From assembly GCA_947624375.1 (NCBI GenBank), contig CANQKD010000012.1:1-64000 (forward strand): a DNA stretch of 64,000 nucleotides, in the 5' to 3' direction. Source of the stretch: an uncultured Clostridia bacterium (GTDB lineage: Bacteria > Bacillota > Clostridia > Oscillospirales > Ruminococcaceae). The notes beneath the pieces are model-generated. The model was given only the letters and a program-made list of their open reading frames with translations, was not told the origin of the DNA and ran no database searches. A program made the translations under genes and the position numbers. How positions within the stretch are numbered: position 1 is the first letter of the stretch; each line of letters starts with the position of its first letter. Shown here piece by piece: positions 1 through 64,000 of the stretch.

Positions 1-75
1 AAAAAATGTGTTATTCATTTTTCTGGGGTTATGAAAATTTTTTTGCTTTTCCTATTGACTTTTTATAGCTGGTCT

Positions 76-1380
76 TTACAGAATATCTATATACTCGCCG
101 CTGAGAGCCTTGTTCATGCTCCGCACAGCGCAGAATTTGCCGCACATCGAACAGCTTTCTTCTATCTCGGGGCTTCTGTCAGCACGTATCTTCTTGGCAG
201 TCTCCGGGTCGATCGAGCACTCCCACTGCTTTTCCCAGTCAAACGTCCTGCGTGCGTCTGCCATTGCATCGTCAATATCCCTCGCGTGGGGTATGCCCTT
301 AGCTATGTCGGCCGCGTGGGCAGCTATTTTTGAGGCTATTATACCCTGCTTTACATCGTCAACATTCGGCAGAGCAAGGTGCTCCGCAGGCGTTACATAG
401 CACAAAAAAGCCGCACCTGCACTGGCAGCTATAGCGCCGCCTATCGCAGAGGTTATATGGTCATACCCCGGGGCTATGTCTGTAACAAGCGGTCCGAGAA
501 CATAGAACGGCGCGCCCATGCAGATGGTCTGCTGTATCTTCATGTTCGCGGCTATCTGGTCAAGCGGCATATGACCCGGACCCTCTATCATCACCTGAAC
601 GTCCTTTTCCCATGCGCGTTTGGTAAGCTCACCCAGGCGCACAAGCTCTTCTATCTGGCAAACGTCGCTTGCATCGGCAAGGCAGCCGGGGCGGCAGGCA
701 TCGCCGAGCGAGATGGTCACATCATACTCGCGGCATATGTCAAGTATCTCGTCAAAATACTCATAGAACGGGTTCTCCTGCCCCGTCATGCACATCCACG
801 CAAAAATAAGTGAACCGCCTCTGGATACTATGTTCATCTTGCGCTTGTGCTTTTTTATCTGCTCTATCGTCTTGCGCGTTATTCCGCAGTGCAGGGTAAC
901 AAAATCAACGCCGTCCTGCGCGTGCAGCCTTACAACGTCTATAAGGTCTTTCGCGGTAAGCTCAGAGAGGTCTCTCTGGTAGTGTATAACGCTGTCGTAT
1001 ACAGGCACAGTGCCTATCATAGCAGGGCATTCGCCCGTCAGCTTCTGTCTGAACGGCTGTGTGTTCCCGTGCGAGGACAGATCCATTATCGCGTGTGCGC
1101 CGAGGTCTACCGCCTGCATTACCTTCTTCATCTCAATGTCGTAGTCCTTGCAGTCGCGCGATACCCCGAGGTTTACATTTATCTTCGTTGAAAGCATCGA
1201 GCCCACGCCGTTTGGGTCTAAACACTTATGGTTCTTGTTAGCGCATATCGCCACCTGACCTTTCGCCACAAGTTCGCGGATCTCTTCCTCGCTGCGGTAT
1301 TCTTTCTTCGCCACCGCTTTCATCTCTTTTGTGATGATACCTTTCTTCGCAGCGTCCATTTGTGTCGTGTATTCTGACAT
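76..1380 (-). CDS. thiC: Phosphomethylpyrimidine synthase ThiC
   Basis: Radical-SAM enzyme that converts aminoimidazole ribotide into hydroxymethylpyrimidine phosphate for thiamine synthesis. The protein is 434 residues, the short form common in Clostridia and archaea. The C-terminal cluster motif CSMCGKFC lies near residue 413, and the core shows GDACRPGC and [11 protein letters not shown] chose the ATG at 1380 because GGAGAG sits 9 bases upstream; an in-frame GTG at 1389 overlaps that ribosome site and is unlikely. It is the last gene of the thiamine operon, 15 bases after thiD. No hairpin terminator is visible in the 75 bases between its stop and the window edge. Identity is certain from sequence and context. 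Confidence 0.97.
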
Positions 1381-1395
1381 TTTTCGCACCTCTCC

Positions 1396-2199
1396 TTATT
1401 GTATATGTTTTCTCAGCGCGTATGCATGATCGAGCGGACCTCTGCCTTTGCCCAGATCGAGCCCTGCCTTTATCGCGCCTGTAAGATAATCTTTTGCCTT
1501 CTTTGCGGCTTCTTCGAGAGCTTCTCCCCTAGCTAAATATGAAGCCACCGCGCTTGAAAGCGTGCAGCCCGTGCCGTGCGTGTTGGGGTTGTCTATCCTC
1601 TCGCCCGTAAGCCATATCGCTTTATCGCATACCAGAATATCGTCCGCGCCGCCCTCAAAGTGACCGCCTTTCAGCAGCACTGCGCAGCCGTATTTTTGAG
1701 AAAGCTCTTCAGCGCATTTTTGCATATCCTCACGGTTTTCAATATGTTTTCCCCACAGCCATTCAGCCTCGGGTATGTTGGGTGTAATGAGCGCGGCAAG
1801 CGGAAAAAGCTTTTCTTCCATTTTCTTTACACAATCGTCTTTTGCAAGCGCGCTTCCGCTGGTAGATACCATAACAGGGTCTGCCACAATATTATTCGCG
1901 CCGTAGTATTTCAGCCTGTCAGCAATAGTTTCCGCCAGTTCTGCCGACGATACCATACCAACTTTCACAGCATCGGGGAAAATATCCTCAAAGACCGCGT
2001 TTATCTGCGCTTTAAGAAAATCTCTCGGCACATCATGTATGCTCCTGACGCCCATAGTGTTCTGCGCCGTCAGCGAGGTTATAACGCTCATGGCGTACAC
2101 CCCGAGCGCAGTCATTGTCTTTATATCCGCCTGTATGCCTGCGCCGCCGCTCGGGTCAGAGCCTGCTATGGTCAGCGCCGTTTTTATCATATCCGACAT
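1396..2199 (-). CDS. thiD: Hydroxymethylpyrimidine (phosphate) kinase ThiD
   Basis: Ribokinase-family enzyme that phosphorylates hydroxymethylpyrimidine and its monophosphate to the diphosphate used by ThiE. The N-terminal AGSDPSGGAGIQADIKT, the VKVGM region and the C-terminal NPNTHGTGCTLSSA anion-hole/catalytic motif are all present in 267 residues, the normal length. The ATG at 2199 follows TGGGGTAA. It lies 12 bases after thiE and 15 bases before thiC, so all three should be cotranscribed from the riboswitch-controlled promoter. A salvage-only role is less likely because de novo thiC and thiG are in the same operon. Confidence 0.96.
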   Translation of the reverse strand: MSDMIKTALTIAGSDPSGGAGIQADIKTMTALGVYAMSVITSLTAQNTMGVRSIHDVPRDFLKAQINAVFEDIFPDAVKVGMVSSAELAETIADRLKYYGANNIVADPVMVSTSGSALAKDDCVKKMEEKLFPLAALITPNIPEAEWLWGKHIENREDMQKCAEELSQKYGCAVLLKGGHFEGGADDILVCDKAIWLTGERIDNPNTHGTGCTLSSAVASYLARGEALEEAAKKAKDYLTGAIKAGLDLGKGRGPLDHAYALRKHIQ

Positions 2200-2211
2200 A
2201 ATTTACCCCAA

Positions 2212-2832
2212 CTACTCCAGCCACATTTTCTTTATATCTGCGGCAGCCTGCGCAATATTTTTCTTCGCTATTACAGCCGAGATGACAGCTATACCGTCAA
2301 TGCCAAGCCCCTTGAAGCGACCCAGCGTATTTTCATTAACGCCGCCTATTATCACCATGGGAATGCGCACCGCCGCCCTTATTTCTTTCAGCGTTTCAAT
2401 GCTCACAGGCCGCGTGTCGGTCTTTGTACCCGTTTGGCAAACAGCCCCCACGCCTATGTAGTCCGCGCCGTCTGCCTGCGCTTTCACAGCTTCTTCAACA
2501 GTCGCAGCAGAAACGCCGATGAGCTTATCACCCATTATTTTTCTAAGCGCAGCGCACGGCATATCCTTCTGCCCGACATGCACGCCCGAGCAGTCAGCCG
2601 CAAGAGCTATGTCAGCTCTGTCGTTTATAATAAGCGGCACGCCATAGCTATCGGTTATTTTCTTCACGCTTTTTGCAAGCTCGAAAAACTCCCTGCCCGC
2701 CGCATTTTTTTCACGCAGCTGAATAACAGTCGCGCCGCCTTTAATGCTCTCCTCCACCGACTGCTCAACCGTCTCGCTCGACATCAGTCCGCTGTCGGTA
2801 CACACATACAAAGTAACGTCCGGAGCTTTCAA
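2212..2832 (-). CDS. thiE: Thiamine phosphate synthase ThiE
   Basis: Couples hydroxymethylpyrimidine diphosphate to the carboxythiazole phosphate to make thiamine phosphate. It is a TIM-barrel protein of 206 residues with family motifs QLREKN, LIINDRADIA, GVHVGQKDMP and a C-terminal IIGGV phosphate-binding loop. The start is TTG at 2832: GGAGG lies exactly 7 bases upstream and the codon overlaps the stop of the preceding acetyltransferase gene, which suggests translational coupling. This is the second TIM-barrel ThiE/TenI-like gene in the operon; the other (3304-3885) carries TenI-specific residues, so this one is taken as the synthase. Confidence 0.95.
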   Translation of the reverse strand: MKAPDVTLYVCTDSGLMSSETVEQSVEESIKGGATVIQLREKNAAGREFFELAKSVKKITDSYGVPLIINDRADIALAADCSGVHVGQKDMPCAALRKIMGDKLIGVSAATVEEAVKAQADGADYIGVGAVCQTGTKTDTRPVSIETLKEIRAAVRIPMVIIGGVNENTLGRFKGLGIDGIAVISAVIAKKNIAQAAADIKKMWLE

Positions 2833-3302
2833 AGTATTACCTCCATGCCCGTTTTGTAAGGCTTCATGCCCAGCGACTTATAAAACGCCATAGCAGGTGG
2901 GTTGCACTCCCACACATTCAGCGTAACGTTGTGGCAGCCCTGTTCTTTTGCGTACTCTATCGCGGCATGATAGACCTTCGTGCCAATGTGCTTGCCCCTC
3001 TGCGCCTCGTCAACGCAAATGTCGTCAATATAAAGCGTTTTTATATCCGTCAGCACACCGCCGCCGCTTTTTTGCATAACACAAAACGCATACCCCTGCA
3101 TAACGTCGTTTTCATCGACCGCCGCAAAAATAGGTCTGTCATCGTCGTGCAGTATCTCAATAAGCTGCTCGTCGGTGTACTTCTTCTCCCCTGCCTTGAA
3201 AAGGTCCGGTCTGCCTATGTGGTGTACCATTGCCACCTGATACAAAAGCGCGTTTATCCGCTCCAGATCACGCTCTGTAGCACGCCTTGTCTTTATTTCC
3301 AT
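2829..3302 (-). CDS. GNAT family N-acetyltransferase in the thiamine operon
   Basis: Predicted acetyl-CoA-dependent N-acetyltransferase of 157 residues. The fold is seen in the order KTRRATERDLERI at the N-terminus, DICVDEAQRGKHIGTKV (the acetyl-CoA pyrophosphate loop, normally RxxGxG/A) in the middle, and NVWECNPPAMAFYKSLGM at the end. ATG 3302 is preferred over an in-frame ATG at 3323 because the latter lies inside tenI, while 3302 follows the tenI stop by one base with TTGGGG upstream. Its stop overlaps thiE. The substrate is unknown. Being wedged between tenI and thiE and tightly coupled to both suggests, without proving, a thiamine-related role. Confidence 0.85.
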   Translation of the reverse strand: MEIKTRRATERDLERINALLYQVAMVHHIGRPDLFKAGEKKYTDEQLIEILHDDDRPIFAAVDENDVMQGYAFCVMQKSGGGVLTDIKTLYIDDICVDEAQRGKHIGTKVYHAAIEYAKEQGCHNVTLNVWECNPPAMAFYKSLGMKPYKTGMEVIL

Positions 3303-3303
3303 A

Positions 3304-3885
3304 CTATCGCCCCAAGTCTTCAAAATACTTTATTGCATTCTCGCAAACCATGCCGCCGCTCATAACGCACGCACCTTTTGCGCCTGCCTCTTTTACAAGC
3401 TGCATATTCTCAATACTAATGCCGCCTATAGCGTAAACGGGAATGCTCACCGCCCCGCACACTTCTTTCAGAAAGCCTGTTCCTCTCGGCGGCAGCCCCC
3501 TTTTGCAGTCGGTAGCAAAAATATGCCCTGCCGTTATGTATGTGCAGCCCATTCTTTGCGCTTTTTCGGCTTCTTTCACGCTGTGGCACGAAGCACCTAT
3601 CTCGTCAAAATACGCCCTGTCAATGTGCATATTTTCAAGCGCGGTAATTGGCATATGTATCTTTTTTATACCAAGCTTTATTGCGGTATTTATATGTGTA
3701 TGAATTATCAGCTTATCGCCGCACGCCTTCTGCGCCTCTTTCGCTAAAGCCGTATACTCTTCTTCGGTCAGGTCTTTTTCACGAAGAATAACGCCTTTAA
3801 CGCAGCTTTGTGCTATCTCTTCCACACGTCTGAAAAAATCATCTCTGCACAGCGCACGGTTGGTTACGCAAATTATCTCAGACAT
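3304..3885 (-). CDS. tenI: Thiazole tautomerase TenI
   Basis: TIM-barrel paralogue of ThiE that aromatises the ThiG product to the carboxythiazole phosphate tautomer used by ThiE. The stretch GHIFATDCKRGLPPRG matches the TenI signature of Bacillus subtilis (GHVFxTDCKKG), including its catalytic histidine, and differs from the ThiE motifs of the neighbouring gene. The C-terminal AIGGIS loop binds phosphate. Two starts are possible: ATG 3885 (MSEIICVTN, chosen) and ATG 3897; both overlap the end of thiH and neither has a clear ribosome site, so translation probably couples to thiH. An alternative reading is a second thiamine phosphate synthase, which I think less likely. Confidence 0.88.
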   Translation of the reverse strand: MSEIICVTNRALCRDDFFRRVEEIAQSCVKGVILREKDLTEEEYTALAKEAQKACGDKLIIHTHINTAIKLGIKKIHMPITALENMHIDRAYFDEIGASCHSVKEAEKAQRMGCTYITAGHIFATDCKRGLPPRGTGFLKEVCGAVSIPVYAIGGISIENMQLVKEAGAKGACVMSGGMVCENAIKYFEDLGR

Positions 3886-5131
3886 ACAGATAATCATTCA
3901 GCACAGGCTGAAGCCCCTCGCCCTCTATATCTTTATACATAGTGCCAAGGCTCCTGCCGTCGTCTATCTCAAACTGCTCGTCGCCCTCGGGCGCATCGGC
4001 TTCTTTGCCGGTGTACTTGCTCTCGTGGTCGCCGATGCCTGTTGATACCCCTGCCGATATCTTCGTCGCGGCTATCTTCACAATGCCGTTTCTGAACCTC
4101 GCGCTCTCACGCGATGAAACTGTTATCCCTACATACGGCAAAAATATCCTGTAAGCGCAGATTATCTGGCAAAGCTGCTTTTCATGCACTTCAAGAGGGT
4201 TTATGGTGTCGTTGTTTTTTATAGGTCTCAGCCTCGGGCATGAAAGCGACATCTCAACGTGCGGATATTTTCTTTGCAGGTAGTATACGTGCATAGCCGT
4301 TGCAAGCGCATCTTTTCTGAAGTCCGCAAGTCCCAGCAGAGCAGAGAACGCTACCCCTCTCATGCCGCCAAGGATCGCCCTTTCCTGCGCATCAAAGCGG
4401 TAAGGCCACACCCTCTTGTGCCCGAAAAGATGAAGCTGCTCATACCTGTCGCTGTCGTAAGTTTCCTGAAATACCGTAACATAGTCCGCGCCGCACTCGT
4501 GCAGATACTTGTATTCATCGGTGTTCACGGGGTATATTTCAAGCCCCACCATTCTGAAATACTTTCGCGCCAACTTGCACGCCTCGCCTATGTACTTGAC
4601 ATCGCTTTTCGCGCGGCTCTCGCCCGTAAGTATCAGAATTTCTTCCATGCCGCTGTCAGCGATCACTTTCATCTCATGCTCTATCTGCTGCTCGCTCAGT
4701 TTCATGCGGTTTATGTCATTATAGCAGTTAAAGCCGCAGTAAACGCAGTAATTTTCGCAATAATTTGCTATATACAGCGGCGTGAAGATATACACCGTGT
4801 TGCCGAAATGCTTGCTCGTTTCAAGCCGCGCCCGCTGAGCCATCTGCTCCAAAAAAGGTTCTGCCGCAGGTGAGAGCAGCGCCTTGAAATCTTCTATAGA
4901 ACAAGTTTCATGCTCCAGCACCGCCTTGACGTCCTTTGCCGTGTATTTTGCATAGTCGTATGACTTCATCTGCGCCATTACCTTTTGGCAGATGTCCGAC
5001 TGCAGCACCTCCATGCCCTCCAGATACTCCATGTGGTTTTTCCTGAAAGACGGGTCGTTTTCAAGCCTGTGCTTTTTCTCCAGCGCCTCTTTAGAAAGGT
5101 GTGCGGAGTCTACAAAAAAACTGTTGTCCAT
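3878..5131 (-). CDS. thiH: 2-iminoacetate synthase ThiH
   Basis: Radical-SAM enzyme that cleaves tyrosine to dehydroglycine (2-iminoacetate) for thiazole assembly, the oxygen-sensitive alternative to ThiO. The iron-sulphur motif CENYCVYC (CX3CX2C) is at about residues 84-91, with the typical FTPLYIANYC lead-in, ILILTGESR, and SLSCPRLRP further on. The length of 417 residues is somewhat above the usual 370-380 because of an extended N-terminus. ATG 5131 follows AGGGGG. Having ThiH rather than ThiO agrees with an anaerobic host. It overlaps tenI downstream and follows thiG by 21 bases. Confidence 0.96.
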   Translation of the reverse strand: MDNSFFVDSAHLSKEALEKKHRLENDPSFRKNHMEYLEGMEVLQSDICQKVMAQMKSYDYAKYTAKDVKAVLEHETCSIEDFKALLSPAAEPFLEQMAQRARLETSKHFGNTVYIFTPLYIANYCENYCVYCGFNCYNDINRMKLSEQQIEHEMKVIADSGMEEILILTGESRAKSDVKYIGEACKLARKYFRMVGLEIYPVNTDEYKYLHECGADYVTVFQETYDSDRYEQLHLFGHKRVWPYRFDAQERAILGGMRGVAFSALLGLADFRKDALATAMHVYYLQRKYPHVEMSLSCPRLRPIKNNDTINPLEVHEKQLCQIICAYRIFLPYVGITVSSRESARFRNGIVKIAATKISAGVSTGIGDHESKYTGKEADAPEGDEQFEIDDGRSLGTMYKDIEGEGLQPVLNDYLYV

Positions 5132-5152
5132 CTGTGCCGCCCCCTAGTCCAA

Positions 5153-5926
5153 TTAGTCGCGCAAAAATCCCGTCAACGGGTCAGATGCGCTCGCACCGCG
5201 CGTTATAACTCTGCCAAGCCCAGCAAGATAAGCGCTCCTGCCTGCCTCAATAGCCTGCCTGAAAGCCTTCGCCATAACGGGCAGATCGCCTGCCGTAGCC
5301 AGCGCGGTATTTGCCATAACAGCCGCCGCGCCCATTTCCATAGCTTCGCACGCCTGCGAGGGTCTTCCTATGCCTGCGTCTACGATTATCGGCAGGTCAA
5401 TTTCATCTATAAGTATCTGTATGAAGTCTTTCGTTGCCAGCCCTTTGTTTGAACCTATCGGCGAGGCAAGCGGCATTACCGCAGCCGCGCCCGCGTTTAC
5501 CAGGTCTCTCGCAGTGTACAGATCGGGGTACATATACGGCATTACCACAAAGCCCTCTTTTGACAGAATTTCTGTAGCTTTGACCGTTTCGGCATTGTCG
5601 GGCAGCAGATATTTTGAGTCTTTCATTATCTCTATCTTTACAAAATCACCGCAGCCAAGCTCTCTTGCAAGCCTTGCAATGCGCACCGCTTCCTGCGCCG
5701 TTCTCGCGCCCGAGGTGTTCGGCAAAAGCGTTACCCCCTGCGGTATATGGTCGAGTATGCTCTCCTGCTCTTTTGTGTTCGCGCGCCGCACCGCCAGGGT
5801 GATTATCTGCGCCCCTGCGTGCTGCACCGCAGCTTCGATCAGCCTGAGCGAATACTTTCCCGAACCTAGAATAAATCTCGAATCAAATTCATGACCGCCC
5901 AGTATAAGCTTATCATCGTTGTTCAT
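5153..5926 (-). CDS. thiG: Thiazole synthase ThiG
   Basis: Condenses deoxyxylulose phosphate, dehydroglycine and the ThiS thiocarboxylate into the thiazole phosphate. The protein has 257 residues, the usual length. Family blocks visible are [46 protein letters not shown] (with the Schiff-base lysine region), [35 protein letters not shown] and [10 protein letters not shown]. The ATG at 5926 has AAGAGG 8 bases upstream. It sits between thiF and thiH, the standard thiazole cassette order. The DXP substrate also feeds isoprenoids through Dxr, whose gene is at 22712-23878. Confidence 0.97.
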
Positions 5927-5956
5927 ATGTATAGCCTCTTTTCAAAAAAGTTGTCG

Positions 5957-6592
5957 TTATATTTTCCCTGCCAGTATTTTCAAAGCTGCCAGAGCCTCAT
6001 GCGCGGCGCAAAGCGATACCCTTGCAGAGACCAGCGTTTTTTCGCTCTCTACATCACTTTTGCCGTCACCGCACAGAAAGAACTTCTCCGTTATCCTGCG
6101 CGTTTTTATTTCGTTTCCACTTCCGAAGCCTGCCATTCCCGAAGAAGATATTATATACTTTCCGGGCAGCTTTTCACAAACCGTATTTATAAGCATAGCC
6201 TTGCTTACGGCTGCGTCAAACGCTTCGCACACAACATCTGCATCTGCGACATACTCGCAAATGTTTTCTTCGGTAAGTTTTACGTTATATGTAACTATTT
6301 GAGTATACGGCATTATCTCGCGTATGTTTTCAGCCATAGCCTCGGTTTTGGGCATACCCACCTGCGATGCTTTATATTGCTGCCTGTGCAGGTTTGAAAT
6401 ATCCACCGCATCAAAGTCTATCAGTATAAGCTTGCCCACGCCGCCGCGCGCCAGATCAACAGCGATATTTGAACCCAGTCCGCCAAGTCCGCACACCGCC
6501 GCAGTTGAATTTTCAAGCCTCGCAGCCGTTTCCTCGCCGTAACGCTGCGCCAGTACGCGGTGAAGCGCCTGCCTGTCAACCGCCCCCGACAA
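5957..6592 (-). CDS. thiF: Sulfur carrier protein adenylyltransferase ThiF (short form)
   Basis: E1-like enzyme that adenylates the C-terminal glycine of ThiS. The nucleotide loop CGLGGLGSNIAVDLARGGVG, the following LIDFDAVDISNLHRQ and the AFD segment are clear. At 211 residues it is the short clostridial form and lacks the paired CxxC zinc motifs of E. coli ThiF, keeping a single FLCGDG. The start is TTG 6592, with GGAGG 9 bases upstream inside thiS, so the two genes overlap by 17 bases and are probably translationally coupled. The tight pairing with thiS makes ThiS the likely partner rather than MoaD. Confidence 0.92.
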   Translation of the reverse strand: MSGAVDRQALHRVLAQRYGEETAARLENSTAAVCGLGGLGSNIAVDLARGGVGKLILIDFDAVDISNLHRQQYKASQVGMPKTEAMAENIREIMPYTQIVTYNVKLTEENICEYVADADVVCEAFDAAVSKAMLINTVCEKLPGKYIISSSGMAGFGSGNEIKTRRITEKFFLCGDGKSDVESEKTLVSARVSLCAAHEALAALKILAGKI

Positions 6593-6770
6593 AGCTTACC
6601 ACCTCCGCGCTGTCGCCGTCTTTAAGTATAGTATCTGCATAAGCGCACTTTGGCAGTATTTCGCCGTTGAGCTCCACGGCAACGCGTTTTTTGTCATACC
6701 CTGCCGAAGAAAGATATTCTTCCACCGTCATGCCGTCAGCTTCAGTAAACTCGCCGTTTATCTTTACCAT
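6576..6770 (-). CDS. thiS: Sulfur carrier protein ThiS
   Basis: Ubiquitin-fold sulphur carrier of 64 residues whose C-terminal thiocarboxylate supplies the thiazole sulphur. The terminus reads VVSFVGGG, the same Gly-Gly-Gly ending as Bacillus ThiS; the last two glycines are the functional ones. The body shows VKINGEFTEADGMTVEEYL and VAVELNGEILPK, typical of the family. It is the first gene of the thiamine operon, 14 bases beyond the riboswitch terminator. GGGTGAT upstream is only a moderate ribosome site. Overlap with thiF supports the adenylation partnership. Confidence 0.95.
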   Translation of the reverse strand: MVKINGEFTEADGMTVEEYLSSAGYDKKRVAVELNGEILPKCAYADTILKDGDSAEVVSFVGGG

Positions 6771-6784
6771 AAGATCACCCTGTC

Positions 6785-6820
6785 AAAAATGCGGAAAAGC
6801 ACACAGGTACTCCTCCGCAT
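6785..6820 (-). terminator. Riboswitch-linked intrinsic terminator before thiS
   Basis: On the minus strand ATGCGGA pairs with TCCGCAT across a 19-base loop and is followed by TTTTT. It lies between the TPP aptamer and the thiS start, so ligand binding can plausibly decide between termination and read-through. Premature termination is inferred from position and shape. A mutually exclusive antiterminator was not worked out. Confidence 0.8.
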
Positions 6821-6906
6821 AATACTCTCTACGTTGGCATTACCCAAATCAGATAAGGGGTCGGGAGCACAACTCCCCTCTCAGCCTGTCAAGCAAGCTC
6901 CCCCAA
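6821..6906 (-). promoter_or_regulatory. TPP riboswitch aptamer
   Basis: The minus-strand leader contains the two signature blocks of the THI element: GGCTGAGA in the P2/P3 arm, and ACCCCTTATCTGATTTGG followed by GTAATGCCAACGTAGAGA in the P4/P5 arm. The 5' edge begins with GGGGGAGC. It sits about 12 bases after the predicted transcription start and directly before a terminator hairpin and thiS. This is the expected arrangement for thiamine pyrophosphate repression of the whole operon. The exact P1 ends are approximate. Confidence 0.95.
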
Positions 6907-6924
6907 CATATTGTACTATTATAT

Positions 6925-6953
6925 ATAGTACCACACATTTGACCGTTTGTCAA
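6925..6953 (-). promoter_or_regulatory. Sigma-A promoter of the thiamine operon
   Basis: Minus-strand TTGACA (6953-6948) and TACTAT (6930-6925) are separated by exactly 17 bases. Predicted initiation near 6918 places the TPP aptamer at the very start of the transcript. The lipoprotein gene upstream ends at 6998, so the thiamine operon has its own promoter. Confidence 0.85.
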
Positions 6954-6997
6954 TTGCAATGTCAACATTTTTTATATTTTATTTTTCGCTGAAAGGC

Positions 6998-8914
6998 TTA
7001 AACTACAGGACTTTCGCCGTCGGGCATTTCGGGAGGCGTGCCATTCATATCGCCCATGCCGCCTCTGCCGCCGTCGGATCTGCCGCCCGGCATCTGACCG
7101 TCATCGGGTCTTTGACCGCCGCCGAAACCTCCGCCAAATTTACCGCCGCCGAAGCCGCCCTGAACGCTTCCCCCGAACGAAGTATTCACCTGCGCCGCCT
7201 CGCCCGAAGCTATCTCCTGTGCGCCCTCGGTGTCGATTGTGAACGCCTCGCCGTTTTCGCCGCTCTCTATCTTGCCGCCCTTGTAAAGATGATACGTAGT
7301 GCCGCTCTTTATTTCGGGCGAAGAGATCGTAATGCCTGCCAGCTGCTTTTCAGCCGTGAAAGTTACAATAACGTTTCCCTCATCATCTGCCAGAGTAATG
7401 GTATCACCCTGCGCGGCGTTGAGCATTGTGGTGTATATGCTGTTCTGAGAAGCCGTTTCATCCGGCAGCTGCATCATGCCAACCGAGCCTGCCGCCATAA
7501 CCGTGCCGCCGCTTATGACTATCTTGCCGCCCATGTCGCCGCAGTCCAAAGGTCCGTCACCGCTGCCCGTGGGTCCGAACACCGTTACCGCGCCGCCCGA
7601 TATATTTATATCTCCGTTTGAGTCTATACCGTCGCCCTCTGCGTTTATGCGCACATTGCCGCCGCTTATAGATACATCGTGCGAAACATCGGTTGCCATA
7701 TCGCTGCCGCCCGTGTTCATGCCGTCATCACTTGCGGTTATGTCGATATTGCCGCCATTTATCGTAAGAGCCGATTTGCTTTCAATGCCCTCATCACCGC
7801 GCGTAACTGTAATATCGCCGCCGTTTATAACAACATCACCGTCAGCCGAAATGCCGTCACCCTGCTGCGCATCTGCCGAAATTTTGCCGCCGTCAACTGT
7901 CAGCGCTCCGTCGCAGTGCAGGCAGTGCTCTACCGAAGATACCGCTATCTCACCGCCGCTGATGTTCATGCCTGTTACAGCTTTAAGCCCCTTGCCTGCC
8001 GTCTCGCCGGTATCAGAAAGCGCACTGTCGGTCTTTATATCAGCCTTTCCGCCCGAGAATGTCAGCGACGTTTCAGCCTGTATGCCGTCACTGCCGCTCT
8101 CTATAGCTATCTCACCGCCGCTTACAACTACCCAGCCTTTTTCGCTGTCGTCCGCAGTGGTAGATTTCAGCCCGTCACCGCCGCAGGTAACGCTGTATTT
8201 TCCGCCGTATAAAGTAACGCTGTCTTTGCCCTTTATTCCTGTAGATACCGCGTTTACCGATACCTCACCGTCTACCAGCGCCAGGTCATCTTTAGTAACA
8301 ATGCCGTCATTTATACCGCCTGTTATAGAAAGACTTCCTCCGCCGTTTATAGTAAGGTCGCACTCAGCGTAAATGCACGCCTCCGAGTTTGCGCCGTCTG
8401 TAAGGCTGTTTGAGCTTTCGGGCGCTAAAGTTACAATAACTTTGTCAGCCGTCTGCGCGTATATTGCGCTGCCGCTCGTGCTCTTTATATCCGCCCCGTC
8501 AAGCACTATCTTCACATCGGCTTTTTCGTCAGCCGCTATCACTATCTGCGCGTTATCGCTCTTGCCGCTGAATATATACGTCCCTTCCTGCGTAACCGTA
8601 ACAACACCGCCGCTCTCCGTCACGCCGCTGCCCTCTGTCTGCACACTGTCACCAAAGGTTATCTTCGCTGTGGGATCGCTGTAGCTGTCGTCCAGATCTT
8701 TGTCTTTAACTTTGTCAGATACCACAGGCTGCACCTCGCCGGTAACTTCGTGAACATCACCTACATTATCTTGCGAAGAATTTACCTGTCCGCTTTCCAA
8801 ACTTTTCTTATCTCCCGAAGAACTTTCCTTGTCCGCGCAGCCTGCCGCCGTCATAGTCAGCATTACCGCCGCTGTAAGAGCCAGAGCCTTTTTCAGTTTA
8901 GATATTTTTTTCAA
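6998..8914 (-). CDS. Cthe_2159-like carbohydrate-binding beta-helix lipoprotein
   Basis: Secreted lipoprotein of 638 residues. A basic signal peptide runs into the lipobox TAAGC at about residue 25, then a Ser/Asp-rich linker, then a long array of repeated segments of the type INGGxIxIxASDDGI that should form a parallel beta-helix, ending in a Gly-rich tail (FGGGFGGGQ, PGGRSDGGRGG). This matches the family of the Clostridium thermocellum pectin- and cellulose-binding protein Cthe_2159. The start is TTG at 8914, since GGAGG is 7 bases upstream; the further-upstream TTG 8929 overlaps that site. It is the last gene of an operon with the VTC and DUF4956 proteins. Cell-surface glycan binding is the likely role; the ligand is unknown. 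Confidence 0.85.
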   Translation of the reverse strand: MKKISKLKKALALTAAVMLTMTAAGCADKESSSGDKKSLESGQVNSSQDNVGDVHEVTGEVQPVVSDKVKDKDLDDSYSDPTAKITFGDSVQTEGSGVTESGGVVTVTQEGTYIFSGKSDNAQIVIAADEKADVKIVLDGADIKSTSGSAIYAQTADKVIVTLAPESSNSLTDGANSEACIYAECDLTINGGGSLSITGGINDGIVTKDDLALVDGEVSVNAVSTGIKGKDSVTLYGGKYSVTCGGDGLKSTTADDSEKGWVVVSGGEIAIESGSDGIQAETSLTFSGGKADIKTDSALSDTGETAGKGLKAVTGMNISGGEIAVSSVEHCLHCDGALTVDGGKISADAQQGDGISADGDVVINGGDITVTRGDEGIESKSALTINGGNIDITASDDGMNTGGSDMATDVSHDVSISGGNVRINAEGDGIDSNGDINISGGAVTVFGPTGSGDGPLDCGDMGGKIVISGGTVMAAGSVGMMQLPDETASQNSIYTTMLNAAQGDTITLADDEGNVIVTFTAEKQLAGITISSPEIKSGTTYHLYKGGKIESGENGEAFTIDTEGAQEIASGEAAQVNTSFGGSVQGGFGGGKFGGGFGGGQRPDDGQMPGGRSDGGRGGMGDMNGTPPEMPDGESPVV

Positions 8915-8935
8915 AACCAACGCCTCCAAAGCTGC

Positions 8936-9622
8936 CTACAGCTCCATGCCCGTGTGCTCTCTGTGGCTGAGGGTAACAGTCAGGTTGCCGTTGCGGCAGC
9001 GTATCTCATCAATAAGCTTCTTTTCGTTTTTTGCGTCCTTTAGTATTATGTTATATGTAAGCTCAAACATACTTCCCATGTTGGTGGTCTTCACCTTTTC
9101 AAGCTCGGGCTGCTTTACATACTTTTCAAAAATATCGTCAAATATCTCGGTAAAGTCAAGATCTTCGGGAATTATTATCTTCAGCTGCCTTGCCCCCTTG
9201 TCGTCCTCGCCGAAGCGTATAAACCCAAGTATCAGCAAAACTATGCTTATAACAGCCGTGGCAGCGACCGCAATGCCTATGTAACCCGTGCCCGTCGCCA
9301 GACCTATTGCCATCGCGCTGAAGATAGAAACTATCTCTTTTCCGTTGCCCGGCACCGAGCGAAAACGCACCAGGCTGAACGCACCCATTACCGATACTCC
9401 CACGCCTAAGTTGCCGTTTACCATCATTATAATAAGCTGCACAATAACGGGTATCAGTATAAGAGTTGTAAGTATGCTTTTAGATGAGTGCCCGTTCGTC
9501 ACTTTTGTCACCACCGCTATAACAACGCCCAGCAGCAGCGATACAGCCGTGCATATAAGCATCTGCTTGTCTGATATTGATGTCAGCACCGCCGTTGAAT
9601 TGTTAAAGATACTCTGAAACAT
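8936..9622 (-). CDS. DUF4956 family membrane protein
   Basis: Integral membrane protein of 228 residues. Hydrophobic segments lie at about residues 22-40, 50-68 and 102-138, with the conserved block GVSVMGAFSLVRFRSVPGNGKEI typical of DUF4956. A soluble C-terminal domain of about 90 residues follows (LKIIIPEDLDFTEIFDDIF...). ATG 9622 follows GGGGG by 7 bases. Its position between a VTC-domain gene and a carbohydrate-binding lipoprotein is a recurring arrangement in Ruminococcus and relatives. The biochemical function of the family is unknown to me; a part in making or exporting a surface polymer is only a guess from the neighbours. Confidence 0.88.
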   Translation of the reverse strand: MFQSIFNNSTAVLTSISDKQMLICTAVSLLLGVVIAVVTKVTNGHSSKSILTTLILIPVIVQLIIMMVNGNLGVGVSVMGAFSLVRFRSVPGNGKEIVSIFSAMAIGLATGTGYIGIAVAATAVISIVLLILGFIRFGEDDKGARQLKIIIPEDLDFTEIFDDIFEKYVKQPELEKVKTTNMGSMFELTYNIILKDAKNEKKLIDEIRCRNGNLTVTLSHREHTGMEL

Positions 9623-9640
9623 ACTTTTGCCCCCTATGGT

Positions 9641-10354
9641 TTACTTTATGTCAGCGGTCTGTTTCGCCGCTTGCATTTTATAAAAAGTTCCGTACTTTGA
9701 AAAAGATGTCGGGTATATGCCGTTTTCACTCAGAAGATCGCACAGCCACACAGGCATTGCGGTAATGGTCTTTACCTCCATTATGGCGTTTCCCTGCGGT
9801 ATTATGCATATGCCGTCATCGCCGTCCTGAAGTGTGAGCCGATCGCCGCGGCAGCGAACGTTAAGGTCAAACGTCACACGGAATTCGCCGTCTTCAATGC
9901 CGTAATATGCCAGCCTGTCGTAGCACACCAGCGCCGCAGGCACGGGCTTGTAAAAGCTCACGAACCACTTTATCTCCTCGCCTATCTGGCTGTCAGAGGG
10001 CAGCTCACCGCCGCACAATAAATATTCCCTCGCCTGAGAGTACGTCACTGCCACCCTGCGCTTGTATACCACTCCATCATACTTTCTTTTAAGCTCTATA
10101 AAAACGTTGTCGCTATCTGTAACGCTTTTGCCGTAGCACCTCAGCCGCAGTTTTTCTTTGAATACCGGCTTGTCTACCGAGCGCCGCACCAGGTCGTTGT
10201 TTTCTGTATCGAAGTATATGCTGCATATCGTGCTCAGTCCGTAGCTGTCCAGAAGCATATGACCCTCCAGAGCTTTCTGTACCATGTCAAACTGCTCTTT
10301 AGTAAGCATATATTTCTTTTCATAGCGCTTGAAAACGCCAAGCGGCTTTGCCAT
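9641..10354 (-). CDS. VTC-domain (polyphosphate polymerase-like) protein
   Basis: Soluble protein of 237 residues carrying a VTC domain, the catalytic fold of yeast polyphosphate polymerase. Visible motifs: FKRYEKKYML at the start, ICSIYFDTENNDLVRRS, KLRLRCYGK and FIELKRKYDGVVYKRR, which supply the charged residues of the tunnel in this family, plus YDRLAYY and FRVTFDLNVRCR. ATG 10354 follows AGAGGTGG. It is the first gene of a three-gene operon and is divergent from tatD. Whether it makes polyphosphate or acts on another nucleotide-linked substrate cannot be told from the sequence. Confidence 0.88.
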   Translation of the reverse strand: MAKPLGVFKRYEKKYMLTKEQFDMVQKALEGHMLLDSYGLSTICSIYFDTENNDLVRRSVDKPVFKEKLRLRCYGKSVTDSDNVFIELKRKYDGVVYKRRVAVTYSQAREYLLCGGELPSDSQIGEEIKWFVSFYKPVPAALVCYDRLAYYGIEDGEFRVTFDLNVRCRGDRLTLQDGDDGICIIPQGNAIMEVKTITAMPVWLCDLLSENGIYPTSFSKYGTFYKMQAAKQTADIK

Positions 10355-10372
10355 TTTTCCACCTCTTTTTTA

Positions 10373-10401
10373 TTGACATAAACTTTAGTTTGTGTTACAA
10401 T
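10373..10401 (+). promoter_or_regulatory. Sigma-A promoter of tatD
   Basis: TTGACA (10373-10378) and TACAAT (10396-10401) are 17 bases apart and 21 bases before the tatD start codon. This gives a short leader with AAAGGAGG. Confidence 0.85.
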
Positions 10402-10422
10402 CGTATCAAAGGAGGTCTACCC

Positions 10423-11223
10423 ATGATACAACAGACTTTATATAATAACATATTCGATTCCCACAGCCATTACGACGGTTATTCTTTTGACTGCGACCGC
10501 GACACGCTTCTTACAGAGATGTTCTCCTCCTGCGTGAGCGGCATAATACACTGCGCCACCGATCTGCCCTCCTGCGAGTATGGCATTGAGTACAGCGCAA
10601 AATATCCGCGCTATTATACTGCCATAGGCATTCACCCCGAGCATATATACGATATGCCCGATGACTATATACAAAGGCTTGAAGAAATGCTGCCGCGCAG
10701 TGAAAAGATAGTCGCCGTCGGTGAGATAGGTCTTGACTATCACTATGACGATAACGATCGGGAAAAGCAGCTGGAGCTCTTTACATCGCAGCTTGAATTT
10801 GCCGCCAAACACCGCCTGCCCGTTATCATACACAGCCGCGATGCCACCGAAGACACCATGAAGCTTCTGCGAAAATTTCGCCCCACAGGCGTGCTGCACT
10901 GTTTTTCGGGCTCGTATGAAACGGCGTGCGAGGTAATTTCGCTGGGTATGTATATAGGCTTTACCGGCGCGCTTACTTTCAAGAACAACAAAAAGGCTTC
11001 GCGCGCGCTTGAGGCAGTGCCGATGGACAGGCTGCTTCTTGAGACCGACTGCCCCTATATGGCGCCCGAGGGCTACCGCGGTCAGCGCAGTGAAAGCGCC
11101 ATGATATACCGTGTTGCGCAAAAGGTCGCCGAGGTAAAGGGTGTTGATGCGCAGTCTGTGCTGGACATCACAGCGGAGAACGCAAAACGTCTTTTCCGGA
11201 TACCGGGCACACCGACCGACTGA
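10423..11223 (+). CDS. tatD: TatD family metal-dependent hydrolase
   Basis: TIM-barrel metallo-hydrolase of 266 residues, probably a 3'-5' DNase or RNase of the TatD family. Metal-binding motifs appear in the usual order: DSHSHYD near the N-terminus, VGEIGLDYH, IHSRDA, LHCFSGS and LLLETDCPYMAPEG. The ATG at 10423 is preceded by AAAGGAGG with 7-base spacing; longer in-frame versions would begin inside or before the promoter. The gene stands alone, divergent from the VTC operon, and ends in a clear terminator at 11303-11332. Confidence 0.93.
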   Translation: MIQQTLYNNIFDSHSHYDGYSFDCDRDTLLTEMFSSCVSGIIHCATDLPSCEYGIEYSAKYPRYYTAIGIHPEHIYDMPDDYIQRLEEMLPRSEKIVAVGEIGLDYHYDDNDREKQLELFTSQLEFAAKHRLPVIIHSRDATEDTMKLLRKFRPTGVLHCFSGSYETACEVISLGMYIGFTGALTFKNNKKASRALEAVPMDRLLLETDCPYMAPEGYRGQRSESAMIYRVAQKVAEVKGVDAQSVLDITAENAKRLFRIPGTPTD

Positions 11224-11302
11224 TACCATTATATTCCGAAATTTTGATAAACTCGTGATAGCTTTCTGAAATCTTCGTGTGAATATTGTGTAAATACAAC
11301 TA

Positions 11303-11332
11303 CTGCGGCGCATCAAAACGCCGCAGCTTTTT
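11303..11332 (+). terminator. Intrinsic terminator of tatD
   Basis: A perfect 8-bp stem, CTGCGGCG with CGCCGCAG around an 8-base loop, is followed by CTTTTT. It lies 80 bases after the tatD stop and just before the first repeat copy. Confidence 0.85.
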
Positions 11333-11342
11333 GCATATATTG

Positions 11343-12000
11343 TGTTTATATTTGCGCTTACGCGCACCCTGCGGAGCTGTGCAACGCTCCACAATGCTCA
11401 AAACTTTAAATTCCTGTCAAGAAACTAAAAGTTTTCGGTCAAGCCTTTTTCAAAAGGCTTGCAGGGTGTGGGGCAGAGCCCCACAAAACACAACGTGCGC
11501 TCTGCAAGAGGTGAATTAGAAAACAGTTCGGTGAACTGTTTTCTAAGAGGGCAGCGGTCGCAAGCGACCGCGGGAAGAATTATTTCGCCCCCAAAATTAA
11601 AAGCGAAATAATTCTTCGAGCGTTCCCAACGGGAACGCTGCTCCTGCAAGAGAGAGCCTCTCCTTTGAGAAGCCATATCTCTTTTTTCTGCGCGCGCTTG
11701 CGTGCGCAATAACTTTGTAAAAAACTTGCACTTTACTTGTGAAGAAATTTTCGCATTGTACGGCGTTCCATAATGGAACGCGGAAAGAGAGCGTTGCGCT
11801 ACAACTAGGGGAGGCTCAGCTTTTAGAAGCAAGAATATTAGAAGCAAGAGGCAAGAAATTGCTTTTTACAGTTTAGCACAAATTTTTCAAAACGCTCGTC
11901 TTGCCTCTTGCCTCTAACTCTAAACCGCAGATATGGCAAACTGTCGCAAAGCCTTAAAAACAGCTTCTTACTTCTAACTTCTCACTTCTAACCTCTGATA
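11343..12000 (+). repeat. Composite noncoding repeat, copy A (right end missing)
   Basis: No credible gene here. The stretch holds repeat modules shared with 49816-50643 and 54257-54746. In order: a GCGCTTACGCGCA block (11343-11391); the end module with hairpins CAAGCCTTTT/AAAAGGCTTG and TGTGGGGC/GCCCCACA (11417-11501); a hairpin run beginning GTGAATT (11511-11640) with stems at 11518-11544, near 11555-11572 and near 11577-11614; a GGCGTTCC/GGAACGC hairpin (11762-11781) leading into GAGGCTCAGC; then a heptamer-rich module (11838-12000). The inverted right-hand end module present in the other two copies is absent. It occupies the gap between two convergent genes. Confidence 0.85.
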
Positions 12001-12002
12001 GG

Positions 12003-12058
12003 GAAGAATCCTCGCAGAGGATTCTTCGGCACTTGACCGACACTTGTGGCGGTCAAGT
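12003..12058 (-). terminator. Twin hairpins downstream of the P-type ATPase-like gene
   Basis: Two perfect inverted repeats follow the gene ending at 12062: ACTTGACCG/CGGTCAAGT (12031-12058) and an 11-bp stem GAAGAATCCTC/GAGGATTCTTC (12003-12027). Neither has a good U-tract, so termination is likely but not canonical. They adjoin repeat copy A and may belong to it. Confidence 0.5.
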
Positions 12059-12061
12059 ATG

Positions 12062-14431
12062 CTATACCCTCTTCATCTGCTGCAATAATAGCGTTACCGC
12101 CAGCCATATCAGGTTGTATACCAGCACAACAGTTGCCGAAAGCTGTCCCAGCGAACCTATTATCACCATAATAAGCGATATCAGCGCACCCAGCGCCGAG
12201 GCTGTCAGCTGAAGCATCATGCCCATTACCGCCATCGACTGTATGTTCTTCACACCGCATATCAGCATGGCTATCGAATGGAAGTGACCGCTGCATATAA
12301 GCGGAGAAGATATCCTCGGCACGTATGCCGTCTCTTTCGCGTATTCGCTGTGGAAACGGAACGGCACAAGCTTTAGTTTGGCAGTGTCAACATCAAACAG
12401 CTCCGACAAAAACTTTGTAGATATAAACGAATCTACCGTCCTTATAACCACCGTAACATTCTTGTCTGTAAGCTCTTGCAGCCACTTGCTCACCGTAAGG
12501 TTGGGGCTTACGCGAATAAAGAATATCGCCGCTACCACACCCGATATCGAAAGATATATCGGTATGTTGCCCTTTGAGTATTCTGACTCCTTCGCAAGCG
12601 TAGGCAGACCCTCTATCGAGTGGTTCTGCATAAGCTCCCTGTTGCCGAAAAGTATCCTCTTGTGCTCTATCCAGCCCGAGAGCCCCAGACCGTCTTCATA
12701 GATGTAGCTTTCTACAGGGTACAGCATCTCCGTCTTTCCGCGAAGCATTTTGTAGAATGTCGGCTTCATAATGCCTCCTGCCTGGCAGGAAAGGCTCGCA
12801 GCGTATAGTATGCAGTCTTCTATAAGAGTTGAAGACATAGCTTTCAGGTTTACCAGATCTACCATGCCGTCCGGGAACAGCTGCTCTGCATCTATAAGCA
12901 CCGAGTTGGTGTCGGAATATTCCTCAACACCCGAATAACCCAGCAGCACCGCGGAAGATTGCAAATACTTCTTTGAAGCCCTTGCAAGCGGCAGATTTAC
13001 AATAAGCATCAGCGCAAACGATGAACAAAGCGTTACAAGTCCGCACATCGCGCTCAGCGCCGTAACTATCTTTTCCGCTATGCCGGCATCGGAGCGATTG
13101 AGCAGCAGGCTTATCAGCGCCGCCGCAACACCTGCAATAGCCATTATCGGGGCTGCCTTTCTGCTGTACTCATCGGAAATATCCGAAGAATACGAATTTC
13201 TCAGAAAATCATCAACAAACTCCGTCTCACGCGTGGTAACAAGCTCCGCAAAGTCATCGAGCGTTCCCTTGGTGAATTTGTACGCAACATCGTCGTCTTC
13301 CACCTTTGCGAAAGCGTGCTTTTCAAACTCCCCTGCCGCAAAACGCAGATTCCTGTCCGCGCGGTTCACCATTGAAAGCTTGCCCAGCGTGTTGAACAGC
13401 ATGCCCAGAATAGCAGCCGCCGTGTATATGTGGTAGTTTCCCGTCTGTATAGATTCGGGCGCAAACAGATTTACAATGCCCGTAATTATCGTTACCACTA
13501 AGCCTATGGCTGCAATACTGTCGCAGTCGGCTTTGAAAGAGAACAGCTTTTTCAGTCCGCTGAATATCACCGTGTATGATACGAACGCCGAAATTATGCC
13601 CAGTATCGTCAGCGTGAACACAAAAGCCTCGGGGCTGTAGTTGCGGCTGAACATAGAAACTATCGGCAGCCCTAAGTCGTTCGCCACCGTCAGATATACA
13701 GAGAAAAGCGATGTGAACACCAGCACGCACAGTCTTACCACAATGTTGCTCTTCAGCTGCATTATGTCCGCCAGCACGTCCTGCGACTGCTCAAACGATG
13801 TAAATTCATCTATAGGCAATGCCTCTTTTGCCTCATTCGCCGCCGCACGGGTCTTCTGCTCCTCGTCGTTGCGGTCGTTGTCAAGCACAAAATTCTGTAC
13901 CTTTTCTTCGCGGCGCTTTTCAAGTATCTCCATTTTCTGCTCGTCGGTAAGGTCTTCACCCATTTCGATCTGCTCTGTTTTGGGTATTATCTTCCCCTCC
14001 AGATCCATATCGATATCCTTGACGCTTGCCCTGTTTACAGGCGGTATAGCGCCTGTAGGGGTGTAGCCTTCACCGCTCTTTTTCTCCATCACCATTCTCT
14101 CAATGACCGATGTGTTTATGCGGTTCTTTTTCTTGTCGGTGTTCTTCTTCGAATTATCAAACTTTACATCGTCAAGGCTCATTTCAACGGTCTCTTCTTC
14201 AGCGCCTTCATCGGCAGTCTCCATAGCAGCCTCAACAACGCTCTTTGGCGTGATCACCGCCGAGACCGCCTGTGCAGAATTGTCAGCCTCTGCCTCTGCC
14301 TTTTCAGCCTTTGCGCCGCTCAGTATGCTTTCAAGCTCAGCCTCGCTGCTTTCGGTATTCTTAGCAGCGCCGTTTGCCTTTTTCGCAGAATATTCCTGAA
14401 GAATATCATCAAGCGAAAATTTATCTGACAT
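12062..14431 (-). CDS. Degenerate P1B-type ATPase-like membrane protein
   Basis: 789-residue protein. Residues 1-225 are a charged, low-complexity cytoplasmic region; membrane segments follow at about 230-255, 270-292, 305-325, 335-350, 428-445 and 460-482, then a cytoplasmic domain (about 485-710) and terminal membrane segments to 780. The second half resembles heavy-metal P-type ATPases: NLPLARASKK (479-488) sits where CPC-ALGLATP normally lies; VLIDAEQLF (511-519) replaces the phosphorylation motif DKTGT; ILFGNRELMQNHSI (593-606) matches the nucleotide-binding-domain signature; YLSISGVVAAIFFI follows as in the family. The TGE and TGDN motifs are not seen. Pumping by the usual mechanism is therefore unlikely. 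ATG 14431 follows GGAAGGA; rlmB lies 26 bases upstream. The pseudoenzyme reading is inferred from motif alignment by eye. Confidence 0.7.
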   Translation of the reverse strand: MSDKFSLDDILQEYSAKKANGAAKNTESSEAELESILSGAKAEKAEAEADNSAQAVSAVITPKSVVEAAMETADEGAEEETVEMSLDDVKFDNSKKNTDKKKNRINTSVIERMVMEKKSGEGYTPTGAIPPVNRASVKDIDMDLEGKIIPKTEQIEMGEDLTDEQKMEILEKRREEKVQNFVLDNDRNDEEQKTRAAANEAKEALPIDEFTSFEQSQDVLADIMQLKSNIVVRLCVLVFTSLFSVYLTVANDLGLPIVSMFSRNYSPEAFVFTLTILGIISAFVSYTVIFSGLKKLFSFKADCDSIAAIGLVVTIITGIVNLFAPESIQTGNYHIYTAAAILGMLFNTLGKLSMVNRADRNLRFAAGEFEKHAFAKVEDDDVAYKFTKGTLDDFAELVTTRETEFVDDFLRNSYSSDISDEYSRKAAPIMAIAGVAAALISLLLNRSDAGIAEKIVTALSAMCGLVTLCSSFALMLIVNLPLARASKKYLQSSAVLLGYSGVEEYSDTNSVLIDAEQLFPDGMVDLVNLKAMSSTLIEDCILYAASLSCQAGGIMKPTFYKMLRGKTEMLYPVESYIYEDGLGLSGWIEHKRILFGNRELMQNHSIEGLPTLAKESEYSKGNIPIYLSISGVVAAIFFIRVSPNLTVSKWLQELTDKNVTVVIRTVDSFISTKFLSELFDVDTAKLKLVPFRFHSEYAKETAYVPRISSPLICSGHFHSIAMLICGVKNIQSMAVMGMMLQLTASALGALISLIMVIIGSLGQLSATVVLVYNLIWLAVTLLLQQMKRV

Positions 14432-14457
14432 ATCGGGTATCCTTCCCTTCCTGTAAT

Positions 14458-15225
14458 TTACTGTTTCATCGTCCTCTGACGCGCTATCTCGTACATAAAT
14501 ATACCTGCCGCCACAGATGCGTTGAGCGAATTTATCTTTCCTTTCATCGGCAGACTTACAATGCAGTCGCACTTTTCTTTCACAAGTCTGCCCATTCCAA
14601 ACCCTTCAGAGCCTATTACCAAGCCTATCGCGCCTTTAAGGTCTGCTTTTGTGTAGTCCTCGCCGCCGCCGTCAGTGCCGTATATCCACACGCCGCACTG
14701 TTTCAGTTTGTCAATAGCCGAGGGCAGATTTGCCACCCTTGCTACTGGCAGCCAGCTTGCCGCCCCTGCCGACGTCTTGTAAACTGTGGTGTCCAGCGAT
14801 GCGCTCCGCCTTTTCGGTATTATAACACCGTGTGCGCCTGCCGCCTCAGCCGTGCGTATTATAGCGCCCAGGTTGTGCGGGTCTTCTATCTCGTCGCATA
14901 TAATTATGAATGGGTCTTCTCCCTTTTGCTTTGCCTTTTCCAGTATGTCCTCAACCGTAACATACTCTGCACACGCCGCCGAGGCTATCACACCCTGATG
15001 CGCCGCGCCGCCGCACATAAACGAAAGCTTGTTTTCCTGCGTGTCCTTTACCGGTATGCCGCGTTCTTTTGCAAGCCTTATTATGTTCTTCACCGAGCCG
15101 CCGCAGGCAGGGTTCACATACAGCTTGTCTATCGCCATACCCGACTTTAGTGCCTCGGTAACGGCGTTTCTGCCTACGATAAGCTGCCTGTCATCGTGCG
15201 TGTTTTTAATGTTATCATTTGCCAT
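14458..15225 (-). CDS. rlmB: 23S rRNA 2'-O-ribose methyltransferase RlmB
   Basis: SpoU/TrmH-family SPOUT enzyme of 255 residues, expected to methylate the guanosine-2251 ribose of 23S rRNA. An N-terminal substrate-binding domain starts IVGRNAVTEALKSG. The catalytic knot motifs are DPHNLGAIIRTAEAAGAHGV, GLVIGSEGFGMGRLV and SLPMKGKINSLNASVAAGI. The ATG at 15225 has GGAG rather far upstream (14 bases). It is the first gene of a two-gene operon with the P-type ATPase-like gene and has its own promoter. Another SpoU target cannot be excluded. Confidence 0.92.
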   Translation of the reverse strand: MANDNIKNTHDDRQLIVGRNAVTEALKSGMAIDKLYVNPACGGSVKNIIRLAKERGIPVKDTQENKLSFMCGGAAHQGVIASAACAEYVTVEDILEKAKQKGEDPFIIICDEIEDPHNLGAIIRTAEAAGAHGVIIPKRRSASLDTTVYKTSAGAASWLPVARVANLPSAIDKLKQCGVWIYGTDGGGEDYTKADLKGAIGLVIGSEGFGMGRLVKEKCDCIVSLPMKGKINSLNASVAAGIFMYEIARQRTMKQ

Positions 15226-15264
15226 AAATATGCAGTTTGCTCCATTTTAAAATATACACTTTTA

Positions 15265-15293
15265 ATTATAGCACATCTGCCGTCGAATTACAA
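15265..15293 (-). promoter_or_regulatory. Sigma-A promoter of rlmB
   Basis: Minus-strand TTGTAA (15293-15288), 17-base spacer and perfect TATAAT (15270-15265). Placed about 40 bases before the rlmB start. Confidence 0.85.
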
Positions 15294-15313
15294 GTGCAAA
15301 CGGCGAATTTTTT

Positions 15314-16120
15314 CTATTTTCCCGTGCGTATGTAGTGAAACAGATACTGCTGCGCTATGCCCTCTATACCCTCGCAGCACTCCGGCAGCCCCAGCGGATA
15401 CCACATCTCAAGCACCCTCTTTATCCACACATCAACGGGAAAAGCCTCCGTCCTGTGCACACCGTAAAGCAGCGCGCACTGCGCAACCTTGGGCCCCACA
15501 CCGCAAATTTTCATAAGATCTTTCTGCGCACACTCTATCGGCTCTCTCTTTATTTTTTCAAGATCCACCTCACCGCTGCGCAGCTTCTTCGCCGCATCTA
15601 TTATGTACTTTGCGCGAAAGCCTGCCCTTAAAAACGCAAGGTCTTCGGGGCTGAGGTCTGCAAGCCTTTCATACGGCGGAAATCCCCCGAAATGCTCACA
15701 CAGCCTGCCTATTATGCCCTTTATCCGCGGTATGTTGTTGTTCTGCGATATTATAAAAGAGCACAGCGCCTCCCAGCTGTCCTGCCTTAGAAGCCTTATG
15801 CCGCCTGCGTATCCACACGCCTTTGCCATAGTGCAGTCTTCTGAGAGCTGTCTTTTTATCTCTCCGTAGTCTGTAGCCAGATCAAAATATTCATACCAAA
15901 CGCTCCTGAATGTCTCCTCATCGGTATCTTTCAGACGAAAAACACCCTCGCCCTCCTGCGATATGGTAAGCGGCACGTTAAGGTATGCCCCCACGTATGT
16001 CACATTCTTTTGTGTATTATCCCTCTGCCAGCGAAAAGCCTGTCCGCAGTCAAGCGTTTCGTCTAAATCAAAGTCCTGCTGATAAAGCAGTATGTCACGT
16101 CCGTCTTTTTTGTATTCCAA
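15314..16120 (-). CDS. ogg: 8-oxoguanine DNA glycosylase (OGG1-type)
   Basis: Base-excision repair enzyme of 268 residues that removes 8-oxoguanine. The N-terminal OGG domain has DETLDCGQAFRW; the helix-hairpin-helix region reads LMKICGVGPKVAQCALLYG with the catalytic lysine, followed by AFPVDVWIKR with the catalytic aspartate; FIISQNNNIPRIKGII is also typical. I place the start at TTG 16120 because AAGGAGG lies 8 bases upstream. The in-frame ATG at 16150 falls almost on the predicted transcription start and so cannot have a ribosome site. Single gene with a divergent promoter shared with the DUF6062 gene. Confidence 0.92.
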   Translation of the reverse strand: MEYKKDGRDILLYQQDFDLDETLDCGQAFRWQRDNTQKNVTYVGAYLNVPLTISQEGEGVFRLKDTDEETFRSVWYEYFDLATDYGEIKRQLSEDCTMAKACGYAGGIRLLRQDSWEALCSFIISQNNNIPRIKGIIGRLCEHFGGFPPYERLADLSPEDLAFLRAGFRAKYIIDAAKKLRSGEVDLEKIKREPIECAQKDLMKICGVGPKVAQCALLYGVHRTEAFPVDVWIKRVLEMWYPLGLPECCEGIEGIAQQYLFHYIRTGK

Positions 16121-16134
16121 AATGCGTGCCCTCC

Positions 16135-16163
16135 TTGACTTTTTTGTCATATTACATTATACT
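16135..16163 (+). promoter_or_regulatory. Sigma-A promoter of the DUF6062 gene
   Basis: TTGACT (16135-16140), 17-base spacer, TATACT (16158-16163). The -10 box overlaps the -10 box of the opposite-strand glycosylase promoter by four bases, so the two cannot be opened by two polymerases at once. Confidence 0.75.
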
Positions 16164-16184
16164 TGTTTTAACGGCAAATTGCAA
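16156..16184 (-). promoter_or_regulatory. Sigma-A promoter of the ogg gene
   Basis: Minus-strand TTGCAA (16184-16179), 17-base spacer, perfect TATAAT (16161-16156). Predicted initiation near 16150 gives a leader of about 30 bases ahead of the TTG start. Confidence 0.8.
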
Positions 16185-16212
16185 CATAAAATATTCTGAA
16201 AGGAAGATAACT

Positions 16213-16896
16213 ATGCGAGAGAGCATTCTTACAATACCTATAAACGAGGTCTTCGAGCCCAAATGCGGCTGCCCCATCTGCTCCATGCGCGATACTTTAG
16301 AGCAGCGCTGCGTTGAGTACATAATGGGCGCGGCTATGATGGAGCCCGATGTGCGCATCGAGACCAACGCGCAGGGCTTTTGCCATACCCATTTTGAGCA
16401 GATGAAAAAGTGCAAGAACCGCCTGTCTTTAGCGCTTATGCTGTCAACGCACCTGAAAAAGCTGGAGTTTGACACCTTTGAGCACAAGCCGCTTTTCGCA
16501 GGCAAAAACGCCAAGCAGCGCAAAATATCGCAGATAAACGAGTCTTGCTTCGTTTGCTCCAAGATAGACTGGGGCATGGAGCGTTTTATGGTAACGCTTT
16601 TTGAGATGTATTCAAAAGACTCATCTTTCCGCACGCTGTTTTCTCAGCAGGAGTATATCTGCCTGCCCCACTTTCAGCTGCTTTGCTCTCTCAGCGCCGA
16701 AAAGCTGGATAGACCCACCGCCAAGCAGTTTGAAAAGGAGTGCGAAACGCTTGTGCGAAACTACCTGCACACCCTGTGCGAGGACGTTGCTCACTACTGC
16801 GATATGTACGACTACCGCAACACCGGCAAAGATGCCGACTGGGGCAATTCCAAAGACAGCATAGAGCGTGCTATCAAGTTTCTCACCACAAGATAA
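16213..16896 (+). CDS. DUF6062 family cysteine-rich protein
   Basis: Soluble protein of 227 residues with two paired-cysteine sites. CGCPICSM sits near residue 18, followed by the conserved E..CVEY.MG..MMEPDVRIETN..GFCHTHF block, and CFVCSKI lies near residue 116; GFCHTH and CLPHF may add His/Cys ligands. This pattern fits DUF6062, a Firmicutes family of unknown function, and suggests metal binding. ATG 16213 follows AAAGGAAG. It is monocistronic, divergent from ogg with overlapping promoters. No function is claimed. Confidence 0.8.
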   Translation: MRESILTIPINEVFEPKCGCPICSMRDTLEQRCVEYIMGAAMMEPDVRIETNAQGFCHTHFEQMKKCKNRLSLALMLSTHLKKLEFDTFEHKPLFAGKNAKQRKISQINESCFVCSKIDWGMERFMVTLFEMYSKDSSFRTLFSQQEYICLPHFQLLCSLSAEKLDRPTAKQFEKECETLVRNYLHTLCEDVAHYCDMYDYRNTGKDADWGNSKDSIERAIKFLTTR

Positions 16897-17510
16897 TGTA
16901 TTGTCGTCTTCAAAAATGTATAAAAGAGATGTTTTTTGTACAGCAGCATTTCCATTGTCGATTTTTCGGAAAATATTTCTTTTGTAAGCCGATTTAATCA
17001 ACAGCTCCCAACAATTTCCGCAAACTTTTCAAAACAAAATCAGCACCCTCGAAAGCCCCTGTTTTCGCCCCTGTTTTGGGAGTGTTCCAAAATGTAATAT
17101 TTGTTCACAGTTTATTCATAATATTTTTTGCGTGAAACATAAGTTTTTTATACATTTTTACAACATTTAAAATCGCAAAGTTTTTGAATGTTCTTTTCAA
17201 CAGTTTGAAAAACCGCCGCAAAACAGGCACTTTTACAAGATTTCAACCGAGTTTTCAACAATCGCGACCGCATTTTCACTAGTTTTCAACCAAGTTTTCA
17301 ACACTTTCACGTTTGAAAGCGGCATTTAGCATGATTTTCCACATATCCCTTGCTGTTACAAACTACCGCCTGACAGCGAAAATCAAGCAGAAAAAGTGTA
17401 AACTCACGGTTAAAATATCTTTAATAAAGTATTAACCACAAGTAAATATTATGTGAACACCGTATCTGTGCAGACCTCATTTACAAGTCGTTTTCAACAT
17501 ATAAATTTTA
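16897..17510. other. AT-rich convergent intergenic stretch with repeated TTTTCAACA
   Basis: About 614 bases without a supported gene, between two convergent genes. It is markedly AT-rich and contains a near-identical direct repeat, TTTCAACCGAGTTTTCAACA (17241-17260) and TTTCAACCAAGTTTTCAACA (17284-17303), 43 bases apart, with further TTTTCAACA motifs near 17195 and 17491. Single DnaA-box-like words (TTTTCCACA near 17334, TTAACCACA near 17432) are present but scattered. No open reading frame with a ribosome site was found. Function unknown. Confidence 0.5.
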
Positions 17511-17542
17511 ACGCCTCTGCCGCTTTTGGCAAAGGCGTTTTT
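17511..17542 (+). terminator. Intrinsic terminator in the convergent gap
   Basis: An 11-base stem with one mismatch (ACGCCTCTGCC with GGCAAAGGCGT) is followed by TTTTT in the plus direction. It lies just past the end of the minus-strand vWA gene and over 600 bases beyond the DUF6062 stop. Minus-strand use is possible but that side lacks a U-tract. Confidence 0.7.
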
Positions 17543-17555
17543 GTCGCTTTGTGAT

Positions 17556-19889
17556 TTATTTTGTCGGCGTGTCGTAAAGCGTCAGCGAAATATTCTCACT
17601 GTCGTAAAGCGCTATGTAAGAATATGTTATACCCGTACTGCTGCCGCTCTGGTCAAACGTGCCCGTCACTATCTTTTCAACAATTATCTCGCGTATCTCA
17701 CCGGGGTAGTTGTTGTCGTATATCTGCAATATGAACCTCCTCGGGCAGTCCGCGTCCTGTATCATGGCAATAGCGTTCACCGCGTGCCTGTTGTTTAGCA
17801 TTATAACCGAAGGTCTGCCGTCCAGCAGGTCTGCCTCTATCCTGTCAAAGCACTCCCTGCCGTCCGAGAGCTTGTATGTACAGTTCTCAATGTTGTCCCA
17901 CCGCAGAATGTGGTATCTCAGCAGCGCCTTGTAAAGCTCCGCCTCGTCCTTGCCGTAGTTTGCCTCTATCGCAGCCGAGTTTCCTATAACGTCCAGTGCC
18001 AGCAGCTGCGCGTACTTCCATTGCAGCCCCAGATCTTCAATATCATAGTCGGTAGTGCCAAAGCCCATTTCCTGAGCCTTTTTCATAATATCGCTCTTTA
18101 CCTGCAACGTCATAGTGCCGCCGCTGTTGTAGTCAAGGTATTCCGAAGGCTTGCTGAACTCATTGTTGTTTACAGCTGTAATGCTAAGATCATGCAGGTT
18201 TCCGCTCTTTGAGTATGTATCGCCTGCCTTGGTGCCCGTAAGGTCGTATTTCGGTCCCGTATATACCAGCATACTCGAATAATCGGGTTTGTATTCTTCC
18301 TGCGATATCGCCAGCTCACCGGTATACCAGTCTCTTGCAAACATTGCCATGCCAAAGCAGGTGCCGTTTGAAGAAGTCGTTCTGAAGTTTGAAAAGCTGA
18401 AGCCGTTGTTTGCAGGCACAAAGCCCGTGTTCGCTATCGAGTAGCCTGCCTTGCCCTCTTCGCCGTAGCTGGTTATATCATAGTTGAATGTAGTTTCTAT
18501 CTCTTTGAATACCTCGTCAAGGGCATCGGCATTGGCTGCGGTGTAGTATCTTCCGCCCGTGCCTTCTGCAATTTCCTGCATTCTCTTTGCGTTTACTTCC
18601 TGACCCAGACCTATCATAAGCACAATAATGTCGTTGTCGTTCGCAGCCTTTATTATCTCGTCCTGGTTTACCTCCAGCGTTTTTGTAGAGTAGCCGTCGC
18701 ACAGCATTATTATCATGTTGCTGTAATTTCCGTCAGACTCCTTGAACTCCCCTATCGCGCCCATTATCGCTTTCTGAAAGTCCGTTCCGTTGAAAACTTC
18801 GGGGTCGGTCTTTATCTTTCCTATAACGCTTTTCAGCTTGCTTTTGTCGGTAGTAAAATCCGCAAGCTCGGTGTATGTAGCGGTAAATTTGCTTACTCCC
18901 ACTAAACTTCCGTCAGATACCATATCTACAATATTATTTGAAAGATCAAGCCTTTTGAAGTTTACATCGTTCTCTTCCGAGCCTGCGCACATTTCCTCGG
19001 GGTACATCGAACCCGAGTTATCTATCAGCAGCTGCACCCTCATCGTGGGCGGCTCGCTTATTATCTTCGTGTTGCCCACCATGTATGTAGCGCACTCTGT
19101 TATCTTTGCAGATACCGTCAGCGTGCTCTCATCGGTCTGCGAATCTATCTTTTCAAATTCCTGCGTGTCGGCGTTGAACTTGTATATAGAAAGATCCTGT
19201 GCCTTTACTTTCCTCTCTTTCAGGTCGTCCTTGTCCATAGTGAACGATATCTGCGCATCTGCAAAAGTGTAATCGGTGTAAAAGCTCATCGCATCGGTAA
19301 GTATGCCCATGTTGTTTTTAAATCCCACCAGATCGAGATTATCAAAAACCGTGTCGCTCAGATTAGCAGAGCCGCTCACCAGAAGATGCGCATTGTTATA
19401 TTCTCTCTCAACGTCAAATATCCTCTGACTGTCCTCCTGCGAATCATCGCTCTTTGTCTTTTTCGGGTCAAGACCCATAATAAGCTCATATCCGTCCAGT
19501 ATGCCGTCGCCGTCGGTGTCGTTCTTTGTCGGGTCAGTGCCTGCCGTCACCTCGTCACCGTCGCAAATGCCGTCCCTGTCGGTGTCGCGCTCCTGATAGT
19601 CTGTAAGCATCTCTTCTTCCGTGCCGTTGGTCACACCGTCGTTGTCGTCGTCATCGGAAATGTGAAAGTCCTCCTCCAGCTCCAAAGAATCGTTCTTTAT
19701 GCTGTCCAGAAGATTTTTCATCTTGTCGCTCTGCTGCTTCTTGCTGAGATTGCCCACAAGCGTCATTATACCGTATATCACAGCGATTATTATCGCCACA
19801 ATAATAAGTATCTTCAGGCGCTTTTTGTAAACGCCTTTCATATACGCCTTGTATTCGTCCTTTGACATAAGATCCTTGTCTACTGCCAT
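17556..19889 (-). CDS. Membrane-anchored vWA protein with possible cysteine-peptidase domain
   Basis: 777-residue protein. A single N-terminal membrane anchor (about 25-45) follows a short cytoplasmic end. Residues 78-135 hold three acidic calcium-loop repeats of thrombospondin-3 type (DTDRDGICDGDE, DTDGDGILDGYE). A beta-rich region follows, then a vWA domain with an intact metal site: DNSGS (290-294), T369, and D398 in CDGYS. Residues about 480-777 form a further domain with NGTCFGMA (Cys511), NRHAVNAIA (His702) and YDNNYPG (Asp725/Asn726), an order resembling papain-like peptidases. The peptidase reading is my inference. The ribosome site is weak; a promoter lies at 19961-19934. Single gene, cell-surface adhesion or processing role likely. 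Confidence 0.8.
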   Translation of the reverse strand: MAVDKDLMSKDEYKAYMKGVYKKRLKILIIVAIIIAVIYGIMTLVGNLSKKQQSDKMKNLLDSIKNDSLELEEDFHISDDDDNDGVTNGTEEEMLTDYQERDTDRDGICDGDEVTAGTDPTKNDTDGDGILDGYELIMGLDPKKTKSDDSQEDSQRIFDVEREYNNAHLLVSGSANLSDTVFDNLDLVGFKNNMGILTDAMSFYTDYTFADAQISFTMDKDDLKERKVKAQDLSIYKFNADTQEFEKIDSQTDESTLTVSAKITECATYMVGNTKIISEPPTMRVQLLIDNSGSMYPEEMCAGSEENDVNFKRLDLSNNIVDMVSDGSLVGVSKFTATYTELADFTTDKSKLKSVIGKIKTDPEVFNGTDFQKAIMGAIGEFKESDGNYSNMIIMLCDGYSTKTLEVNQDEIIKAANDNDIIVLMIGLGQEVNAKRMQEIAEGTGGRYYTAANADALDEVFKEIETTFNYDITSYGEEGKAGYSIANTGFVPANNGFSFSNFRTTSSNGTCFGMAMFARDWYTGELAISQEEYKPDYSSMLVYTGPKYDLTGTKAGDTYSKSGNLHDLSITAVNNNEFSKPSEYLDYNSGGTMTLQVKSDIMKKAQEMGFGTTDYDIEDLGLQWKYAQLLALDVIGNSAAIEANYGKDEAELYKALLRYHILRWDNIENCTYKLSDGRECFDRIEADLLDGRPSVIMLNNRHAVNAIAMIQDADCPRRFILQIYDNNYPGEIREIIVEKIVTGTFDQSGSSTGITYSYIALYDSENISLTLYDTPTK

Positions 19890-19933
19890 TATCTAAGCAC
19901 CGTCCCGTTTTTCAAAATAGACCTGTCCTTTTA

Positions 19934-19961
19934 AGTATAAACAAACTTTGCAAAATTTCAA
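19934..19961 (-). promoter_or_regulatory. Putative promoter of the vWA gene
   Basis: Minus-strand TTGAAA (19961-19956), 16-base spacer, TATACT (19939-19934), about 45 bases before the start codon. Confidence 0.6.
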
Positions 19962-20003
19962 GTAATATAAATGCACAATTTGTGAATATTTTCTAAACCT
20001 TTG

Positions 20004-21518
20004 TCACTCATCTTTCAGCGATGTCCTGAAAGGCGCCAGCGGTATGCCGTTTTTGCCAAATACGCTCACATCGCCGTAGTTTATGTAGTTGTATCTTACA
20101 AACTTCGGCTCGCTCACCTGCTCACTGAAAACAAATATCCGCTCGCCTCGCACATCTGCACTCGCTTCATAGAACTTCTTGTCCGCGCCTGCTATCTCAA
20201 AACCGCATATATCGCCGCGTATGTCAAAGCCCTTTTCCGCGTGGTCAAACAAAAGCTCTATACCGCCGTCTTTGTATATAAGCGTTCTATACATAGGTCC
20301 GAAAGCACTGACGTCCATGCCGTATACCAGCTTTTCAGCCTGCAAACACAGCCTCTCGCCCACAGGCTTTTTGTCCGTCGGGTGAATGTTGTCCAGCTCG
20401 CCCTTATCAAGTATAACAGCAATGCCCGTGTTCTTCACCGTTTTAAATACCCTGTACTGCGCCTCGCGTATCTTCGCCCAGTGCTTGTAGTCGGGGTCGT
20501 GCTTGTATTTGAACATCGGCAGCTGCACCATTAAAAACGGCAAAGTGTCGTCCTGCCAGTCTTCTCTCCACTGCCTTATAAGGCGCGAAAACAGCTTGTA
20601 GTATGTGTCGGGGCGGTGGTCGTCGCTCTCCCCCTGATAGTATGTAAATCCCTTTATGGTGTAGGGGCATATCCTCATCAGCATAGTTTCATAAAGTCCG
20701 CACGGGCGGTAGGGGTTCTTAGGCCCCATAGGTCCCGGGAAGAGATTCTTGCCTATTCTCTCCTGCGCCTCGTCCCAGCCGATGTTTGGTTCTTCTTCCA
20801 GAAGCTTTGAGTAATCCTGATACCACTTCGCATCATATTCGCTGAACTCATCATACTCTTTTATACACTGCTCTTCTGTCTTTCCTGCAACAGCCTTGTC
20901 GTAATCTTCAAGATATAACGCGGTGTCCTTGTCCTCCGCCAGAGCCTCTCTGCTCATCCATGCGCTTGCCGAAGTACCGCCCCAGTTGCAGCCTATAAGC
21001 CCCACGGTAACGCCAAGCTCTTTAGCCAGCTTCAGACCGAAATACAGCCCCACCGCCGACCACGCGCGCGCAGTTTGCTCCGAAGCCGTCTGCCAGCAGG
21101 TGTTTTCTTCATCGCGGTAAAATTCCTCGCACAGCATAGGTTTTTTCTGCGTGTAGTAAAAGCGTACCCTGCAAGTCGGCGAAAGCTCTTTCAGAAGATC
21201 TTTTCCGCCCCTCGCGTTTTGTATCTCAAGTTCCATGTTGGACTGCCCTCCGCATATCCACACTTCGCCTATCGCAACGTTGTAAAATGTCTTAGTCTCC
21301 GAGCCGTTTTCAACCTTCACCGTGCAGTTTTCGCAGGCCTCCTGCGGCGGAAGAGCGGCGTGCCATTTTCCGTTGTCGTTCTCGGCTTTTACTTTAACAC
21401 CGCGCTCCGATATCGAAACATATACTACGTCGTCCTCACCGCACATTCCCCAGACAGAGATGTTCTTCCCCCTCTGCAACACCATGTCGTTTGAAAATAC
21501 TGCCGCACATTTCAGCAT
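20004..21518 (-). CDS. Sialate O-acetylesterase family protein
   Basis: SASA-family SGNH esterase of 504 residues, expected to remove acetyl groups from sialic acid or other glycans. The serine motif ICGGQSNMELEI is near residue 90 and the partner motif DNIHPTDKKPVGERL near residue 385, with the family's N-terminal beta domain (VFSNDMVLQRGKNISVWG). No signal peptide is seen, so it is probably cytoplasmic and acts on imported sugars. ATG 21518 follows AAAGGAG; an in-frame start at 21563 lacks a site. Monocistronic between the vWA gene and rseP. The substrate is not decided by sequence; plant xylan acetyl groups are an alternative. Confidence 0.88.
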   Translation of the reverse strand: MLKCAAVFSNDMVLQRGKNISVWGMCGEDDVVYVSISERGVKVKAENDNGKWHAALPPQEACENCTVKVENGSETKTFYNVAIGEVWICGGQSNMELEIQNARGGKDLLKELSPTCRVRFYYTQKKPMLCEEFYRDEENTCWQTASEQTARAWSAVGLYFGLKLAKELGVTVGLIGCNWGGTSASAWMSREALAEDKDTALYLEDYDKAVAGKTEEQCIKEYDEFSEYDAKWYQDYSKLLEEEPNIGWDEAQERIGKNLFPGPMGPKNPYRPCGLYETMLMRICPYTIKGFTYYQGESDDHRPDTYYKLFSRLIRQWREDWQDDTLPFLMVQLPMFKYKHDPDYKHWAKIREAQYRVFKTVKNTGIAVILDKGELDNIHPTDKKPVGERLCLQAEKLVYGMDVSAFGPMYRTLIYKDGGIELLFDHAEKGFDIRGDICGFEIAGADKKFYEASADVRGERIFVFSEQVSEPKFVRYNYINYGDVSVFGKNGIPLAPFRTSLKDE

Positions 21519-21647
21519 ATTTACCGCTCCTTTATTTTCAATATATCCATCTATATTATTCACTATATGATCTACCTATGCTCATTACCTTTGCCTTTAC
21601 TTTTTGGCAAGATCTTTCTGAAGAAAGGTCACTCCCCCAACAAAAGG

Positions 21648-22691
21648 CTAAAACAAATGTATAACATCTTTTACCGTAATAACTATCATCAGTATTATAA
21701 GCAGCCCCAGACCTATAAGATGTATCATGCCTTCTTTTTCGGCAGGTATCTTCTTTCTGCGTATTGCTTCTATTATAAGAAACACCATTCGTGAGCCGTC
21801 AAGCGAGGGTATCGGCAGCAGATTGAATATACCAAGATTTATCGTTATGAACGCCGCAATGTTGAGTATCTGCGTGAGCAGAGCGCCCCAGTCTATCTTG
21901 TGTGTCACCTCGTCGCGCTGGCTCTCCACCACATCGCCTATAACGTCAACTATGCCAACGGGACCCGAAAGGTCGTTTATGCCGTACTTTCCGCGCACAA
22001 GGTCAGCAAGGCTTATCCATATCAGCCGCGAGTATGTGCAAAACTGCGCCGCCGTCTCTTTTATTGTGGATACAAACGTTATCCTCTCACCCACCACAAT
22101 AAAGTCTATGTGTATCATATTGTCGGTCCTGCCAAGCTGCACTTTCGGCAAAGTTACCTTTTCGCCGCCGCGCTCAACCACCATTTCAAAAATACCGTCA
22201 CTGTCATTTTGCAGCTGATATGAAATATCCATCGCCGAAAATATCCTCATGCCGTTTATCTTTACTATCTTGTCGCCTGCTTCAAGACCGGTAGAGTGCG
22301 ACACCGCGTTGTCGCTTTCAAAGCTGTGTATCGTGGTAGAAGTTATCGCATCATCAGATGTCACCATGCATATCAGCAGTATAAAGCCGAGTATCAGGTT
22401 CATTACCACGCCTGCGGCCATTATTATCATTCTTTGCCATACAGGCTTGTTGCCAAGCGCCCTGCTGTCACTGCTGTCGTCGTCCTCGCCCTCCATCGAG
22501 CAATATCCGCCTAAAGGCAGAATACGCAGCGCATATGTCGTCTCGCCCTTTTTGAACTTGTATATCGCAGGGCCCCAGCCAAGCGCAAATTCGTTCACTT
22601 TAACGCCGCACGCCTTCGCGGCAAAAAAGTGCCCTGCCTCGTGTATCGCTATTATGACACCAAATACTAAAATGGCTATAATAATGCTCAA
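21648..22691 (-). CDS. rseP: RIP zinc metalloprotease RseP (site-2 protease)
   Basis: Intramembrane protease of 347 residues that cuts anti-sigma factors and signal-peptide remnants. The zinc motif HEAGH is at residues 17-21 in the first membrane helix; NLLPIPSLDGSRM near residue 290 holds the second metal ligand (family LDG motif). A single PDZ domain occupies about 115-190. ATG 22691 begins 20 bases after dxr, a pairing found widely in bacteria. It is the last gene of the ABC-F/dxr/rseP operon. The usual uppS and cdsA genes are not next to dxr here. Confidence 0.93.
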   Translation of the reverse strand: MSIIIAILVFGVIIAIHEAGHFFAAKACGVKVNEFALGWGPAIYKFKKGETTYALRILPLGGYCSMEGEDDDSSDSRALGNKPVWQRMIIMAAGVVMNLILGFILLICMVTSDDAITSTTIHSFESDNAVSHSTGLEAGDKIVKINGMRIFSAMDISYQLQNDSDGIFEMVVERGGEKVTLPKVQLGRTDNMIHIDFIVVGERITFVSTIKETAAQFCTYSRLIWISLADLVRGKYGINDLSGPVGIVDVIGDVVESQRDEVTHKIDWGALLTQILNIAAFITINLGIFNLLPIPSLDGSRMVFLIIEAIRRKKIPAEKEGMIHLIGLGLLIILMIVITVKDVIHLF

Positions 22692-22711
22692 ATTACCTTA
22701 CTCCTTATTGT

Positions 22712-23878
22712 CTATGCTTTGTATCTTTCTTTTACAAACTCTCTCGCCGCTTTGTCAGCCGCAAGAACATCGCTGAGGTTATGTATTTCATGCCTTTGCA
22801 TCTCTCTCGCCGCCGCCAGAACAGCCTCGCCTATCTGCAAAAAGCCTATCTTTCCGTCTAAAAACAGTCTTACAGCCTCTTCGTTCGCGCCGTTTACAGC
22901 CGCAGGCAGATCTCCCCCTGCCGTTACAGCCTCAATACACGCTTTCAGGCAGTCAAAAGTATCTGTGTCCGGTTTAGCAAAGTGCAGCACACCATAATCG
23001 CACAGCGACAAAGGCTTTACAGGGCAATCTACCCTCTCGGGGTACAAAAGCGCGTACTGTATAGGTATCTTCATATCCGGTACGCCCATCTGCGCTATTA
23101 CAGAATGGTCTTTAAATTCCACCGCCGAGTGTATCACGCTCTCGCGCTGCACAACTATCTCTATCTGCGAAGGGGTAAGCCCGAACAGGTGCATGGCCTC
23201 TATAAATTCCAGACCCTTGTTCATAAGCGTTGCGCTGTCGCAGGTTATCTTTTTCCCCATAGACCAGTTTGGGTGCGAAAGCGCCTGAGCCACCGTAACG
23301 CCTCTGAGTTCCTCCCTCGTCCTGCCAAAGAACGGCCCACCGCTCGCAGTGAGTATCACCTTTGAAATCTGCTCCCTCTTATTTCCCTGCAAGCACTGAA
23401 ATATCGCCGAATGTTCGCTGTCAACGGGGAATATCTTAACGCCCTTTTCTTTTGCCGCTTTTGTTACAAGCTCACCGCCTGCCACCAGCGTTTCCTTGTT
23501 TGCAAGAGCTATATCTTTCCCTGCTTCAATCGCTTCAAGAGTGGGCTTCAGCCCCACCATGCCTACCACACTGTTGAGCACCATGTCGTTTTCTTCAAGC
23601 CTTGCAATTTCGCAAAGCCCCTCCATGCCGCTGTGTATCTTTATATCCTCTCCTGCCAGAGCCTCTTCCAGCGCCGGCAGTTTTTCTTCATCATATATGC
23701 ATACGTGCCTAGCGCCCAGCTCTTTTGCCTGCTCAGCTAACATCTCTGCGTTTGCATTTGCCGCCAGCGCAGTAACTTTCAGACCGTGCATTTTCGCTAT
23801 TTCAACAGCCTGCGTGCCTATTGAACCCGTTGAGCCGAGTATCGCTATCTTCTTTGCGCCTGCGCTTACATACGACAT
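22712..23878 (-). CDS. dxr: 1-deoxy-D-xylulose 5-phosphate reductoisomerase
   Basis: Second enzyme of the MEP isoprenoid pathway: converts DXP to MEP with NADPH. The 388-residue protein has the Rossmann start IAILGSTGSIGTQAVEIA, then ALANKETLVAGGELV, FPVDSEHSAIFQCLQG with the metal ligands, ILTASGGPFFG, HPNWSMGKKITCDSATLMNKGLE and the C-terminal ANEEAVRLFLDGKIGFLQI. All are canonical. It starts 27 bases after the ABC-F stop and precedes rseP by 20 bases. DXP is also a ThiG substrate, but the two pathways are not linked in this operon. Confidence 0.97.
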   Translation of the reverse strand: MSYVSAGAKKIAILGSTGSIGTQAVEIAKMHGLKVTALAANANAEMLAEQAKELGARHVCIYDEEKLPALEEALAGEDIKIHSGMEGLCEIARLEENDMVLNSVVGMVGLKPTLEAIEAGKDIALANKETLVAGGELVTKAAKEKGVKIFPVDSEHSAIFQCLQGNKREQISKVILTASGGPFFGRTREELRGVTVAQALSHPNWSMGKKITCDSATLMNKGLEFIEAMHLFGLTPSQIEIVVQRESVIHSAVEFKDHSVIAQMGVPDMKIPIQYALLYPERVDCPVKPLSLCDYGVLHFAKPDTDTFDCLKACIEAVTAGGDLPAAVNGANEEAVRLFLDGKIGFLQIGEAVLAAAREMQRHEIHNLSDVLAADKAAREFVKERYKA

Positions 23879-23905
23879 AATATACCAACTCCTTGTATGA
23901 TATGC

Positions 23906-25522
23906 TTACTGAATAAACGACTTCATTCCTCTTTCGCGCCGAAATTCCAAGAACTCCTCATAAGTGCCTGCCCTGTCAATGCAGCCGCTTTCGGTTATCT
24001 CTATAATTCTGTTAGATACCGTCTGCATTATCTCGTGGTCGTGAGAAGCCAGTATAACAACGCCTTTAAAATCTCGCAGAGCATTGTTCACCGCCGTTAT
24101 GCTCTCCAGGTCAAGATGGTTAGTAGGTCTGTCCAGCATTATGCAGTTAGAGCCAAACAGCATCATTCGCGAGAACATACACCGCACCTTCTCGCCGCCC
24201 GAAAGCACCTTAACAGGCTTGTATATATCGTCCCCCGTGAACAGCATCTTGCCTAAAAAGCCGCGCAGAAACGTCTCCGTTTCCTCAGTCGTTGAGTATT
24301 GCCTTATCCATTCAACAATATTCAGATCGCAGTCGTTAAAGAACTGCGAATTGTCTTTCGGAAAATACGAAACACTTATAGTGCTGCCCCATTTTATGCT
24401 GCCCTCATCGGGCTGTTCCTGCCCTGCAAGTATCTTGAAAAGCATGGTTATCGCCTGTTCGCTCTCGCCTATGAAAGATACCTTGTCAGTCCTGCCCAGC
24501 GTGAACGATACGTTGTTTAAAAGCTGTACACCGTCAACCGTCTTTGAAATGCCGCTTACCTGCAATATGTCCTTGCCCGGCTCTCTGTCCATGTTGAACT
24601 CAATATAAGGATACTTCCGCGATGATGCAGGCATCTCCTCAACGGTTATCTTGTCAAGCAGCTTGCGCCGCGAGGTCGCCTGCCGCGACTTTGATTTGTT
24701 CGCCGAGAACCGCGCTATAAACTCCTGCAATTCTTTTATCTTTTCTTCAGCCTTTTTGTTCTGCTGCTTTATCATTCTCTGTATCAGCTGCGATGACTCA
24801 TACCAGAACTCATAGTTGCCCACATACATCTTTATCTTTGTGTAGTCTATGTCAACAATGTGCGTGCATACGTTGTTGAGAAAATGCCTGTCGTGAGATA
24901 CAACTATAACAGTGCCGAAATACTCCGCCAGAAAGTCTTCCAGCCAGCGTATCGCATCAATGTCAAGGTGGTTTGTCGGCTCGTCAAGAAGTATTATATC
25001 GGGGTTGCCAAACAGCGCCTGCGCCAGCAGCACCTTGACTTTCTCGTTGCCCGAAAGCGCCGACATCTTTAAGTACAGTATATCTTCGGGAAGCCCAAGC
25101 CCCTGTATCAGCTTTGAGGCATCAGATTCCGCCTCCCAGCCACCTAGCTCAGCAAACTCACCTTCCAGCTCCGCGGCTCTCTCGCCGTCCTCGTCAGAAA
25201 AATCCTCCTTTGCGTAAAGGGCGTCTTTTTCCTGCATTATCTCATAAAGCCGCTCGTTGCCCATTATTACCGTTTGCAAAACGTCATATTCATCAAAAGC
25301 AAAGTGATCCTGTTTCAGCACCGACATTCTCTGCCCTTTTGTTATAGCTACCTCGCCTGTTGTCGGCTCTAAACTGCCGCACAGTATTTTAAGAAAAGTG
25401 CTCTTTCCCGCGCCGTTCGCGCCTATAACGCCGTAGCAGTTGCCGTCAGAAAACTTCAGATCAACGTCCTTGAAAAGATACGTACCCGAAAACTGCAGGC
25501 TCACGTTAGATACAGTTATCAT
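23906..25522 (-). CDS. ABC-F family ATPase with degenerate second ATP site
   Basis: Soluble ABC-F protein of 538 residues, a ribosome-associated translation factor family with two ABC domains and no membrane part. Domain 1 is intact: Walker A GANGAGKS (34-41), Walker B ILLDEPTNHLD (D180, E181), signature LSGNEK. Domain 2 has GESEQAIT (352-359) instead of GxxxxGKT, with isoleucine at the lysine position, and IMLDRPTNHLD (461-471), with Arg465 at the catalytic glutamate; its LSGGEK signature is intact. ATG 25522 with CGGAGC upstream is preferred to longer versions because the promoter lies at 25590-25562. First gene of the operon with dxr and rseP. It is closest to the YbiT-like group from memory; exact role unknown. 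Confidence 0.9.
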   Translation of the reverse strand: MITVSNVSLQFSGTYLFKDVDLKFSDGNCYGVIGANGAGKSTFLKILCGSLEPTTGEVAITKGQRMSVLKQDHFAFDEYDVLQTVIMGNERLYEIMQEKDALYAKEDFSDEDGERAAELEGEFAELGGWEAESDASKLIQGLGLPEDILYLKMSALSGNEKVKVLLAQALFGNPDIILLDEPTNHLDIDAIRWLEDFLAEYFGTVIVVSHDRHFLNNVCTHIVDIDYTKIKMYVGNYEFWYESSQLIQRMIKQQNKKAEEKIKELQEFIARFSANKSKSRQATSRRKLLDKITVEEMPASSRKYPYIEFNMDREPGKDILQVSGISKTVDGVQLLNNVSFTLGRTDKVSFIGESEQAITMLFKILAGQEQPDEGSIKWGSTISVSYFPKDNSQFFNDCDLNIVEWIRQYSTTEETETFLRGFLGKMLFTGDDIYKPVKVLSGGEKVRCMFSRMMLFGSNCIMLDRPTNHLDLESITAVNNALRDFKGVVILASHDHEIMQTVSNRIIEITESGCIDRAGTYEEFLEFRRERGMKSFIQ

Positions 25523-25561
25523 AATTTTGCTCCGTTCATTTTTAAATATCCATACATAATT

Positions 25562-25590
25562 ATTGTACCACATATTGCCCTTCCCGTCAA
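25562..25590 (-). promoter_or_regulatory. Sigma-A promoter of the ABC-F/dxr/rseP operon
   Basis: Minus-strand TTGACG (25590-25585), 17-base spacer, TACAAT (25567-25562), 40 bases before the ABC-F start. Confidence 0.85.
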
Positions 25591-25640
25591 GCAAAATAAA
25601 ATGCACAAAAGCAGCAGCGTTCAGCAACCTTAAAAATAAA

Positions 25641-25673
25641 GTAAATTGAGGGAATTCATTTCCCTCAATTTAC
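25641..25673 (-). terminator. Perfect 14-bp hairpin between rplQ and the ABC-F gene
   Basis: GTAAATTGAGGGAA pairs perfectly with TTCCCTCAATTTAC around a 5-base loop. On the minus strand TTTATTTTT follows, so it can terminate transcripts coming from the ribosomal operon side before the ABC-F promoter. Confidence 0.65.
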
Positions 25674-25812
25674 ACCACTATCGGCGCAGCTATAATAATG
25701 AGCTTCTATAAGCGAATTATTATAGCGTGAGGGTAACGGAGCCGATGCAGGAAGGGGCACACGGGGGAACAAGTTCGGGGTTTCCCCGTGAAGCGGTAAC
25801 AATTTTCGGCGC
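25674..25812. ncRNA. Unassigned structured element
   Basis: A compact set of nested inverted repeats lies between two terminator-like hairpins. ATCGGC pairs with GCCGAT (outer stem, about 25680/25742) around CTATAATAAT/ATTATTATAG; this is followed by CACGGGG/CCCCGTG enclosing an AAC/GTT pairing. No reading frame with a ribosome site fits. It does not match any riboswitch, SRP, RNase P, 6S or tmRNA signature I know. The strand is undecided because all stems are symmetric. It could be a small RNA or a remnant of a mobile-element control region. Confidence 0.4.
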
Positions 25813-25847
25813 GAAAAAAACGGCACAGCCAAAGCCGTACCGTTTTC
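25813..25847 (-). terminator. Terminator of the ribosomal operon
   Basis: After rplQ on the minus strand AACGGTACGGC pairs with GCTGTGCCGTT (11 positions including two G-U pairs) around a TTTG loop, and TTTTTTT follows. The reverse strand also has a short T-run, so it may work both ways. Confidence 0.85.
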
Positions 25848-25860
25848 AAGTTATCAGATC

Positions 25861-26202
25861 TTAAACAAGCTGAATGATAGCCATTTCAGCAGCGTCGCCT
25901 CTGCGAGGACCCGTTCTGATTATCTTAGTGTAACCACCCTTGCGCTCAGCGTAAGTAGGTGCAATTTCATCAAAGAGCTTCTTAGCTACGCTCTCCTTAG
26001 TAACATAAGCCAGAACCTGACGCTTTGAATGCAAGTCGCCTGCCTTACCGAGTGTTATCATCTTATCGGTCATCGCGCTTACTTCCTTAGCTCTGGTAAC
26101 GGTAGTTTCTATCTTACCCTTTTCAAGCAGGTAAGTTACCATAGCTCTGAGCATAGCTTTTCTGTGATCGCTCGCTCTGCCCAGCTTTCTTGTTCCCGGC
26201 AT
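25861..26202 (-). CDS. rplQ: 50S ribosomal protein L17
   Basis: Large-subunit protein of 113 residues lying near the exit tunnel. The N-terminus [21 protein letters not shown] is diagnostic, and the C-terminal [27 protein letters not shown] is intact. It is the last gene of the S10-spc-alpha operon, 19 bases after rpoA, and is followed at once by a strong terminator. Confidence 0.98.
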
Positions 26203-26221
26203 AGATATTCAACTCCTATCT

Positions 26222-27184
26222 TTAATCATTTTCTTCTGAGCTAAGATCGTAACCTAAAGACCTCAGCTTCTCCTTGACCTCGTCGAACGACTTCTTGCCA
26301 AGGTTTCTGACCTTCATCATTTCCTCCTCGGACTTTCCGATAAGGTCGTTTACGGTGTTTATACCGGCTCTCTTCAGACAGTTGAACGAACGTACCGAAA
26401 GGTCAAGTTCTTCAATAGTCATTTCAAGGATCTTTTCCTTGCCCTTGTCGTCCTTTTCAGCCATTATCTCAGGCATATTAGCCTCTTCCGAAAGGTCGAT
26501 GAACAGATTCAGATGCTCTGTCAAAAGTTTAGCCGCCAGTGAAACGGCTTCTTTTGCCGAAATAGTACCGTCCGTCCATACTTCCAGAATAAGCTTGTCG
26601 TAGTCCGTTATCTGACCTACTCTGGTGTTTTCAACTGTGTAATTTACTTTCAGTACAGGGGTGTATATGCTGTCCAGAGCAATAACTCCTATCGGAGCGT
26701 TGCCTGCCATCAGCTGTTTGTTCTTCTCGGAAGTAACATAGCCCCTGCCTCTGTCAATAACGATCTCCATATAGAGCTTCGCGCCAACACCGAGTGTCGC
26801 AATGTGCATATCGGGAACAAGTATATCGACCTCAGAATCGGTCTTTATGTCGCCCGCGGTGACCTCGCACTCGCCCTCTGCCTCTATATATATCGTCTTG
26901 GGTCCGTCGCAATAAAGCTTTGCAGTCAGACCTTTCAGGTTAAGAACGATCTCCGTGACATCTTCCTTAACTCCGGGGATAGTGGAAAGCTCGTGGTGTA
27001 CGCCGTCAATCTTTACAGATGTAACGGCAACGCCCGGCAAAGAGGAAAGCAATACTCTTCTCAAGCTGTTTCCAAGAGTCGTACCATAGCCTCTCTCAAG
27101 CGGTTCAAGAATAAACTTACCGTAAGTTCCGTTGCTTTTAAGTTCAGCTATTTCTATATCCGGCTTTTCAATTTTTTCAAGCAT
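26222..27184 (-). CDS. rpoA: RNA polymerase alpha subunit
   Basis: 320-residue alpha subunit. Residues about 1-230 form the dimerisation and assembly domain ([28 protein letters not shown] at the start); a short linker is followed by the alpha-CTD, visible as [25 protein letters not shown] and [16 protein letters not shown], which binds UP elements and activators. Placed between rpsD and rplQ as in most bacteria. The 118-base gap before it, after rpsD, is longer than most gaps in the operon and shows GC-rich inverted repeats. Confidence 0.98.
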
Positions 27185-27302
27185 TTATAACCCTCCCGTG
27201 TCCAAACCTCGATTAGTTTTTACGAATGTGGCAAGGCTTCTTACCGCCCCGCCCAGCTTAACCTTCATGAGCGCCCAAAGATCGCGCCCACGCGGGGTGT
27301 TA

Positions 27303-27995
27303 TTATTTGGAGTACAACTCAACGATGAGATGCTCTTCTATCTCGTAATCGAGATCTTCCTTAACGGGAAGTCTGAGTACCTTACCGGCAAGCTTTTCTC
27401 TGTCCATATCTATCCAAGCGGGTACAAGTCTTCCCTCGGAAGCCTCGATTATCTCCTTGAATTTCGGGCTCTGCTTGCTCTTGTCTCTCAGAGAGATAAC
27501 GTCGCCGACCTTAACTCTGTATGACGGAATGTCCACTCTCCTGCCGTTTACGTCAAAGTGACCGTGAACTACAAGCTGTCTGGCTTCTCTTCTCGTCATT
27601 GAAAGACCCATTCTGAAGACGATGTTGTCAAGTCTTGATTCAAGACACGTGAGCAGGTTGGTACCTGCCTGACCTTCCATTTTCTGAGCGATCTCAAAGT
27701 AGTGACGGAACTGCTTCTCCAGTACGCCGTAGATGAATTTCAGCTTCTGCTTTTCTTTAAGCTGCATACCGTATTCAGAAACTTTCTTTCTCTTGCCCTC
27801 CGAGGGATCTCTGTACTCTACCTTGCTGGAAATGTTGTGCTTTCTCGCATCGGGTCTCTTCTTGCTCTTGTCCTCAAGATCCTCTTTGAGCTTTTCCTTG
27901 TAATTATCGGGAACTCTCGGATTTACACCCATAACTGCCGGGCTTATGCCGAGCGCTCTGCAAGTTTTGATGATCGGTTCTTTGTTTACTGCCAT
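27303..27995 (-). CDS. rpsD: 30S ribosomal protein S4
   Basis: Primary 16S rRNA-binding protein, 230 residues against about 200 in most Firmicutes. The zinc-free N-terminus ([18 protein letters not shown]) is followed by an extra lysine-rich stretch around residues 27-58, before [21 protein letters not shown]. The S4 RNA-binding domain at about 115-180 is [32 protein letters not shown]4 often represses its own mRNA; the 106-base leader before this gene contains three hairpins, which makes such control plausible here. Confidence 0.97.
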
Positions 27996-28023
27996 AAAAA
28001 TGTTCCTCCGTTTTTAAATAATA

Positions 28024-28090
28024 TCGGATCCTGTTATCCGACACCGAGCAAACTTTGGGTAACTCGGTCTGTTCCGGACCTTTTTGTCCG
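28024..28090 (-). promoter_or_regulatory. Three-hairpin leader of rpsD
   Basis: Three non-overlapping inverted repeats fill the rpsK-rpsD gap: CGGAC/GTCCG (28090-28075), ACCGAG/CTCGGT (28068-28043) and TCGGAT/ATCCGA (28041-28024). None has a U-tract, so they look like RNA structure or protein-binding sites rather than terminators. Autogenous binding by S4 is a reasonable but untested guess. Confidence 0.55.
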
Positions 28091-28100
28091 TGCGTATAAG

Positions 28101-28496
28101 TTAAACTCTTCTTCTCTTGGGCGGGCGGCATCCGTTGTGAGGTATGGGTGTTACGTCCTTTATAAGGCGTACTTCCAGATCCTCAGACTGCAATGCTCTT
28201 ATAGCTGCTTCTCTGCCTGCTCCCGGACCTTTTACATAGACCTCAACGGTCTTCAGTCCGTGCTCTTTTGCAGCTCTTGCAGCGGTTTCAGCGGCTGTCT
28301 GCGCTGCGAACGGTGTAGACTTCTTAGAGCCTCTGAATCCCATCTCGCCTGCGGAAGCCCACGAAATAGCGTTGCCCTGCATATCTGTTATGGTAACGAT
28401 AGTGTTATTGAAAGTAGACTGGATATGAACCTGTCCGTTTTCAATGTTCTTTCTTTCTCTGCGGCGGCGAACCGTCGTTTTCTTAGCCTGAGCCAT
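28101..28496 (-). CDS. rpsK: 30S ribosomal protein S11
   Basis: 131-residue platform protein that contacts mRNA near the E site. Motifs [19 protein letters not shown] and the C-terminal [18 protein letters not shown] are diagnostic. It follows rpsM by 15 bases and is separated from rpsD by a hairpin-rich gap. Confidence 0.98.
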
Positions 28497-28511
28497 ACTT
28501 CATATCCCTCC

Positions 28512-28880
28512 TTACTTCTTCTTGTTAGCTATGGTCTTTACAGGACCTTTGCGTGTTCTTGCATTAGTCTTTGTTCTCTGACCTCTTACAGGCAGACCCT
28601 TGCGGTGACGAACGCCTCTGTAGCAGCCGATCTCAACAAGTCTTTTTATGTTAAGAGCAACTTCTCTTCTCAGGTCGCCCTCAACCATAACGTTGTGATC
28701 GATGTACTCACGAAGCTTAGCCACGTCTTCGTCGGTAAGATCCTTAACTCTCGTGTCGGGATCAACGCCCGTAGCTTCAAGTATTTTCTTAGATGTCGGA
28801 AGACCGATGCCGTAGATATAAGTCAGACCAATCTCTATCCTCTTATCTCTGGGCAGGTCGATACTAGCAATACGTGCCAT
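28512..28880 (-). CDS. rpsM: 30S ribosomal protein S13
   Basis: 122-residue head protein that forms the intersubunit bridge to L5. The start [26 protein letters not shown] and the tail [24 protein letters not shown] are typical. Preceded by the very small rpmJ gene, 30 bases upstream. Confidence 0.98.
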
Positions 28881-28910
28881 TGTTTTAGCTGCACCTCCAT
28901 TATTTTTAGT

Positions 28911-29024
28911 TTAGCCCTGACGCTGCTTGTGCTTGGGGTTCTGGCAAATGACCATTACTTTGCCCTTGCGCTTTATGACTTTGCACTTTTCACACATAGG
29001 CTTAACTGAAGGTCTTACTTTCAT
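28911..29024 (-). CDS. rpmJ: 50S ribosomal protein L36
   Basis: 37-residue zinc protein, translated by hand from the minus strand: it begins [20 protein letters not shown] and ends NPKHKQRQG, with the zinc set CxxC...C...H complete (zinc-binding form). ATG 29024 has AGGAGG upstream in the spacer. Found in its normal place between infA and rpmM-type genes, directly before rpsM. Small size is normal for the family. Confidence 0.97.
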
Positions 29025-29086
29025 ATAAATACCTCCTTAAATTGTGGCGGTCTTTTCCGCCGCTGTTCGTGTTTACTGTGAAAGAC

Positions 29087-29305
29087 TTACTTAGTCCTCC
29101 ATGATATTCTTCCCTTTGAAAGGTCGTAAGGCGACATTTCAACCTTTACCTTGTCACCGGGAACGATGCGAATGTAGTTCATTCTGAGCTTGCCCGAAAC
29201 GTGCGCCAGAATCTGGTGACCGTTTGCAAGCTCCACCTTGAACATTGCGTTTGGAAGGGCTTCAAGAACAGTGCCCTCCAGCTCTATAACGTCTTCTTTT
29301 GACAT
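29087..29305 (-). CDS. infA: Translation initiation factor IF-1
   Basis: 72-residue OB-fold factor that blocks the A site during initiation. [26 protein letters not shown] and the ending [18 protein letters not shown] are canonical (the terminal residue series normally ends in Arg or Lys). Sits after the KOW-domain gene and before rpmJ. Confidence 0.98.
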
Positions 29306-29323
29306 ACTTCGATCCCCTTTCGA

Positions 29324-29608
29324 TCAAAGGCGGTTAGTCGTGTTTTCCTCCTGCATGGCGCTCAGCTTCTTTCGCAGCCCTTTGTCGGTAAGGTCTTCTG
29401 TCTGCAATACAGTGTTTGTCGCTTTAAGGTGCTTTATGTTTTTCCGCTTAGGTTTTTCAAGTTTCCTCGTCTTGCCGTCGGCTATCAAAGCATCTTTTCC
29501 CTGCGTACCCACTATCACAAACATCCTTCCGGCATCTCTGCCTGCTGTAGCTATTACCACCGTGCCAAGGATGGATCTTTCATCTTGCGGACAGTTCATA
29601 CTTCTCAC
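29324..29608 (-). CDS. KOW-domain RNA-binding protein (L14e-like)
   Basis: 94-residue protein with a KOW motif at about residues 13-40 (ILGTVVIATAGRDAGRMFVIVG) and a basic second half. Clostridia often carry this L14e/L6e/L27e-like protein between map and infA, and the same order is seen here. It overlaps the map stop by four bases, so coupled translation is likely. It probably binds ribosomal RNA, but its function is not established to my knowledge. Confidence 0.88.
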   Translation of the reverse strand: MRSMNCPQDERSILGTVVIATAGRDAGRMFVIVGTQGKDALIADGKTRKLEKPKRKNIKHLKATNTVLQTEDLTDKGLRKKLSAMQEENTTNRL

Positions 29609-30351
29609 TCCGCCGAAAGAACAACGCAGCCGTCCGTCGTCACAGCCACAGAATGTTCAAAATGTGCCGCCGGAGAGCGATCTTTCGTTACCACCGTCCA
29701 CTGGTTTGAAAGCACCTTTATATCGGGCTTTCCCATGGCTATCATCGGCTCTATGGCTATCACCATTCCTGCCGCCAGCCTTACCCCGTGACCCGGTTTT
29801 CCGTAGTTGGGCACTTCGGGTTCTTCGTGCATATCCTTGCCTACCCCGTGTCCCACAAACTCTCTTACGACGGAATATCCTCTGTCCTCGTTGTGTTTTT
29901 GTATGGCATGACCTATGTCGCCCAGCCTTACGCCCGCCTTCACCATAGAGAGCGCAATATCCAGGCTCTCTTTGGTAGACTTCATAAGCTCCAGTCTGTC
30001 CTGCGATACATTACCGACAGCGAATGTCCTTGCCGAGTCGCCGTAGTAGCCCTCGTAGTATGCCCCGGTATCTACCGAAACAATATCGCCGTCCTGTATC
30101 ACTCTGTCGCCGGGTATGCCGTGTATAACTTCCTCGTTTACCGAGATACACGCGCTCGCAGGGAATCCCCCGTAGCCTAAAAATCCTGACTTCACACCAT
30201 GTGCGGCAAAGAACTTTCTTATAACTTCGTCCAGCTCTTTTGTCGTCATGCCTATCCTGATAGCCTCCTCAGCCGCGTCAAGCGCATCGTGAGTCAGCTT
30301 GTTTGCTTTTCTGAGCTTTGCTATCTCAGAGCTTGTCTTGATGATTATCAT
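29605..30351 (-). CDS. map: Methionine aminopeptidase, type I
   Basis: Removes the initiator methionine from new proteins. 248 residues, pita-bread fold. Metal ligands are readable: D in VDTGAYYEGYYGDSART (two), H in FVGHGVGKDMHEEP, E in IAIEPM and E in AHFEHSVAV. It lacks the N-terminal zinc-finger extension found in some Firmicutes. Begins one base after adk and overlaps the KOW gene at its end. Confidence 0.97.
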   Translation of the reverse strand: MIIIKTSSEIAKLRKANKLTHDALDAAEEAIRIGMTTKELDEVIRKFFAAHGVKSGFLGYGGFPASACISVNEEVIHGIPGDRVIQDGDIVSVDTGAYYEGYYGDSARTFAVGNVSQDRLELMKSTKESLDIALSMVKAGVRLGDIGHAIQKHNEDRGYSVVREFVGHGVGKDMHEEPEVPNYGKPGHGVRLAAGMVIAIEPMIAMGKPDIKVLSNQWTVVTKDRSPAAHFEHSVAVTTDGCVVLSAE

Positions 30352-30352
30352 A

Positions 30353-30985
30353 TCAGCCCTCTAAAGCCTTTATCATCATGTCAGCCGTGCCCTCAATGTC
30401 GTTAGTGCCCTCTACTGTCGCAAGTTTGCCCTGCGCCTCGTAGTAGTCTTTCAGGGGAGCTGTCTTTTCGTGATAAGTCTTCAGCCTGTCGATAACTGTT
30501 GCAGGTTCATCGTCCTTGCGTATAGCAAGCGGTTCGCCGCAAACATCGCAAACGCCCTCTACCTTAGGAGCTTTGTTTGTAACATGGTAGGTAGCGCCGC
30601 ATTTCAGGCAAACGCGTCTGCCGGTAAGTCTTTTCTTTATGAGTTCTTCATCGACCGCCAGCTCTATTACCTTGTCTATCTTAACGCCCATAGCGTCAAG
30701 CGCCTCCGCCTGAGGAACAGTCCTCGGGAAGCCGTCAAGAATAAAGCCCTTCTTGCAGTCGTCCTGAGCGATCCTGTCTTTCAGTATACCTATAACGATA
30801 TCATCTGAAACGAGTGCGCCGCTGTCCATAGCCGCCTTGGCTTTCAGACCGTATTCGGTGCCCTCTTTGACAGCCGCCCTCAGCATATTGCCCGTAGATA
30901 TGGTAGGTATGCTCAGTCTTGCGCTGATGACTTCAGCCTGAGTGCCCTTGCCTGCTCCGGGAGCGCCTAAAAGGATCACATTCAT
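30353..30985 (-). CDS. adk: Adenylate kinase
   Basis: Interconverts AMP, ADP and ATP. 210 residues with P-loop [12 protein letters not shown] and the long LID domain. The LID is the zinc type, CLKC...CDVC, with four cysteines, common in Firmicutes. I place the start at ATG 30985, since AAAGG lies upstream and the longer in-frame GTG at 31006 overlaps that ribosome site. Between secY and map as usual. Confidence 0.97.
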
Positions 30986-31023
30986 TTTTTTCACCGTACC
31001 TTTCACTGACTTGTTTGTCTTTG

Positions 31024-32358
31024 TTATTCAAGGAAGCCCTTGTGGTGACGCATCATCATCTGGGATTCCATAGTTCTTACGGTCTCAAGCGCAACGCTTA
31101 CAACTATGAGTATGGAAGTACCGCCTATAGCAAGCTGCATACCGGTTATCCTTGCGAAGAATATAGGTATTATAGCGATAAGTCCGAGGAAGAATGCTCC
31201 CACGAGCGTTATCTTTGAAATTACCCTTTGCAGGAAATCGGAAGTCGGTTTGCCCGGTCTGATACCCTGTATCGCGCCGTTGCTCTGACGAAGATTGTTC
31301 GCTATCTCAACGGGGTTGTACTGCATTGCAACATAGAAATAGTTGAAACCTATTATCAGCAGGAAATACAGTATCGCGTAAACGGGGTGATTCATGTTGA
31401 ATACGTGCAGAAGTCCGTGGTAGAACCACTTTATGCCCGTCTGTCCCGGGCCCGGGTCTGCGATAAACAGCTCCAGCGTCTGCGGTATCGACATGAACGC
31501 CATCGCGAAGATTATCGGCAAAACGCCCGACATACATATTTTTACCGGTATATACGAGCTCTGACCGCCGTACATCTTGTTTCCCACAACACGTTTCGCA
31601 TACTGAATGTGTATACGTCTCTCGGCGTTGTTCATAAATACTATGAACGCTATCATAGCGATAAAGAATACGAGTATCAGCGGCACCATTATAAGGTATC
31701 TTACCTCGCCGGTCAGCATATAGGATATAAGACCTACAACTGCCTGCGGACCTCTTGCAACTATACCTGCAAAAAGTATCATTGAAATGCCGTTTCCTAT
31801 GCCCTTTTCGTTTATCCTGTCGCCCAGCCAGATTATCAGCGAAGCGCCGGCGGTAAAGCAGGCTATGATAATTATCTCCGAGAACATCTTCGACTTCGAG
31901 AAATTCTCATATCCCGTGTTGGGTGCATACACCAGAACATTCTGCTTTTTAAGGGTCAGATAGTAAGCCCACGACTGGAACAGTGCAATAAACAGCGCTG
32001 TGTACTTTGTTATCTTGTTGAGCCTCTTTCTGCCCTCCATGCCCTCTTTCGCCATTCTTTCAAGCGGCGGCAGAGCGTATGTCAGCAGCTGGATTATGAT
32101 CTGTGCGTTGATGAACGGTCCTATTGAAAGCGCCAGTATGGTGGCTTGAGAGAAAGTACCGCCCGAAAGAACGTTCAGATAGCTGAAGAAGTTACCCGAA
32201 GAGGTAGCCGTGTCAGCCCATACCTGAAGTGCCTCTCTGTTGATGTACGGTACGGGTATCGCGCCGCCTATGCGGTAGATGATGATGATAAGAAGTGTGT
32301 AAAGAAGCTTTCTTCTTAAATCTGGAATACTCCATGCATTACGAAGAGTCTTAAACAA
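31024..32358 (-). CDS. secY: Preprotein translocase subunit SecY
   Basis: Channel-forming subunit of the Sec translocon, 444 residues with ten hydrophobic segments. The family block [16 protein letters not shown], the plug-region start [12 protein letters not shown], and the cytoplasmic loop [20 protein letters not shown] are present. One base separates it from rplO. Ordinary member of the spc segment. Confidence 0.98.
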
Positions 32359-32359
32359 C

Positions 32360-32800
32360 TTATATCACCTCAGCCTTCCCGCCTGCTTTCTCGATCTTTT
32401 CCTTTGCCGCCGCAGAAAAAGCAGCAGCCTTTACCGTAAGGTTTTTGGTAAGCTCGCCGTTTCCGAGTATCTTTACTCCGTCGAGCTCCTTTTTGATAAG
32501 TCCCGATGCTTTCAGAAGCTCGGTATCAACGACCGTGCCGTCCTTGAACATATCAAGCGATGCAACGTTTACGGTCGCATAATTTGTTGCAAAAATGTTG
32601 TTGAAGCCACGCTTAGGAGTTCTTCTTGCAAGCGAAGTCTGTCCGCCTTCAAAGCCCGGTCTTACACCGCCGCCGCTTCTGGCATTCTGACCCTTGTGAC
32701 CCTTGCCTGCGGTCTTGCCCTGTCCCGAACCGTGACCTCTGCCTATGCGCTTAACTTCCTTAGTCGAGCCCTTGGCAGGTGATAATTCGTGCAATTTCAT
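32360..32800 (-). CDS. rplO: 50S ribosomal protein L15
   Basis: 146-residue protein. The Gly- and Lys-rich N-terminal arm ([26 protein letters not shown] is its core) penetrates 23S rRNA; a globular C-terminal domain ends [12 protein letters not shown]. Starts after rpmD by 20 bases. Confidence 0.98.
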
Positions 32801-32820
32801 TATTCAGCACCTCCTTGCGA

Positions 32821-33000
32821 TTATGCTTCGGTTACTTTAATAAGGTGGGAGATCTTTCTGATCTTGCCCTGAGTCTGTGCGTTATCCGGCTGCACAGTCG
32901 AATCGCCTATCTTTCTCAGACCGAGAGAAGCGGCGGTCGCGACCTGCACCTTAACTCTGCCGTTAAGGCTCTTTACCAGAGTGATTTTAAGGTCTGCCAT
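32821..33000 (-). CDS. rpmD: 50S ribosomal protein L30
   Basis: 59-residue protein, translated by hand: begins MADLKITLVKSLNGR and ends ISHLIKVTEA, with LGLRKIGDSTV in the middle as in the family. ATG 33000 has GGAGG upstream; the TAA is at 32823-32821. It sits between rpsE and rplO as in other bacteria. Confidence 0.96.
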   Translation of the reverse strand: MADLKITLVKSLNGRVKVQVATAASLGLRKIGDSTVQPDNAQTQGKIRKISHLIKVTEA

Positions 33001-33014
33001 TGCAAACTTCCTCC

Positions 33015-33515
33015 TTAGCCTAAGATTTCCTTTGTAGTCTTGCCTCTCTTGGCGGCGACCTCGTCAGCCGACCTTACCGAAGCCAGACCGTTTATCGTGG
33101 CTCTTACAACGTTGAACGGGTTGTTAGAGCGCAGCGACTTTGTTCTTATGTCCTTTATGCCTGCCATTTCAACGACCGAACGAACAGGACCGCCTGCGAT
33201 AACTCCCGTACCGGGTGCAGCAGGTTTCATAAGAACTCTTCCTGCGCCGTAAGCGCCAACGATCTCGTGAGGGATAGTCGTACCCTTGAGAGATACCCTG
33301 ATGAGGTTCTTCTTAGCGTCCTCGATGCCCTTGCGTATAGCATCGGGAACTTCGCTCGATTTACCTGTGCCGAAGCCAACAATACCGTTTCCGTCGCCAA
33401 CGACTACCAGTGCGGAGAATTTCATGATACGTCCGCCCTTAACGGTCTTGGATACTCTGTTTATAGCAACTACCTTTTCTTCAAGTTCCATGTTTGAAGC
33501 GTCTATTAAAGCCAA
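33015..33515 (-). CDS. rpsE: 30S ribosomal protein S5
   Basis: 166-residue protein that helps keep decoding accurate. [32 protein letters not shown] is the RNA-binding double-stranded domain; [19 protein letters not shown]-like sequence lies in the C-terminal domain. Normal length and position between rplR and rpmD. Confidence 0.98.
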
Positions 33516-33530
33516 AAGTAACCCTCCTTA

Positions 33531-33881
33531 TCAGAAATTGAGACCGCCCTCACGGGCTCCCTCTGCTAATTCCATAACACGTCCGTGATACAGGTAACCG
33601 CCTCTGTCAAAAACACATTCGGTTATGCCTGCCGCCGCCGCGTTCTTAGCTATCAGCTTGCCGACTTCTCTGGCGCCCTCTTTGTTTCCGCCGTTTTCGA
33701 GTTTCAGGCTCGAAGCGCTTGCGAGGGTAACGCCCTTTTCGTCGTCGATAAGCTGTGCGTAAATATTTTTAGCGGAGCGGAATACGTTAAGGCGCGGACA
33801 CTGAGCTGTACCCGAAATCTTGGCACGAACTCTGGCGTGTCTTTTAGCTCTGGCAGCTGCTCTGTCGATTTTTTTCACCAT
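33531..33881 (-). CDS. rplR: 50S ribosomal protein L18
   Basis: 116-residue 5S rRNA-binding protein. A basic N-terminus ([19 protein letters not shown]) leads into [20 protein letters not shown] and the family ending [26 protein letters not shown]. Follows rplF by 19 bases. Confidence 0.98.
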
Positions 33882-33900
33882 ATATCATTACACTCCTTAC

Positions 33901-34452
33901 TTACTTCTTAGCGCCCTTGCCGGCCTTGCCTTCCTTGCGGATGATATGCTCGCCCTCATAGCGGATACCTTTTCCCTTGTAAGGCTCGGGAGGTCTTTTC
34001 TCCCTTATCTCGCAGGCGAACTGTCCGACCTTCTGCTTGTCTGTTCCCGAAACGATAATTCTCTTTTCATCGGGAACTTCCAGCTTTATGTCGTCGGTGT
34101 CGGAAAAGATCACCTGATGTGAAAAGCCGATGTTCAGAACAAGGTTCTTGCCCTGCTTTGCGGCTCTGTAACCAACGCCCTCTATAACGAGAGTCTTGGT
34201 AAAGCCGTCGGTCACGCCGACTACCATATTGTTGATAAGCGTTCTTGTCAGACCGTGCAAAGACTTGTGAACTCTGTCCTCAGACGGGCGTGCAACGGTT
34301 ATCTCGCTGCCCTCGTGCTTGATTATCATGTCGGGCTTGAACGTTTTGGTCAGCGTACCCTTAGGTCCTTTTACCGTAACAACGTTGCCCTCGGCAATAT
34401 CAACGCTTACTCCGGCAGGAACGGTTATCGGTTTAAGTCCGATTCTTGACAT
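33901..34452 (-). CDS. rplF: 50S ribosomal protein L6
   Basis: 183 residues, two similar alpha-beta domains. It begins [14 protein letters not shown] and carries the C-terminal-domain signature [14 protein letters not shown], followed by a short basic tail (KAGKGAKK). Starts 14 bases after rpsH. Confidence 0.98.
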
Positions 34453-34466
34453 ATATCGTTTCCTCC

Positions 34467-34865
34467 TTACCAGACAAATGCGAGAATTTCTCCGCCGACA
34501 TTGAGCTCTCTTGCCTTCTTGTCGGTAACTATGCCCTTAGAAGTAGAAACTATGGCAATACCCAGTCCCTTCATGACCTTCGGCATATTCTCACAGCTTG
34601 TATACATTCTCAGTCCGGGCTTTGAAATTCTTCTCAATCCTGTAATAACAGGCGTCTTGTTTTCGTCGTACTTGAGCGTTATCCTGATGATGCCCTGTTT
34701 TCCGTCATCAATTACCTGAAATCCTTTAACATAGCCTTCGTCAACAAGGATCTGAGTAATAGACTTCTTTATGTTGGAAGCAGGAACGTCAACTGTCGGA
34801 TGCTTTGCTGTACTGGCGTTGCGGATCCTGGTGAGCAGATCCGCTATAGTATCAGTTATCTGCAT
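34467..34865 (-). CDS. rpsH: 30S ribosomal protein S8
   Basis: 132-residue primary 16S rRNA-binding protein. [16 protein letters not shown] and the ending [28 protein letters not shown] are diagnostic. In E. coli S8 represses the spc operon; no S8-like site was identified here. Confidence 0.98.
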
Positions 34866-34892
34866 ATGCTGTTAACCTCCTTTAAAAACTCT

Positions 34893-35078
34893 TTACCAGC
34901 TGGCTTTCTTGACTCCGGGGATCTTGCCCTGATGAGCAAGCTCTCTGAAGCAGATACGGCATATGCCGAACTTTCTCAGATAAGCGTGGGGTCTACCACA
35001 GATCTTGCATCTGTTGTAAGCACGAGTAGAAAACTTAGGCGCAGCCTGCTGTTTGTTTATCATAGACTTCTTAGCCAT
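34893..35078 (-). CDS. rpsZ: 30S ribosomal protein S14, type Z (zinc)
   Basis: 61-residue zinc-binding form of S14. The four cysteines are in CKICGRP and CRICFRE, with the family C-terminus [11 protein letters not shown]. This short type is standard in Firmicutes; the longer zinc-free paralogue was not seen in the window. Confidence 0.97.
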
Positions 35079-35098
35079 GTTCTTTTTCCTCCTCTTTC

Positions 35099-35638
35099 TT
35101 ACTTGGCAAACGGAGCGCCCATAAGTGACAGCAGCTCCTTTGCTTCCTCGTCGGTGTCAGCTGTAGTGATAAAGTTTATATCCATACCGCGTACCTTGTC
35201 GATCTTGTCATATTCGATCTCGGGGAATATCAGCTGTTCCTTTATACCGGTCGAATAATTTCCTCTTCCGTCGAAAGAATTGCCGTTTATGCCTCTGAAG
35301 TCACGAACACGCGGGAACGCAACATTAAAGAGTCTGTCAACGAATTCATACATTCTTTCGCCTCTGAGTGTCACCTTTACGCCGATTATCTGACCATCTC
35401 TCAGCTTGAAGTTTGCGACCGACTTCTTCGATCTGCACACTACAGGTCTCTGACCCGTGATAGCCGAAAGATCGTTCATAATAGCCTCAATGACCTTAGT
35501 GTTGTCCTTGTCAGCGCCGCAGCCGACGTTGATAACGACCTTGCTCAGCTTTGGTATCTGCATTACGTTCTTGTAACCGAACTTTTTAACAAGAGCAGGA
35601 GATACCGTGCTGTCGTAGTATTCTTTAAGTGTAGACAT
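35099..35638 (-). CDS. rplE: 50S ribosomal protein L5
   Basis: 179-residue 5S rRNA-binding protein in the central protuberance. Key blocks: [35 protein letters not shown], and [28 protein letters not shown]. Sits between rplX and the S14 gene with 18-20 base gaps. Confidence 0.98.
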
Positions 35639-35656
35639 TACTTTTCTCTCCTCCTG

Positions 35657-35980
35657 TTAAAATTCTTCGCCGCAGCCTTTATTCTTGCAGACTCTTACTT
35701 TCGTGCCGTCTTTAAGAATGCTGTGACCTATTCTGGTCGGCTTGCCGCACTTGGGGCATACAGCCTGTACCTTGCAGGCGTATATAGCCTTTTCAGCCTG
35801 AACTATGCCGCCCTGCTCCTGAGCGCTTCTGGGCTTAACGTGCTTCGTGGCAATGTTTCTTCCCTCAACTATGACCTTCTGTTCCTTGGGAGATACCTGA
35901 AGCACCTTGCCTGTCTTGCCCTTGTCCTTGCCGGACAGGATTATAACGGTGTCGCCTGTCTTAACGTGAATTTTGTTCAT
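35657..35980 (-). CDS. rplX: 50S ribosomal protein L24
   Basis: 107 residues. The N-terminal KOW domain is [25 protein letters not shown]. The C-terminal end carries paired cysteines, CPKCGKPTR and [11 protein letters not shown], a four-cysteine arrangement that may bind zinc. Assembly initiator protein, placed after rplN. Confidence 0.97.
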
Positions 35981-35998
35981 ACTCTACGACACCTCCCA

Positions 35999-36367
35999 TC
36001 AAAGAACTTCCGGAGCCAGCGACAGGATCTTCATGTAGTCCTTGTCTCTCAGCTCTCTCGCTACCGGTCCGAAAATACGTGTTCCTCTCGGGTTCTTATC
36101 TTCCTTGATTATAACAGCCGCGTTCTCGTCGAAACGAATGTAAGTTCCGTCATCACGACGAAGACCCTTGGCTGAACGAACAATTACTGCTTTGACAACA
36201 TCGCCTTTTTTAACAGTACCGCCCGGCGCAGCCTTCTTGACCGACGCCACGATAACGTCACCGATGTTTGCATACTTTCTGCGTGTACCGCCCAGTACCC
36301 TAATGCACATAAGCTCCTTAGCGCCCGTGTTGTCGGCTACTTTGAGGTATGTCTGCATCTGTATCAC
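35999..36367 (-). CDS. rplN: 50S ribosomal protein L14
   Basis: 122-residue protein at the subunit interface. [27 protein letters not shown] and the end [16 protein letters not shown] are canonical. Preceded by a 45-base spacer after rpsQ. Confidence 0.98.
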
Positions 36368-36412
36368 AGTACGTTCCTCCTTTCAAACTTTCGTTAAATG
36401 TTAGCGTACAAA

Positions 36413-36670
36413 TTACTTAGCCTGTTCAACAACTCTGACCAGACGCCATCTCTTATCCTTAGACAGAGGACGTGTTTCCATAACTTCAACAGTGTCGCCA
36501 ATGTTGCAGACGTTGTTTTCGTCATGTGCCTTGAGCTTTACAGTTCTTTTGATGATCTTCTTGTAGAGGGGGTGCTGAACGTTGTCTGCGATAGCCACAA
36601 CAATGGTCTTATCCATCTTGTTTGAAACTACCTTGCCCACTCTTGTTTTTCTAAGATTTCTCTCGCTCAT
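36413..36670 (-). CDS. rpsQ: 30S ribosomal protein S17
   Basis: 85-residue OB-fold protein. ATG 36670 ([14 protein letters not shown]) has GGAGG upstream; an in-frame start at 36733 would overlap rpmC and is rejected. The RNA-binding strand [22 protein letters not shown] is typical. Confidence 0.97.
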
Positions 36671-36686
36671 GGTAATCCTCCTTTCC

Positions 36687-36890
36687 TCACTCAGCAAGTT
36701 CTTTCTCACGAATGATCGTCTTAACACGAGCAATATCCTTCTTGACCGCCTTCAGTCTGAGGGGGTTGTCAAGCTGATTCACAGCGTGCTGAAAACGAAG
36801 ATTGAACAGCTCCTTATTCAGACCGTCGAGCTTCTCGCTGAGCTCTGCCGCGGAAAGATCTCTCAGTTCCTTTATCTCGCTTGACTTCAT
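36687..36890 (-). CDS. rpmC: 50S ribosomal protein L29
   Basis: 67-residue helical protein near the exit tunnel; docks SRP and trigger factor. Begins [21 protein letters not shown]; includes [20 protein letters not shown]. Its ATG overlaps the rplP stop by one base. Confidence 0.97.
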
Positions 36891-37321
36891 TATTGCTCAC
36901 CACCCATTTCTTCGGACTCTCTTTTAACGAATTTACACTTGATAGGAAGCTTGTGCATCGCAAGACGTATTGCTTCTCTCGCAGCATCTTCGCTTACTCC
37001 TGCTATCTCGAACATTACGCGTCCCGGCTTAACAACAGCTACCCAGTATTCGGGAGCGCCTTTACCTGAACCCATTCGAGTACCCAAAGGCTTTTTGGTA
37101 ACAGGCTTATCCGGGAATATCTTTATCCAGACCTGACCGCCTCTCTTGATGTATCTTGTCATCGCTCGACGGGCAGCCTCTATCTGGTTCGAGGTTATCC
37201 ATGCCGGTTCAAGAGCCTGCAAGCCGAACTCACCGTCCGATACCTTGTTTCCTCTTGTAGCCACACCGGTCATACGGCCTCTGTGAACTCTTCTGTACTT
37301 AACTCTCTTTGGAAGCAGCAT
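36890..37321 (-). CDS. rplP: 50S ribosomal protein L16
   Basis: 143 residues; organises the A-site tRNA region. [41 protein letters not shown] and [20 protein letters not shown] are diagnostic. Overlaps rpmC and rpsC by a single base at each end. Confidence 0.98.
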
Positions 37322-38136
37322 TACTTGTTACCTCCTTCACGTTTTTCCTCGCGCCTTCTGCCGTTGAAAGGAGCCTTTCCTCTCGGCTTCCTGTCACCGC
37401 CGCGCTTCTTGTCAGACTTCTCTGCCGGGGCTTTGCTCTGTGAAGGAGCAACTTCACCCTTCAGAACTTCGCCTCTGTATATCCATACCTTAACGCCTAT
37501 GCGACCGTATGTCGTGGCTGCTTCAGCAAAGCCGTAGTCGATGTCGGCTCTTATCGTCTGAAGAGGTATAGTGCCTTCGTGGTAGCTCTCAGCTCTCGCT
37601 ATTTCAGCACCGCCCAGACGACCCGAGCATCTTGTCTTGATACCCTTTGCGCCAAGCTTCATCGAACGGCTGATAGCCTGCTTCATAGCACGTCTGTAAG
37701 AAATTCTGTCCTCCAGATCCTGAGCTATCTTTTCAGCCACCAGCTGTGCGCTCAGATCCGGCTGAGCTACCTCTACAATATTTATGTTGACCGACTTGCC
37801 GGTCATTTTCTCGAGTGAAAGACGAAGCTTTTCAACTTCCGCGCCGCCTCTGCCGATAACGATACCGGGCTTAGCGCAGTGGATATGGATCCTTATCTTT
37901 CCATTTTCCTTTTCGTTGTCAGCCATACGCTCTATCTCGATAGTGGGAACACCTGCATAGACCGTCTTGCTTTCAGGATTTTTAGATCTTGTGTTGAGAG
38001 CGTTCATAATAAACTTGCGTATCTTGTAGTCCTCAACCAAGGTATCGCCAAAAGCAGCTTTGTTTGCAAACCAGCGGGAGTCCCAATCCTTGATTATACC
38101 GACACGAAGACCGTGCGGATTAACTTTCTGTCCCAT
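37321..38136 (-). CDS. rpsC: 30S ribosomal protein S3 with long basic tail
   Basis: 271 residues against about 220 in most Firmicutes. The KH domain ([22 protein letters not shown]) and the C-terminal domain ([24 protein letters not shown]) are normal. The surplus is a lysine-, arginine- and glycine-rich tail of about 50 residues after the usual end [10 protein letters not shown]. The tail may be disordered and contact mRNA at the entry channel; that is inference. Confidence 0.97.
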
Positions 38137-38156
38137 TCAGTTTACCTCCTTCTAGC

Positions 38157-38492
38157 TTAATCCTTCTCTTTAAGAACTACCGTTATGTGCGAAGTTCTCT
38201 TAAGGATCCTGTTTGCGCTGCCTCTTGCTCTTGCGATAAATCTCTTCATGGTAATACCGGGGCTTACATAACATTCCGCAACATAGAGTCTGTTCTTGTC
38301 CATGTTGTGATTGTTTTCCGCGTTAGCGGCGGCGGACTTCAGAAGCTTTACCAGATATTCGCTTGCAGCCTTTGGTGTGTGATTAACTATTGCCAATGCC
38401 ATTTCCAGATCTTTTCCTCTTATAAGATCGAGAACTATCTTGACCTTGCGGGGAGCGATCCTGGCATTTTTCAAAATTGCCTTTGCTTCCAT
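38157..38492 (-). CDS. rplV: 50S ribosomal protein L22
   Basis: 111-residue protein lining the exit tunnel. [24 protein letters not shown] and the loop-to-end region [30 protein letters not shown] are canonical. Between rpsS and rpsC. Confidence 0.98.
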
Positions 38493-38510
38493 CAGAACTC
38501 CTCCTTTCCG

Positions 38511-38792
38511 CTATTTACCGTTGTTAGATACTTTAGAGCCTGCATGACCTTTAAAAGTCCTTGTCGGCGCAAACTCACCAAGCTTATGACCGATCATATC
38601 CTCGGTAACGTAAACGGGTATATGCTTCTGACCGTTGTGAACAGCGAATGTGTGACCCACAAAGTCAGGGAATATCGTCGAAGCACGGCTCCATGTTTTC
38701 AGTACCTTCTTCTCTCCGGCGTCGTTCATAGCTTTAACTCTTTTCAAAAGGACTTCCTGAACGTAAGGTCCTTTTTTAACACTTCTACTCAT
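38511..38792 (-). CDS. rpsS: 30S ribosomal protein S19
   Basis: 93 residues. [19 protein letters not shown], [28 protein letters not shown] core and [15 protein letters not shown] are typical. Head protein next to S13. Starts 20 bases after rplB. Confidence 0.98.
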
Positions 38793-38812
38793 TACAACTG
38801 CCTCCTTTCAGA

Positions 38813-39646
38813 TTACTTACCGTTGCGGCGCTTTACGATAAATTTATCGGAGCGGTTGTGCTTAGCACGGGTCTTGTAGCCCATGGTCGGCTTGCCCCAC
38901 GGAGTAACAGGTGACGGACGGCCGACAGGCGACTTACCTTCACCACCGCCGTGAGGGTGGTCGTTCGGGTTCATTACCGAACCTCTTACAGTAGGTCTTA
39001 TACCCATGTGACGGGTCTTTCCTGCCTTACCGACGTTCACGTTCTCGTGGTCTATGTTGCCCACCTGACCGATAGACGCCATGCAGTTTACAGCGATCTT
39101 TCTCATCTCGCCCGAAGGAAGTCTTACCAGTGCGTAATTATCCTCCTTGCCCATGAGCTGAGCCATATTACCGGCGCTTCTTACAAGCTGTGCGCCCTTG
39201 CCGGGATAAAGCTCGATGTTGTGAATGAAAGTACCAACGGGAATGTTGGCAAGTGCCAGCGCGTTGCCCGGCTTTATGTCTGCATCAGCGCCCGATCTTA
39301 CAACATCGCCTACGGCAAGACCGTTCGGTGCGATGATGTATCTCTTCTCTCCGTCCTCGTACTGTACAAGAGCGATGAATGCCGATCTGTTAGGATCGTA
39401 CTCGATGGTCTGAACTGTAGCGTTCATGCCCGTCTTGTTTCTCTTGAAGTCGATAACGCGGTACTTTCTTCTGTTTCCGCCGCCGTGATGACGAACGGTT
39501 ATCCTGCCGTAGCTGTTTCTGCCCGAAGTCTTTTTCAAAGGCTCCAGCAGGCTTTTCTCCGGCTTTACCTTGGACAGGCAGCTGTAGTCGGTAACTGTCA
39601 TACCTCTTCTGCCGGCTGTCGTAGGCTTGTAGCTTTTTATAGCCAT
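38813..39646 (-). CDS. rplB: 50S ribosomal protein L2
   Basis: 277 residues, needed for peptidyl transferase assembly. [26 protein letters not shown] is split across N-terminal strands, and the universally conserved [10 protein letters not shown] histidine loop is near residue 229. A 131-base gap with three hairpins separates it from rplW. Confidence 0.98.
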
Positions 39647-39677
39647 GTGTTATTTCACTCCTTCTGAAGTTTTGCGA

Positions 39678-39762
39678 GAACGTCGCTTCGCAGCCCGCGA
39701 AGTCGTTCCCATACATACGCCCGACTAAAATCTATCGGGGTATCCGCTCTCTTAGGCGGATA
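39678..39762 (-). promoter_or_regulatory. Three-hairpin spacer between rplW and rplB
   Basis: Three separate inverted repeats: TATCCGC/GCGGATA (39762-39741), CCCGA/TCGGG (39739-39720) and a stacked stem GAACG...CGTTC enclosing CTTCGC/GCGAAG (39708-39678). None is followed by a U-tract. The gap is unusually long for this operon; role unknown. Confidence 0.55.
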
Positions 39763-39777
39763 TTTATGCGGCTGACC

Positions 39778-40074
39778 TTATATAAGGTTGTCGAAGAACT
39801 CGATGGTCTTTTCGCCCTCTTTAAGAGTAACGATAGCTTTCTTCCAATCGGGGGTCTTGCCCTCGTATCTGCCCATTCTTCTTTTTTTGCCGTATACATT
39901 AAGTGTGTTGACCTTTTCTACCTTAACGCCGAAAAGCTCCTCTATAGCCTTGGCTATCTCAGACTTGTTGGCATCTTTTGCGACCTCGAAGGTGTACTTG
40001 CGCATTTGCAGGTTGTCTATCGAAGCCTCAGTGATTATAGGTCTTATAACAATGCTCTGAGCAGTCTTTGCCAT
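39778..40074 (-). CDS. rplW: 50S ribosomal protein L23
   Basis: 98-residue protein at the tunnel exit, docking site for SRP and trigger factor. IVIRPIITEASIDNLQMRKYTFEVAKDANK and VNTLNVYGKKRRMGRYEG are characteristic. Its first base overlaps the last of rplD. Confidence 0.98.
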   Translation of the reverse strand: MAKTAQSIVIRPIITEASIDNLQMRKYTFEVAKDANKSEIAKAIEELFGVKVEKVNTLNVYGKKRRMGRYEGKTPDWKKAIVTLKEGEKTIEFFDNLI

Positions 40075-40697
40075 TACGCGTATACCTCCTCGATCTTCGC
40101 AACGGCATCCTTAACAACAATAAACTTATCGTAGTTGAGAATGTCATATACGTTCAAAGTGTTTACCAGCGTGGTCTTTACGCCGGGAATGTTGTTTGCG
40201 CTCTTTATTACCTTTGCATCAGCCTCGGGCATAACTATCAGAGCCTTGCCCTCAACGCCGAGTGCGCCGAGCATATTAACGACAGTCTTTGTCTTGAACT
40301 CGTCAAGCTTGAGCTCGTCCAGAACAACAATGTTGTCATCTATCACCTTTGTGGAGAGCGCAGACTTCATAGCAAGTCTTCTCAGCTTCTTGTTGAGAGC
40401 GTATCTGTAGCTTCTCGGCTTAGGTCCGAGAGCAACGCCTCCGTGTGTCCACTGCGGAGCTCTTGTAGAACCCTGTCTTGCGCGACCCGTGCCCTTCTGT
40501 CTCCACGGCTTTTTGCCGCCGCCCGAAACTTCCGTGCGTGTCAGAGTGGACTGTGTTCCCTGCCTCTGGTTGGCAAGGTAATTAACTACCATAGCGTGCA
40601 TAGCCGGAACGTTCGGAGTAATACCGAAAACCGCCTCGCTAAGCTCAGTATCAGCGACCTTCTTGCCGCTCATATCGTAAACTGAAACGTTTGGCAT
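40074..40697 (-). CDS. rplD: 50S ribosomal protein L4
   Basis: 207 residues. An extended loop reaches the tunnel ([30 protein letters not shown] region). ATG 40697 ([11 protein letters not shown]) follows AAGGAGGAG, so a longer in-frame version from 40715 is rejected. L4 regulates the S10 operon in E. coli; no homologous site was recognised in the leader. Confidence 0.97.
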
Positions 40698-40714
40698 CGT
40701 AACTCCTCCTTCCA

Positions 40715-41350
40715 CTAAGCCTTCTTAACGCAGTCGGCAATGGTAACAACCGAACCGTTAGGGCCGGGTACCGCGCCTTTTATCGCGATAAGATTGTTTT
40801 CAGCGTCTACCTTGACTACCGTCAGATTCTGAACAGTCACCTTTTCGGCGCCCATGTGACCCGGCATACCCTTGCCCTTGTAAATTCTCGAAGGCGAGGA
40901 GCAAGCGCCCATAGAGCCTGCCTGTCTTACAACAGGGCCCGAACCGTGTGTTTCTTTCAGTCTGTGGTTGTTGTGACGCTTTATAGTGCCTGCAAAGCCT
41001 TTACCTTTGCTTGTGCCGCTTACGTCAACTATGTCGCCCTCCGCGAATGTGTCAGCCTTGATGATATCGCCGACATTCAGCGAAGCCGTGTCGTCAAGTT
41101 TGAACTCTCTCAGAGTCCTCTTCATCGCAACGTCAGCCTTCTTGAAGTGACCCTGCAAAGGCTTTGTCACGTTCTTTGAACGGATCTCGCCGAAGCCTAA
41201 TTGTACGGCATCGTATCCGTCGTTCTCAGCCGTCTTCTTCTGTACTACTACACAAGGACCGGCCTCGATAACAGTTACGGGAATGAATTTTCCCGCCTCG
41301 TCGAAGATCTGTGTCATACCGATCTTCTTTCCGATTATCCCTTTTTGCAT
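40715..41350 (-). CDS. rplC: 50S ribosomal protein L3
   Basis: 211 residues. [29 protein letters not shown] and [16 protein letters not shown] plus [15 protein letters not shown] are diagnostic. Follows rpsJ after a 97-base gap with two hairpins. Confidence 0.98.
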
Positions 41351-41378
41351 TTTCTTTTCCTCCTAAAATAGGTTATTG

Positions 41379-41439
41379 GTCGGAATTTTTCCGACATGAC
41401 CTGCCGTAAAACCGTTGAGAGATCACCTTAGCGATCTCT
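41379..41439 (-). promoter_or_regulatory. Two-hairpin spacer between rpsJ and rplC
   Basis: AGAGATC/GATCTCT (41439-41418) and GTCGGAA/TTCCGAC (41395-41379) form two strong stems upstream of the rplC ribosome site. No U-tract follows either. Similar arrays precede rplB and rpsD in this operon. Confidence 0.5.
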
Positions 41440-41447
41440 TTAGGAGA

Positions 41448-41762
41448 TTACTTGATCTCCATTACGATCTCAACGCCCGCAGGAAGTTCCAGCCCCTGAA
41501 GAGCTGTCATTGTGTCGTTTGTCGGTCTGAGTACGTCAATAAGTCTCTTGTGCGTTCTCAGCTCGAACTGCTCTCTGCTGTCCTTGTCCTTGTGAACAGC
41601 GCGGAGTATGGTCACGATCTCTTTGTCTGTCGGCAGAGGTATAGGGCCGCTTACCTTAGCGCCCGAGCGCTTTACAGCATCAACTATCTTTCCTGCCGCC
41701 GCGTCAACAACAGCGTGTTCGTAACCTTTGATCCTTATCCTGATCTTTTCATTGACTGCCAT
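41448..41762 (-). CDS. rpsJ: 30S ribosomal protein S10
   Basis: 104 residues; first gene of the operon. [41 protein letters not shown] and the C-terminal [14 protein letters not shown] are canonical. Also acts as NusE in antitermination complexes in other bacteria. ATG 41762 follows AAGGAGG. Confidence 0.98.
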
Positions 41763-42102
41763 TTTAATTCGCCTCCTTAAAAACTTTGAAAATTTGTTGG
41801 GGGCAAGACCTTGTTTTACGAGCCTTAAAGCCCGTCAGATCTTTTACACTACTCCATGTGTTTCGCTTGTAAGCCGAAAAAATATCCGAAAACCGTGAAT
41901 TGTTTTCGGGGCTTACACAGCGCACACATAAAGCCCGTGCTTTAGCGTAAAAGCAGCAATGCCGCCATCGCAAGAAACGCAAAAGCCTTGATGTGTAAAT
42001 ATCGGCCGCCCGGTTTAAAATCGGACATACTCTGCGGAAATTCCCCGACTCTTTGGTCGGCCACCTCCCGCTTCATCGCATATCTTTGCCGCACACCATA
42101 CA
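41763..42102 (-). promoter_or_regulatory. Long leader of the S10 operon
   Basis: About 340 bases separate the predicted transcription start (near 42102) from rpsJ. The leader contains inverted repeats such as CCGAC/GTCGG (near 42045-42060) and a possible 44-codon reading frame (42076-41942, beginning MKREVADQRVGEF) that lacks a good ribosome site. A leader this long before a ribosomal operon suggests post-initiation control; the mechanism cannot be read from sequence alone. Confidence 0.5.
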
Positions 42103-42108
42103 TAATAT

Positions 42109-42137
42109 AATATATAGTATACAGCTTCACGCATCAA
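42109..42137 (-). promoter_or_regulatory. Promoter of the S10-spc-alpha operon
   Basis: Minus-strand TTGATG (42137-42132), 17-base spacer, TATATT (42114-42109), set in a very AT-rich TATA run. No equally good promoter was seen elsewhere in the operon up to rplQ, so most of the 30 genes may rely on it. Confidence 0.65.
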
Positions 42138-42339
42138 TAAAATGCGCATAGCAGTCACGCAAATAATATTTTAACATTTCCTGCCCGATATTTCAAGCAT
42201 TTTTTAACGCCTTCACTATAGAATTTTCACCCAGATTTCCACACCTTTTTGTGCACCTTGCACACAATTGTGCTTATCCTTGTCCTTACCTACAATATCT
42301 TGGGTACAAGCCTTACCTTATTATATAATAAGTCGACAG

Positions 42340-42374
42340 AAAAAATAACGCCGATGTGGGTCAGTCATCAGCGC
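42340..42374 (-). terminator. Intrinsic terminator of rpsT
   Basis: CGCTGATG pairs with CATCGGCG (eight pairs, one G-U) around a 9-base loop and is followed by TTATTTTTT on the minus strand, about 20 bases after the rpsT stop. Confidence 0.8.
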
Positions 42375-42393
42375 GTATATTTTTGTATTTTAT

Positions 42394-42657
42394 TTAGCCG
42401 TTGCTCTGTGCAAGCCTCTTCATCAGCTTGGACTTTTTATTAGCGGCTGTATTCTTATGAAGTATGCCCTTGGAGCAAGCCATGTCTATCTTCTTGATAG
42501 CAGTCTTTACAGCCTCGTTTTTGTTGTCGGTATTCTCTGCAATAGCAGTGTCAGCCTTCTTTACAGCAGTTCTGAGGTCAGACTTTATCATCTTGTTCCT
42601 GAGAGTTTTCTTCTCAATGACAACAGTTCTTTTCTTTGCGGATTTGATATTCGGCAC
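42394..42657 (-). CDS. rpsT: 30S ribosomal protein S20
   Basis: 87-residue helical 16S rRNA-binding protein: [35 protein letters not shown] and the end [18 protein letters not shown] are typical. The start codon is GTG 42657, with GGGAGG 8 bases upstream. It is monocistronic, has a leader of about 90 bases and its own promoter, and is divergent from gpr, a neighbourhood shared with other Firmicutes. Confidence 0.97.
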
Positions 42658-42757
42658 TCCTTACACCTCCCGATAAACATAAATTTTCCACTCATTCTCA
42701 ATGCTATCTGCATACTGAGAGGGAAATGCAATAACACTAAAACAAGCATCAAGTCTT

Positions 42758-42786
42758 ATCATACCACATCTTTTAAAATTTTGCAA
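42758..42786 (-). promoter_or_regulatory. Sigma-A promoter of rpsT
   Basis: Minus-strand TTGCAA (42786-42781), 17-base spacer, TATGAT (42763-42758). The approximately 90-base leader could allow S20 feedback control, which I cannot confirm. Confidence 0.8.
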
Positions 42787-42869
42787 GTGTTTTTTGCAAA
42801 AATCTCAAATAAAATAAACGCCGGAAATTGTGTAATTTCAACTAAAAACCTCAAAAGGAGCTTAAAATC

Positions 42870-43700
42870 ATGCCTGTACGCACCGACTTAGCCTTTGAAA
42901 GCGCCGCCCGTTCCCCCCACCTTAGCGGCATCACCCAGCAAGAGCGCGAAGAAAGCGGTCTTAACATCAGCCGCATATGTGTTGAAACAAACGAAGCCGC
43001 CAAAGCTCTTTGCAAACCGCAGGGCTGCTATATCACCATTTCATCGCAGGAATTTTCCTTGCAGTCGTCTCCTGAACATTTTGCCGATCGCGCCGCCGTA
43101 ATCTCGAAAGAGATATCTTCCCTTTGCGGCAGCGTTTCTTCCGCGCTTGTCGTGGGGCTTGGCAACCGCAATATCACCCCCGACCGCCTCGGTCCTGCTG
43201 TTGCGGATAAAATAATAGCCACGCGCCACTTAAAACGACTCGCGAAAGATATAGATACCGACGGCATGGCGGAAGTTTCGGTGCTTGCCGCAGGCGTTAT
43301 GGGGCAAACGGGTCTTGAAGCCGCCGAGACCGCAAAAGCAGTCGTTTCCATAGTCCGCCCCGATGTCCTGATAGCCGTCGATGCCCTTGCCTGCTGCGAG
43401 TATGAGAGCCTTGGCAGCACCATTCAGCTTTGCGATACAGGCATATCGCCCGGCAGCGGTGTAGAAAATGCGCGCGCCGAGTTTTCATCAAAAACTATGG
43501 GCGTGCCTACCATTGCCATAGGCGTTCCCACAGTCATGGATGCTCAGGCGCTCTCTGACAGCCCTTTATATAATGGTATGTTTGTCACTCCGCGTAGTAT
43601 CGATACCCTTACAGAGCGCACATCATCGCTCATCGCGCTCTCGCTGAACCTCACACTGCATAAAGGTCTCACCGCCGAGGAGATAATCTCTCTTTGGTAA
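42870..43700 (+). CDS. gpr: Germination protease GPR (short form)
   Basis: Aspartate-type protease that degrades small acid-soluble spore proteins during germination. Family marks: N-terminal VRTDLAFE, VVGLGNRNITPDRLGPAVADKIIATRH, VLAAGVMGQTGLE, DVLIAVDALA and DTGISPGSGV. The protein is 276 residues, clearly shorter than the 320-370 usual in Bacillus and Clostridium; the missing part is C-terminal. The core including the acidic active-site regions is intact. AAAGGAG precedes ATG 42870. It implies a sporulating host or one derived from sporulators. No convincing forespore promoter was found by eye. Confidence 0.92.
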   Translation: MPVRTDLAFESAARSPHLSGITQQEREESGLNISRICVETNEAAKALCKPQGCYITISSQEFSLQSSPEHFADRAAVISKEISSLCGSVSSALVVGLGNRNITPDRLGPAVADKIIATRHLKRLAKDIDTDGMAEVSVLAAGVMGQTGLEAAETAKAVVSIVRPDVLIAVDALACCEYESLGSTIQLCDTGISPGSGVENARAEFSSKTMGVPTIAIGVPTVMDAQALSDSPLYNGMFVTPRSIDTLTERTSSLIALSLNLTLHKGLTAEEIISLW

Positions 43701-43762
43701 ATTGCACATAAACACAAACTTAATTTCGTCGCATTTCACATATGAAAATTTCTCCCGACCTA

Positions 43763-43791
43763 TAGACATTTGCGGATAAATTTGATACAAT
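43763..43791 (+). promoter_or_regulatory. Promoter of the adaptor/permease operon
   Basis: TAGACA (43763-43768), 17-base spacer, TACAAT (43786-43791), about 54 bases before the adaptor start, which has AAGGAGG. Confidence 0.7.
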
Positions 43792-43844
43792 TATTATGTA
43801 TAGGTATGTATAACATCTTTTGTTTTATATAAGGAGGAACTATT

Positions 43845-44924
43845 ATGAAAAAGTTGTCGGCAAAAATAGCCGCACTTACAATATCGGCAGCCGTCTGCTG
43901 CTCTTTTAGCGGCTGTGTCTTTCTGCCGGACGAGGAAACCATACTCGCAGCGCCCTCGGTAGAGCAGGCAGACGTCAGCTATTCTACCATAACCGCCAAA
44001 AAGCGCGACATAGTAGATCAGGATATCAACACGGGCATAATTGCATCACAAACGCAGTATAACCTCAGTTTTAAAGAGCAGAGCGGCACTATCTCCAAAA
44101 TATACGTTCACGCAGGCGATAAAGTCAAAAAAGGCGATATCATCTGCGAGCTCGATACCAGCGACCTTGCCTACTCTATAAAAGAAACAGAGCTGAAACT
44201 TCGCTCAGCACAGCTTGATAAGCAGATATTGCAGGAGGGCGGCGCATCTCAGGCTGAAATTGACAGAGCGCAGGTCGAAGTAGACCTTGTACAAATGCAG
44301 CTCGATGCGCTTTACGAGCAGCGCGACAGTGCAAAACTCTACTCCGCTATAGACGGCACGGTCTCGGCGCTCGGCATGGGCGTTTCGGCAGGCAACTATG
44401 TAAACCAGGGCGATACGGTAGCCACGGTAATTGATACAAACAGCCTCTATGTTGCCATTCAGCCGGAGACCGACAACTACAAGCTGTATAAAATAGGCAC
44501 AAAAATGAGCATACGCATTGACGGTGAGCTTTACGATGCCGAAGTTTTCATGACGCCCGACGAAGTGGTCGCAAGCGATTTTGAGGAAGAAGAGGTCATT
44601 TATGAGGTCTATGACCCCGATGCAAAAGAAGATGCCCCCGATGAAATGCAGTTTGACCGTGAGCACGTCTATGTGAAGTTTACCGGCACACCGCCCGAAG
44701 ACTGCGTAGGCGCTCTTGCAGATACCATTTTAGTGCTCGATGAGCGCAAAGACGTTGTGGTAATTTCAAACAATCTTATAAAATCTATAGACGACAAAAA
44801 TATAGTATACCTTTATAAAGACGGCAAAAAGGTCGCACAAGAGGTAGAAGTCGGCTTGCAGACAGGCTCTCTCTCCGAGATAGTTTCGGGCGTTGAAGAG
44901 GGCGACACCGTTATCGTAAGATAG
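43845..44924 (+). CDS. Efflux adaptor (HlyD/MacA-like) lipoprotein
   Basis: 359-residue membrane-fusion-type protein. The signal peptide ends in lipobox FSGC (about residue 24). A biotinyl-lipoyl-like domain (GTISKIYVHAGDKVKKGDIICELDTSDL) is split by a helical hairpin (about 100-155) and resumes with AIDGTVSALGMGVSAGNYVNQGDTVATV. A beta-barrel region then carries an acidic insert (DFEEEEVIYEVYDPDAKEDAPDE). In Gram-positives such adaptors pair with FtsX-type permeases. The permease gene follows after 21 bases. Cargo is unknown; peptides, lipids or antibiotics are possible. Confidence 0.88.
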   Translation: MKKLSAKIAALTISAAVCCSFSGCVFLPDEETILAAPSVEQADVSYSTITAKKRDIVDQDINTGIIASQTQYNLSFKEQSGTISKIYVHAGDKVKKGDIICELDTSDLAYSIKETELKLRSAQLDKQILQEGGASQAEIDRAQVEVDLVQMQLDALYEQRDSAKLYSAIDGTVSALGMGVSAGNYVNQGDTVATVIDTNSLYVAIQPETDNYKLYKIGTKMSIRIDGELYDAEVFMTPDEVVASDFEEEEVIYEVYDPDAKEDAPDEMQFDREHVYVKFTGTPPEDCVGALADTILVLDERKDVVVISNNLIKSIDDKNIVYLYKDGKKVAQEVEVGLQTGSLSEIVSGVEEGDTVIVR

Positions 44925-44945
44925 CGCGTCTGAGAAAGGACAGAT

Positions 44946-47816
44946 ATGCTTACTTTGCTTCTTCGCAAAATGCGGAATACAAAATGGATGGTGCTCTGCC
45001 TGCTTATAGGCTTTGTAATGGCGTCTGCAATGCTCAGTACCATACCTATCTATATGAATGCCTCGCTGAAACGTATGCTGGTAAAGGATATGGAGGAGCT
45101 TCAGCTCACGCAGAACGTCTACCCCGGCATATACGGCGTGCAGTCGTCAATATCTTTAACTTTTACTGTAGATGAAGCTGCCGAAAAGGTCAGAGAGTAC
45201 ACAGAGCTCACACAGAAAAACTTCGATGAATTAGGTCTGCCTTCGCTGAATGAAAAGCTCGTTCTTATAGATGACTATGACTACGTTACTTCTATAGTTT
45301 CGTCCGAGGGCAACTCCAGGTCGTCGGTAAAGGTAGGCTCTATGACTAATATAGAAGATCACATCAGCATAGTTGACGGCAGAATGTATACCCCCGGCAG
45401 GCGCAGCGACGGCGTTTATGAAGTTATCGCCACCGAGCAGGCGCTGAAACTTTCGGGGCTTACCACAAATACCGTCTATGATGTCATAAGCTCTTTTGAT
45501 ATAGAGGGCTCAAACCCCATGAAGATAGAGATAGTCGGTATGTTCACCGTAGGCGATAACAACGATGCCTACTGGTCGGAGGGTCTTGACAGCACCTATC
45601 TCAATACCGTTTTTATGGATCACGATACCTTTTTAGAAGGTCCCGTGGCAAACCGCAACTGCACCATTTCAAGCTTTTCAATGAGATATTCTATAGACTA
45701 TCAGAATATGGATATGACAGACCTTGAAAGCCTGAACGAAATGCTCTTGCAGCAGAAAAAATCATTTACATATAAAAATATAAAATTTTCGTTCCCCGCA
45801 ATGGAGATACTGCAAGACTATGAAGGCCGCGCCCACCAGCTGAAAATGATACTCTGGCTGATACAGATACCCGTAATGCTGATGATAGTTTTCTATCTGT
45901 TCATGGTGTCGCAGCTGAATGTCGAGCAGGAAAAGAACGAGATAGCCGTCTTCAAAAGCCGCGGCGCATCTTCATTCCAGATATTCAGGATATACGCCTT
46001 AGAATCCCTTGTTCTGGGCGTGTTTACCGCTATCATAGGACCTTTCCTCGCTATGGGCTTCTGTACCGTGCTGGGCGCTTCCAACGGCTTTTTAGAGTTT
46101 GTAAACAGGACCGCCCTGCCTATAAAACTTACTGTAGATGCCTTTTTGTATTCGCTGCTGGCGGCGGCAGTGTTCTTTATAACCACCATGGCGCCTATAA
46201 TCCCTGCCGCAAGGGTCTCTATAGTAGAGCACAAACAGCGCAAGGCACGCAAGAAAAAGCGCCCCCTGTGGGAAAAACTTTTCTTGGATATAATACTCAT
46301 CGGCGGCTCTGTCGGCTGGCTGTACTACTATAATTACAGTCAGGAAAACCTGGTAGACAACGGCATGGTAGAAGCCTCGCAGACCGTAAACCCAATGCTT
46401 TTCGTGGCATCTACCGCATTTATACTAGGCTGCGCACTGTTTATAGTAAGGCTTCACCCTCTTATAATAAGGCTGATATACCTCATCGGCAAGAAAAAGT
46501 GGTCGCCTGCCGCCTATGTATCACTAAATAACATCGGCAGATCTTCCACCGGGCGCGAGCGTTTTCTCATGGTATTTTTAATACTCACCGTGTCGCTTGG
46601 CGTGTTCTTTGCAAATACCGCAAGAGCTATCAACTTAAACGCCGAAGAAAGAGTTACATATTCTATGGGCTGCGATGCCGTTATAAGCGAAAACTGGGAA
46701 ACACAAGCGGTAACTACCTATAACGACGACGGCGAAGAAGTGCAGACCGTTTCTTATACCGAACCGGTCATCGAGCGTTTTTCAGACCTTAAAGGCGTAG
46801 ATAACATAGCACGCGTTTTAAAAATCGATGATGTAACTATATCGGGCGCTTGTATAGCAAAACCTGTGGAGAGATCAAGACAATACGGCAGAGACAGCAT
46901 GGAGCAGCCCACTGTGGATACCGTTTCAGACTGCAACATAATGGCGGTAGTGCCCGGCGAGTTTGCAAAGGTAGTGCAGCCTATTGACAGGCTTCTGCCC
47001 GTGCATATAAATAACTATCTCAACGGTCTTAACAATTGCAGCTCGGGCGTTATACTTTCATCTTCTTTCAGAGATAAATATACCGTAAAGCTCGGCGATA
47101 CCGTCACAGTCAAGATAGGCGATAATTCCGACTTTGAAGCGGTAGTTATAGCCTTTGCCGAGTTCTGGCCGTCGCTCAACCCCTATGAGCATCAGGATTT
47201 TGCCGTGTTCAACTATAACTATGTATCGGCAAATACCGAGCCATATCCCTATGAAGTGTGGGCAGACCTTGACGACAGCGTTACCACCGCGGAATTTTAT
47301 CAGTCTATAGACGACAGCGATATAGACTTAGCAACAGTCACCTCCGCCAGACAGGAGAAAATAAACGAAAAGAACGACCCCATGCTGCAAGGTCTCAACG
47401 GCGCGCTTACATTGGGCTTTATCACCATAATGGTAATGTGTATCATAGGCTTCCTGATATACTGGATACTCTCGATAAAGGGCAGAACGCTCCAGTTCGG
47501 CATACTGCGTGCTATGGGCATGAAGTTCAGAGAGATCATCGCCATGATAATATACGAGCAGCTTTTAGTTTCAGCGGTCGCTATAGTAATGGCGTTCGTA
47601 GTAGGCTACTATGCAGGCAAGCTGTATATACCTCTGTTTGAGAGCGTATACGGCGCACAGGAAATGGTGCCGCGCCTCGAGGTGATCTCACAGCGCAGCG
47701 ACTATTATAAGATATACGCTATAATAGCCCTCATGCTGCTTATCGGCATAGCCGTCCTCGGCAGGCTTATCTCAAAGATAAACATCAGCAAAGCGCTAAA
47801 ACTCGGCGAAGAATAA
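44946..47816 (+). CDS. FtsX-like ABC transporter permease
   Basis: 956-residue membrane protein with two FtsX-type units. A membrane anchor near residues 14-36 is followed by an extracellular domain, three helices at about 300-420 (MILWLIQIPVMLMIVFYLFMVSQLNVEQEKNEIAVFKSRGAS is the conserved helix-to-loop block), a helix pair near 450-515, a second extracellular domain, then three more helices at about 815-950 containing FGILRAMGMKFREI. This is the layout of MacB/LolC-like mechanotransmission permeases. No ABC ATPase lies next to it, so its ATPase must be encoded elsewhere. Operon with the adaptor; ends at a terminator. Confidence 0.88.
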   Translation: MLTLLLRKMRNTKWMVLCLLIGFVMASAMLSTIPIYMNASLKRMLVKDMEELQLTQNVYPGIYGVQSSISLTFTVDEAAEKVREYTELTQKNFDELGLPSLNEKLVLIDDYDYVTSIVSSEGNSRSSVKVGSMTNIEDHISIVDGRMYTPGRRSDGVYEVIATEQALKLSGLTTNTVYDVISSFDIEGSNPMKIEIVGMFTVGDNNDAYWSEGLDSTYLNTVFMDHDTFLEGPVANRNCTISSFSMRYSIDYQNMDMTDLESLNEMLLQQKKSFTYKNIKFSFPAMEILQDYEGRAHQLKMILWLIQIPVMLMIVFYLFMVSQLNVEQEKNEIAVFKSRGASSFQIFRIYALESLVLGVFTAIIGPFLAMGFCTVLGASNGFLEFVNRTALPIKLTVDAFLYSLLAAAVFFITTMAPIIPAARVSIVEHKQRKARKKKRPLWEKLFLDIILIGGSVGWLYYYNYSQENLVDNGMVEASQTVNPMLFVASTAFILGCALFIVRLHPLIIRLIYLIGKKKWSPAAYVSLNNIGRSSTGRERFLMVFLILTVSLGVFFANTARAINLNAEERVTYSMGCDAVISENWETQAVTTYNDDGEEVQTVSYTEPVIERFSDLKGVDNIARVLKIDDVTISGACIAKPVERSRQYGRDSMEQPTVDTVSDCNIMAVVPGEFAKVVQPIDRLLPVHINNYLNGLNNCSSGVILSSSFRDKYTVKLGDTVTVKIGDNSDFEAVVIAFAEFWPSLNPYEHQDFAVFNYNYVSANTEPYPYEVWADLDDSVTTAEFYQSIDDSDIDLATVTSARQEKINEKNDPMLQGLNGALTLGFITIMVMCIIGFLIYWILSIKGRTLQFGILRAMGMKFREIIAMIIYEQLLVSAVAIVMAFVVGYYAGKLYIPLFESVYGAQEMVPRLEVISQRSDYYKIYAIIALMLLIGIAVLGRLISKINISKALKLGEE

Positions 47817-47854
47817 TATCCCATAAAATAATAGCATTTCAAGCAAAAACAAAG

Positions 47855-47890
47855 CAGGTCTGCTTCACCTAAGAAACAGACCTGTTTTTT
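47855..47890. terminator. Terminator between the permease gene and ptsI
   Basis: CAGGTCTG/CAGACCTG, eight perfect pairs around a 14-base loop, with TTTTTT in the plus direction and a shorter T-rich run in the minus direction. Serves the convergent ends of the permease gene and ptsI. Confidence 0.8.
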
Positions 47891-47900
47891 CTGTATATTT

Positions 47901-49523
47901 TTAGTATGCCTTTCCGCTGCGCACCGCACCCCTCAGCGGCAGTATCGTTTTGGGCGATACCGAAAATTCGTCCGCGCCCATCTTCAAAAACTGCTCCGTC
48001 AGCGATGTGTCAGCCGCAGATTCACCGCAAATGCCTGCCCATATACCGTTTGCGTGTGCAGCCCTTATCGTCTCTTGAATAAGTTTCATCACCGCCGGGT
48101 GAGCCACATCGTAAAACCGCTCCAGAGCGCTTCCCTGCCTGTCAGCCGCCAGAGTGTACTGCGTAAGGTCGTTAGTGCCAACCGAGAAAAAGTCAGCTTC
48201 TTTCGCCAGATCATCGGCAATAAGCGCCGCAGCAGGCGTTTCCACCATTATGCCTATCGGTACGTGCTCATCAAACGCAATGCCCTTTTCGCTGAGCTCC
48301 TCGCGCACCTCGCGGCATATCCGCTTTGCATCTATAAGCTCCCATAAACCTGCCACCATCGGGAACATTATCAGCATCCTGCCAAAGACCGATGCCTTGT
48401 AAAGCGCCCTCAGCTGCGTTTTGAATATGTCGGGACGAGTAAGGCACAGCCTTATGCCCCTCATGCCAAGCTCGGGGTTGTGCTCTCTTTCAAGACCCAG
48501 ATATTCGGCGTTCTTGTCCGCACCAATGTCAATCGTGCGAATTATAACTTCCCTGCCCTCCATTTTCTTCAGTACCGAAGAATACGCTTCAAACTGCTGC
48601 TCCTCCGTCGGCAAAGAACCGCTTTCCAAAAACAGAAATTCGCTCCTGAAAAGCCCTATGCCTGCCGCATCGTTTTCCAGTACGTACTTCACATCAGCAG
48701 GCGAGGCAATGTTTGCATATACCTTGATGTTCTTACCGTCCTCTGTAACATCGGGCTTGCCGCGCAGAGCATCCATTCGCCGCTTCTGAGCGTTTTCATG
48801 CTGCCGCTTTTTTTCAAGCTCCCTCATCATGCGCTCGTCAGGATCTATAACAGCCATGCCCTCGCTGCCGTCCATCACCGCGTAACGACCGTCAAGTTCA
48901 CTTGCAAGCTTGTCGCCAATGCCTATTATAGCAGGTATGCCTAAATTCCGCGCCAGAATAGCCGTGTGACTGTTCTTGCTGCCGTTTATAAGAATGAAAC
49001 CGAGTATCGTAGATCTGTCAAGCAGAACCGTCTCGCTCGGGCTCAGATCATCAGCCGCAATTATCACCGGCGAGGTCGGCACACCGCTCTCCTGCTCCAG
49101 ACTGCCGGACAAGATATTTATCAGTCTGTTGCTGACATCGTCAACGTCCGCGCTGCGCTCTCGCATATAGTCGTTTTCCATCGAAGAAAACATCTGCGAA
49201 AAGCGCTTGCCTACCACCTCAACGGCTGCCTCCGCGTTTACAGAGCTTTCGACTATTTCTTTCTCTATTGCCTCAACAAAGTCGGGGTCGCGAAGCATGA
49301 GCCTGTGCGTTTCAAAAAGATCTGCCGCATCGCCGCCCTCCTGCCTCTGTGCCATTTCAAGCAGCTGTGCGGAAGCATCGTTGGCAGCCTCTCTCCAGCG
49401 TTTTATCTCCCTGTCGGTGTCCGAAACGCTTATTTTCTCCACCGCGCATTTTGAGTGCCTGAAAAACCGTATCTTCCCGTATGCAATGCCCGAAGATACC
49501 CCTGTTCCGTTCAATACTATCAT
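47901..49523 (-). CDS. ptsI: PTS enzyme I (phosphoenolpyruvate-protein phosphotransferase)
   Basis: 540-residue general PTS enzyme that passes phosphate from PEP to HPr. N-terminal HPr-binding domain, then the phospho-histidine site GSKNSHTAILARNLGIPAI, and a C-terminal PEP-binding TIM barrel (GIGLFRSEFLFL, TIDIGADK, NPELGMRGIRLCL, GTNDLTQYTLAADRQ, GICGESAAD). The last motif usually reads CGEMAGD, so CGESAAD is a mild variant. ATG 49523 follows AGAGGTG; an upstream in-frame GTG overlaps that site. Directly follows ptsH. Confidence 0.96.
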   Translation of the reverse strand: MIVLNGTGVSSGIAYGKIRFFRHSKCAVEKISVSDTDREIKRWREAANDASAQLLEMAQRQEGGDAADLFETHRLMLRDPDFVEAIEKEIVESSVNAEAAVEVVGKRFSQMFSSMENDYMRERSADVDDVSNRLINILSGSLEQESGVPTSPVIIAADDLSPSETVLLDRSTILGFILINGSKNSHTAILARNLGIPAIIGIGDKLASELDGRYAVMDGSEGMAVIDPDERMMRELEKKRQHENAQKRRMDALRGKPDVTEDGKNIKVYANIASPADVKYVLENDAAGIGLFRSEFLFLESGSLPTEEQQFEAYSSVLKKMEGREVIIRTIDIGADKNAEYLGLEREHNPELGMRGIRLCLTRPDIFKTQLRALYKASVFGRMLIMFPMVAGLWELIDAKRICREVREELSEKGIAFDEHVPIGIMVETPAAALIADDLAKEADFFSVGTNDLTQYTLAADRQGSALERFYDVAHPAVMKLIQETIRAAHANGIWAGICGESAADTSLTEQFLKMGADEFSVSPKTILPLRGAVRSGKAY

Positions 49524-49536
49524 ACAGCTCACCTCT

Positions 49537-49797
49537 TCAGATGCTGTGTTCCGTCATAAACCGTTTTATTCCGTCCGCGGCAGTGCTCTCGTCGCTGCCC
49601 TCTACCTTTATTTTTATGCTGTCGCCGCACCTTATGTCAAGACCCATAAGAGCGAAAAGCTGCGAAGTCTGTGCGCCCCTGCCGTCTTTTTCGACGGTCA
49701 CGCAGCTTTTGTACTGTGCCGCTTTTCTTGCCAGCTGCCCGGCAGGCCGAGCGTGCAAGCCACACGTGCCGCATACCGTGTATAAAAATTCTTCCAT
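49537..49797 (-). CDS. ptsH: HPr-like phosphocarrier protein without Ser46
   Basis: 86-residue HPr. The active-site GLHARPAG places His15 correctly, so phosphate transfer from enzyme I is expected. Gap-free counting from His15 puts glutamine at position 46 (TSQLFALMGL instead of the usual LKSIMGVMSL), so the serine that HPr kinase modifies in Firmicutes is absent; Ser45 is adjacent. ATG 49797 follows AAAAGGCAG. It heads the ptsHI operon, with the composite repeat immediately upstream. A catabolite-type HPr or a paralogue specialised for transport are both possible. Confidence 0.9.
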   Translation of the reverse strand: MEEFLYTVCGTCGLHARPAGQLARKAAQYKSCVTVEKDGRGAQTSQLFALMGLDIRCGDSIKIKVEGSDESTAADGIKRFMTEHSI

Positions 49798-49815
49798 ATT
49801 TTTTCTGCCTTTTGT

Positions 49816-50643
49816 TTTTTATATTTGCGCTTACGCGCACCCTGCGGAGCTGTTCAACGCTCCAATTTTATTTTGGTTATCTTCACATTTTGAGTAAGCT
49901 ACCACGTTGCGCAATTAAACTGTATTTTTTCAGCGAGTGCGTTAAATCTCAAAAGTTGTAAGCCCTGTCAAGAAAGGAAAAGTTTTCGATCGACCCTTTT
50001 TCAAAAGGGTCGCAGGGGTACGGGGGCGGCGCCCCCGAAAACGCGATAGGCGCTCTGCTGCTAGAGGTTAGAAGCGAGAAGTTAGAAGTAAGAAGCTGTT
50101 TTTAAGGCTTTGCGGCAGTTTGCCATATCTGCGATTTAGATTTAGAGGCAAGAGGCAAGACGAGCGTTTTGAAAAATTTGTGATAAACTATAAAAAGCAA
50201 TTTCTTGCCTCTTGCTTCTCGTTATCTTGCCTCTAATAGCTGAGCCTCCCCTAGTTGTAGCGCAACGCTCTCTTTCCGCGTTCTCTCAGAGAACGCCGTA
50301 CAATGTGAAAAATCTATAACAAGTAAAACTCGCGAAAGTATCAGCACACTCAAAATGAAAAGAAAACCGAACTAAAGAGGGCGTTGAACGCGCTCCTGCG
50401 CCGCGTGTAAGCGCAAACTTTAACAAAGCTTTTGCGCACGCAAGCGCGCGCAGGAAAGAAAGTCAAGGTCTTTTCATAGGAAAATCCCTCTCTTGCAGGG
50501 ATTTTCCTCTTGAAAAACAATCCACCGGATTGTTTTTCAATTCACCTTTTTCGGAGCGCATTCCGTATTGTGGGGCTCCGCCCCACGCCCCGCGCCCCTT
50601 TTGAAAAAGGGTCGATCGAAAACTTTTAGTTTCCTGACAAGAT
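49816..50643. repeat. Composite noncoding repeat, copy B (full length, inverted ends)
   Basis: An 830-base gap without a credible gene. A GCGCTTACGCGCA block (49816-49862) and about 100 less characteristic bases precede the element proper, about 49965-50641. Its left end (CTGTCAAGAAAGGAAAAG, then hairpin CGACCCTTTT/AAAAGGGTCG, then CGGGGGC/GCCCCCG) recurs inverted at the right end (50560-50641). Between them, read on the minus strand, come the GTGAATT hairpin module (about 50560-50405), the GGCGTTCT/AGAACGC hairpin (50297-50277) and the heptamer-rich module (50240-50061), in the same order as copy A. The right end stops two bases before the GH32 stop codon. Confidence 0.88.
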
Positions 50644-52044
50644 TTAAAAGTTTTGCGTACTGTGGAACGATGATGCGTTCATTGTGTCTTGGAGGCTAAA
50701 CAGTTTCCCATTTACCCCCGTAACCGCCAGCGAAAACTCCTCTTCTTCGGGGAAAAACCTCGTCGATACCACCGCTTCACCGCCGTTTAAATATATCTCC
50801 ACCGCCGTCGTGTCAAACAGCGCGCGTATGCTCCGGCAGTTTTCCAGCAAAGTCTTGCGGCTCGTTCTTCCGCCGCTCGCCCTCACGTCAAAATGCTCCA
50901 GCAAAAACACTCCGCCGTCAAAGCTCAGCCGAAGCGCGTTTCCCAGCGTTATGCAAAACTTTTCCTGCGTGTATGCGCTTATCTCAAACGGCAGGCGCAC
51001 ATTATAAACACCTGTGCTATTTATATGATAACACTCTTTTCGCAGTTTTTCAAGTTCTTTTATAGGAATTCGGCAAATTTTTCCGTTTTTCACCACCAGC
51101 TCGCACGGCACAGAAAGACAATGCTGCCTCTCAAACCCCTCGGCGTATGACGTATATCCGCAGTCTGTCATGCCCAGCCAGCCTATCATTATCCGCCGCC
51201 CGTCAGGAGACAAAAACGTCTGCGGCGCGTAAAAATCAAACCCCGTGTCCCATTCGGTAAAGCCAAAAGGTGTTATGTCATCTGTAAAAAAGTACCCCGA
51301 CTGATACATATTGCAAAAGCGGCTGTCACAGTGTATAAGCCCCTGCGGACATACGCTCAGCACCTCTTTGCCGCCCAGCTCAAACAGGTCGGGGCATTCC
51401 CACATATAGCCGAAATATTCCTGCGTTTCTATCCGCGATGAATACCGCCACTTCACGCCGTCATCACTTTCGTATATCAGAGCGCAGCCCGTGTCCTCGG
51501 CAGTGCGCCCACCCAGTATCATTTTGTATACGCCGCCCTGCCGCCATACTTTCGGGTCGCGTACATGGCAGGTCATTCCCTCGGGAAAATCAGCGTTCGT
51601 CATAAGCAGCCGCTTGCCCTCAAACACCTGCCCGTCCGCGCTGTGAACGCAAAGAACGTTTTGCTCTCTGCCTCGTGTGATGTAGTCATAGTCGCCCTTG
51701 TGCATAACGTTTCCCGTGTAGTATAAATACATCTCGCCGTCTTTTTCTATCGCACTGCCCGAGTATGCCCCGTCACGGTCGTATCGGCAGGCAGGGCGCA
51801 CAGCTATGCCGTCATACCGCCAGTTTATCATGTCCTCGCTCGAGTAATGCCCCCAGCATCGCGGCGTTTCACCTTCGGGGCTTTTCGGCGAATACTGAAA
51901 AAACACATGGTATCTCCCTGCAAAATAGCACAGCCCGTTGGGGTCGTTGAGCCACCCGTCAGGCGGTTCTAAGTGAAAACAAAGTCTACGCTCTCTCATG
52001 CTGTCATACGCCTCGTTACGCCGAAACGTATCTCCTTTCGCCAA
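50644..52044 (-). CDS. Glycoside hydrolase family 32 (sucrose-6-phosphate hydrolase/fructanase type)
   Basis: 466-residue beta-fructosidase. The nucleophile motif is WLNDPNG near residue 31, the transition-state motif HVRDPKV near 160, and the acid-base motif WECPDLF near 215, followed by the C-terminal beta-sandwich. No signal peptide, so it should act on sugar phosphates or short fructans in the cytoplasm; PTS genes nearby fit sucrose-6-phosphate. The start is unsettled: TTG 52044 has no ribosome site, while ATG 51999 has GAGG 11 bases upstream but leaves little sequence before the first motif. Its stop codon lies in sequence resembling the flank of the neighbouring repeat. Confidence 0.9.
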   Translation of the reverse strand: MAKGDTFRRNEAYDSMRERRLCFHLEPPDGWLNDPNGLCYFAGRYHVFFQYSPKSPEGETPRCWGHYSSEDMINWRYDGIAVRPACRYDRDGAYSGSAIEKDGEMYLYYTGNVMHKGDYDYITRGREQNVLCVHSADGQVFEGKRLLMTNADFPEGMTCHVRDPKVWRQGGVYKMILGGRTAEDTGCALIYESDDGVKWRYSSRIETQEYFGYMWECPDLFELGGKEVLSVCPQGLIHCDSRFCNMYQSGYFFTDDITPFGFTEWDTGFDFYAPQTFLSPDGRRIMIGWLGMTDCGYTSYAEGFERQHCLSVPCELVVKNGKICRIPIKELEKLRKECYHINSTGVYNVRLPFEISAYTQEKFCITLGNALRLSFDGGVFLLEHFDVRASGGRTSRKTLLENCRSIRALFDTTAVEIYLNGGEAVVSTRFFPEEEEFSLAVTGVNGKLFSLQDTMNASSFHSTQNF

Positions 52045-52101
52045 AATATAAAAAATATCATTTATAGTTTAACCTGCACTATATAGGTATATTCATACAT
52101 T

Positions 52102-52130
52102 ATTATATCACCCTGTAATATATCTTGCAA
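52102..52130 (-). promoter_or_regulatory. Sigma-A promoter of the GH32 gene
   Basis: Minus-strand TTGCAA (52130-52125), 17-base spacer, perfect TATAAT (52107-52102). An inverted repeat TATAGT...ACTATA lies just downstream and could be a repressor site. Confidence 0.8.
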
Positions 52131-52169
52131 CATCTGCAAAAATTATTTTACTTTTTGTAAGAAAAAATG

Positions 52170-52198
52170 TTGCAAAACGCCGCCGAATATGTTATACT
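52170..52198 (+). promoter_or_regulatory. Sigma-A promoter of the SPFH gene cluster
   Basis: TTGCAA (52170-52175), 17-base spacer, TATACT (52193-52198), followed by a leader of about 40 bases with TTAAGGAGG. Confidence 0.82.
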
Positions 52199-52244
52199 AT
52201 ATGTGTATAGGCGCGGTTTTGCGCGGTATTAAGGAGGCGTTTTT

Positions 52245-53393
52245 ATGGCAGTTATAGACAGAGTAAAATTTGACGGGCTTGCCTCGCGCGATTGGATAAT
52301 CTATAAGCATCCTACCGATAAACTGGTAACGGGTACTCAGCTTATCGTCGGCGAAGGTCAGGCGGCAGTGTTTGTAAAGGGCGGCAGGATATGCGACAGC
52401 TTCGCCCCCGGTACATATACCCTTACAACGGGCAACCTGCCTATACTCAATTCAATAGTAAATATACCGTTCGGCGGCAAAACACCCTTTACGGCTGAGA
52501 TATACTATGTCAATACCGTAACAAAGCTCGACCTGCTGTGGGGCACATCAGACCCGATACAGCTTATCGACCCCAAGTACCATACAAGACTGAGAATAAG
52601 AGCCTTCGGTCAGATGGGTCTGAAGATAATGAACGTCAAGAACTTTATCTCCACCATTGTAGGCACTATGAACCCTGCCGATGTCGTAAAATACGACAAG
52701 GTAATGGACTACTATAAAGGCATACTTGTCAGCAAGGTAAAGAGCGAGATCGCCGATATCATCATCAACGATAAGATCTCCGCGCTCGAGATATCCGCAC
52801 AGCTGGACGATATATCAAAACAGCTCGAAGATATTTTAGCGCCCGAGTTTGAAGCTTTCGGCTTCAAGGTAATAAACTTCTTTATAAAGTCGATAAACTT
52901 CCCCGACCAGGATTTCGATAAGATAAACGAGATACTCGAAGATAAGGCAGAGTTTGAGATCATGGGCGATTCGCGCTATGCAGTAAAGCGTTCGTTCGAT
53001 GTATACGAAAGCGCAGCCAGTAACGAGGGCGGCGGTCTCGCAGGAGCAATAGTCGCGGGAGGAGTAGGTCTGGGCGCAGGCGCTGCCATAGCAGGCGGTA
53101 TGCAAAACCTTCCGCAAGCTTCCGTTCCCGAGAAAGATTCCGCTTTCTGCCCCAAATGCCATGCCGCAAACCCCTCGGGCTCAAAATTCTGCAACGAGTG
53201 CGGCGCGCTTATGACTAAGGCTGCCGAAGAAACTATAGCCTGTCCGCAGTGCGGCAAAGCAAACCCCGTCGGCTCAAAATTCTGTAACGAGTGCGGCGCA
53301 AAAATGGAACAGAATGTCTGCAAAAAGTGCGGCGCGCAGCTGCCTCAGGGCGTTAAGTTCTGCAACGAATGTGGTGCAAAGGTCGGTGAATAA
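52245..53393 (+). CDS. SPFH-domain protein with C-terminal zinc ribbons
   Basis: 382 residues. The N-terminal two-thirds form an SPFH/band-7-like domain of the YdjI or viral-core type (QLIVGEGQAAVFVKGGRICDSFAPGTYTL; LDDISKQLEDILAPEFEAFGFKVINFFIKSINFP). A Gly/Ala-rich linker (about 265-285) leads to zinc-ribbon motifs: CPKCHAANPSGSKFCNECG, CPQCGKANPVGSKFCNECG and CKKCGAQLPQGVKFCNECG. No membrane helix at the N-terminus. Related Bacillus proteins occur in phage-shock or membrane-stress loci. First of three clustered genes; the role is probably in membrane organisation, by inference. Confidence 0.88.
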   Translation: MAVIDRVKFDGLASRDWIIYKHPTDKLVTGTQLIVGEGQAAVFVKGGRICDSFAPGTYTLTTGNLPILNSIVNIPFGGKTPFTAEIYYVNTVTKLDLLWGTSDPIQLIDPKYHTRLRIRAFGQMGLKIMNVKNFISTIVGTMNPADVVKYDKVMDYYKGILVSKVKSEIADIIINDKISALEISAQLDDISKQLEDILAPEFEAFGFKVINFFIKSINFPDQDFDKINEILEDKAEFEIMGDSRYAVKRSFDVYESAASNEGGGLAGAIVAGGVGLGAGAAIAGGMQNLPQASVPEKDSAFCPKCHAANPSGSKFCNECGALMTKAAEETIACPQCGKANPVGSKFCNECGAKMEQNVCKKCGAQLPQGVKFCNECGAKVGE

Positions 53394-53394
53394 T

Positions 53395-53799
53395 ATGAAA
53401 AGAAATAATAACAGCGGATTTTCTACCGCTTTGGTAATATCACTGTTTCTGGCGTTTTTCCTTATCGCTATAATACTTGTTGCCATGCTCGGCGTTATGA
53501 AAGTCACCGACTATGACGCAGGCGTGCCGGCAATTATATTCGCGGCAATAAATATGCTCGCGCTCGCAATAGTCTACGGCGCAGGAGGGGCTCTTTCCAA
53601 AAAGCTCGGCGTGGGCGGCTATGCACCCGTTGCCGGAATGACGGCAGTGTATACCGTAGTCCAGCTTGTGTATATGTTCTTGGAGTATAAGACCGCAAGC
53701 CCTATTATGTATACGCTTATAAGCCTTATAATACTTTTTGTGTACTGCGCGATCATTTTGCCGATAGCATTAAACGGCGCAAAAAACAAGAATAACTGA
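53395..53799 (+). CDS. Small four-helix membrane protein
   Basis: 134 residues with four hydrophobic segments at about 10-34, 40-60, 75-95 and 103-127 and a short charged end (NGAKNKNN). ATG 53395 lies immediately after the SPFH stop with GGTCGGTGAAT upstream, so it is probably coupled. I do not recognise a family. Membership of the SPFH/TM2 cluster suggests a membrane partner of the SPFH protein. Confidence 0.7.
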   Translation: MKRNNNSGFSTALVISLFLAFFLIAIILVAMLGVMKVTDYDAGVPAIIFAAINMLALAIVYGAGGALSKKLGVGGYAPVAGMTAVYTVVQLVYMFLEYKTASPIMYTLISLIILFVYCAIILPIALNGAKNKNN

Positions 53800-53821
53800 A
53801 ATAACGAAAGGATCGATATAA

Positions 53822-54253
53822 ATGGCAGAAAAGACCTGTTCTCAGTGCGGCGCACCGCTTGAAATGAACGCGACCGTGTGCCCCTACTGCGGCACTCCGG
53901 TAGAAGTCGCACCGCCGCCTACGTATGCACCGCCGCAAAGCTATGTGCCGCAGGGAAGTATATTTCAGCCGCAGGTGCAGATGCCCTATCAGCAGCCGTT
54001 AGATGCAGGCGTTGACCCCTCGTGGCCGCTGAAAAACAAGACCGTAGCAGGCGTGCTGGCAATACTGCTGGGAACGCTCGGCGTGCATAAATTCTATCTC
54101 GGCAAGACCACATTAGGCATAATTTATCTTGTGCTCAGCCTTACCGGCGTGCTGGCTTTCATACCTGCATTGCTCGGTCTGATCGAGGGCATTACATATC
54201 TTACCCAGAACGAGCATAATTTTCAGGTGAACAATCACGTCCGCACGCATTAG
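53822..54253 (+). CDS. Zinc-ribbon TM2-domain membrane protein
   Basis: 143 residues. An N-terminal zinc ribbon (CSQCGAPLEMNATVCPYCG) is followed by a Pro/Gln/Tyr-rich linker and a TM2 domain of two membrane helices (VAGVLAILLGTLGVHKFYLGKTTLGIIYLVLSLTG...). The GVHKFYLGK turn is diagnostic. AAAGGATC precedes ATG 53822. Last gene of the SPFH cluster; the shared zinc ribbon with the first gene suggests the two work together. Confidence 0.85.
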   Translation: MAEKTCSQCGAPLEMNATVCPYCGTPVEVAPPPTYAPPQSYVPQGSIFQPQVQMPYQQPLDAGVDPSWPLKNKTVAGVLAILLGTLGVHKFYLGKTTLGIIYLVLSLTGVLAFIPALLGLIEGITYLTQNEHNFQVNNHVRTH

Positions 54254-54256
54254 TTT

Positions 54257-54746
54257 ATTGTTTGCGCTTACGCGCAGCGCAGGAGCGCACACACTGACCG
54301 CCATAAATGTCGGACAAGTGCAGAAAAAAGCCCCATGTACTTCGGTTATCCCCTCATTTTGAGTATACCAATACTTTTGCACGTTTAACGTGTTGGGATT
54401 TTTTCACTTCGTTTGGCGTTCCAGAATGGAACGCGACAAAAGAGCTAAGGTCTTCTCAAAGGAGAGGCTCACCTTTGAGAAGCAAGAAAACGAGAAGCAA
54501 GAGGCAAGAAATTGCTTTTTTCAGTTTATTACAAATTTTTCAAAACGCGTATCTTGCCTCTTGCCTCTAAATCTAAACCGCAGGAGTGACAAGTTTGCAC
54601 AAAGACAGAAAAAGACTTTTCTAACATCTAACTTCTCACCTCTAACCTCTAGCAGCGGAGCGCACGCTGTATTTGTGGGGCGCTGCCCCACACCCCGCAA
54701 GCCTTTTGAAAAAGGCTTGACCGAAAACTTCTTCTTTCTTGACAGG
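54257..54746 (+). repeat. Composite noncoding repeat, copy C (left end missing)
   Basis: No gene here. A TTTGCGCTTACGCGCA block (54257-54288) precedes about 120 unrelated bases, then the GGCGTTCC/GGAACGC hairpin (54414-54433) leading into GAGGCTC, the heptamer-rich module (54490-54650) and an end module on the minus strand (54657-54746) with TGTGGGGC/GCCCCACA and CAAGCCTTTT/AAAAGGCTTG. The left end and GTGAATT module seen in copies A and B are absent. It fills the space between the SPFH cluster and the rimP promoter. Confidence 0.85.
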
Positions 54747-54797
54747 TTCTTAAACTTTAGCGCAAAGAAAGTTTTTAAATAAATTTTCAAAAACCCC

Positions 54798-54826
54798 TTG
54801 ATTTTTTACAAAAAGTGTGTTATACT
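54798..54826 (+). promoter_or_regulatory. Promoter of the rimP-nusA-infB operon
   Basis: TTGATT (54798-54803), 17-base spacer, TATACT (54821-54826). About 95 bases before rimP, leaving room for the hairpin at 54847-54875. Confidence 0.8.
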
Positions 54827-54846
54827 ATTGACAATATCTTTCAATG

Positions 54847-54880
54847 AAAGACTGGAAGCTCGACTTTCGGTCTTTTGCTT
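54847..54880 (+). terminator. Attenuator-like hairpin in the rimP-nusA leader
   Basis: A 12-pair stem (AAAGACTGGAAG with CTTTCGGTCTTT, two G-U pairs) around a 5-base loop is followed by TTGCTTTT. It begins about 15 bases after the predicted transcription start and ends 45 bases before rimP. Position and shape suggest partial termination that could be tuned, perhaps by NusA itself. Confidence 0.6.
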
Positions 54881-54920
54881 TTGTAAAGTGACCGATGCTA
54901 CATCATAAGGAGGTATCTTT

Positions 54921-55427
54921 TTGAGCAGTAAAACTACGGGAGGAAACGCGGCGGAGAAAGTGCGGCAAATGGCTCAGCCGCTGTGTGATGCGCAGGGCGT
55001 GTTTTTGTGGGACGTCCGCTTTGAAAAAGAGGGCGCATCTTGGTATCTGCGCGTGTTTATCGACAAGGACGAAGGCGTGGACATCGACGACTGCGAGGCT
55101 GTTTCTAGACCGCTTAGCACCCTTTTGGACGAGAGCGACCCCATACCGCAGTCATATGTGCTGGAGGTAGGCAGCCCCGGGCTTGCCAGAGAACTTCGCA
55201 GACCCGAGCATTTTCAGTGCTGCATAGGCGACGAAATAAAAGTGCGGCTCATCCGCCCCGACGAAAAAAGCGGCGAGAAAGAGCTGATAGGTACGCTTAG
55301 CAGCTTTGAAAAGAATATCATATATATGAAACGGACAGATAACGGCAGCGATATTGAACTTCCGCTGAGCAGCTGTGCATATGTAAGGCTGCACGACGAC
55401 GAAGACCTGTTTGCCGATACAGAATAA
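54921..55427 (+). CDS. rimP: Ribosome maturation factor RimP
   Basis: 168-residue factor for 30S subunit maturation. WYLRVFIDKDEGVDIDDCEAVSRPLSTLLDE and YVLEVGSPGLARELRRPEHF are the family core; a C-terminal SH3-like domain follows. The start is TTG 54921, with AAGGAGG 7 bases upstream. First gene of the classical rimP-nusA-infB operon. Confidence 0.96.
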   Translation: MSSKTTGGNAAEKVRQMAQPLCDAQGVFLWDVRFEKEGASWYLRVFIDKDEGVDIDDCEAVSRPLSTLLDESDPIPQSYVLEVGSPGLARELRRPEHFQCCIGDEIKVRLIRPDEKSGEKELIGTLSSFEKNIIYMKRTDNGSDIELPLSSCAYVRLHDDEDLFADTE

Positions 55428-55443
55428 GGAGGAATTGAGAAAA

Positions 55444-56871
55444 ATGAAAAACGAGATCAAAGCACAACAGAAAAGCGAGTTTTTTGAAGGGTTCAGACTT
55501 CTTGCAAAAAAGCACGGTTTGCAGCCCTCTGAGCTCGCATCGATGGCAGCAAACAGCATCGCCGCCAAGGTAAAGGCAGACTACCCCGACTGCGGCAATA
55601 TCTCAGTGAAGATCGATGCGGAAGAAAACAAAGAAAAGGTCGATATAAGAATAGTAAAGACTATAGTTGCAAACGGCAGCGTTAAAGACAGCGGCAACGA
55701 GATAAGCCTTGACGATGCGAAAGAGATCTCACGCTCTGCGGATATAAACAAAAAGGTGCGTATAAAAGTGTCTGCCGCACGCTATCTTGAAGAACTGGCA
55801 GAGCACTGCGCGAGAGCCAGACGTGAAGCGGAGTTTTTCATAAGCATGAAACTGCTTGCCGAGAAAAACCAGATAGCCATTGAAGATCTTGCCGACAACA
55901 TCGGTCAGAACATTATGAAAGCTGCTAAGAAGTATTACCCCGGCAGCGAGGATATCAGAGTTGAGATCGATACCGAGAAAGAAACTTTTGATGTAAAGCT
56001 TGTAAAGAAGATAGTCGAGGGCGAGCCCGAAGACCCTGCCAACGAGATAAGTCTTGAAGAGGCAAAAGCTCTTGATGAAAACGCGCAGGTCGGCGGCGAG
56101 AATGTTACTCTGCTTGATACCACAACTTTCAACAGAGTTACCACTTCCAGCGCAAAGCAGTCTATAAAACAGGATATACGCACTATTGAAAGAGAAAGAC
56201 TTCTCTCGCAGTTCGATTCAAAGCGCGAAGAGTGCGTAGCAGCCGTTGTTACTAAGGTAGAGCCCGCAACGCTCAACGCAATTGTTACTATAGACGGCAG
56301 TGAAGCATATCTGAGAAGAAACGAACAGATACCCGGCGAGACCCTCAAAGCAGGAGACAGCATACAGGTCTATGTTGAGACCATTTCAGACAGCGAAAAA
56401 CGCCCCGCGATAAAAATTTCCCGTACCAAGCGTGAAATGGTGCGCAAGCTGTTTGAAAGAGAAGTTCCCGAGATCTATGACGGCATTGTAGAGATAAAGT
56501 CGGTGGCAAGAGAAGCAGGTTCGCGCACAAAGCTGGCGGTTTGCAGCAAGGATAAAAACGTCGATGCCGTAGGCTCCTGCATAGGACCCAGGCATACAAG
56601 AATTTCGGCTGTTATAAAAGAGCTCAAAGGCGAGAAGATCGATGTTATCCCCTATTCTGAGGACGATGCCGAATTTATAGCAAACGCCCTTTCGCCTGCG
56701 CAGGTGCTGCGTGTTGATATTCTTGATGAGGAGATAAAGAGCTGCCGCGTGGTAGTGCCCAACAACCAGCTGTCGCTCGCAATAGGCAATAAGGGTCTTA
56801 ACGCCAAACTTGCCCACCACCTTACAGGATATAAGATAGACATAGTACCCGAAACACCCGTAGAGGAGTAA
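55444..56871 (+). CDS. nusA: Transcription factor NusA with duplicated N-terminal domain
   Basis: 475 residues, about 100 more than usual for Firmicutes. The surplus is a second copy of the RNA-polymerase-binding N-terminal domain: residues 11-128 (SEFFEGFRLLAKKHGL...NEISLDDAKEI) and 130-250 (AEFFISMKLLAEKNQI...NEISLEEAKAL) align along their whole length. The second copy continues in the normal way into S1 (about 258-325), KH1 (GSCIGPRHTRI) and KH2 (AIGNKGLNAKLA). The first copy has lost the conserved basic FGRIAAQTAK-like strand. ATG 55444 follows AGGAGG. It modulates pausing, termination and antitermination. Duplication is seen directly; its meaning is unknown. Confidence 0.93.
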   Translation: MKNEIKAQQKSEFFEGFRLLAKKHGLQPSELASMAANSIAAKVKADYPDCGNISVKIDAEENKEKVDIRIVKTIVANGSVKDSGNEISLDDAKEISRSADINKKVRIKVSAARYLEELAEHCARARREAEFFISMKLLAEKNQIAIEDLADNIGQNIMKAAKKYYPGSEDIRVEIDTEKETFDVKLVKKIVEGEPEDPANEISLEEAKALDENAQVGGENVTLLDTTTFNRVTTSSAKQSIKQDIRTIERERLLSQFDSKREECVAAVVTKVEPATLNAIVTIDGSEAYLRRNEQIPGETLKAGDSIQVYVETISDSEKRPAIKISRTKREMVRKLFEREVPEIYDGIVEIKSVAREAGSRTKLAVCSKDKNVDAVGSCIGPRHTRISAVIKELKGEKIDVIPYSEDDAEFIANALSPAQVLRVDILDEEIKSCRVVVPNNQLSLAIGNKGLNAKLAHHLTGYKIDIVPETPVEE

Positions 56872-56881
56872 GGGGCGCTTT

Positions 56882-57151
56882 ATGAAAGTAAGAAAAATAC
56901 CTATGCGTATGTGTCTGGGCTGCGGCGAAATGAAGCCGAAGAAAGAACTTGTAAGAATAGTAAGATCCCCCGAGGGAGATATATCTATAGACCTTACAGG
57001 TAAAAAATCGGGCAGAGGCGCATATATATGCAAAAATGCCGGGTGCTTGGAAAAGGCAAGAAAAGCGCGCAAACTTGAAAAAAGCTTTTCCTGTCAGATA
57101 GAGCAGTCGGTCTACGATACAATGGAGGCGGAGCTTGAAAGTGCCGAGTAA
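56882..57151 (+). CDS. rnpM: RNase P modulator RnpM (YlxR)
   Basis: 89-residue YlxR-family protein that binds RNase P RNA in Bacillus. Features: RMCLGCGEMKPKKELVRIVR, SGRGAYICKNAGCLEKARK. It follows nusA by 10 bases and overlaps ylxQ, the standard arrangement. A normal small member of the family. Confidence 0.93.
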   Translation: MKVRKIPMRMCLGCGEMKPKKELVRIVRSPEGDISIDLTGKKSGRGAYICKNAGCLEKARKARKLEKSFSCQIEQSVYDTMEAELESAE

Positions 57152-57485
57152 TAACACAAAAAATATGGGCGGTCTGTTTTCAATGTGCCGCAGGGCAGGC
57201 AAGCTGTGTATGGGCATGGATATGGTCAAAAATGCCTGTGCAAGCGGCGAGGCGTGCGGCGTGTATGTCGCAAGCGATCTATCAGAAAAGTCGCTCAAAG
57301 AAGCAAAGTATGTCTGCTGTAAAAACGGCGTAAAGCTTTATGATGCAGATATGACCATGCAGCAGATAGCAGACAGTGTAGGCAAACGGTCGGGCATTTT
57401 AGCAGTGTGCGATAAGGGCTTTAACAAAAAAGCAGCTTCTTCGCTTTGTGAGATACCCATAGACCCCACCGCGTTCCATTTATGA
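57135..57485 (+). CDS. ylxQ: L7Ae-family RNA-binding protein YlxQ
   Basis: About 116 residues with an L7Ae/L30e/Gadd45 fold: GLFSMCRRAGKLCMGMDMVKNA, VYVASDLSEKSLKEA and KRSGILAVCDKGFNKKA. Probable K-turn RNA binder. The start is uncertain: TTG 57135 (GGAGG 6 bases upstream) or GTG 57141 (GGAG 7 bases upstream) both lie inside rnpM; the conserved part begins near ATG 57165. Placed between rnpM and infB as in other Firmicutes. Confidence 0.88.
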   Translation: MKVPSNNTKNMGGLFSMCRRAGKLCMGMDMVKNACASGEACGVYVASDLSEKSLKEAKYVCCKNGVKLYDADMTMQQIADSVGKRSGILAVCDKGFNKKAASSLCEIPIDPTAFHL

Positions 57486-57512
57486 CTTTTATTTCAGAGA
57501 GGAGTTTAGCCT

Positions 57513-60023
57513 ATGGCAGCAAAGGCAGTCAAAAAATATAAAGTAAGCGATCTGGCTAAAGATATATGTGTCAGCAGCAATGAAGTCATTCAGCTTCTTG
57601 CAAACGCGTTCGGTGACACAGGCAAGAAAACAGCTTCATCGCTGAGCGACGAGGAGATAAACTATGTCCTCGAGTATTATACACAAAAAACACAGGTAAC
57701 AGGTTTTGAAGAATATTTCGCAGCAAAAACAACTTCCAAAAAGCCTGCGGAAAAGAAAGCTTCACCCAAAAAGAAAGAGCAGGAAAAGGCTCAGGAAAAG
57801 CCCAAGGCGGAAGAAAAAACAGAAAAGGCAGATAAGGCAGATAAGGCAGAAAAGACGGAACAGACCGAAAAGTCCGAAAAGACGGACAAGAAAACCGAGA
57901 AGCCTGCCGCTCCCGCGCCTAAGCAGAAGCCCAGAAAGGAAGTCGCCAAAAAGAAGAATTCGGGTCAGAAAATACTTTTCGGCGGAAAGAGCGACGACAA
58001 CGCAAAGGGCTATACCGTTTCAGAGGGCACAAAGGACAGCAAGCGCAAGACCGTCGATACAAGGGGTTCGTATATAGAGCTCGATAAGTATAACGAAAGA
58101 TACGATAACCTTGCAGACAACAGAAACCACGGCGGCAGCAAGGATAACTTCACCAAAAAGCAGAAGATAACCCAGAGATCGCAGCAGTATAAAAAGCAGC
58201 AGCACTCTAAGAAAGAGATGGAAAGCGAAAAAGACCGTATGCGCAGACTGGAGCTTGAAAAGGCAAGAAAGCAGCAGCTCAAAGTTATGATACCCGACGA
58301 GATAGTTGTTTCAGAGCTTGCAGCAAGGCTGAAAGTTACCGCTACCGAGGTCATCAAAAAGCTTATGATGCTGGGCGTTATGGCATCTATAAATGAAGTT
58401 ATAGACTTCGATACCGCGGCGCTGGTTGCAGATGAAATGGGCGCTAAGTATGAAAGAGAAGTTCACGTTACCATTGAAGAGCGCCTTATAGTAGACGAGG
58501 AAGACAAGGAAGAAGACCTGGTTGAAAGATGCCCAGTTGTGGTAGTTATGGGTCACGTTGACCACGGCAAGACCTCAATTCTTGACAGGATACGCCATGC
58601 AAATGTGGCAGACGGCGAGGCAGGCGGTATAACACAGCATATCGGTGCGTATCAGGTAAAGGTGAACGGCAAGGATATCACATTCCTCGATACCCCGGGT
58701 CACGAAGCGTTCACTTCAATGAGAGCAAGAGGCGCGAATATTACAGATATCGCAATACTTGTTGTAGCCGCCGATGACGGCATCATGCCGCAGACAGTTG
58801 AGTCTATCAACCACGCAAAGGCGGCAGGCGTTTCTATAATAGTTGCAATAAACAAAATGGATAAAGTCGGCGCAGACCCCGATAAGGTAAAGCAGGAACT
58901 TACCAAATACGACCTTGTTGTTGAAGACTGGGGCGGCGACGTTATAGCTGTTCCCGTATCTGCAAAAACAGGCGAGGGCATCGATGAGCTGCTTGAAAAT
59001 ATCCTGCTCGTGGCAGAGGTCAAAGAGCTCAAAGCCAACCCTAACAAGCTGGCAAAAGGTACTGTAGTTGAGGCAAGGCTGGATAAGGGCAAAGGTCCTG
59101 TCGCAACGGTGCTCGTGCAGAACGGTACACTGAATCTGGGCGATATAATAATAGCAGGCACAGCAGTGGGCAGAATAAGAACAATGACCAACGATAAAGG
59201 TCAGCAGGTAACAAAAGCAGGTCCTTCCTGCCCCGTTGAGATAACAGGTCTTGCAGAAACACCTGCCGCGGGCGATATATTCAACGCCGTTGCAGATGAA
59301 AAACTTGCAAGAGAGCTCGTTGAGCAGAGAAAGCATAAAGCCAAGGAAGAAGAGTTCAGTCAATATCAGAAAGTAACTCTTGATAACCTGTTCGCGCAGA
59401 TATCAGAGGGCGAGATAAAAGAGCTGCCTATCATAGTCAAAGCAGACGTTCAGGGCTCTGTTGAGGCTGTAAAGCAGTCGCTTGAAAAGCTCTCCAACGA
59501 AGAAGTAAGAGTAAAAGTTATACACGGCGGCGTGGGTGCAATATCCGAAAGCGACGTTATGCTTGCTTCTGCTTCAAACGCTCTGATAGTAGGCTTTAAC
59601 GTAAGACCCGACCCCGTTGCAAAAGAAAACGCAGATCACGACGGCGTTGACATAAGACTTTACAGGGTAATTTATGACGCTATTGAAGAGATAGAAAGCG
59701 CTATGAAAGGTATGCTCGCGCCCAAATTCCGCGAGAGCGATACAGCAAGAGTCGAAGTGCGCCAGGTATATAAAATTACAGGCGTGGGCAACGTTGCAGG
59801 CTCTTATGTACTCAGCGGCAAGATCGGCAGGAATGACCTTATCAGAGTTGTGCGTGACGGCATAGTCATAGCCGATGATAAGATGAGTTCTCTCAAACGT
59901 TTCAAAGACGACGTGAAAGAAGTCGCGGCAGGCTATGAGTGCGGCATAACTCTTGAAAAGTTTACCGATATCAAAGAGGGCGACATATTCGAGGCTTATG
60001 TAATGGAGGAATATCAGGAATAA
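57513..60023 (+). CDS. infB: Translation initiation factor IF-2
   Basis: 836-residue GTPase that brings initiator tRNA to the ribosome. N-terminal IF2N domain (residues 1-55), a long lysine/glutamate-rich linker with DKAEK-type repeats (about 70-270), a second IF2N-like region ([27 protein letters not shown]), then the G domain: [22 protein letters not shown], followed by domains II to IV. AGAGAGGAG precedes ATG 57513. Its last base is shared with the rbfA start. Confidence 0.98.
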
Positions 60024-60406
60024 TGGCTAATTTTAAAGCAGGCAGAATGTCGGGCGACATACGCAGGATAATATCCGCAAAAATGCGCGACCTCAAAGAT
60101 CCCCGTATAAAAAACGCCGAAATGCTCACCGTTGTGCGCTGCGATGTATCTTCTGACGGCTCATACTGCAAAACGTATATATCGTCATTCGAGGGGTACG
60201 CCAGCGCGAAAGAGGCTGTAAAGGGCTTAAACAGCGCCAAAGGCATATTAAAGCGCGAAATATCAAACGTATTGAAGCTTCGCAAATGCCCCGAGCTCGA
60301 GTTTATCGCAGACGATTCAATGGAGCATTCCGCGCATATAAACAAACTGCTGAAAAGCGTTCTGCCGGAGGGCTCAGACGAGGAGGGCGAAGAAGATGAC
60401 GTTTGA
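60023..60406 (+). CDS. rbfA: Ribosome-binding factor A
   Basis: 127-residue KH-fold factor for 16S processing and cold adaptation. [30 protein letters not shown] and CPELEFIADDSMEHSAHINKLL are diagnostic. It overlaps infB by one base and nrnA by eleven, so it is translationally coupled at both ends. Ends in an acidic tail. Confidence 0.95.
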   Translation: MANFKAGRMSGDIRRIISAKMRDLKDPRIKNAEMLTVVRCDVSSDGSYCKTYISSFEGYASAKEAVKGLNSAKGILKREISNVLKLRKCPELEFIADDSMEHSAHINKLLKSVLPEGSDEEGEEDDV

Positions 60407-61358
60407 TGAAATAGCAGCTTTTCTGAAAGATGAGAGCATAAAAAACTATATCATACTCACCCATAAAAGCCCCGACGGCGACACTTTGGGCAGCGGTTTT
60501 GCCCTTTGCAGAGCGCTGAAAAACATGGGTAAAAAGGTCAAGGTTCTGGGCAGCGACGGCTTTCCCGACAGATATGATTTTCTGTACGATGGCTACACCG
60601 AGGACAGCTGGGGCGAGAATGAGCCGCACAAGGTAATAGCGGTAGATATCGCAGACACCTCTCTTATGGGTAAAAACCTTGAATACTATACCCACCCCGG
60701 CACTGTTGATCTTTGCATAGACCACCATGTTTCAAACAAGATGTATGCAAAACAAACTTATGTTGATGCCAAAGCATCTGCCACAGGGCTTGTGCTTTTT
60801 GAGCTTTTCGGTCATATGGGTATAGAAATAGATCGGCAGACCGCTGTGTGCCTTTATACCGCAATAGCCACCGATACAGGCTGTTTTAAGTATGAAAACA
60901 CTACTCCGCGCGCACATATCGCGGCGGCGGCGCTTATGGAAAAAGGCGTTGACTACACACGCATAAACCGCCTGATGTTCGATATAAAAAGCCGCAGACG
61001 CATTGAAGTCGAGCAGGCGGCTCTGGCACATCTCGATCAGGCGGCAGAAGGCAGGATCACGCTTTTGTGCGTTACCAAAGAGCTTCTGGAAAAAACCGGC
61101 GCTGACGAAGCGGAAATATCGGGTCTTTCGGCTGTGCCCCTCACGGTAGAGGGAACGGACGTAGGCGTTACAATACGCTATAAAGATGATGATCGCTATA
61201 AACTCTCGGTGCGCACAACCGACAAAGCAGACGCTTTTGCAATATGCAAAGAGTTCGGCGGCGGCGGTCATATACGCGCGGCAGGCTGTGAGATCTGCGC
61301 CCCTCTTGATGAAGTAAAGCGCATGATAACCAAATCTGCTGAAAAACATCTGTCATAA
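60396..61358 (+). CDS. nrnA: DHH-family bifunctional oligoribonuclease/PAP phosphatase NrnA
   Basis: 320-residue DHH/DHHA1 enzyme that degrades nano-RNAs and dephosphorylates pAp. Motifs: ILTHKSPDGDTLGSGFAL, AVDIADTS, LCIDHHVSNK (the DHH) and the C-terminal FGGGGHIRAAG of DHHA1. Sits between rbfA and truB, as in many Firmicutes. The length is typical. Confidence 0.94.
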   Translation: MTFDEIAAFLKDESIKNYIILTHKSPDGDTLGSGFALCRALKNMGKKVKVLGSDGFPDRYDFLYDGYTEDSWGENEPHKVIAVDIADTSLMGKNLEYYTHPGTVDLCIDHHVSNKMYAKQTYVDAKASATGLVLFELFGHMGIEIDRQTAVCLYTAIATDTGCFKYENTTPRAHIAAAALMEKGVDYTRINRLMFDIKSRRRIEVEQAALAHLDQAAEGRITLLCVTKELLEKTGADEAEISGLSAVPLTVEGTDVGVTIRYKDDDRYKLSVRTTDKADAFAICKEFGGGGHIRAAGCEICAPLDEVKRMITKSAEKHLS

Positions 61359-61360
61359 CT

Positions 61361-62287
61361 ATGAATAATATAAATGATAACATCTGCGGTATAATACCCG
61401 TAAACAAACCGCAGGGCTGGACATCTTTCGATGTTGTTGCCAAACTTCGCGGCATACTGCATATCAAAAAAATAGGTCACAGCGGAACGCTCGACCCCAT
61501 GGCAACAGGCGTTCTGCCCGTGTTTGTCGGCAAGGCGACAAGAGCTTGCGATATGCTCCCCTTTGATAACAAAAGCTACCTCGCAGGCTTCAAAATGGGC
61601 GTAAGCACCGACACGCAGGACATCACGGGAGAGGTGCTTAAAACTTGCGATAATTTGCCCTCTTTTGAAGAGATAAAAGAAGCGGCAAACAGCTTTCTCG
61701 GCGATATAATGCAGCTGCCGCCAATGTATTCCGCAGTTAAGGTAGACGGCAAAAAGCTCTATCAGCTGGCACGGCAGGGCAAGACTGTCGAGCGCACGCC
61801 AAAACCGCGCCGCGTTGAAAAGATAACCGTGCGCGAGTATAACGAAACTACCGGCGAGGGCGTTTTGTATACAGCGGTAAGCAAGGGCACTTATGTCCGC
61901 ACGCTGATAAACGATATAGGCGAAAAACTGGGCTGCGGCGGCTGTATGACAAGTCTGGAGAGGCTTTCTGCGGCAGGCTTTGTAAAGGCGCAGTGCTATA
62001 CGCTGGAGCAAATTCAAACCTTTGCAGATGACGGCAAGCTCTCGCAGATAATAATACCCGTGCAGAGCGTTTTTTCAGCCCACTATGATAAGCTTTCCTT
62101 GGGTGAACGCGCGGCGGCAATGTATAAAAACGGCGTAAAGCTGCACGGAAAGCAGGCAGGTATAAAAAATGCCGCTCTTGCAGACGGCGTTACATTTATG
62201 GTGTGCGACAGCGAAGATAATTTTTTAGGTCTTGCTAAGTACAGCGCGGAAACGGACGAGCTTGTAAGCCTGCGCAACTTTTACTGA
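61361..62287 (+). CDS. truB: tRNA pseudouridine-55 synthase TruB
   Basis: 308-residue enzyme that makes pseudouridine 55 in tRNA. IIPVNKPQGWTSFDVVAKLR, the catalytic GHSGTLDPMATGVLPV and SKGTYVRTLINDIGEKLG are clear; a PUA-like C-terminal domain follows. Two bases separate it from nrnA; its ribosome site is weak, so coupling is likely. Confidence 0.96.
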   Translation: MNNINDNICGIIPVNKPQGWTSFDVVAKLRGILHIKKIGHSGTLDPMATGVLPVFVGKATRACDMLPFDNKSYLAGFKMGVSTDTQDITGEVLKTCDNLPSFEEIKEAANSFLGDIMQLPPMYSAVKVDGKKLYQLARQGKTVERTPKPRRVEKITVREYNETTGEGVLYTAVSKGTYVRTLINDIGEKLGCGGCMTSLERLSAAGFVKAQCYTLEQIQTFADDGKLSQIIIPVQSVFSAHYDKLSLGERAAAMYKNGVKLHGKQAGIKNAALADGVTFMVCDSEDNFLGLAKYSAETDELVSLRNFY

Positions 62288-62312
62288 GTTTTGGGTGTAT
62301 TAGGTGTATGAT

Positions 62313-63233
62313 ATGAACGTTATAAACGACATCAGAAATATAAACTTTTCAGCCCCCACAGCCTCGGCTGTCGGCATATTTGACGGCGTACATATCGCCC
62401 ACAGGCGCGTTATAAGCACCGCTGCCGCTCTTGCAAAAAGTGTGGGAGCACAGTGCTGCGTTTTCACATTTGATACAAGGTCTGTAAGCACAAAAGGCGG
62501 CACACCGCTCCTCACCGAAGATGAAAAACTTCGCAGGCTTGAAGAAAGCGGCGCGCAAACTGTGGTATCGCTTGATTTTTCATCACTGCGCGATATGCAG
62601 CCGCAAAGCTTTGTAAATGATATACTTCTGAGTAAAAACGCGCTGAACTGCCGCGCGGTAGTCTGCGGAAAAGACCTGCGCTTTGGCAAAAACGCCTCGG
62701 GCGATATACAGCTGCTTGAAGCGCTTTGCGCCAGCTCAGGCGTTACCGTTGCAGCTTTAGATCTTATGCATTCAGGCGGCGAGGTAATTTCAACAACGCG
62801 CATTAAAAAGCTGTTTGAAAACGGCGAGTGCGAAAAAGCAAATACCCTTCTCGGCGAAGATATATGCTATACCCTGCCCGTTGCGCACGGCAACGAAATA
62901 GGCAGAAAAATGGGCTTTCCTACAATAAATCAAACCTTTCCGGAAGACCTTTTCCTGCCGCGCTTCGGTGTGTATTGCTCAAAAGCTGTAATAGGCGGCA
63001 AGGTATACTTAGGCGTTTCAGATATCGGCGTAAAGCCGACCATAGGCAGCGCATCTCCTTGCATAGAAACGCACCTTTTTGATTTTTCGGGCGATCTGTA
63101 CGGCGAGTGCGTTACTGTGAGCCTGAAAAGTTTTTTTCGGGGTGAGCAGCGTTTTGAAAGCCGAGAGCAGCTGTTTGAGCAGATAGCCAAAGACAAGCAG
63201 CGCGCCAAAGAGTATTTTAATATAGCTAACTAA
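62313..63233 (+). CDS. ribF: Bifunctional riboflavin kinase/FAD synthetase
   Basis: 306 residues. The N-terminal nucleotidyltransferase domain shows SAVGIFDGVHIAHRRVI and CGKDLRFGKNASGD; the C-terminal riboflavin kinase domain shows GNEIGRKMGFPTINQTFPEDLFLPRFGVY and ETHLFDFSGDLYG. It turns riboflavin into FMN and FAD. ATG 62313 is favoured over the in-frame GTG 62304 because AGGTG lies just upstream of the former. Follows truB by 25 bases, the usual order. Confidence 0.95.
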   Translation: MNVINDIRNINFSAPTASAVGIFDGVHIAHRRVISTAAALAKSVGAQCCVFTFDTRSVSTKGGTPLLTEDEKLRRLEESGAQTVVSLDFSSLRDMQPQSFVNDILLSKNALNCRAVVCGKDLRFGKNASGDIQLLEALCASSGVTVAALDLMHSGGEVISTTRIKKLFENGECEKANTLLGEDICYTLPVAHGNEIGRKMGFPTINQTFPEDLFLPRFGVYCSKAVIGGKVYLGVSDIGVKPTIGSASPCIETHLFDFSGDLYGECVTVSLKSFFRGEQRFESREQLFEQIAKDKQRAKEYFNIAN

Positions 63234-63254
63234 CGAAAGGACGGTAATATAAAA

Positions 63255-64000
63255 ATGGACAAAAAAGTAAGAACGAGATTTGCCCCCTCCCCGACGGGCT
63301 ATATGCACATAGGCAACCTGCGCACCGCGCTTTTTACCTATCTTATAGCGAAGAAAAACGGCGGCGATTTTATCCTGCGTATAGAGGATACCGACCGCGA
63401 ACGTTACGTTGAGGGCGCGGTAGACGTCATCTATAACACCCTGCGCGATGTGGGTCTTAACTGGGACGAGGGTCCCGATATAGGCGGACCTGTAGGACCT
63501 TATGTGCAGTCTGAAAGAATGGGTATGTTCAAACAGTACGCCGAAGAACTTGTGAAAAAAGGCGAAGCTTATTACTGCTTCTGCGATAAAGACAGACTTG
63601 CAGAGCTGCGCGATATACAGCAGGCAAGCGGTATCACACCTATGTACGACCGCCACTGCCGCGACCTCTCGCAGGAAGAAATACAGAAAAACCTCGATGC
63701 AGGTCTGCCCTATGTTATCAGGCAGAAGATACCCACCGAGGGCACTACGACTTTCCACGATGAGATCTACGGCGATATAACCGTTGAAAATTCCACGCTT
63801 GACGACCAGATACTTCTCAAAGCCGACGGTATGCCCACCTATAACTTTGCAAACGTCGTTGACGACCACCTTATGGGCATAACGCACGTAGTAAGGGGAA
63901 ACGAGTACCTTGCCTCCGCTCCCAAGTATGAACTTTTGTATAAGGCGTTCGGCTGGGAAGTACCCAAGTATATACACGTTGAACATATTATGAAAGACAA
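63255..64000 (+). CDS. gltX: Glutamyl-tRNA synthetase (5' part, cut by window end)
   Basis: The first 248 codons of a class I synthetase run off the window. The frame begins [20 protein letters not shown], containing the HIGH-type motif [11 protein letters not shown], then [22 protein letters not shown] and [30 protein letters not shown], all typical of GluRS. AAAGGACGG precedes ATG 63255. Whether it discriminates Glu from Gln cannot be judged without the rest. It follows ribF by 21 bases, so it may be part of the same transcript. Confidence 0.94.

Follow-up and report, generated by a model that had tools for sequence, protein, structure and literature searches.

An order-wide pseudo-P-type ATPase of copper-pump descent encoded next to rlmB

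The locus and its neighbours

The window, meaning the whole stretch of 64,000 nucleotides that was analysed, carries on its minus strand a coding sequence at 12062..14431 for a protein of 789 amino acids. Its start, MSDKFS, is kept in close orthologues. All parts of this protein described below are encoded on the minus strand. The gene located 26 nt upstream on the same strand (14458..15225) encodes an rlmB-type SpoU rRNA 2'-O-methyltransferase (Pfam SpoU_methylase, 9.4e-44). The initial annotation had placed the two genes in one operon, and their association is both real and conserved: rlmB precedes the gene on the same strand in 117 members of a set of 120 loci, which counts some genomes twice. 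The gap between the two genes has a median of 24 nt and does not exceed 100 nt in 104 of these 117 loci. Such pairing can reflect shared regulation rather than shared function. Downstream, the next gene within 350 nt is EF-G-like in 9 of 39 diverse loci, representing 6 families (for example L047:9999-12083); in the window's genome, the nearest relative of this EF-G-like gene is found on another contig.

Several other neighbours recur. An OGG-type DNA glycosylase (15314-16150, minus strand) and a DUF6062 protein (16198-16896, plus strand) occur near the pair in 57 and 47 of the 120 loci, respectively, both in varying orientation. A VTC-domain protein (8936-10354, minus strand), adjoining a DUF4956 protein, is kept beside the locus in close relatives, and a protein of 777 amino acids that combines a von Willebrand A domain with a TSP3 repeat (17556-19889, minus strand) is kept near it within the genus.

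Homology to P1B ATPases and predicted structure

Pfam returns no match for the 789-residue protein even at an E-value of 10, and it holds no family for the other members tested. NCBIfam matches the family to pump models, although weakly: its CopA model aligns with residues 449-674 of the window's protein (E 1.6e-9) and is matched by 30 of 36 family members, with a best E-value of 2.9e-16. A sequence search of the PDB retrieves LpCopA (3rfu) over residues 400-674 with an E-value of 3.9e-8. The HMM-HMM comparison with P-type ATPases that the initial annotation had proposed was performed with hhalign, using profiles of 14 family members and 10 true P1B pumps, and gave a probability of 99.8 and an E-value of 2.9e-28 over 518 columns. 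The N-domain signature ILFGNRELMQNHSI and the P1B-like order of segments, both recognized initially from the sequence alone, are borne out by the NCBIfam CopA model, by LpCopA 3rfu, and by the hhalign comparison.

An AlphaFold2 model built from 50 sequences (the window's protein and its relatives) has a mean pLDDT of 77.6, with residues from about 210 onwards mostly at 80-95. Residues 485-710, in which a P- or N-domain fold had been expected, form ordered domains with pLDDT mostly at 80-93. The top PDB matches found by Foldseek are P1B pumps, copper pumps first (LpCopA 4bbj, E 1.2e-18), and the isolated CopA P and N domains 3a1d and 2b8e match with a probability of 1.00. Full-length superposition of the model on P1B pumps leaves a large rmsd of about 12 Angstrom, a value possible where domain orientations differ, so that the match supports the fold rather than a conformational state. 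Chance resemblance to P1B pumps is ruled out by the profile, profile-profile, and fold comparisons. The protein is a true homologue of CopA-type P1B ATPases, that is, a P-type ATPase by descent.

By alignment position, the predicted helices appear to follow the P1B order. The segment at residues 213-365 (13337..13795) would correspond to MA, MB, M1, and M2, and it includes the MB glycine Gly292, which is kept in 33 of 37 diverse members. Residues 418-493 (12953..13180) would represent M3 and M4, and residues 717-786 (12074..12283) M5 and M6. The P- and N-domain folds occupy residues 495-715 (12287..12949), as seen in the model and in the Foldseek matches. With P1B-1 CopA (LpCopA 3rfu/4bbj), the protein shares the domain order, the predicted MA and MB helices together with six core helices, the MB glycine, both cytosolic folds, and, in the N domain, the second glycine of GxG and the glycine of GN. 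In contrast to CopA, the family is devoid of DKTGT, CPC, TGE, HP, and GDGxND, its A domain is approximately halved, and it carries a long disordered N-terminal arm with an SVDDILxEY motif; the window's protein has no CxxC metal-binding domain. The zinc- and cadmium-transporting ATPases ZntA and CadA share the general P1B fold, but their profile matches are weaker than those of CopA, and in the tree the family branches with CopA rather than with them.

The N-terminal extension had been described as a charged stretch of 225 residues. Its charged character stands, while its span in this protein is residues 1-204 (13820..14431), about 205 residues, most of which are predicted to be disordered (pLDDT mostly below 60). 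Close to its start lies the short motif FSLDDILQEY (residues 5-14, 14390..14419), a predicted helix that the model places at residues 7-19 with low confidence. It represents a conserved acidic helix motif of the family, SVDDILxEY. The pattern V/L/I-D/E-D-I-L is present within the first 60 residues of 108 of 138 members, compared with 4.6 expected from shuffled sequences. The idea that the motif serves as a general docking tag is unsupported: when the window's own genome was searched with two degenerate DNA patterns, this gene was the only one in which it turned up near a protein N-terminus.

Loss of the catalytic motifs

Motifs were counted in an alignment of 140 family members and 25 true P1B pumps; the 140 members are weighted toward close relatives, and a subset of 37 diverse members gives the fairer picture. 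In P-type ATPases, DKTGT is required for phosphorylation. As the initial annotation had stated, this motif is replaced by DAEQLF, with its five positions aligned to D514-A-E-Q-L518 (12878..12892). The lysine is found in 0 of 140 members. The aspartate is present in 98 of 140 members overall and in only 9 of the 37 diverse ones, being retained near the window's genus and mostly lost across the order. Consequently, Asp514, which had been singled out as the surviving aspartate, is not the key survivor. The replaced site is followed by a new F519-P520-x-G sequence, and the resulting LFPxG pattern is well conserved (F519 in 131 and P520 in 133 of 140 members).

The metal-binding motif requires a correction. 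It was initially thought to be replaced by NLP, but CPC aligns with S470-S471-F472 (13016..13024) in M4, and NLP at 479-481 sits at the later conserved 'ATP' proline of P1B pumps. The first CPC cysteine survives in 4 of the 140 members, no cysteine is among the commonest residues listed for the second, and the proline is kept in 27 of the 37 diverse members.

TGE could not be found in the earlier inspection and is indeed gone, lost along with most of the A domain. The remnant comprises residues 366-417 (13181..13336), and E-D-D occupies the TGE position in the window's protein. Family members have an A domain with a median span of 55 aa, against 120 in true pumps, and their P-domain stretch before M5 is likewise shortened, to 49 from 81. 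TGDN had likewise been reported as missing; however, TGD persists in a degenerate form, T665-V666-D667 (12431..12439), in which the aspartate is kept in 138 of 140 members, position 665 is threonine or serine in most, and the glycine is lost. Overlooked at that stage was the deletion of the GDGxND loop in all 140 members, with an approximate junction at 12305..12328, placed by eye from the alignment. The lysine of HAD motif III is lost in most members. In the N domain, the HP motif is lost, histidine not appearing among the residues listed as most common at that position in the 140 members, and the glutamate and histidine are lost in nearly all. Two glycines of the EDGLG...FGN segment (residues 579-597, 12641..12697) are almost invariant, namely G583 (139 of 140) and G596 (37 of 37 diverse members). 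Since these glycines are kept, the N domain may still bind ATP. In summary, the P- and N-domain folds and the membrane bundle are kept, but the residues on which the phosphorylation cycle is known to depend are all missing.

Distribution, selection, and origin

Of 197 genomes from the order, 184 contain a match to the family; among the 155 good ones, the count is 150. This order, the one in which GTDB places Ruminococcus, is very probably Oscillospirales, since the relatives that bear names are Ruminococcus species, among them R. bicirculans and R. albus 8, and Oscillospiraceae MAGs. There is one copy per genome, with a single exception, a 75%-complete genome with a split gene or two matches. 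Five good genomes yield no match: four of them show no clear rlmB either, and in the remaining one the contig breaks off within the gene, which there directly follows rlmB. When 196 genomes of the class were sampled, full-length matches were confined to the 7 that belong to the order; in the others, the profile picks up segments of P-type pumps. The sequence diverges fast across the order, with identities of 17-25%.

Comparisons with close relatives give a dN/dS of 0.035-0.048 for the core (residues 205-789) and of about 0.1-0.14 for the N-terminal arm, one of the comparisons for the arm being saturated. Of the matches listed, all except one have an intact reading frame. Degenerate catalytic motifs would also be expected of a decaying relic, but a core dN/dS of about 0.04, the intact frames, and retention throughout the order leave that explanation virtually no probability; a decayed pseudogene is ruled out by the dN/dS values and the retention. 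Conservation, purifying selection, and the order-wide spread instead indicate a functional pseudoenzyme family, in which the catalytic residues are lost and the gene is kept by selection. The earlier description of the protein as a pseudo-ATPase is upheld by the same evidence, together with the loss of the motifs and the preserved P- and N-domain folds. Known pseudoenzymes, such as pseudokinases, show the same combination of a kept fold, lost catalytic residues, purifying selection, and new conserved surfaces; the difference is that here the fold is that of a P-type ATPase.

In the tree, the pseudo-ATPases form one side of a fully supported branch and join CopA, not the Zn-type pumps. In five genomes of another family of the class (f42, loci L280-L284), an intact CopA gene, whose product retains DKTGT, CPC, and GDG, begins within about 10 nt downstream of rlmB. 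This order of genes is a possible ancestral arrangement, and it suggests that the pseudo-pump may have evolved in situ, from an active pump gene already located beside rlmB. On the tree, a joint clade of the f42 CopA and the pseudo-ATPases is neither favoured nor ruled out (AU p 0.25, against 0.27 for an alternative grouping).

Functional interpretation

The initial annotation proposed a role as a sensor, scaffold, or regulator in the membrane. The loss of the catalytic motifs combined with strong selection suggests that the protein probably does not act as a pump and serves instead as a platform or sensor in the membrane. The interpretation preferred here, with somewhat better than even confidence, is that it is a pseudo-P-type ATPase of copper-type P1B descent reused as a non-catalytic membrane scaffold or receptor. 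Under this model, the eight-helix bundle would anchor the protein in the membrane, the P/N headpiece, with its new LFPxG and EDGxG surfaces, would bind a cytosolic partner or a small ligand, and the long flexible N-terminal arm would recruit a partner via the short acidic helix SVDDILxEY. Identities as low as those found across the order would sit awkwardly with a single fixed ligand site. The weakest step is a connection to ribosome maturation or translation at the membrane, which is suggested by the strict pairing with rlmB and by the EF-G-like gene downstream in some families; judged from gene neighbourhood alone, such a connection perhaps exists. The boldest version, in which the whole order turned a copper pump, in place beside rlmB, into a universal membrane component linking ribosome maturation or translation (RlmB, EF-G-like protein) to the membrane, is correspondingly speculative and rather unlikely.

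Other functions can be considered for a protein of this shape. By analogy with pseudokinases that modulate kinases, it could be a regulatory subunit of an active P-type ATPase, either a real CopA or another pump. The retained bundle and headpiece would suit such a role, and a true P1B pump is also detected in 192 of the 197 genomes of the order in a survey that scored part of the candidates per genome. However, two good genomes (G323 and G380) have the pseudo gene and, in the same survey, no P1B match at E<=1e-60, which makes a pump-subunit role less likely. Moreover, some other genomes have only weaker P1B matches, which are maybe not of the copper type, and the true pumps of the window's genome are encoded on contigs other than that of the pseudo gene. 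Overall, this alternative is unlikely. The protein could also be a transporter or channel, with a solute passing through its P1B-like bundle independently of phosphorylation. The eight helices predicted in P1B order and the proline kept at the CPC position in most diverse members would be consistent with this, but the cysteines that bind metal have disappeared and M4 shows no conserved polar motif in their place, leaving this alternative somewhat less probable still. Least plausible among these functional alternatives is a new enzyme that uses the HAD-like site of the P domain with other residues. The near-invariant D667 and the threonine or serine at 665 could point that way; against it, the DKTGT lysine, motif IV, and, in most members, the motif III lysine are gone, and D514 is not conserved in the order, so it is highly improbable. 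A non-catalytic scaffold or receptor remains the preferred interpretation.

Significance

Few ion pumps have been studied as thoroughly as the P-type ATPases. A literature search for pseudo P-type ATPases turned up neither an account of a family of this kind nor a paper combining 'P-type ATPase' with 'pseudoenzyme', and the sections consulted of a 2023 review devoted to unanswered questions about these ATPases mention no conserved pseudo-pump family (PMC10654040). The family described here is a real, order-wide pseudo-P-type ATPase: a near-universal, normally single-copy gene of a major order of gut bacteria encodes a pump-like protein that has lost the catalytic motifs. If its retention is a fair guide to its importance, the gene would belong to the core set of these bacteria, and the new surfaces conserved in its product would offer direct targets for experiment.

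Follow-up and report, generated by a model that had tools for sequence, protein, structure and literature searches.

Three repetitive islands lie in intergenic DNA of the 64-kb stretch analysed here (the window), at 11337-12041 (A, plus strand), 49813-50673 (B, minus strand) and 54254-54764 (C, plus strand, located before rimP), their full extent being defined by self-comparison. Island B is a complete copy, in which the minus strand reads T end, H, K, P, Q, G, S (the heptamer module) and T' end according to self-comparison and the module string. Comparison by blastn showed that copies A and C are antiparallel to copy B, with 11996-11732, 11722-11643 and 11550-11415 of A corresponding to B 99-363, 455-535 and 542-675, and 54745-54327 of C corresponding to B 1-421; A therefore retains its H-side end but not the heptamer-side one, and C keeps the heptamer-side end. 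The initial annotation had described A and C as partial versions of B, and each does lack one side, but their reverse orientation had been missed and the islands extend further out, through an additional outer module O, so that the repetitive stretches are larger than first described. The description of the copies as noncoding and intergenic held, the islands being intergenic module strings. The whole window has 14 perfect hairpins whose arms reach at least 9 bp, and 12 of them fall in islands A-C, which occupy 2.1 kb of the 64 kb. The remaining two adjoin at 25641-25726, outside the islands, and have arms of 14 bp and 11 bp. Elsewhere in the window, Rfam searches identified a TPP riboswitch at 6809-6914 and an S10-Clostridia ribosomal leader at 42003-42084, both on the minus strand, and a 9-bp repeat, AGAAAAGAC, occurs about nine times at 57812-57891 within an 836-aa reading frame downstream of nusA.

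The inverted arms of copy B, 49950-50017 and 50588-50655, span 68 nt and are 85% complementary by self-comparison, so the terminal inverted repeats are real and longer than had been claimed. The heptamer-side T end (49949-50049, plus strand) was delimited by nhmmer, covariance model R1 and its hairpins, which a hairpin scan placed at 49991-50012 (CGACCCTTTTTCAAAAGGGTCG) and 50022-50036 (GGGGGCGGCGCCCCC); the H-side T end (50559-50657, minus strand) was delimited by nhmmer and model R1. Between them, on the minus strand, lie the heptamer (GARGYNA) module S (50060-50240; sequence reading, repeat families and module string), the G hairpin GCGTTCTCTCAGAGAACGC (50278-50296; repeat family F6), the P module with its GCGCACGCAAGCGCGCGC hairpin (50419-50462; repeat families I8 and F8/F12), the K hairpin (50478-50508), whose loop TGCAAGAGA is constant and whose stem is variable, and the H hairpin (50506-50546; hairpin scan and stem comparison), which has the form GGTGAATT-[stem]-GGT-[stem]-AAGAGG. 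The hairpins, the GTGAATT module, the GGCGTT hairpin and the heptamer module of this copy were found at the positions first assigned to them. The GARGYNA heptamers recall the short tandem heptamers of cyanobacteria. The outer module O (TTTGCGCTTACGCGC...; 49818-49864, plus strand) is 98% identical to 11345-11391 and belongs to repeat family F1 (also D8). A GH32 gene (50644-52044, minus strand) terminates within island B, the repeat supplying its final codons and stop; the end of the gene is shorter in relatives.

In island A, blastn, self-comparison and the module string gave the order O, H-side T end, H, X hairpins, P, G and heptamer module, all on the plus strand. Its T end (11398-11497; nhmmer, model R1 and hairpin scan) contains the hairpin CAAGCCTTTTTCAAAAGGCTTG at 11440-11461 and is followed by the H hairpin (11510-11550; hairpin scan), the X hairpins (11574-11639; repeat family F17), with perfect stems of 15 bp and 9 bp, the G hairpin GCGTTCCATAATGGAACGC (11763-11781), whose stem is unlike that of copy B and still pairs perfectly, and the heptamer module (11820-11996; blastn and module string). 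Island C, read by the same three approaches, consists of O, Q, G, heptamer module and T', the T-H-K side being absent; degenerate GARGYNA repeats occupy 54494-54655, and nhmmer and model R1 located the heptamer-side T end at 54664-54762 (minus strand).

The high copy number expected from three copies in one window was borne out by the genome: copy B retrieved 287 blastn pieces across its own 2.35-Mb genome, and R1, a covariance model built for the end module, detected at least 150 T ends. Statistics of pairing, modules and context were taken from stretches around matches (434 kb) and are biased towards islands; among these, neighbouring T ends at most 1.5 kb apart faced inward in 19 cases, outward in 1 and the same way in 7. 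The 19 inward pairs, 528-912 bp long, against a single outward pair indicate an element with two ends. The initial annotation had set its single-element model against modules in random order without common ends, and such an arrangement was not seen for the T-T' element. The common ends and inward pairing of that model stood; its modules proved more independent than proposed. The inner neighbour of a T end was H in 41 of 79 cases and the heptamer module in 30, the modules flanking a T pair on the outside did not match between its two sides, and modules were also present in further contexts, with both orientations and tandem arrangements represented. The islands, which were resolved into about 35 families of repeat segments, are thus mosaics and not one rigid element, with the proviso that most of the genomes are MAGs or short-read drafts, in which internal island joins could be partly artefactual. 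In one stretch (L048:6937-7797), a 260-bp multi-module unit stands in three tandem copies. In another, a GNAT-like acetyltransferase frame, recognised by eye (L034:7551-8060, minus strand), lies between inward T ends 1.5 kb apart, where it is possibly cargo, or else two islands lie side by side. Draft contigs often start or stop within islands (L031:1-229, L038:1-275, L050:3-896, L053:1-2401 and L055:18324-18994), which indicates that the repeats limit assembly.

The named relatives are MAGs of uncultured Clostridia or Oscillospiraceae, most of them from the gut of rabbits and ruminants. Sites A, B and C were compared in four close species (G005, G006, G007 and G009), whose proteins there are 92-99% identical. 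Three of them, G005, G007 and G009, carry islands at the same intergenic sites, with the same outer boundary and other modules (G009 being unreadable at site C). In G006, site B has 56 bp in place of the island, site A has about 100 bp, and site C is occupied by a stretch that is shorter and different; the empty orthologous sites that a mobile element should leave are represented by near-empty ones at A and B. More distant congeners have no or almost no islands. The recurrence of the same sites with other module strings and variable presence shows that the sites persist and their contents turn over. According to a simple ORF caller, islands were enriched in convergent gaps (21 of 34) and depleted in divergent ones (6 of 37). 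The orientation of the H strand relative to neighbouring genes showed no significant bias, the upstream gene being on the same strand in 42 of 70 cases.

Beyond the genus, the bacterial family was represented by 247 genomes from 126 genera; 40 of these genomes, belonging to 23 genera, carried T-like ends, and several genera allow a direct reading of the order T hairpin, second, third and G+C-rich hairpin, H and K. Plasmids, phages and viral contigs gave no match to the family, and Rfam gave none for the element, either in a gathering search of the window or for other-genus loci (E 0.5). At most of the loci read in genome G153 (L214, L215, L216, L257, L258 and L279), the related element immediately precedes a ribosome-binding site and start codon, and the strand with GGT and TGCAAGAGA runs in the direction of the gene, as in a 5' leader. 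Genome G252, of another genus, has elements of roughly 280 bp with ends CAGYYTGTCRRGAAA that have the T and third hairpins in common with the window's copies; H and K are unrecognisable in them, so that the kinship rests on the end motif and these two hairpins. Of the 14 G252 copies with both flanks, 10 are bracketed by locus-specific direct repeats, and the observed sum of these was reached in 0 of 20000 permutations. Nine of the ten repeats are hairpins resembling a local intrinsic terminator (L223, L228, L231-L233, L235, L236, L238 and L241), with stems identical or nearly so within a pair, loops that often differ, and T-rich tracts following the right-hand copies. The duplicated target is of variable length, about 20-37 bp. 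A search for a one-hairpin empty site for these duplications yielded none, the flanks of congener G195 being too diverged for intergenic alignment. We know of no element that duplicates an entire terminator on insertion, and literature searches for one that duplicates a whole terminator hairpin returned none.

Both arms of the hairpin stems change together. In H, which has the form of a hairpin with an A-tract, a short G+C stem and a T-tract, the flanks and the three-base loop are constant and the stem is variable: the 21 distinct stems of the window's genome gave 252 Watson-Crick cells, with no G.U and no other combination, and 40 distinct sequences, drawn from a number of genomes and genera, had 99.6% of their cells paired. 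Two-sided changes occurred at 9 of the 14 pairs of these 40 variants, with 78 doubly changed cells versus 18.7 in shuffles. The T hairpins showed compensatory changes like those of H, and the stem of K, always paired, comes in four to five widely differing sequences. RNAalifold, applied to ten cross-genus sequences, recovered the first two hairpins and no others, because the stems do not align. In counts of anchored H hairpins, used because a loose loop scan was swamped by background, imperfect pairs on the T-to-K strand comprised 4 G.U and 0 A.C in the core stem of A2; one A.C was seen elsewhere. The few wobbles in other genomes lean towards an RNA or single-stranded form, few independent events being involved, and their scarcity in the window's genome would fit a process at the DNA level, such as template-switch correction.

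Compensatory base changes, present in both H and T stems, are what a structured RNA should show, and the initial annotation had offered a family of large structured RNAs beside a MITE-like element. On this view the strand bearing the GGU and UGCAAGAGA loops would be transcribed and its fold conserved, the copies being RNA genes or mRNA leaders and 3' regions. Compensatory change in the stems is very strong, the loops stay constant while the stems change, the multi-hairpin order is common to several genera, G153 loci mostly sit directly 5' of ribosome-binding sites, and G.U prevails over A.C on the GGU-loop strand (4 versus 0), although this asymmetry is numerically too small to decide. However, compensatory changes are also known in non-autonomous palindromic DNA from REPINs (PMC3116915), so that compensation alone is no proof of RNA. 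The window's genome has no G.U among its 252 cells, no Rfam match exists, and inverted ends, shuffled modules and presence or absence at orthologous sites also count against RNA. The high copy number and common ends of the earlier two-way reading stood; the RNA option has covariation but no gene-orientation bias, and we consider it unlikely.

Target-site duplications, another mark expected of a mobile element, were absent from the window's genome and present in unusual form, as terminator-like hairpins, in G252. For 21 T pairs of the window's genome, direct repeats were no better than permuted ones (623 of 5000), and none were found at O ends; we accordingly do not assign the window's copies to the MITEs. 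No transposition would be required if homologous recombination and gene conversion alone had spread and homogenised old intergenic repeats, with template switching keeping the palindromes perfect. This would agree with the lack of target duplication in the window's genome, the unmatched outer modules of T pairs, the site and outer boundary shared by several species whose contents differ, the tandem module arrays (L048), and the perfectly paired stems with almost no wobble intermediates. The inward pairing of T ends within a tight length range, the locus-specific terminator duplications in G252 and the copies at many loci in 23 genera argue against it, and we regard an origin without transposition as improbable.

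Bidirectional terminators multiplied as insulators of convergent genes would explain the enrichment of islands between such genes and the A-tract, G+C stem and T-tract of H; any promoter-avoiding insertion, however, would show like enrichment, many hairpins lack T tracts, and islands also lie upstream of genes, as copy C does before rimP, making this explanation very unlikely. REP/BIME-type elements moved by a RAYT (Y1 tyrosine transposase) have similar workings (conserved end motifs, compensating hairpins and intergenic mosaics), but membership was rejected as scarcely credible, since Y1_Tnp (PF01797) is absent from the 99.99% complete genome, with five control genomes positive, and the units here are far larger than REPs.

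The family is, in our judgement, probably a non-coding, non-autonomous mobile element of MITE/BOX-like character, amplified here into a module mosaic. Such an element would consist of two inverted T ends (CTTGTCRRGAAA...AAAAGTTTT-hairpin) around an array of perfect hairpins, with the core order T-(third hairpin)-H-K common to several genera of the family. An enzyme supplied in trans would act on the T ends; the search for a transposase, which covered Y1_Tnp, identified no autonomous partner. Also counting against this reading are the lack of target duplications in the window's genome, the failure to find a one-hairpin empty site for the G252 copies and the absence of the family from phages, plasmids and viral contigs. 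In G252, a staggered cut at both feet of a hairpin would duplicate the local terminator hairpin. In the window's genus, huge amplification would have left occupied intergenic sites in place while modules were exchanged, inverted, lost and nested, presumably for the most part through recombination among the many copies. The stems would drift and yet stay palindromic, either by selection for a foldable single strand or by templated correction of imperfect palindromes. It is possible, if doubtful, that the family, widespread in gut Clostridia, homes to intrinsic terminators and duplicates the full hairpin, with an enzyme that would measure the folded hairpin and not a base count, and that its stems are continually rewritten, both arms together.

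The family works like BOX and like a MITE. The BOX elements of Streptococcus (boxA-boxBn-boxC, with boxD/E/F in S. suis) are 67-637 bp long and have few modules (PMC3049150). Constant outer and variable inner modules of composite intergenic repeats, stable predicted folds, a MITE-like character and clustering and nesting with other repeats are found here as in BOX, whereas about 35 segment families, inverted T ends and compensated stem rewriting set the present family apart; the likeness is one of architecture, and no sequence relation is claimed. With MITEs it has in common terminal inverted repeats (68-nt arms, 85%; 19 inward pairs), the absence of coding capacity, intergenic location, many copies, stable folds and, presumably, mobilisation in trans; its units are short, although 528-912 bp is long for a MITE. 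In contrast to the 7-9 bp direct repeats of QMITE2, an example from a MITE review (PMC10969869), the target in G252 is a whole terminator-like hairpin of about 20-37 bp, and the window's genome shows neither target-site duplication nor, in the search for Y1_Tnp, a parent IS. REPINs and BIMEs (PMC3116915, PMC2817692) are likewise palindromic intergenic mosaics with compensatory hairpin changes, but the present elements differ in ends and sizes and occur without a Y1/RAYT transposase. Literature searches yielded these analogues and no description of this family. In CRISPR, spacer integration by Cas1-Cas2 duplicates the repeat. The G252 copies offer an analogy to this, and no more, in that a whole palindromic repeat stands duplicated on either side of the insert; unlike CRISPR, they have neither array nor spacer, and the target is any local terminator.

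If the favoured reading of a MITE/BOX-like mobile element is true, hairpin-mosaic elements of a large and so far undescribed class shape intergenic DNA throughout a family of gut bacteria that are mostly uncultured and limit genome assemblies of these bacteria, and their insertion chemistry would copy a complete terminator hairpin. Stems with perfect changes in both arms provide a natural test of how palindrome symmetry is kept up.
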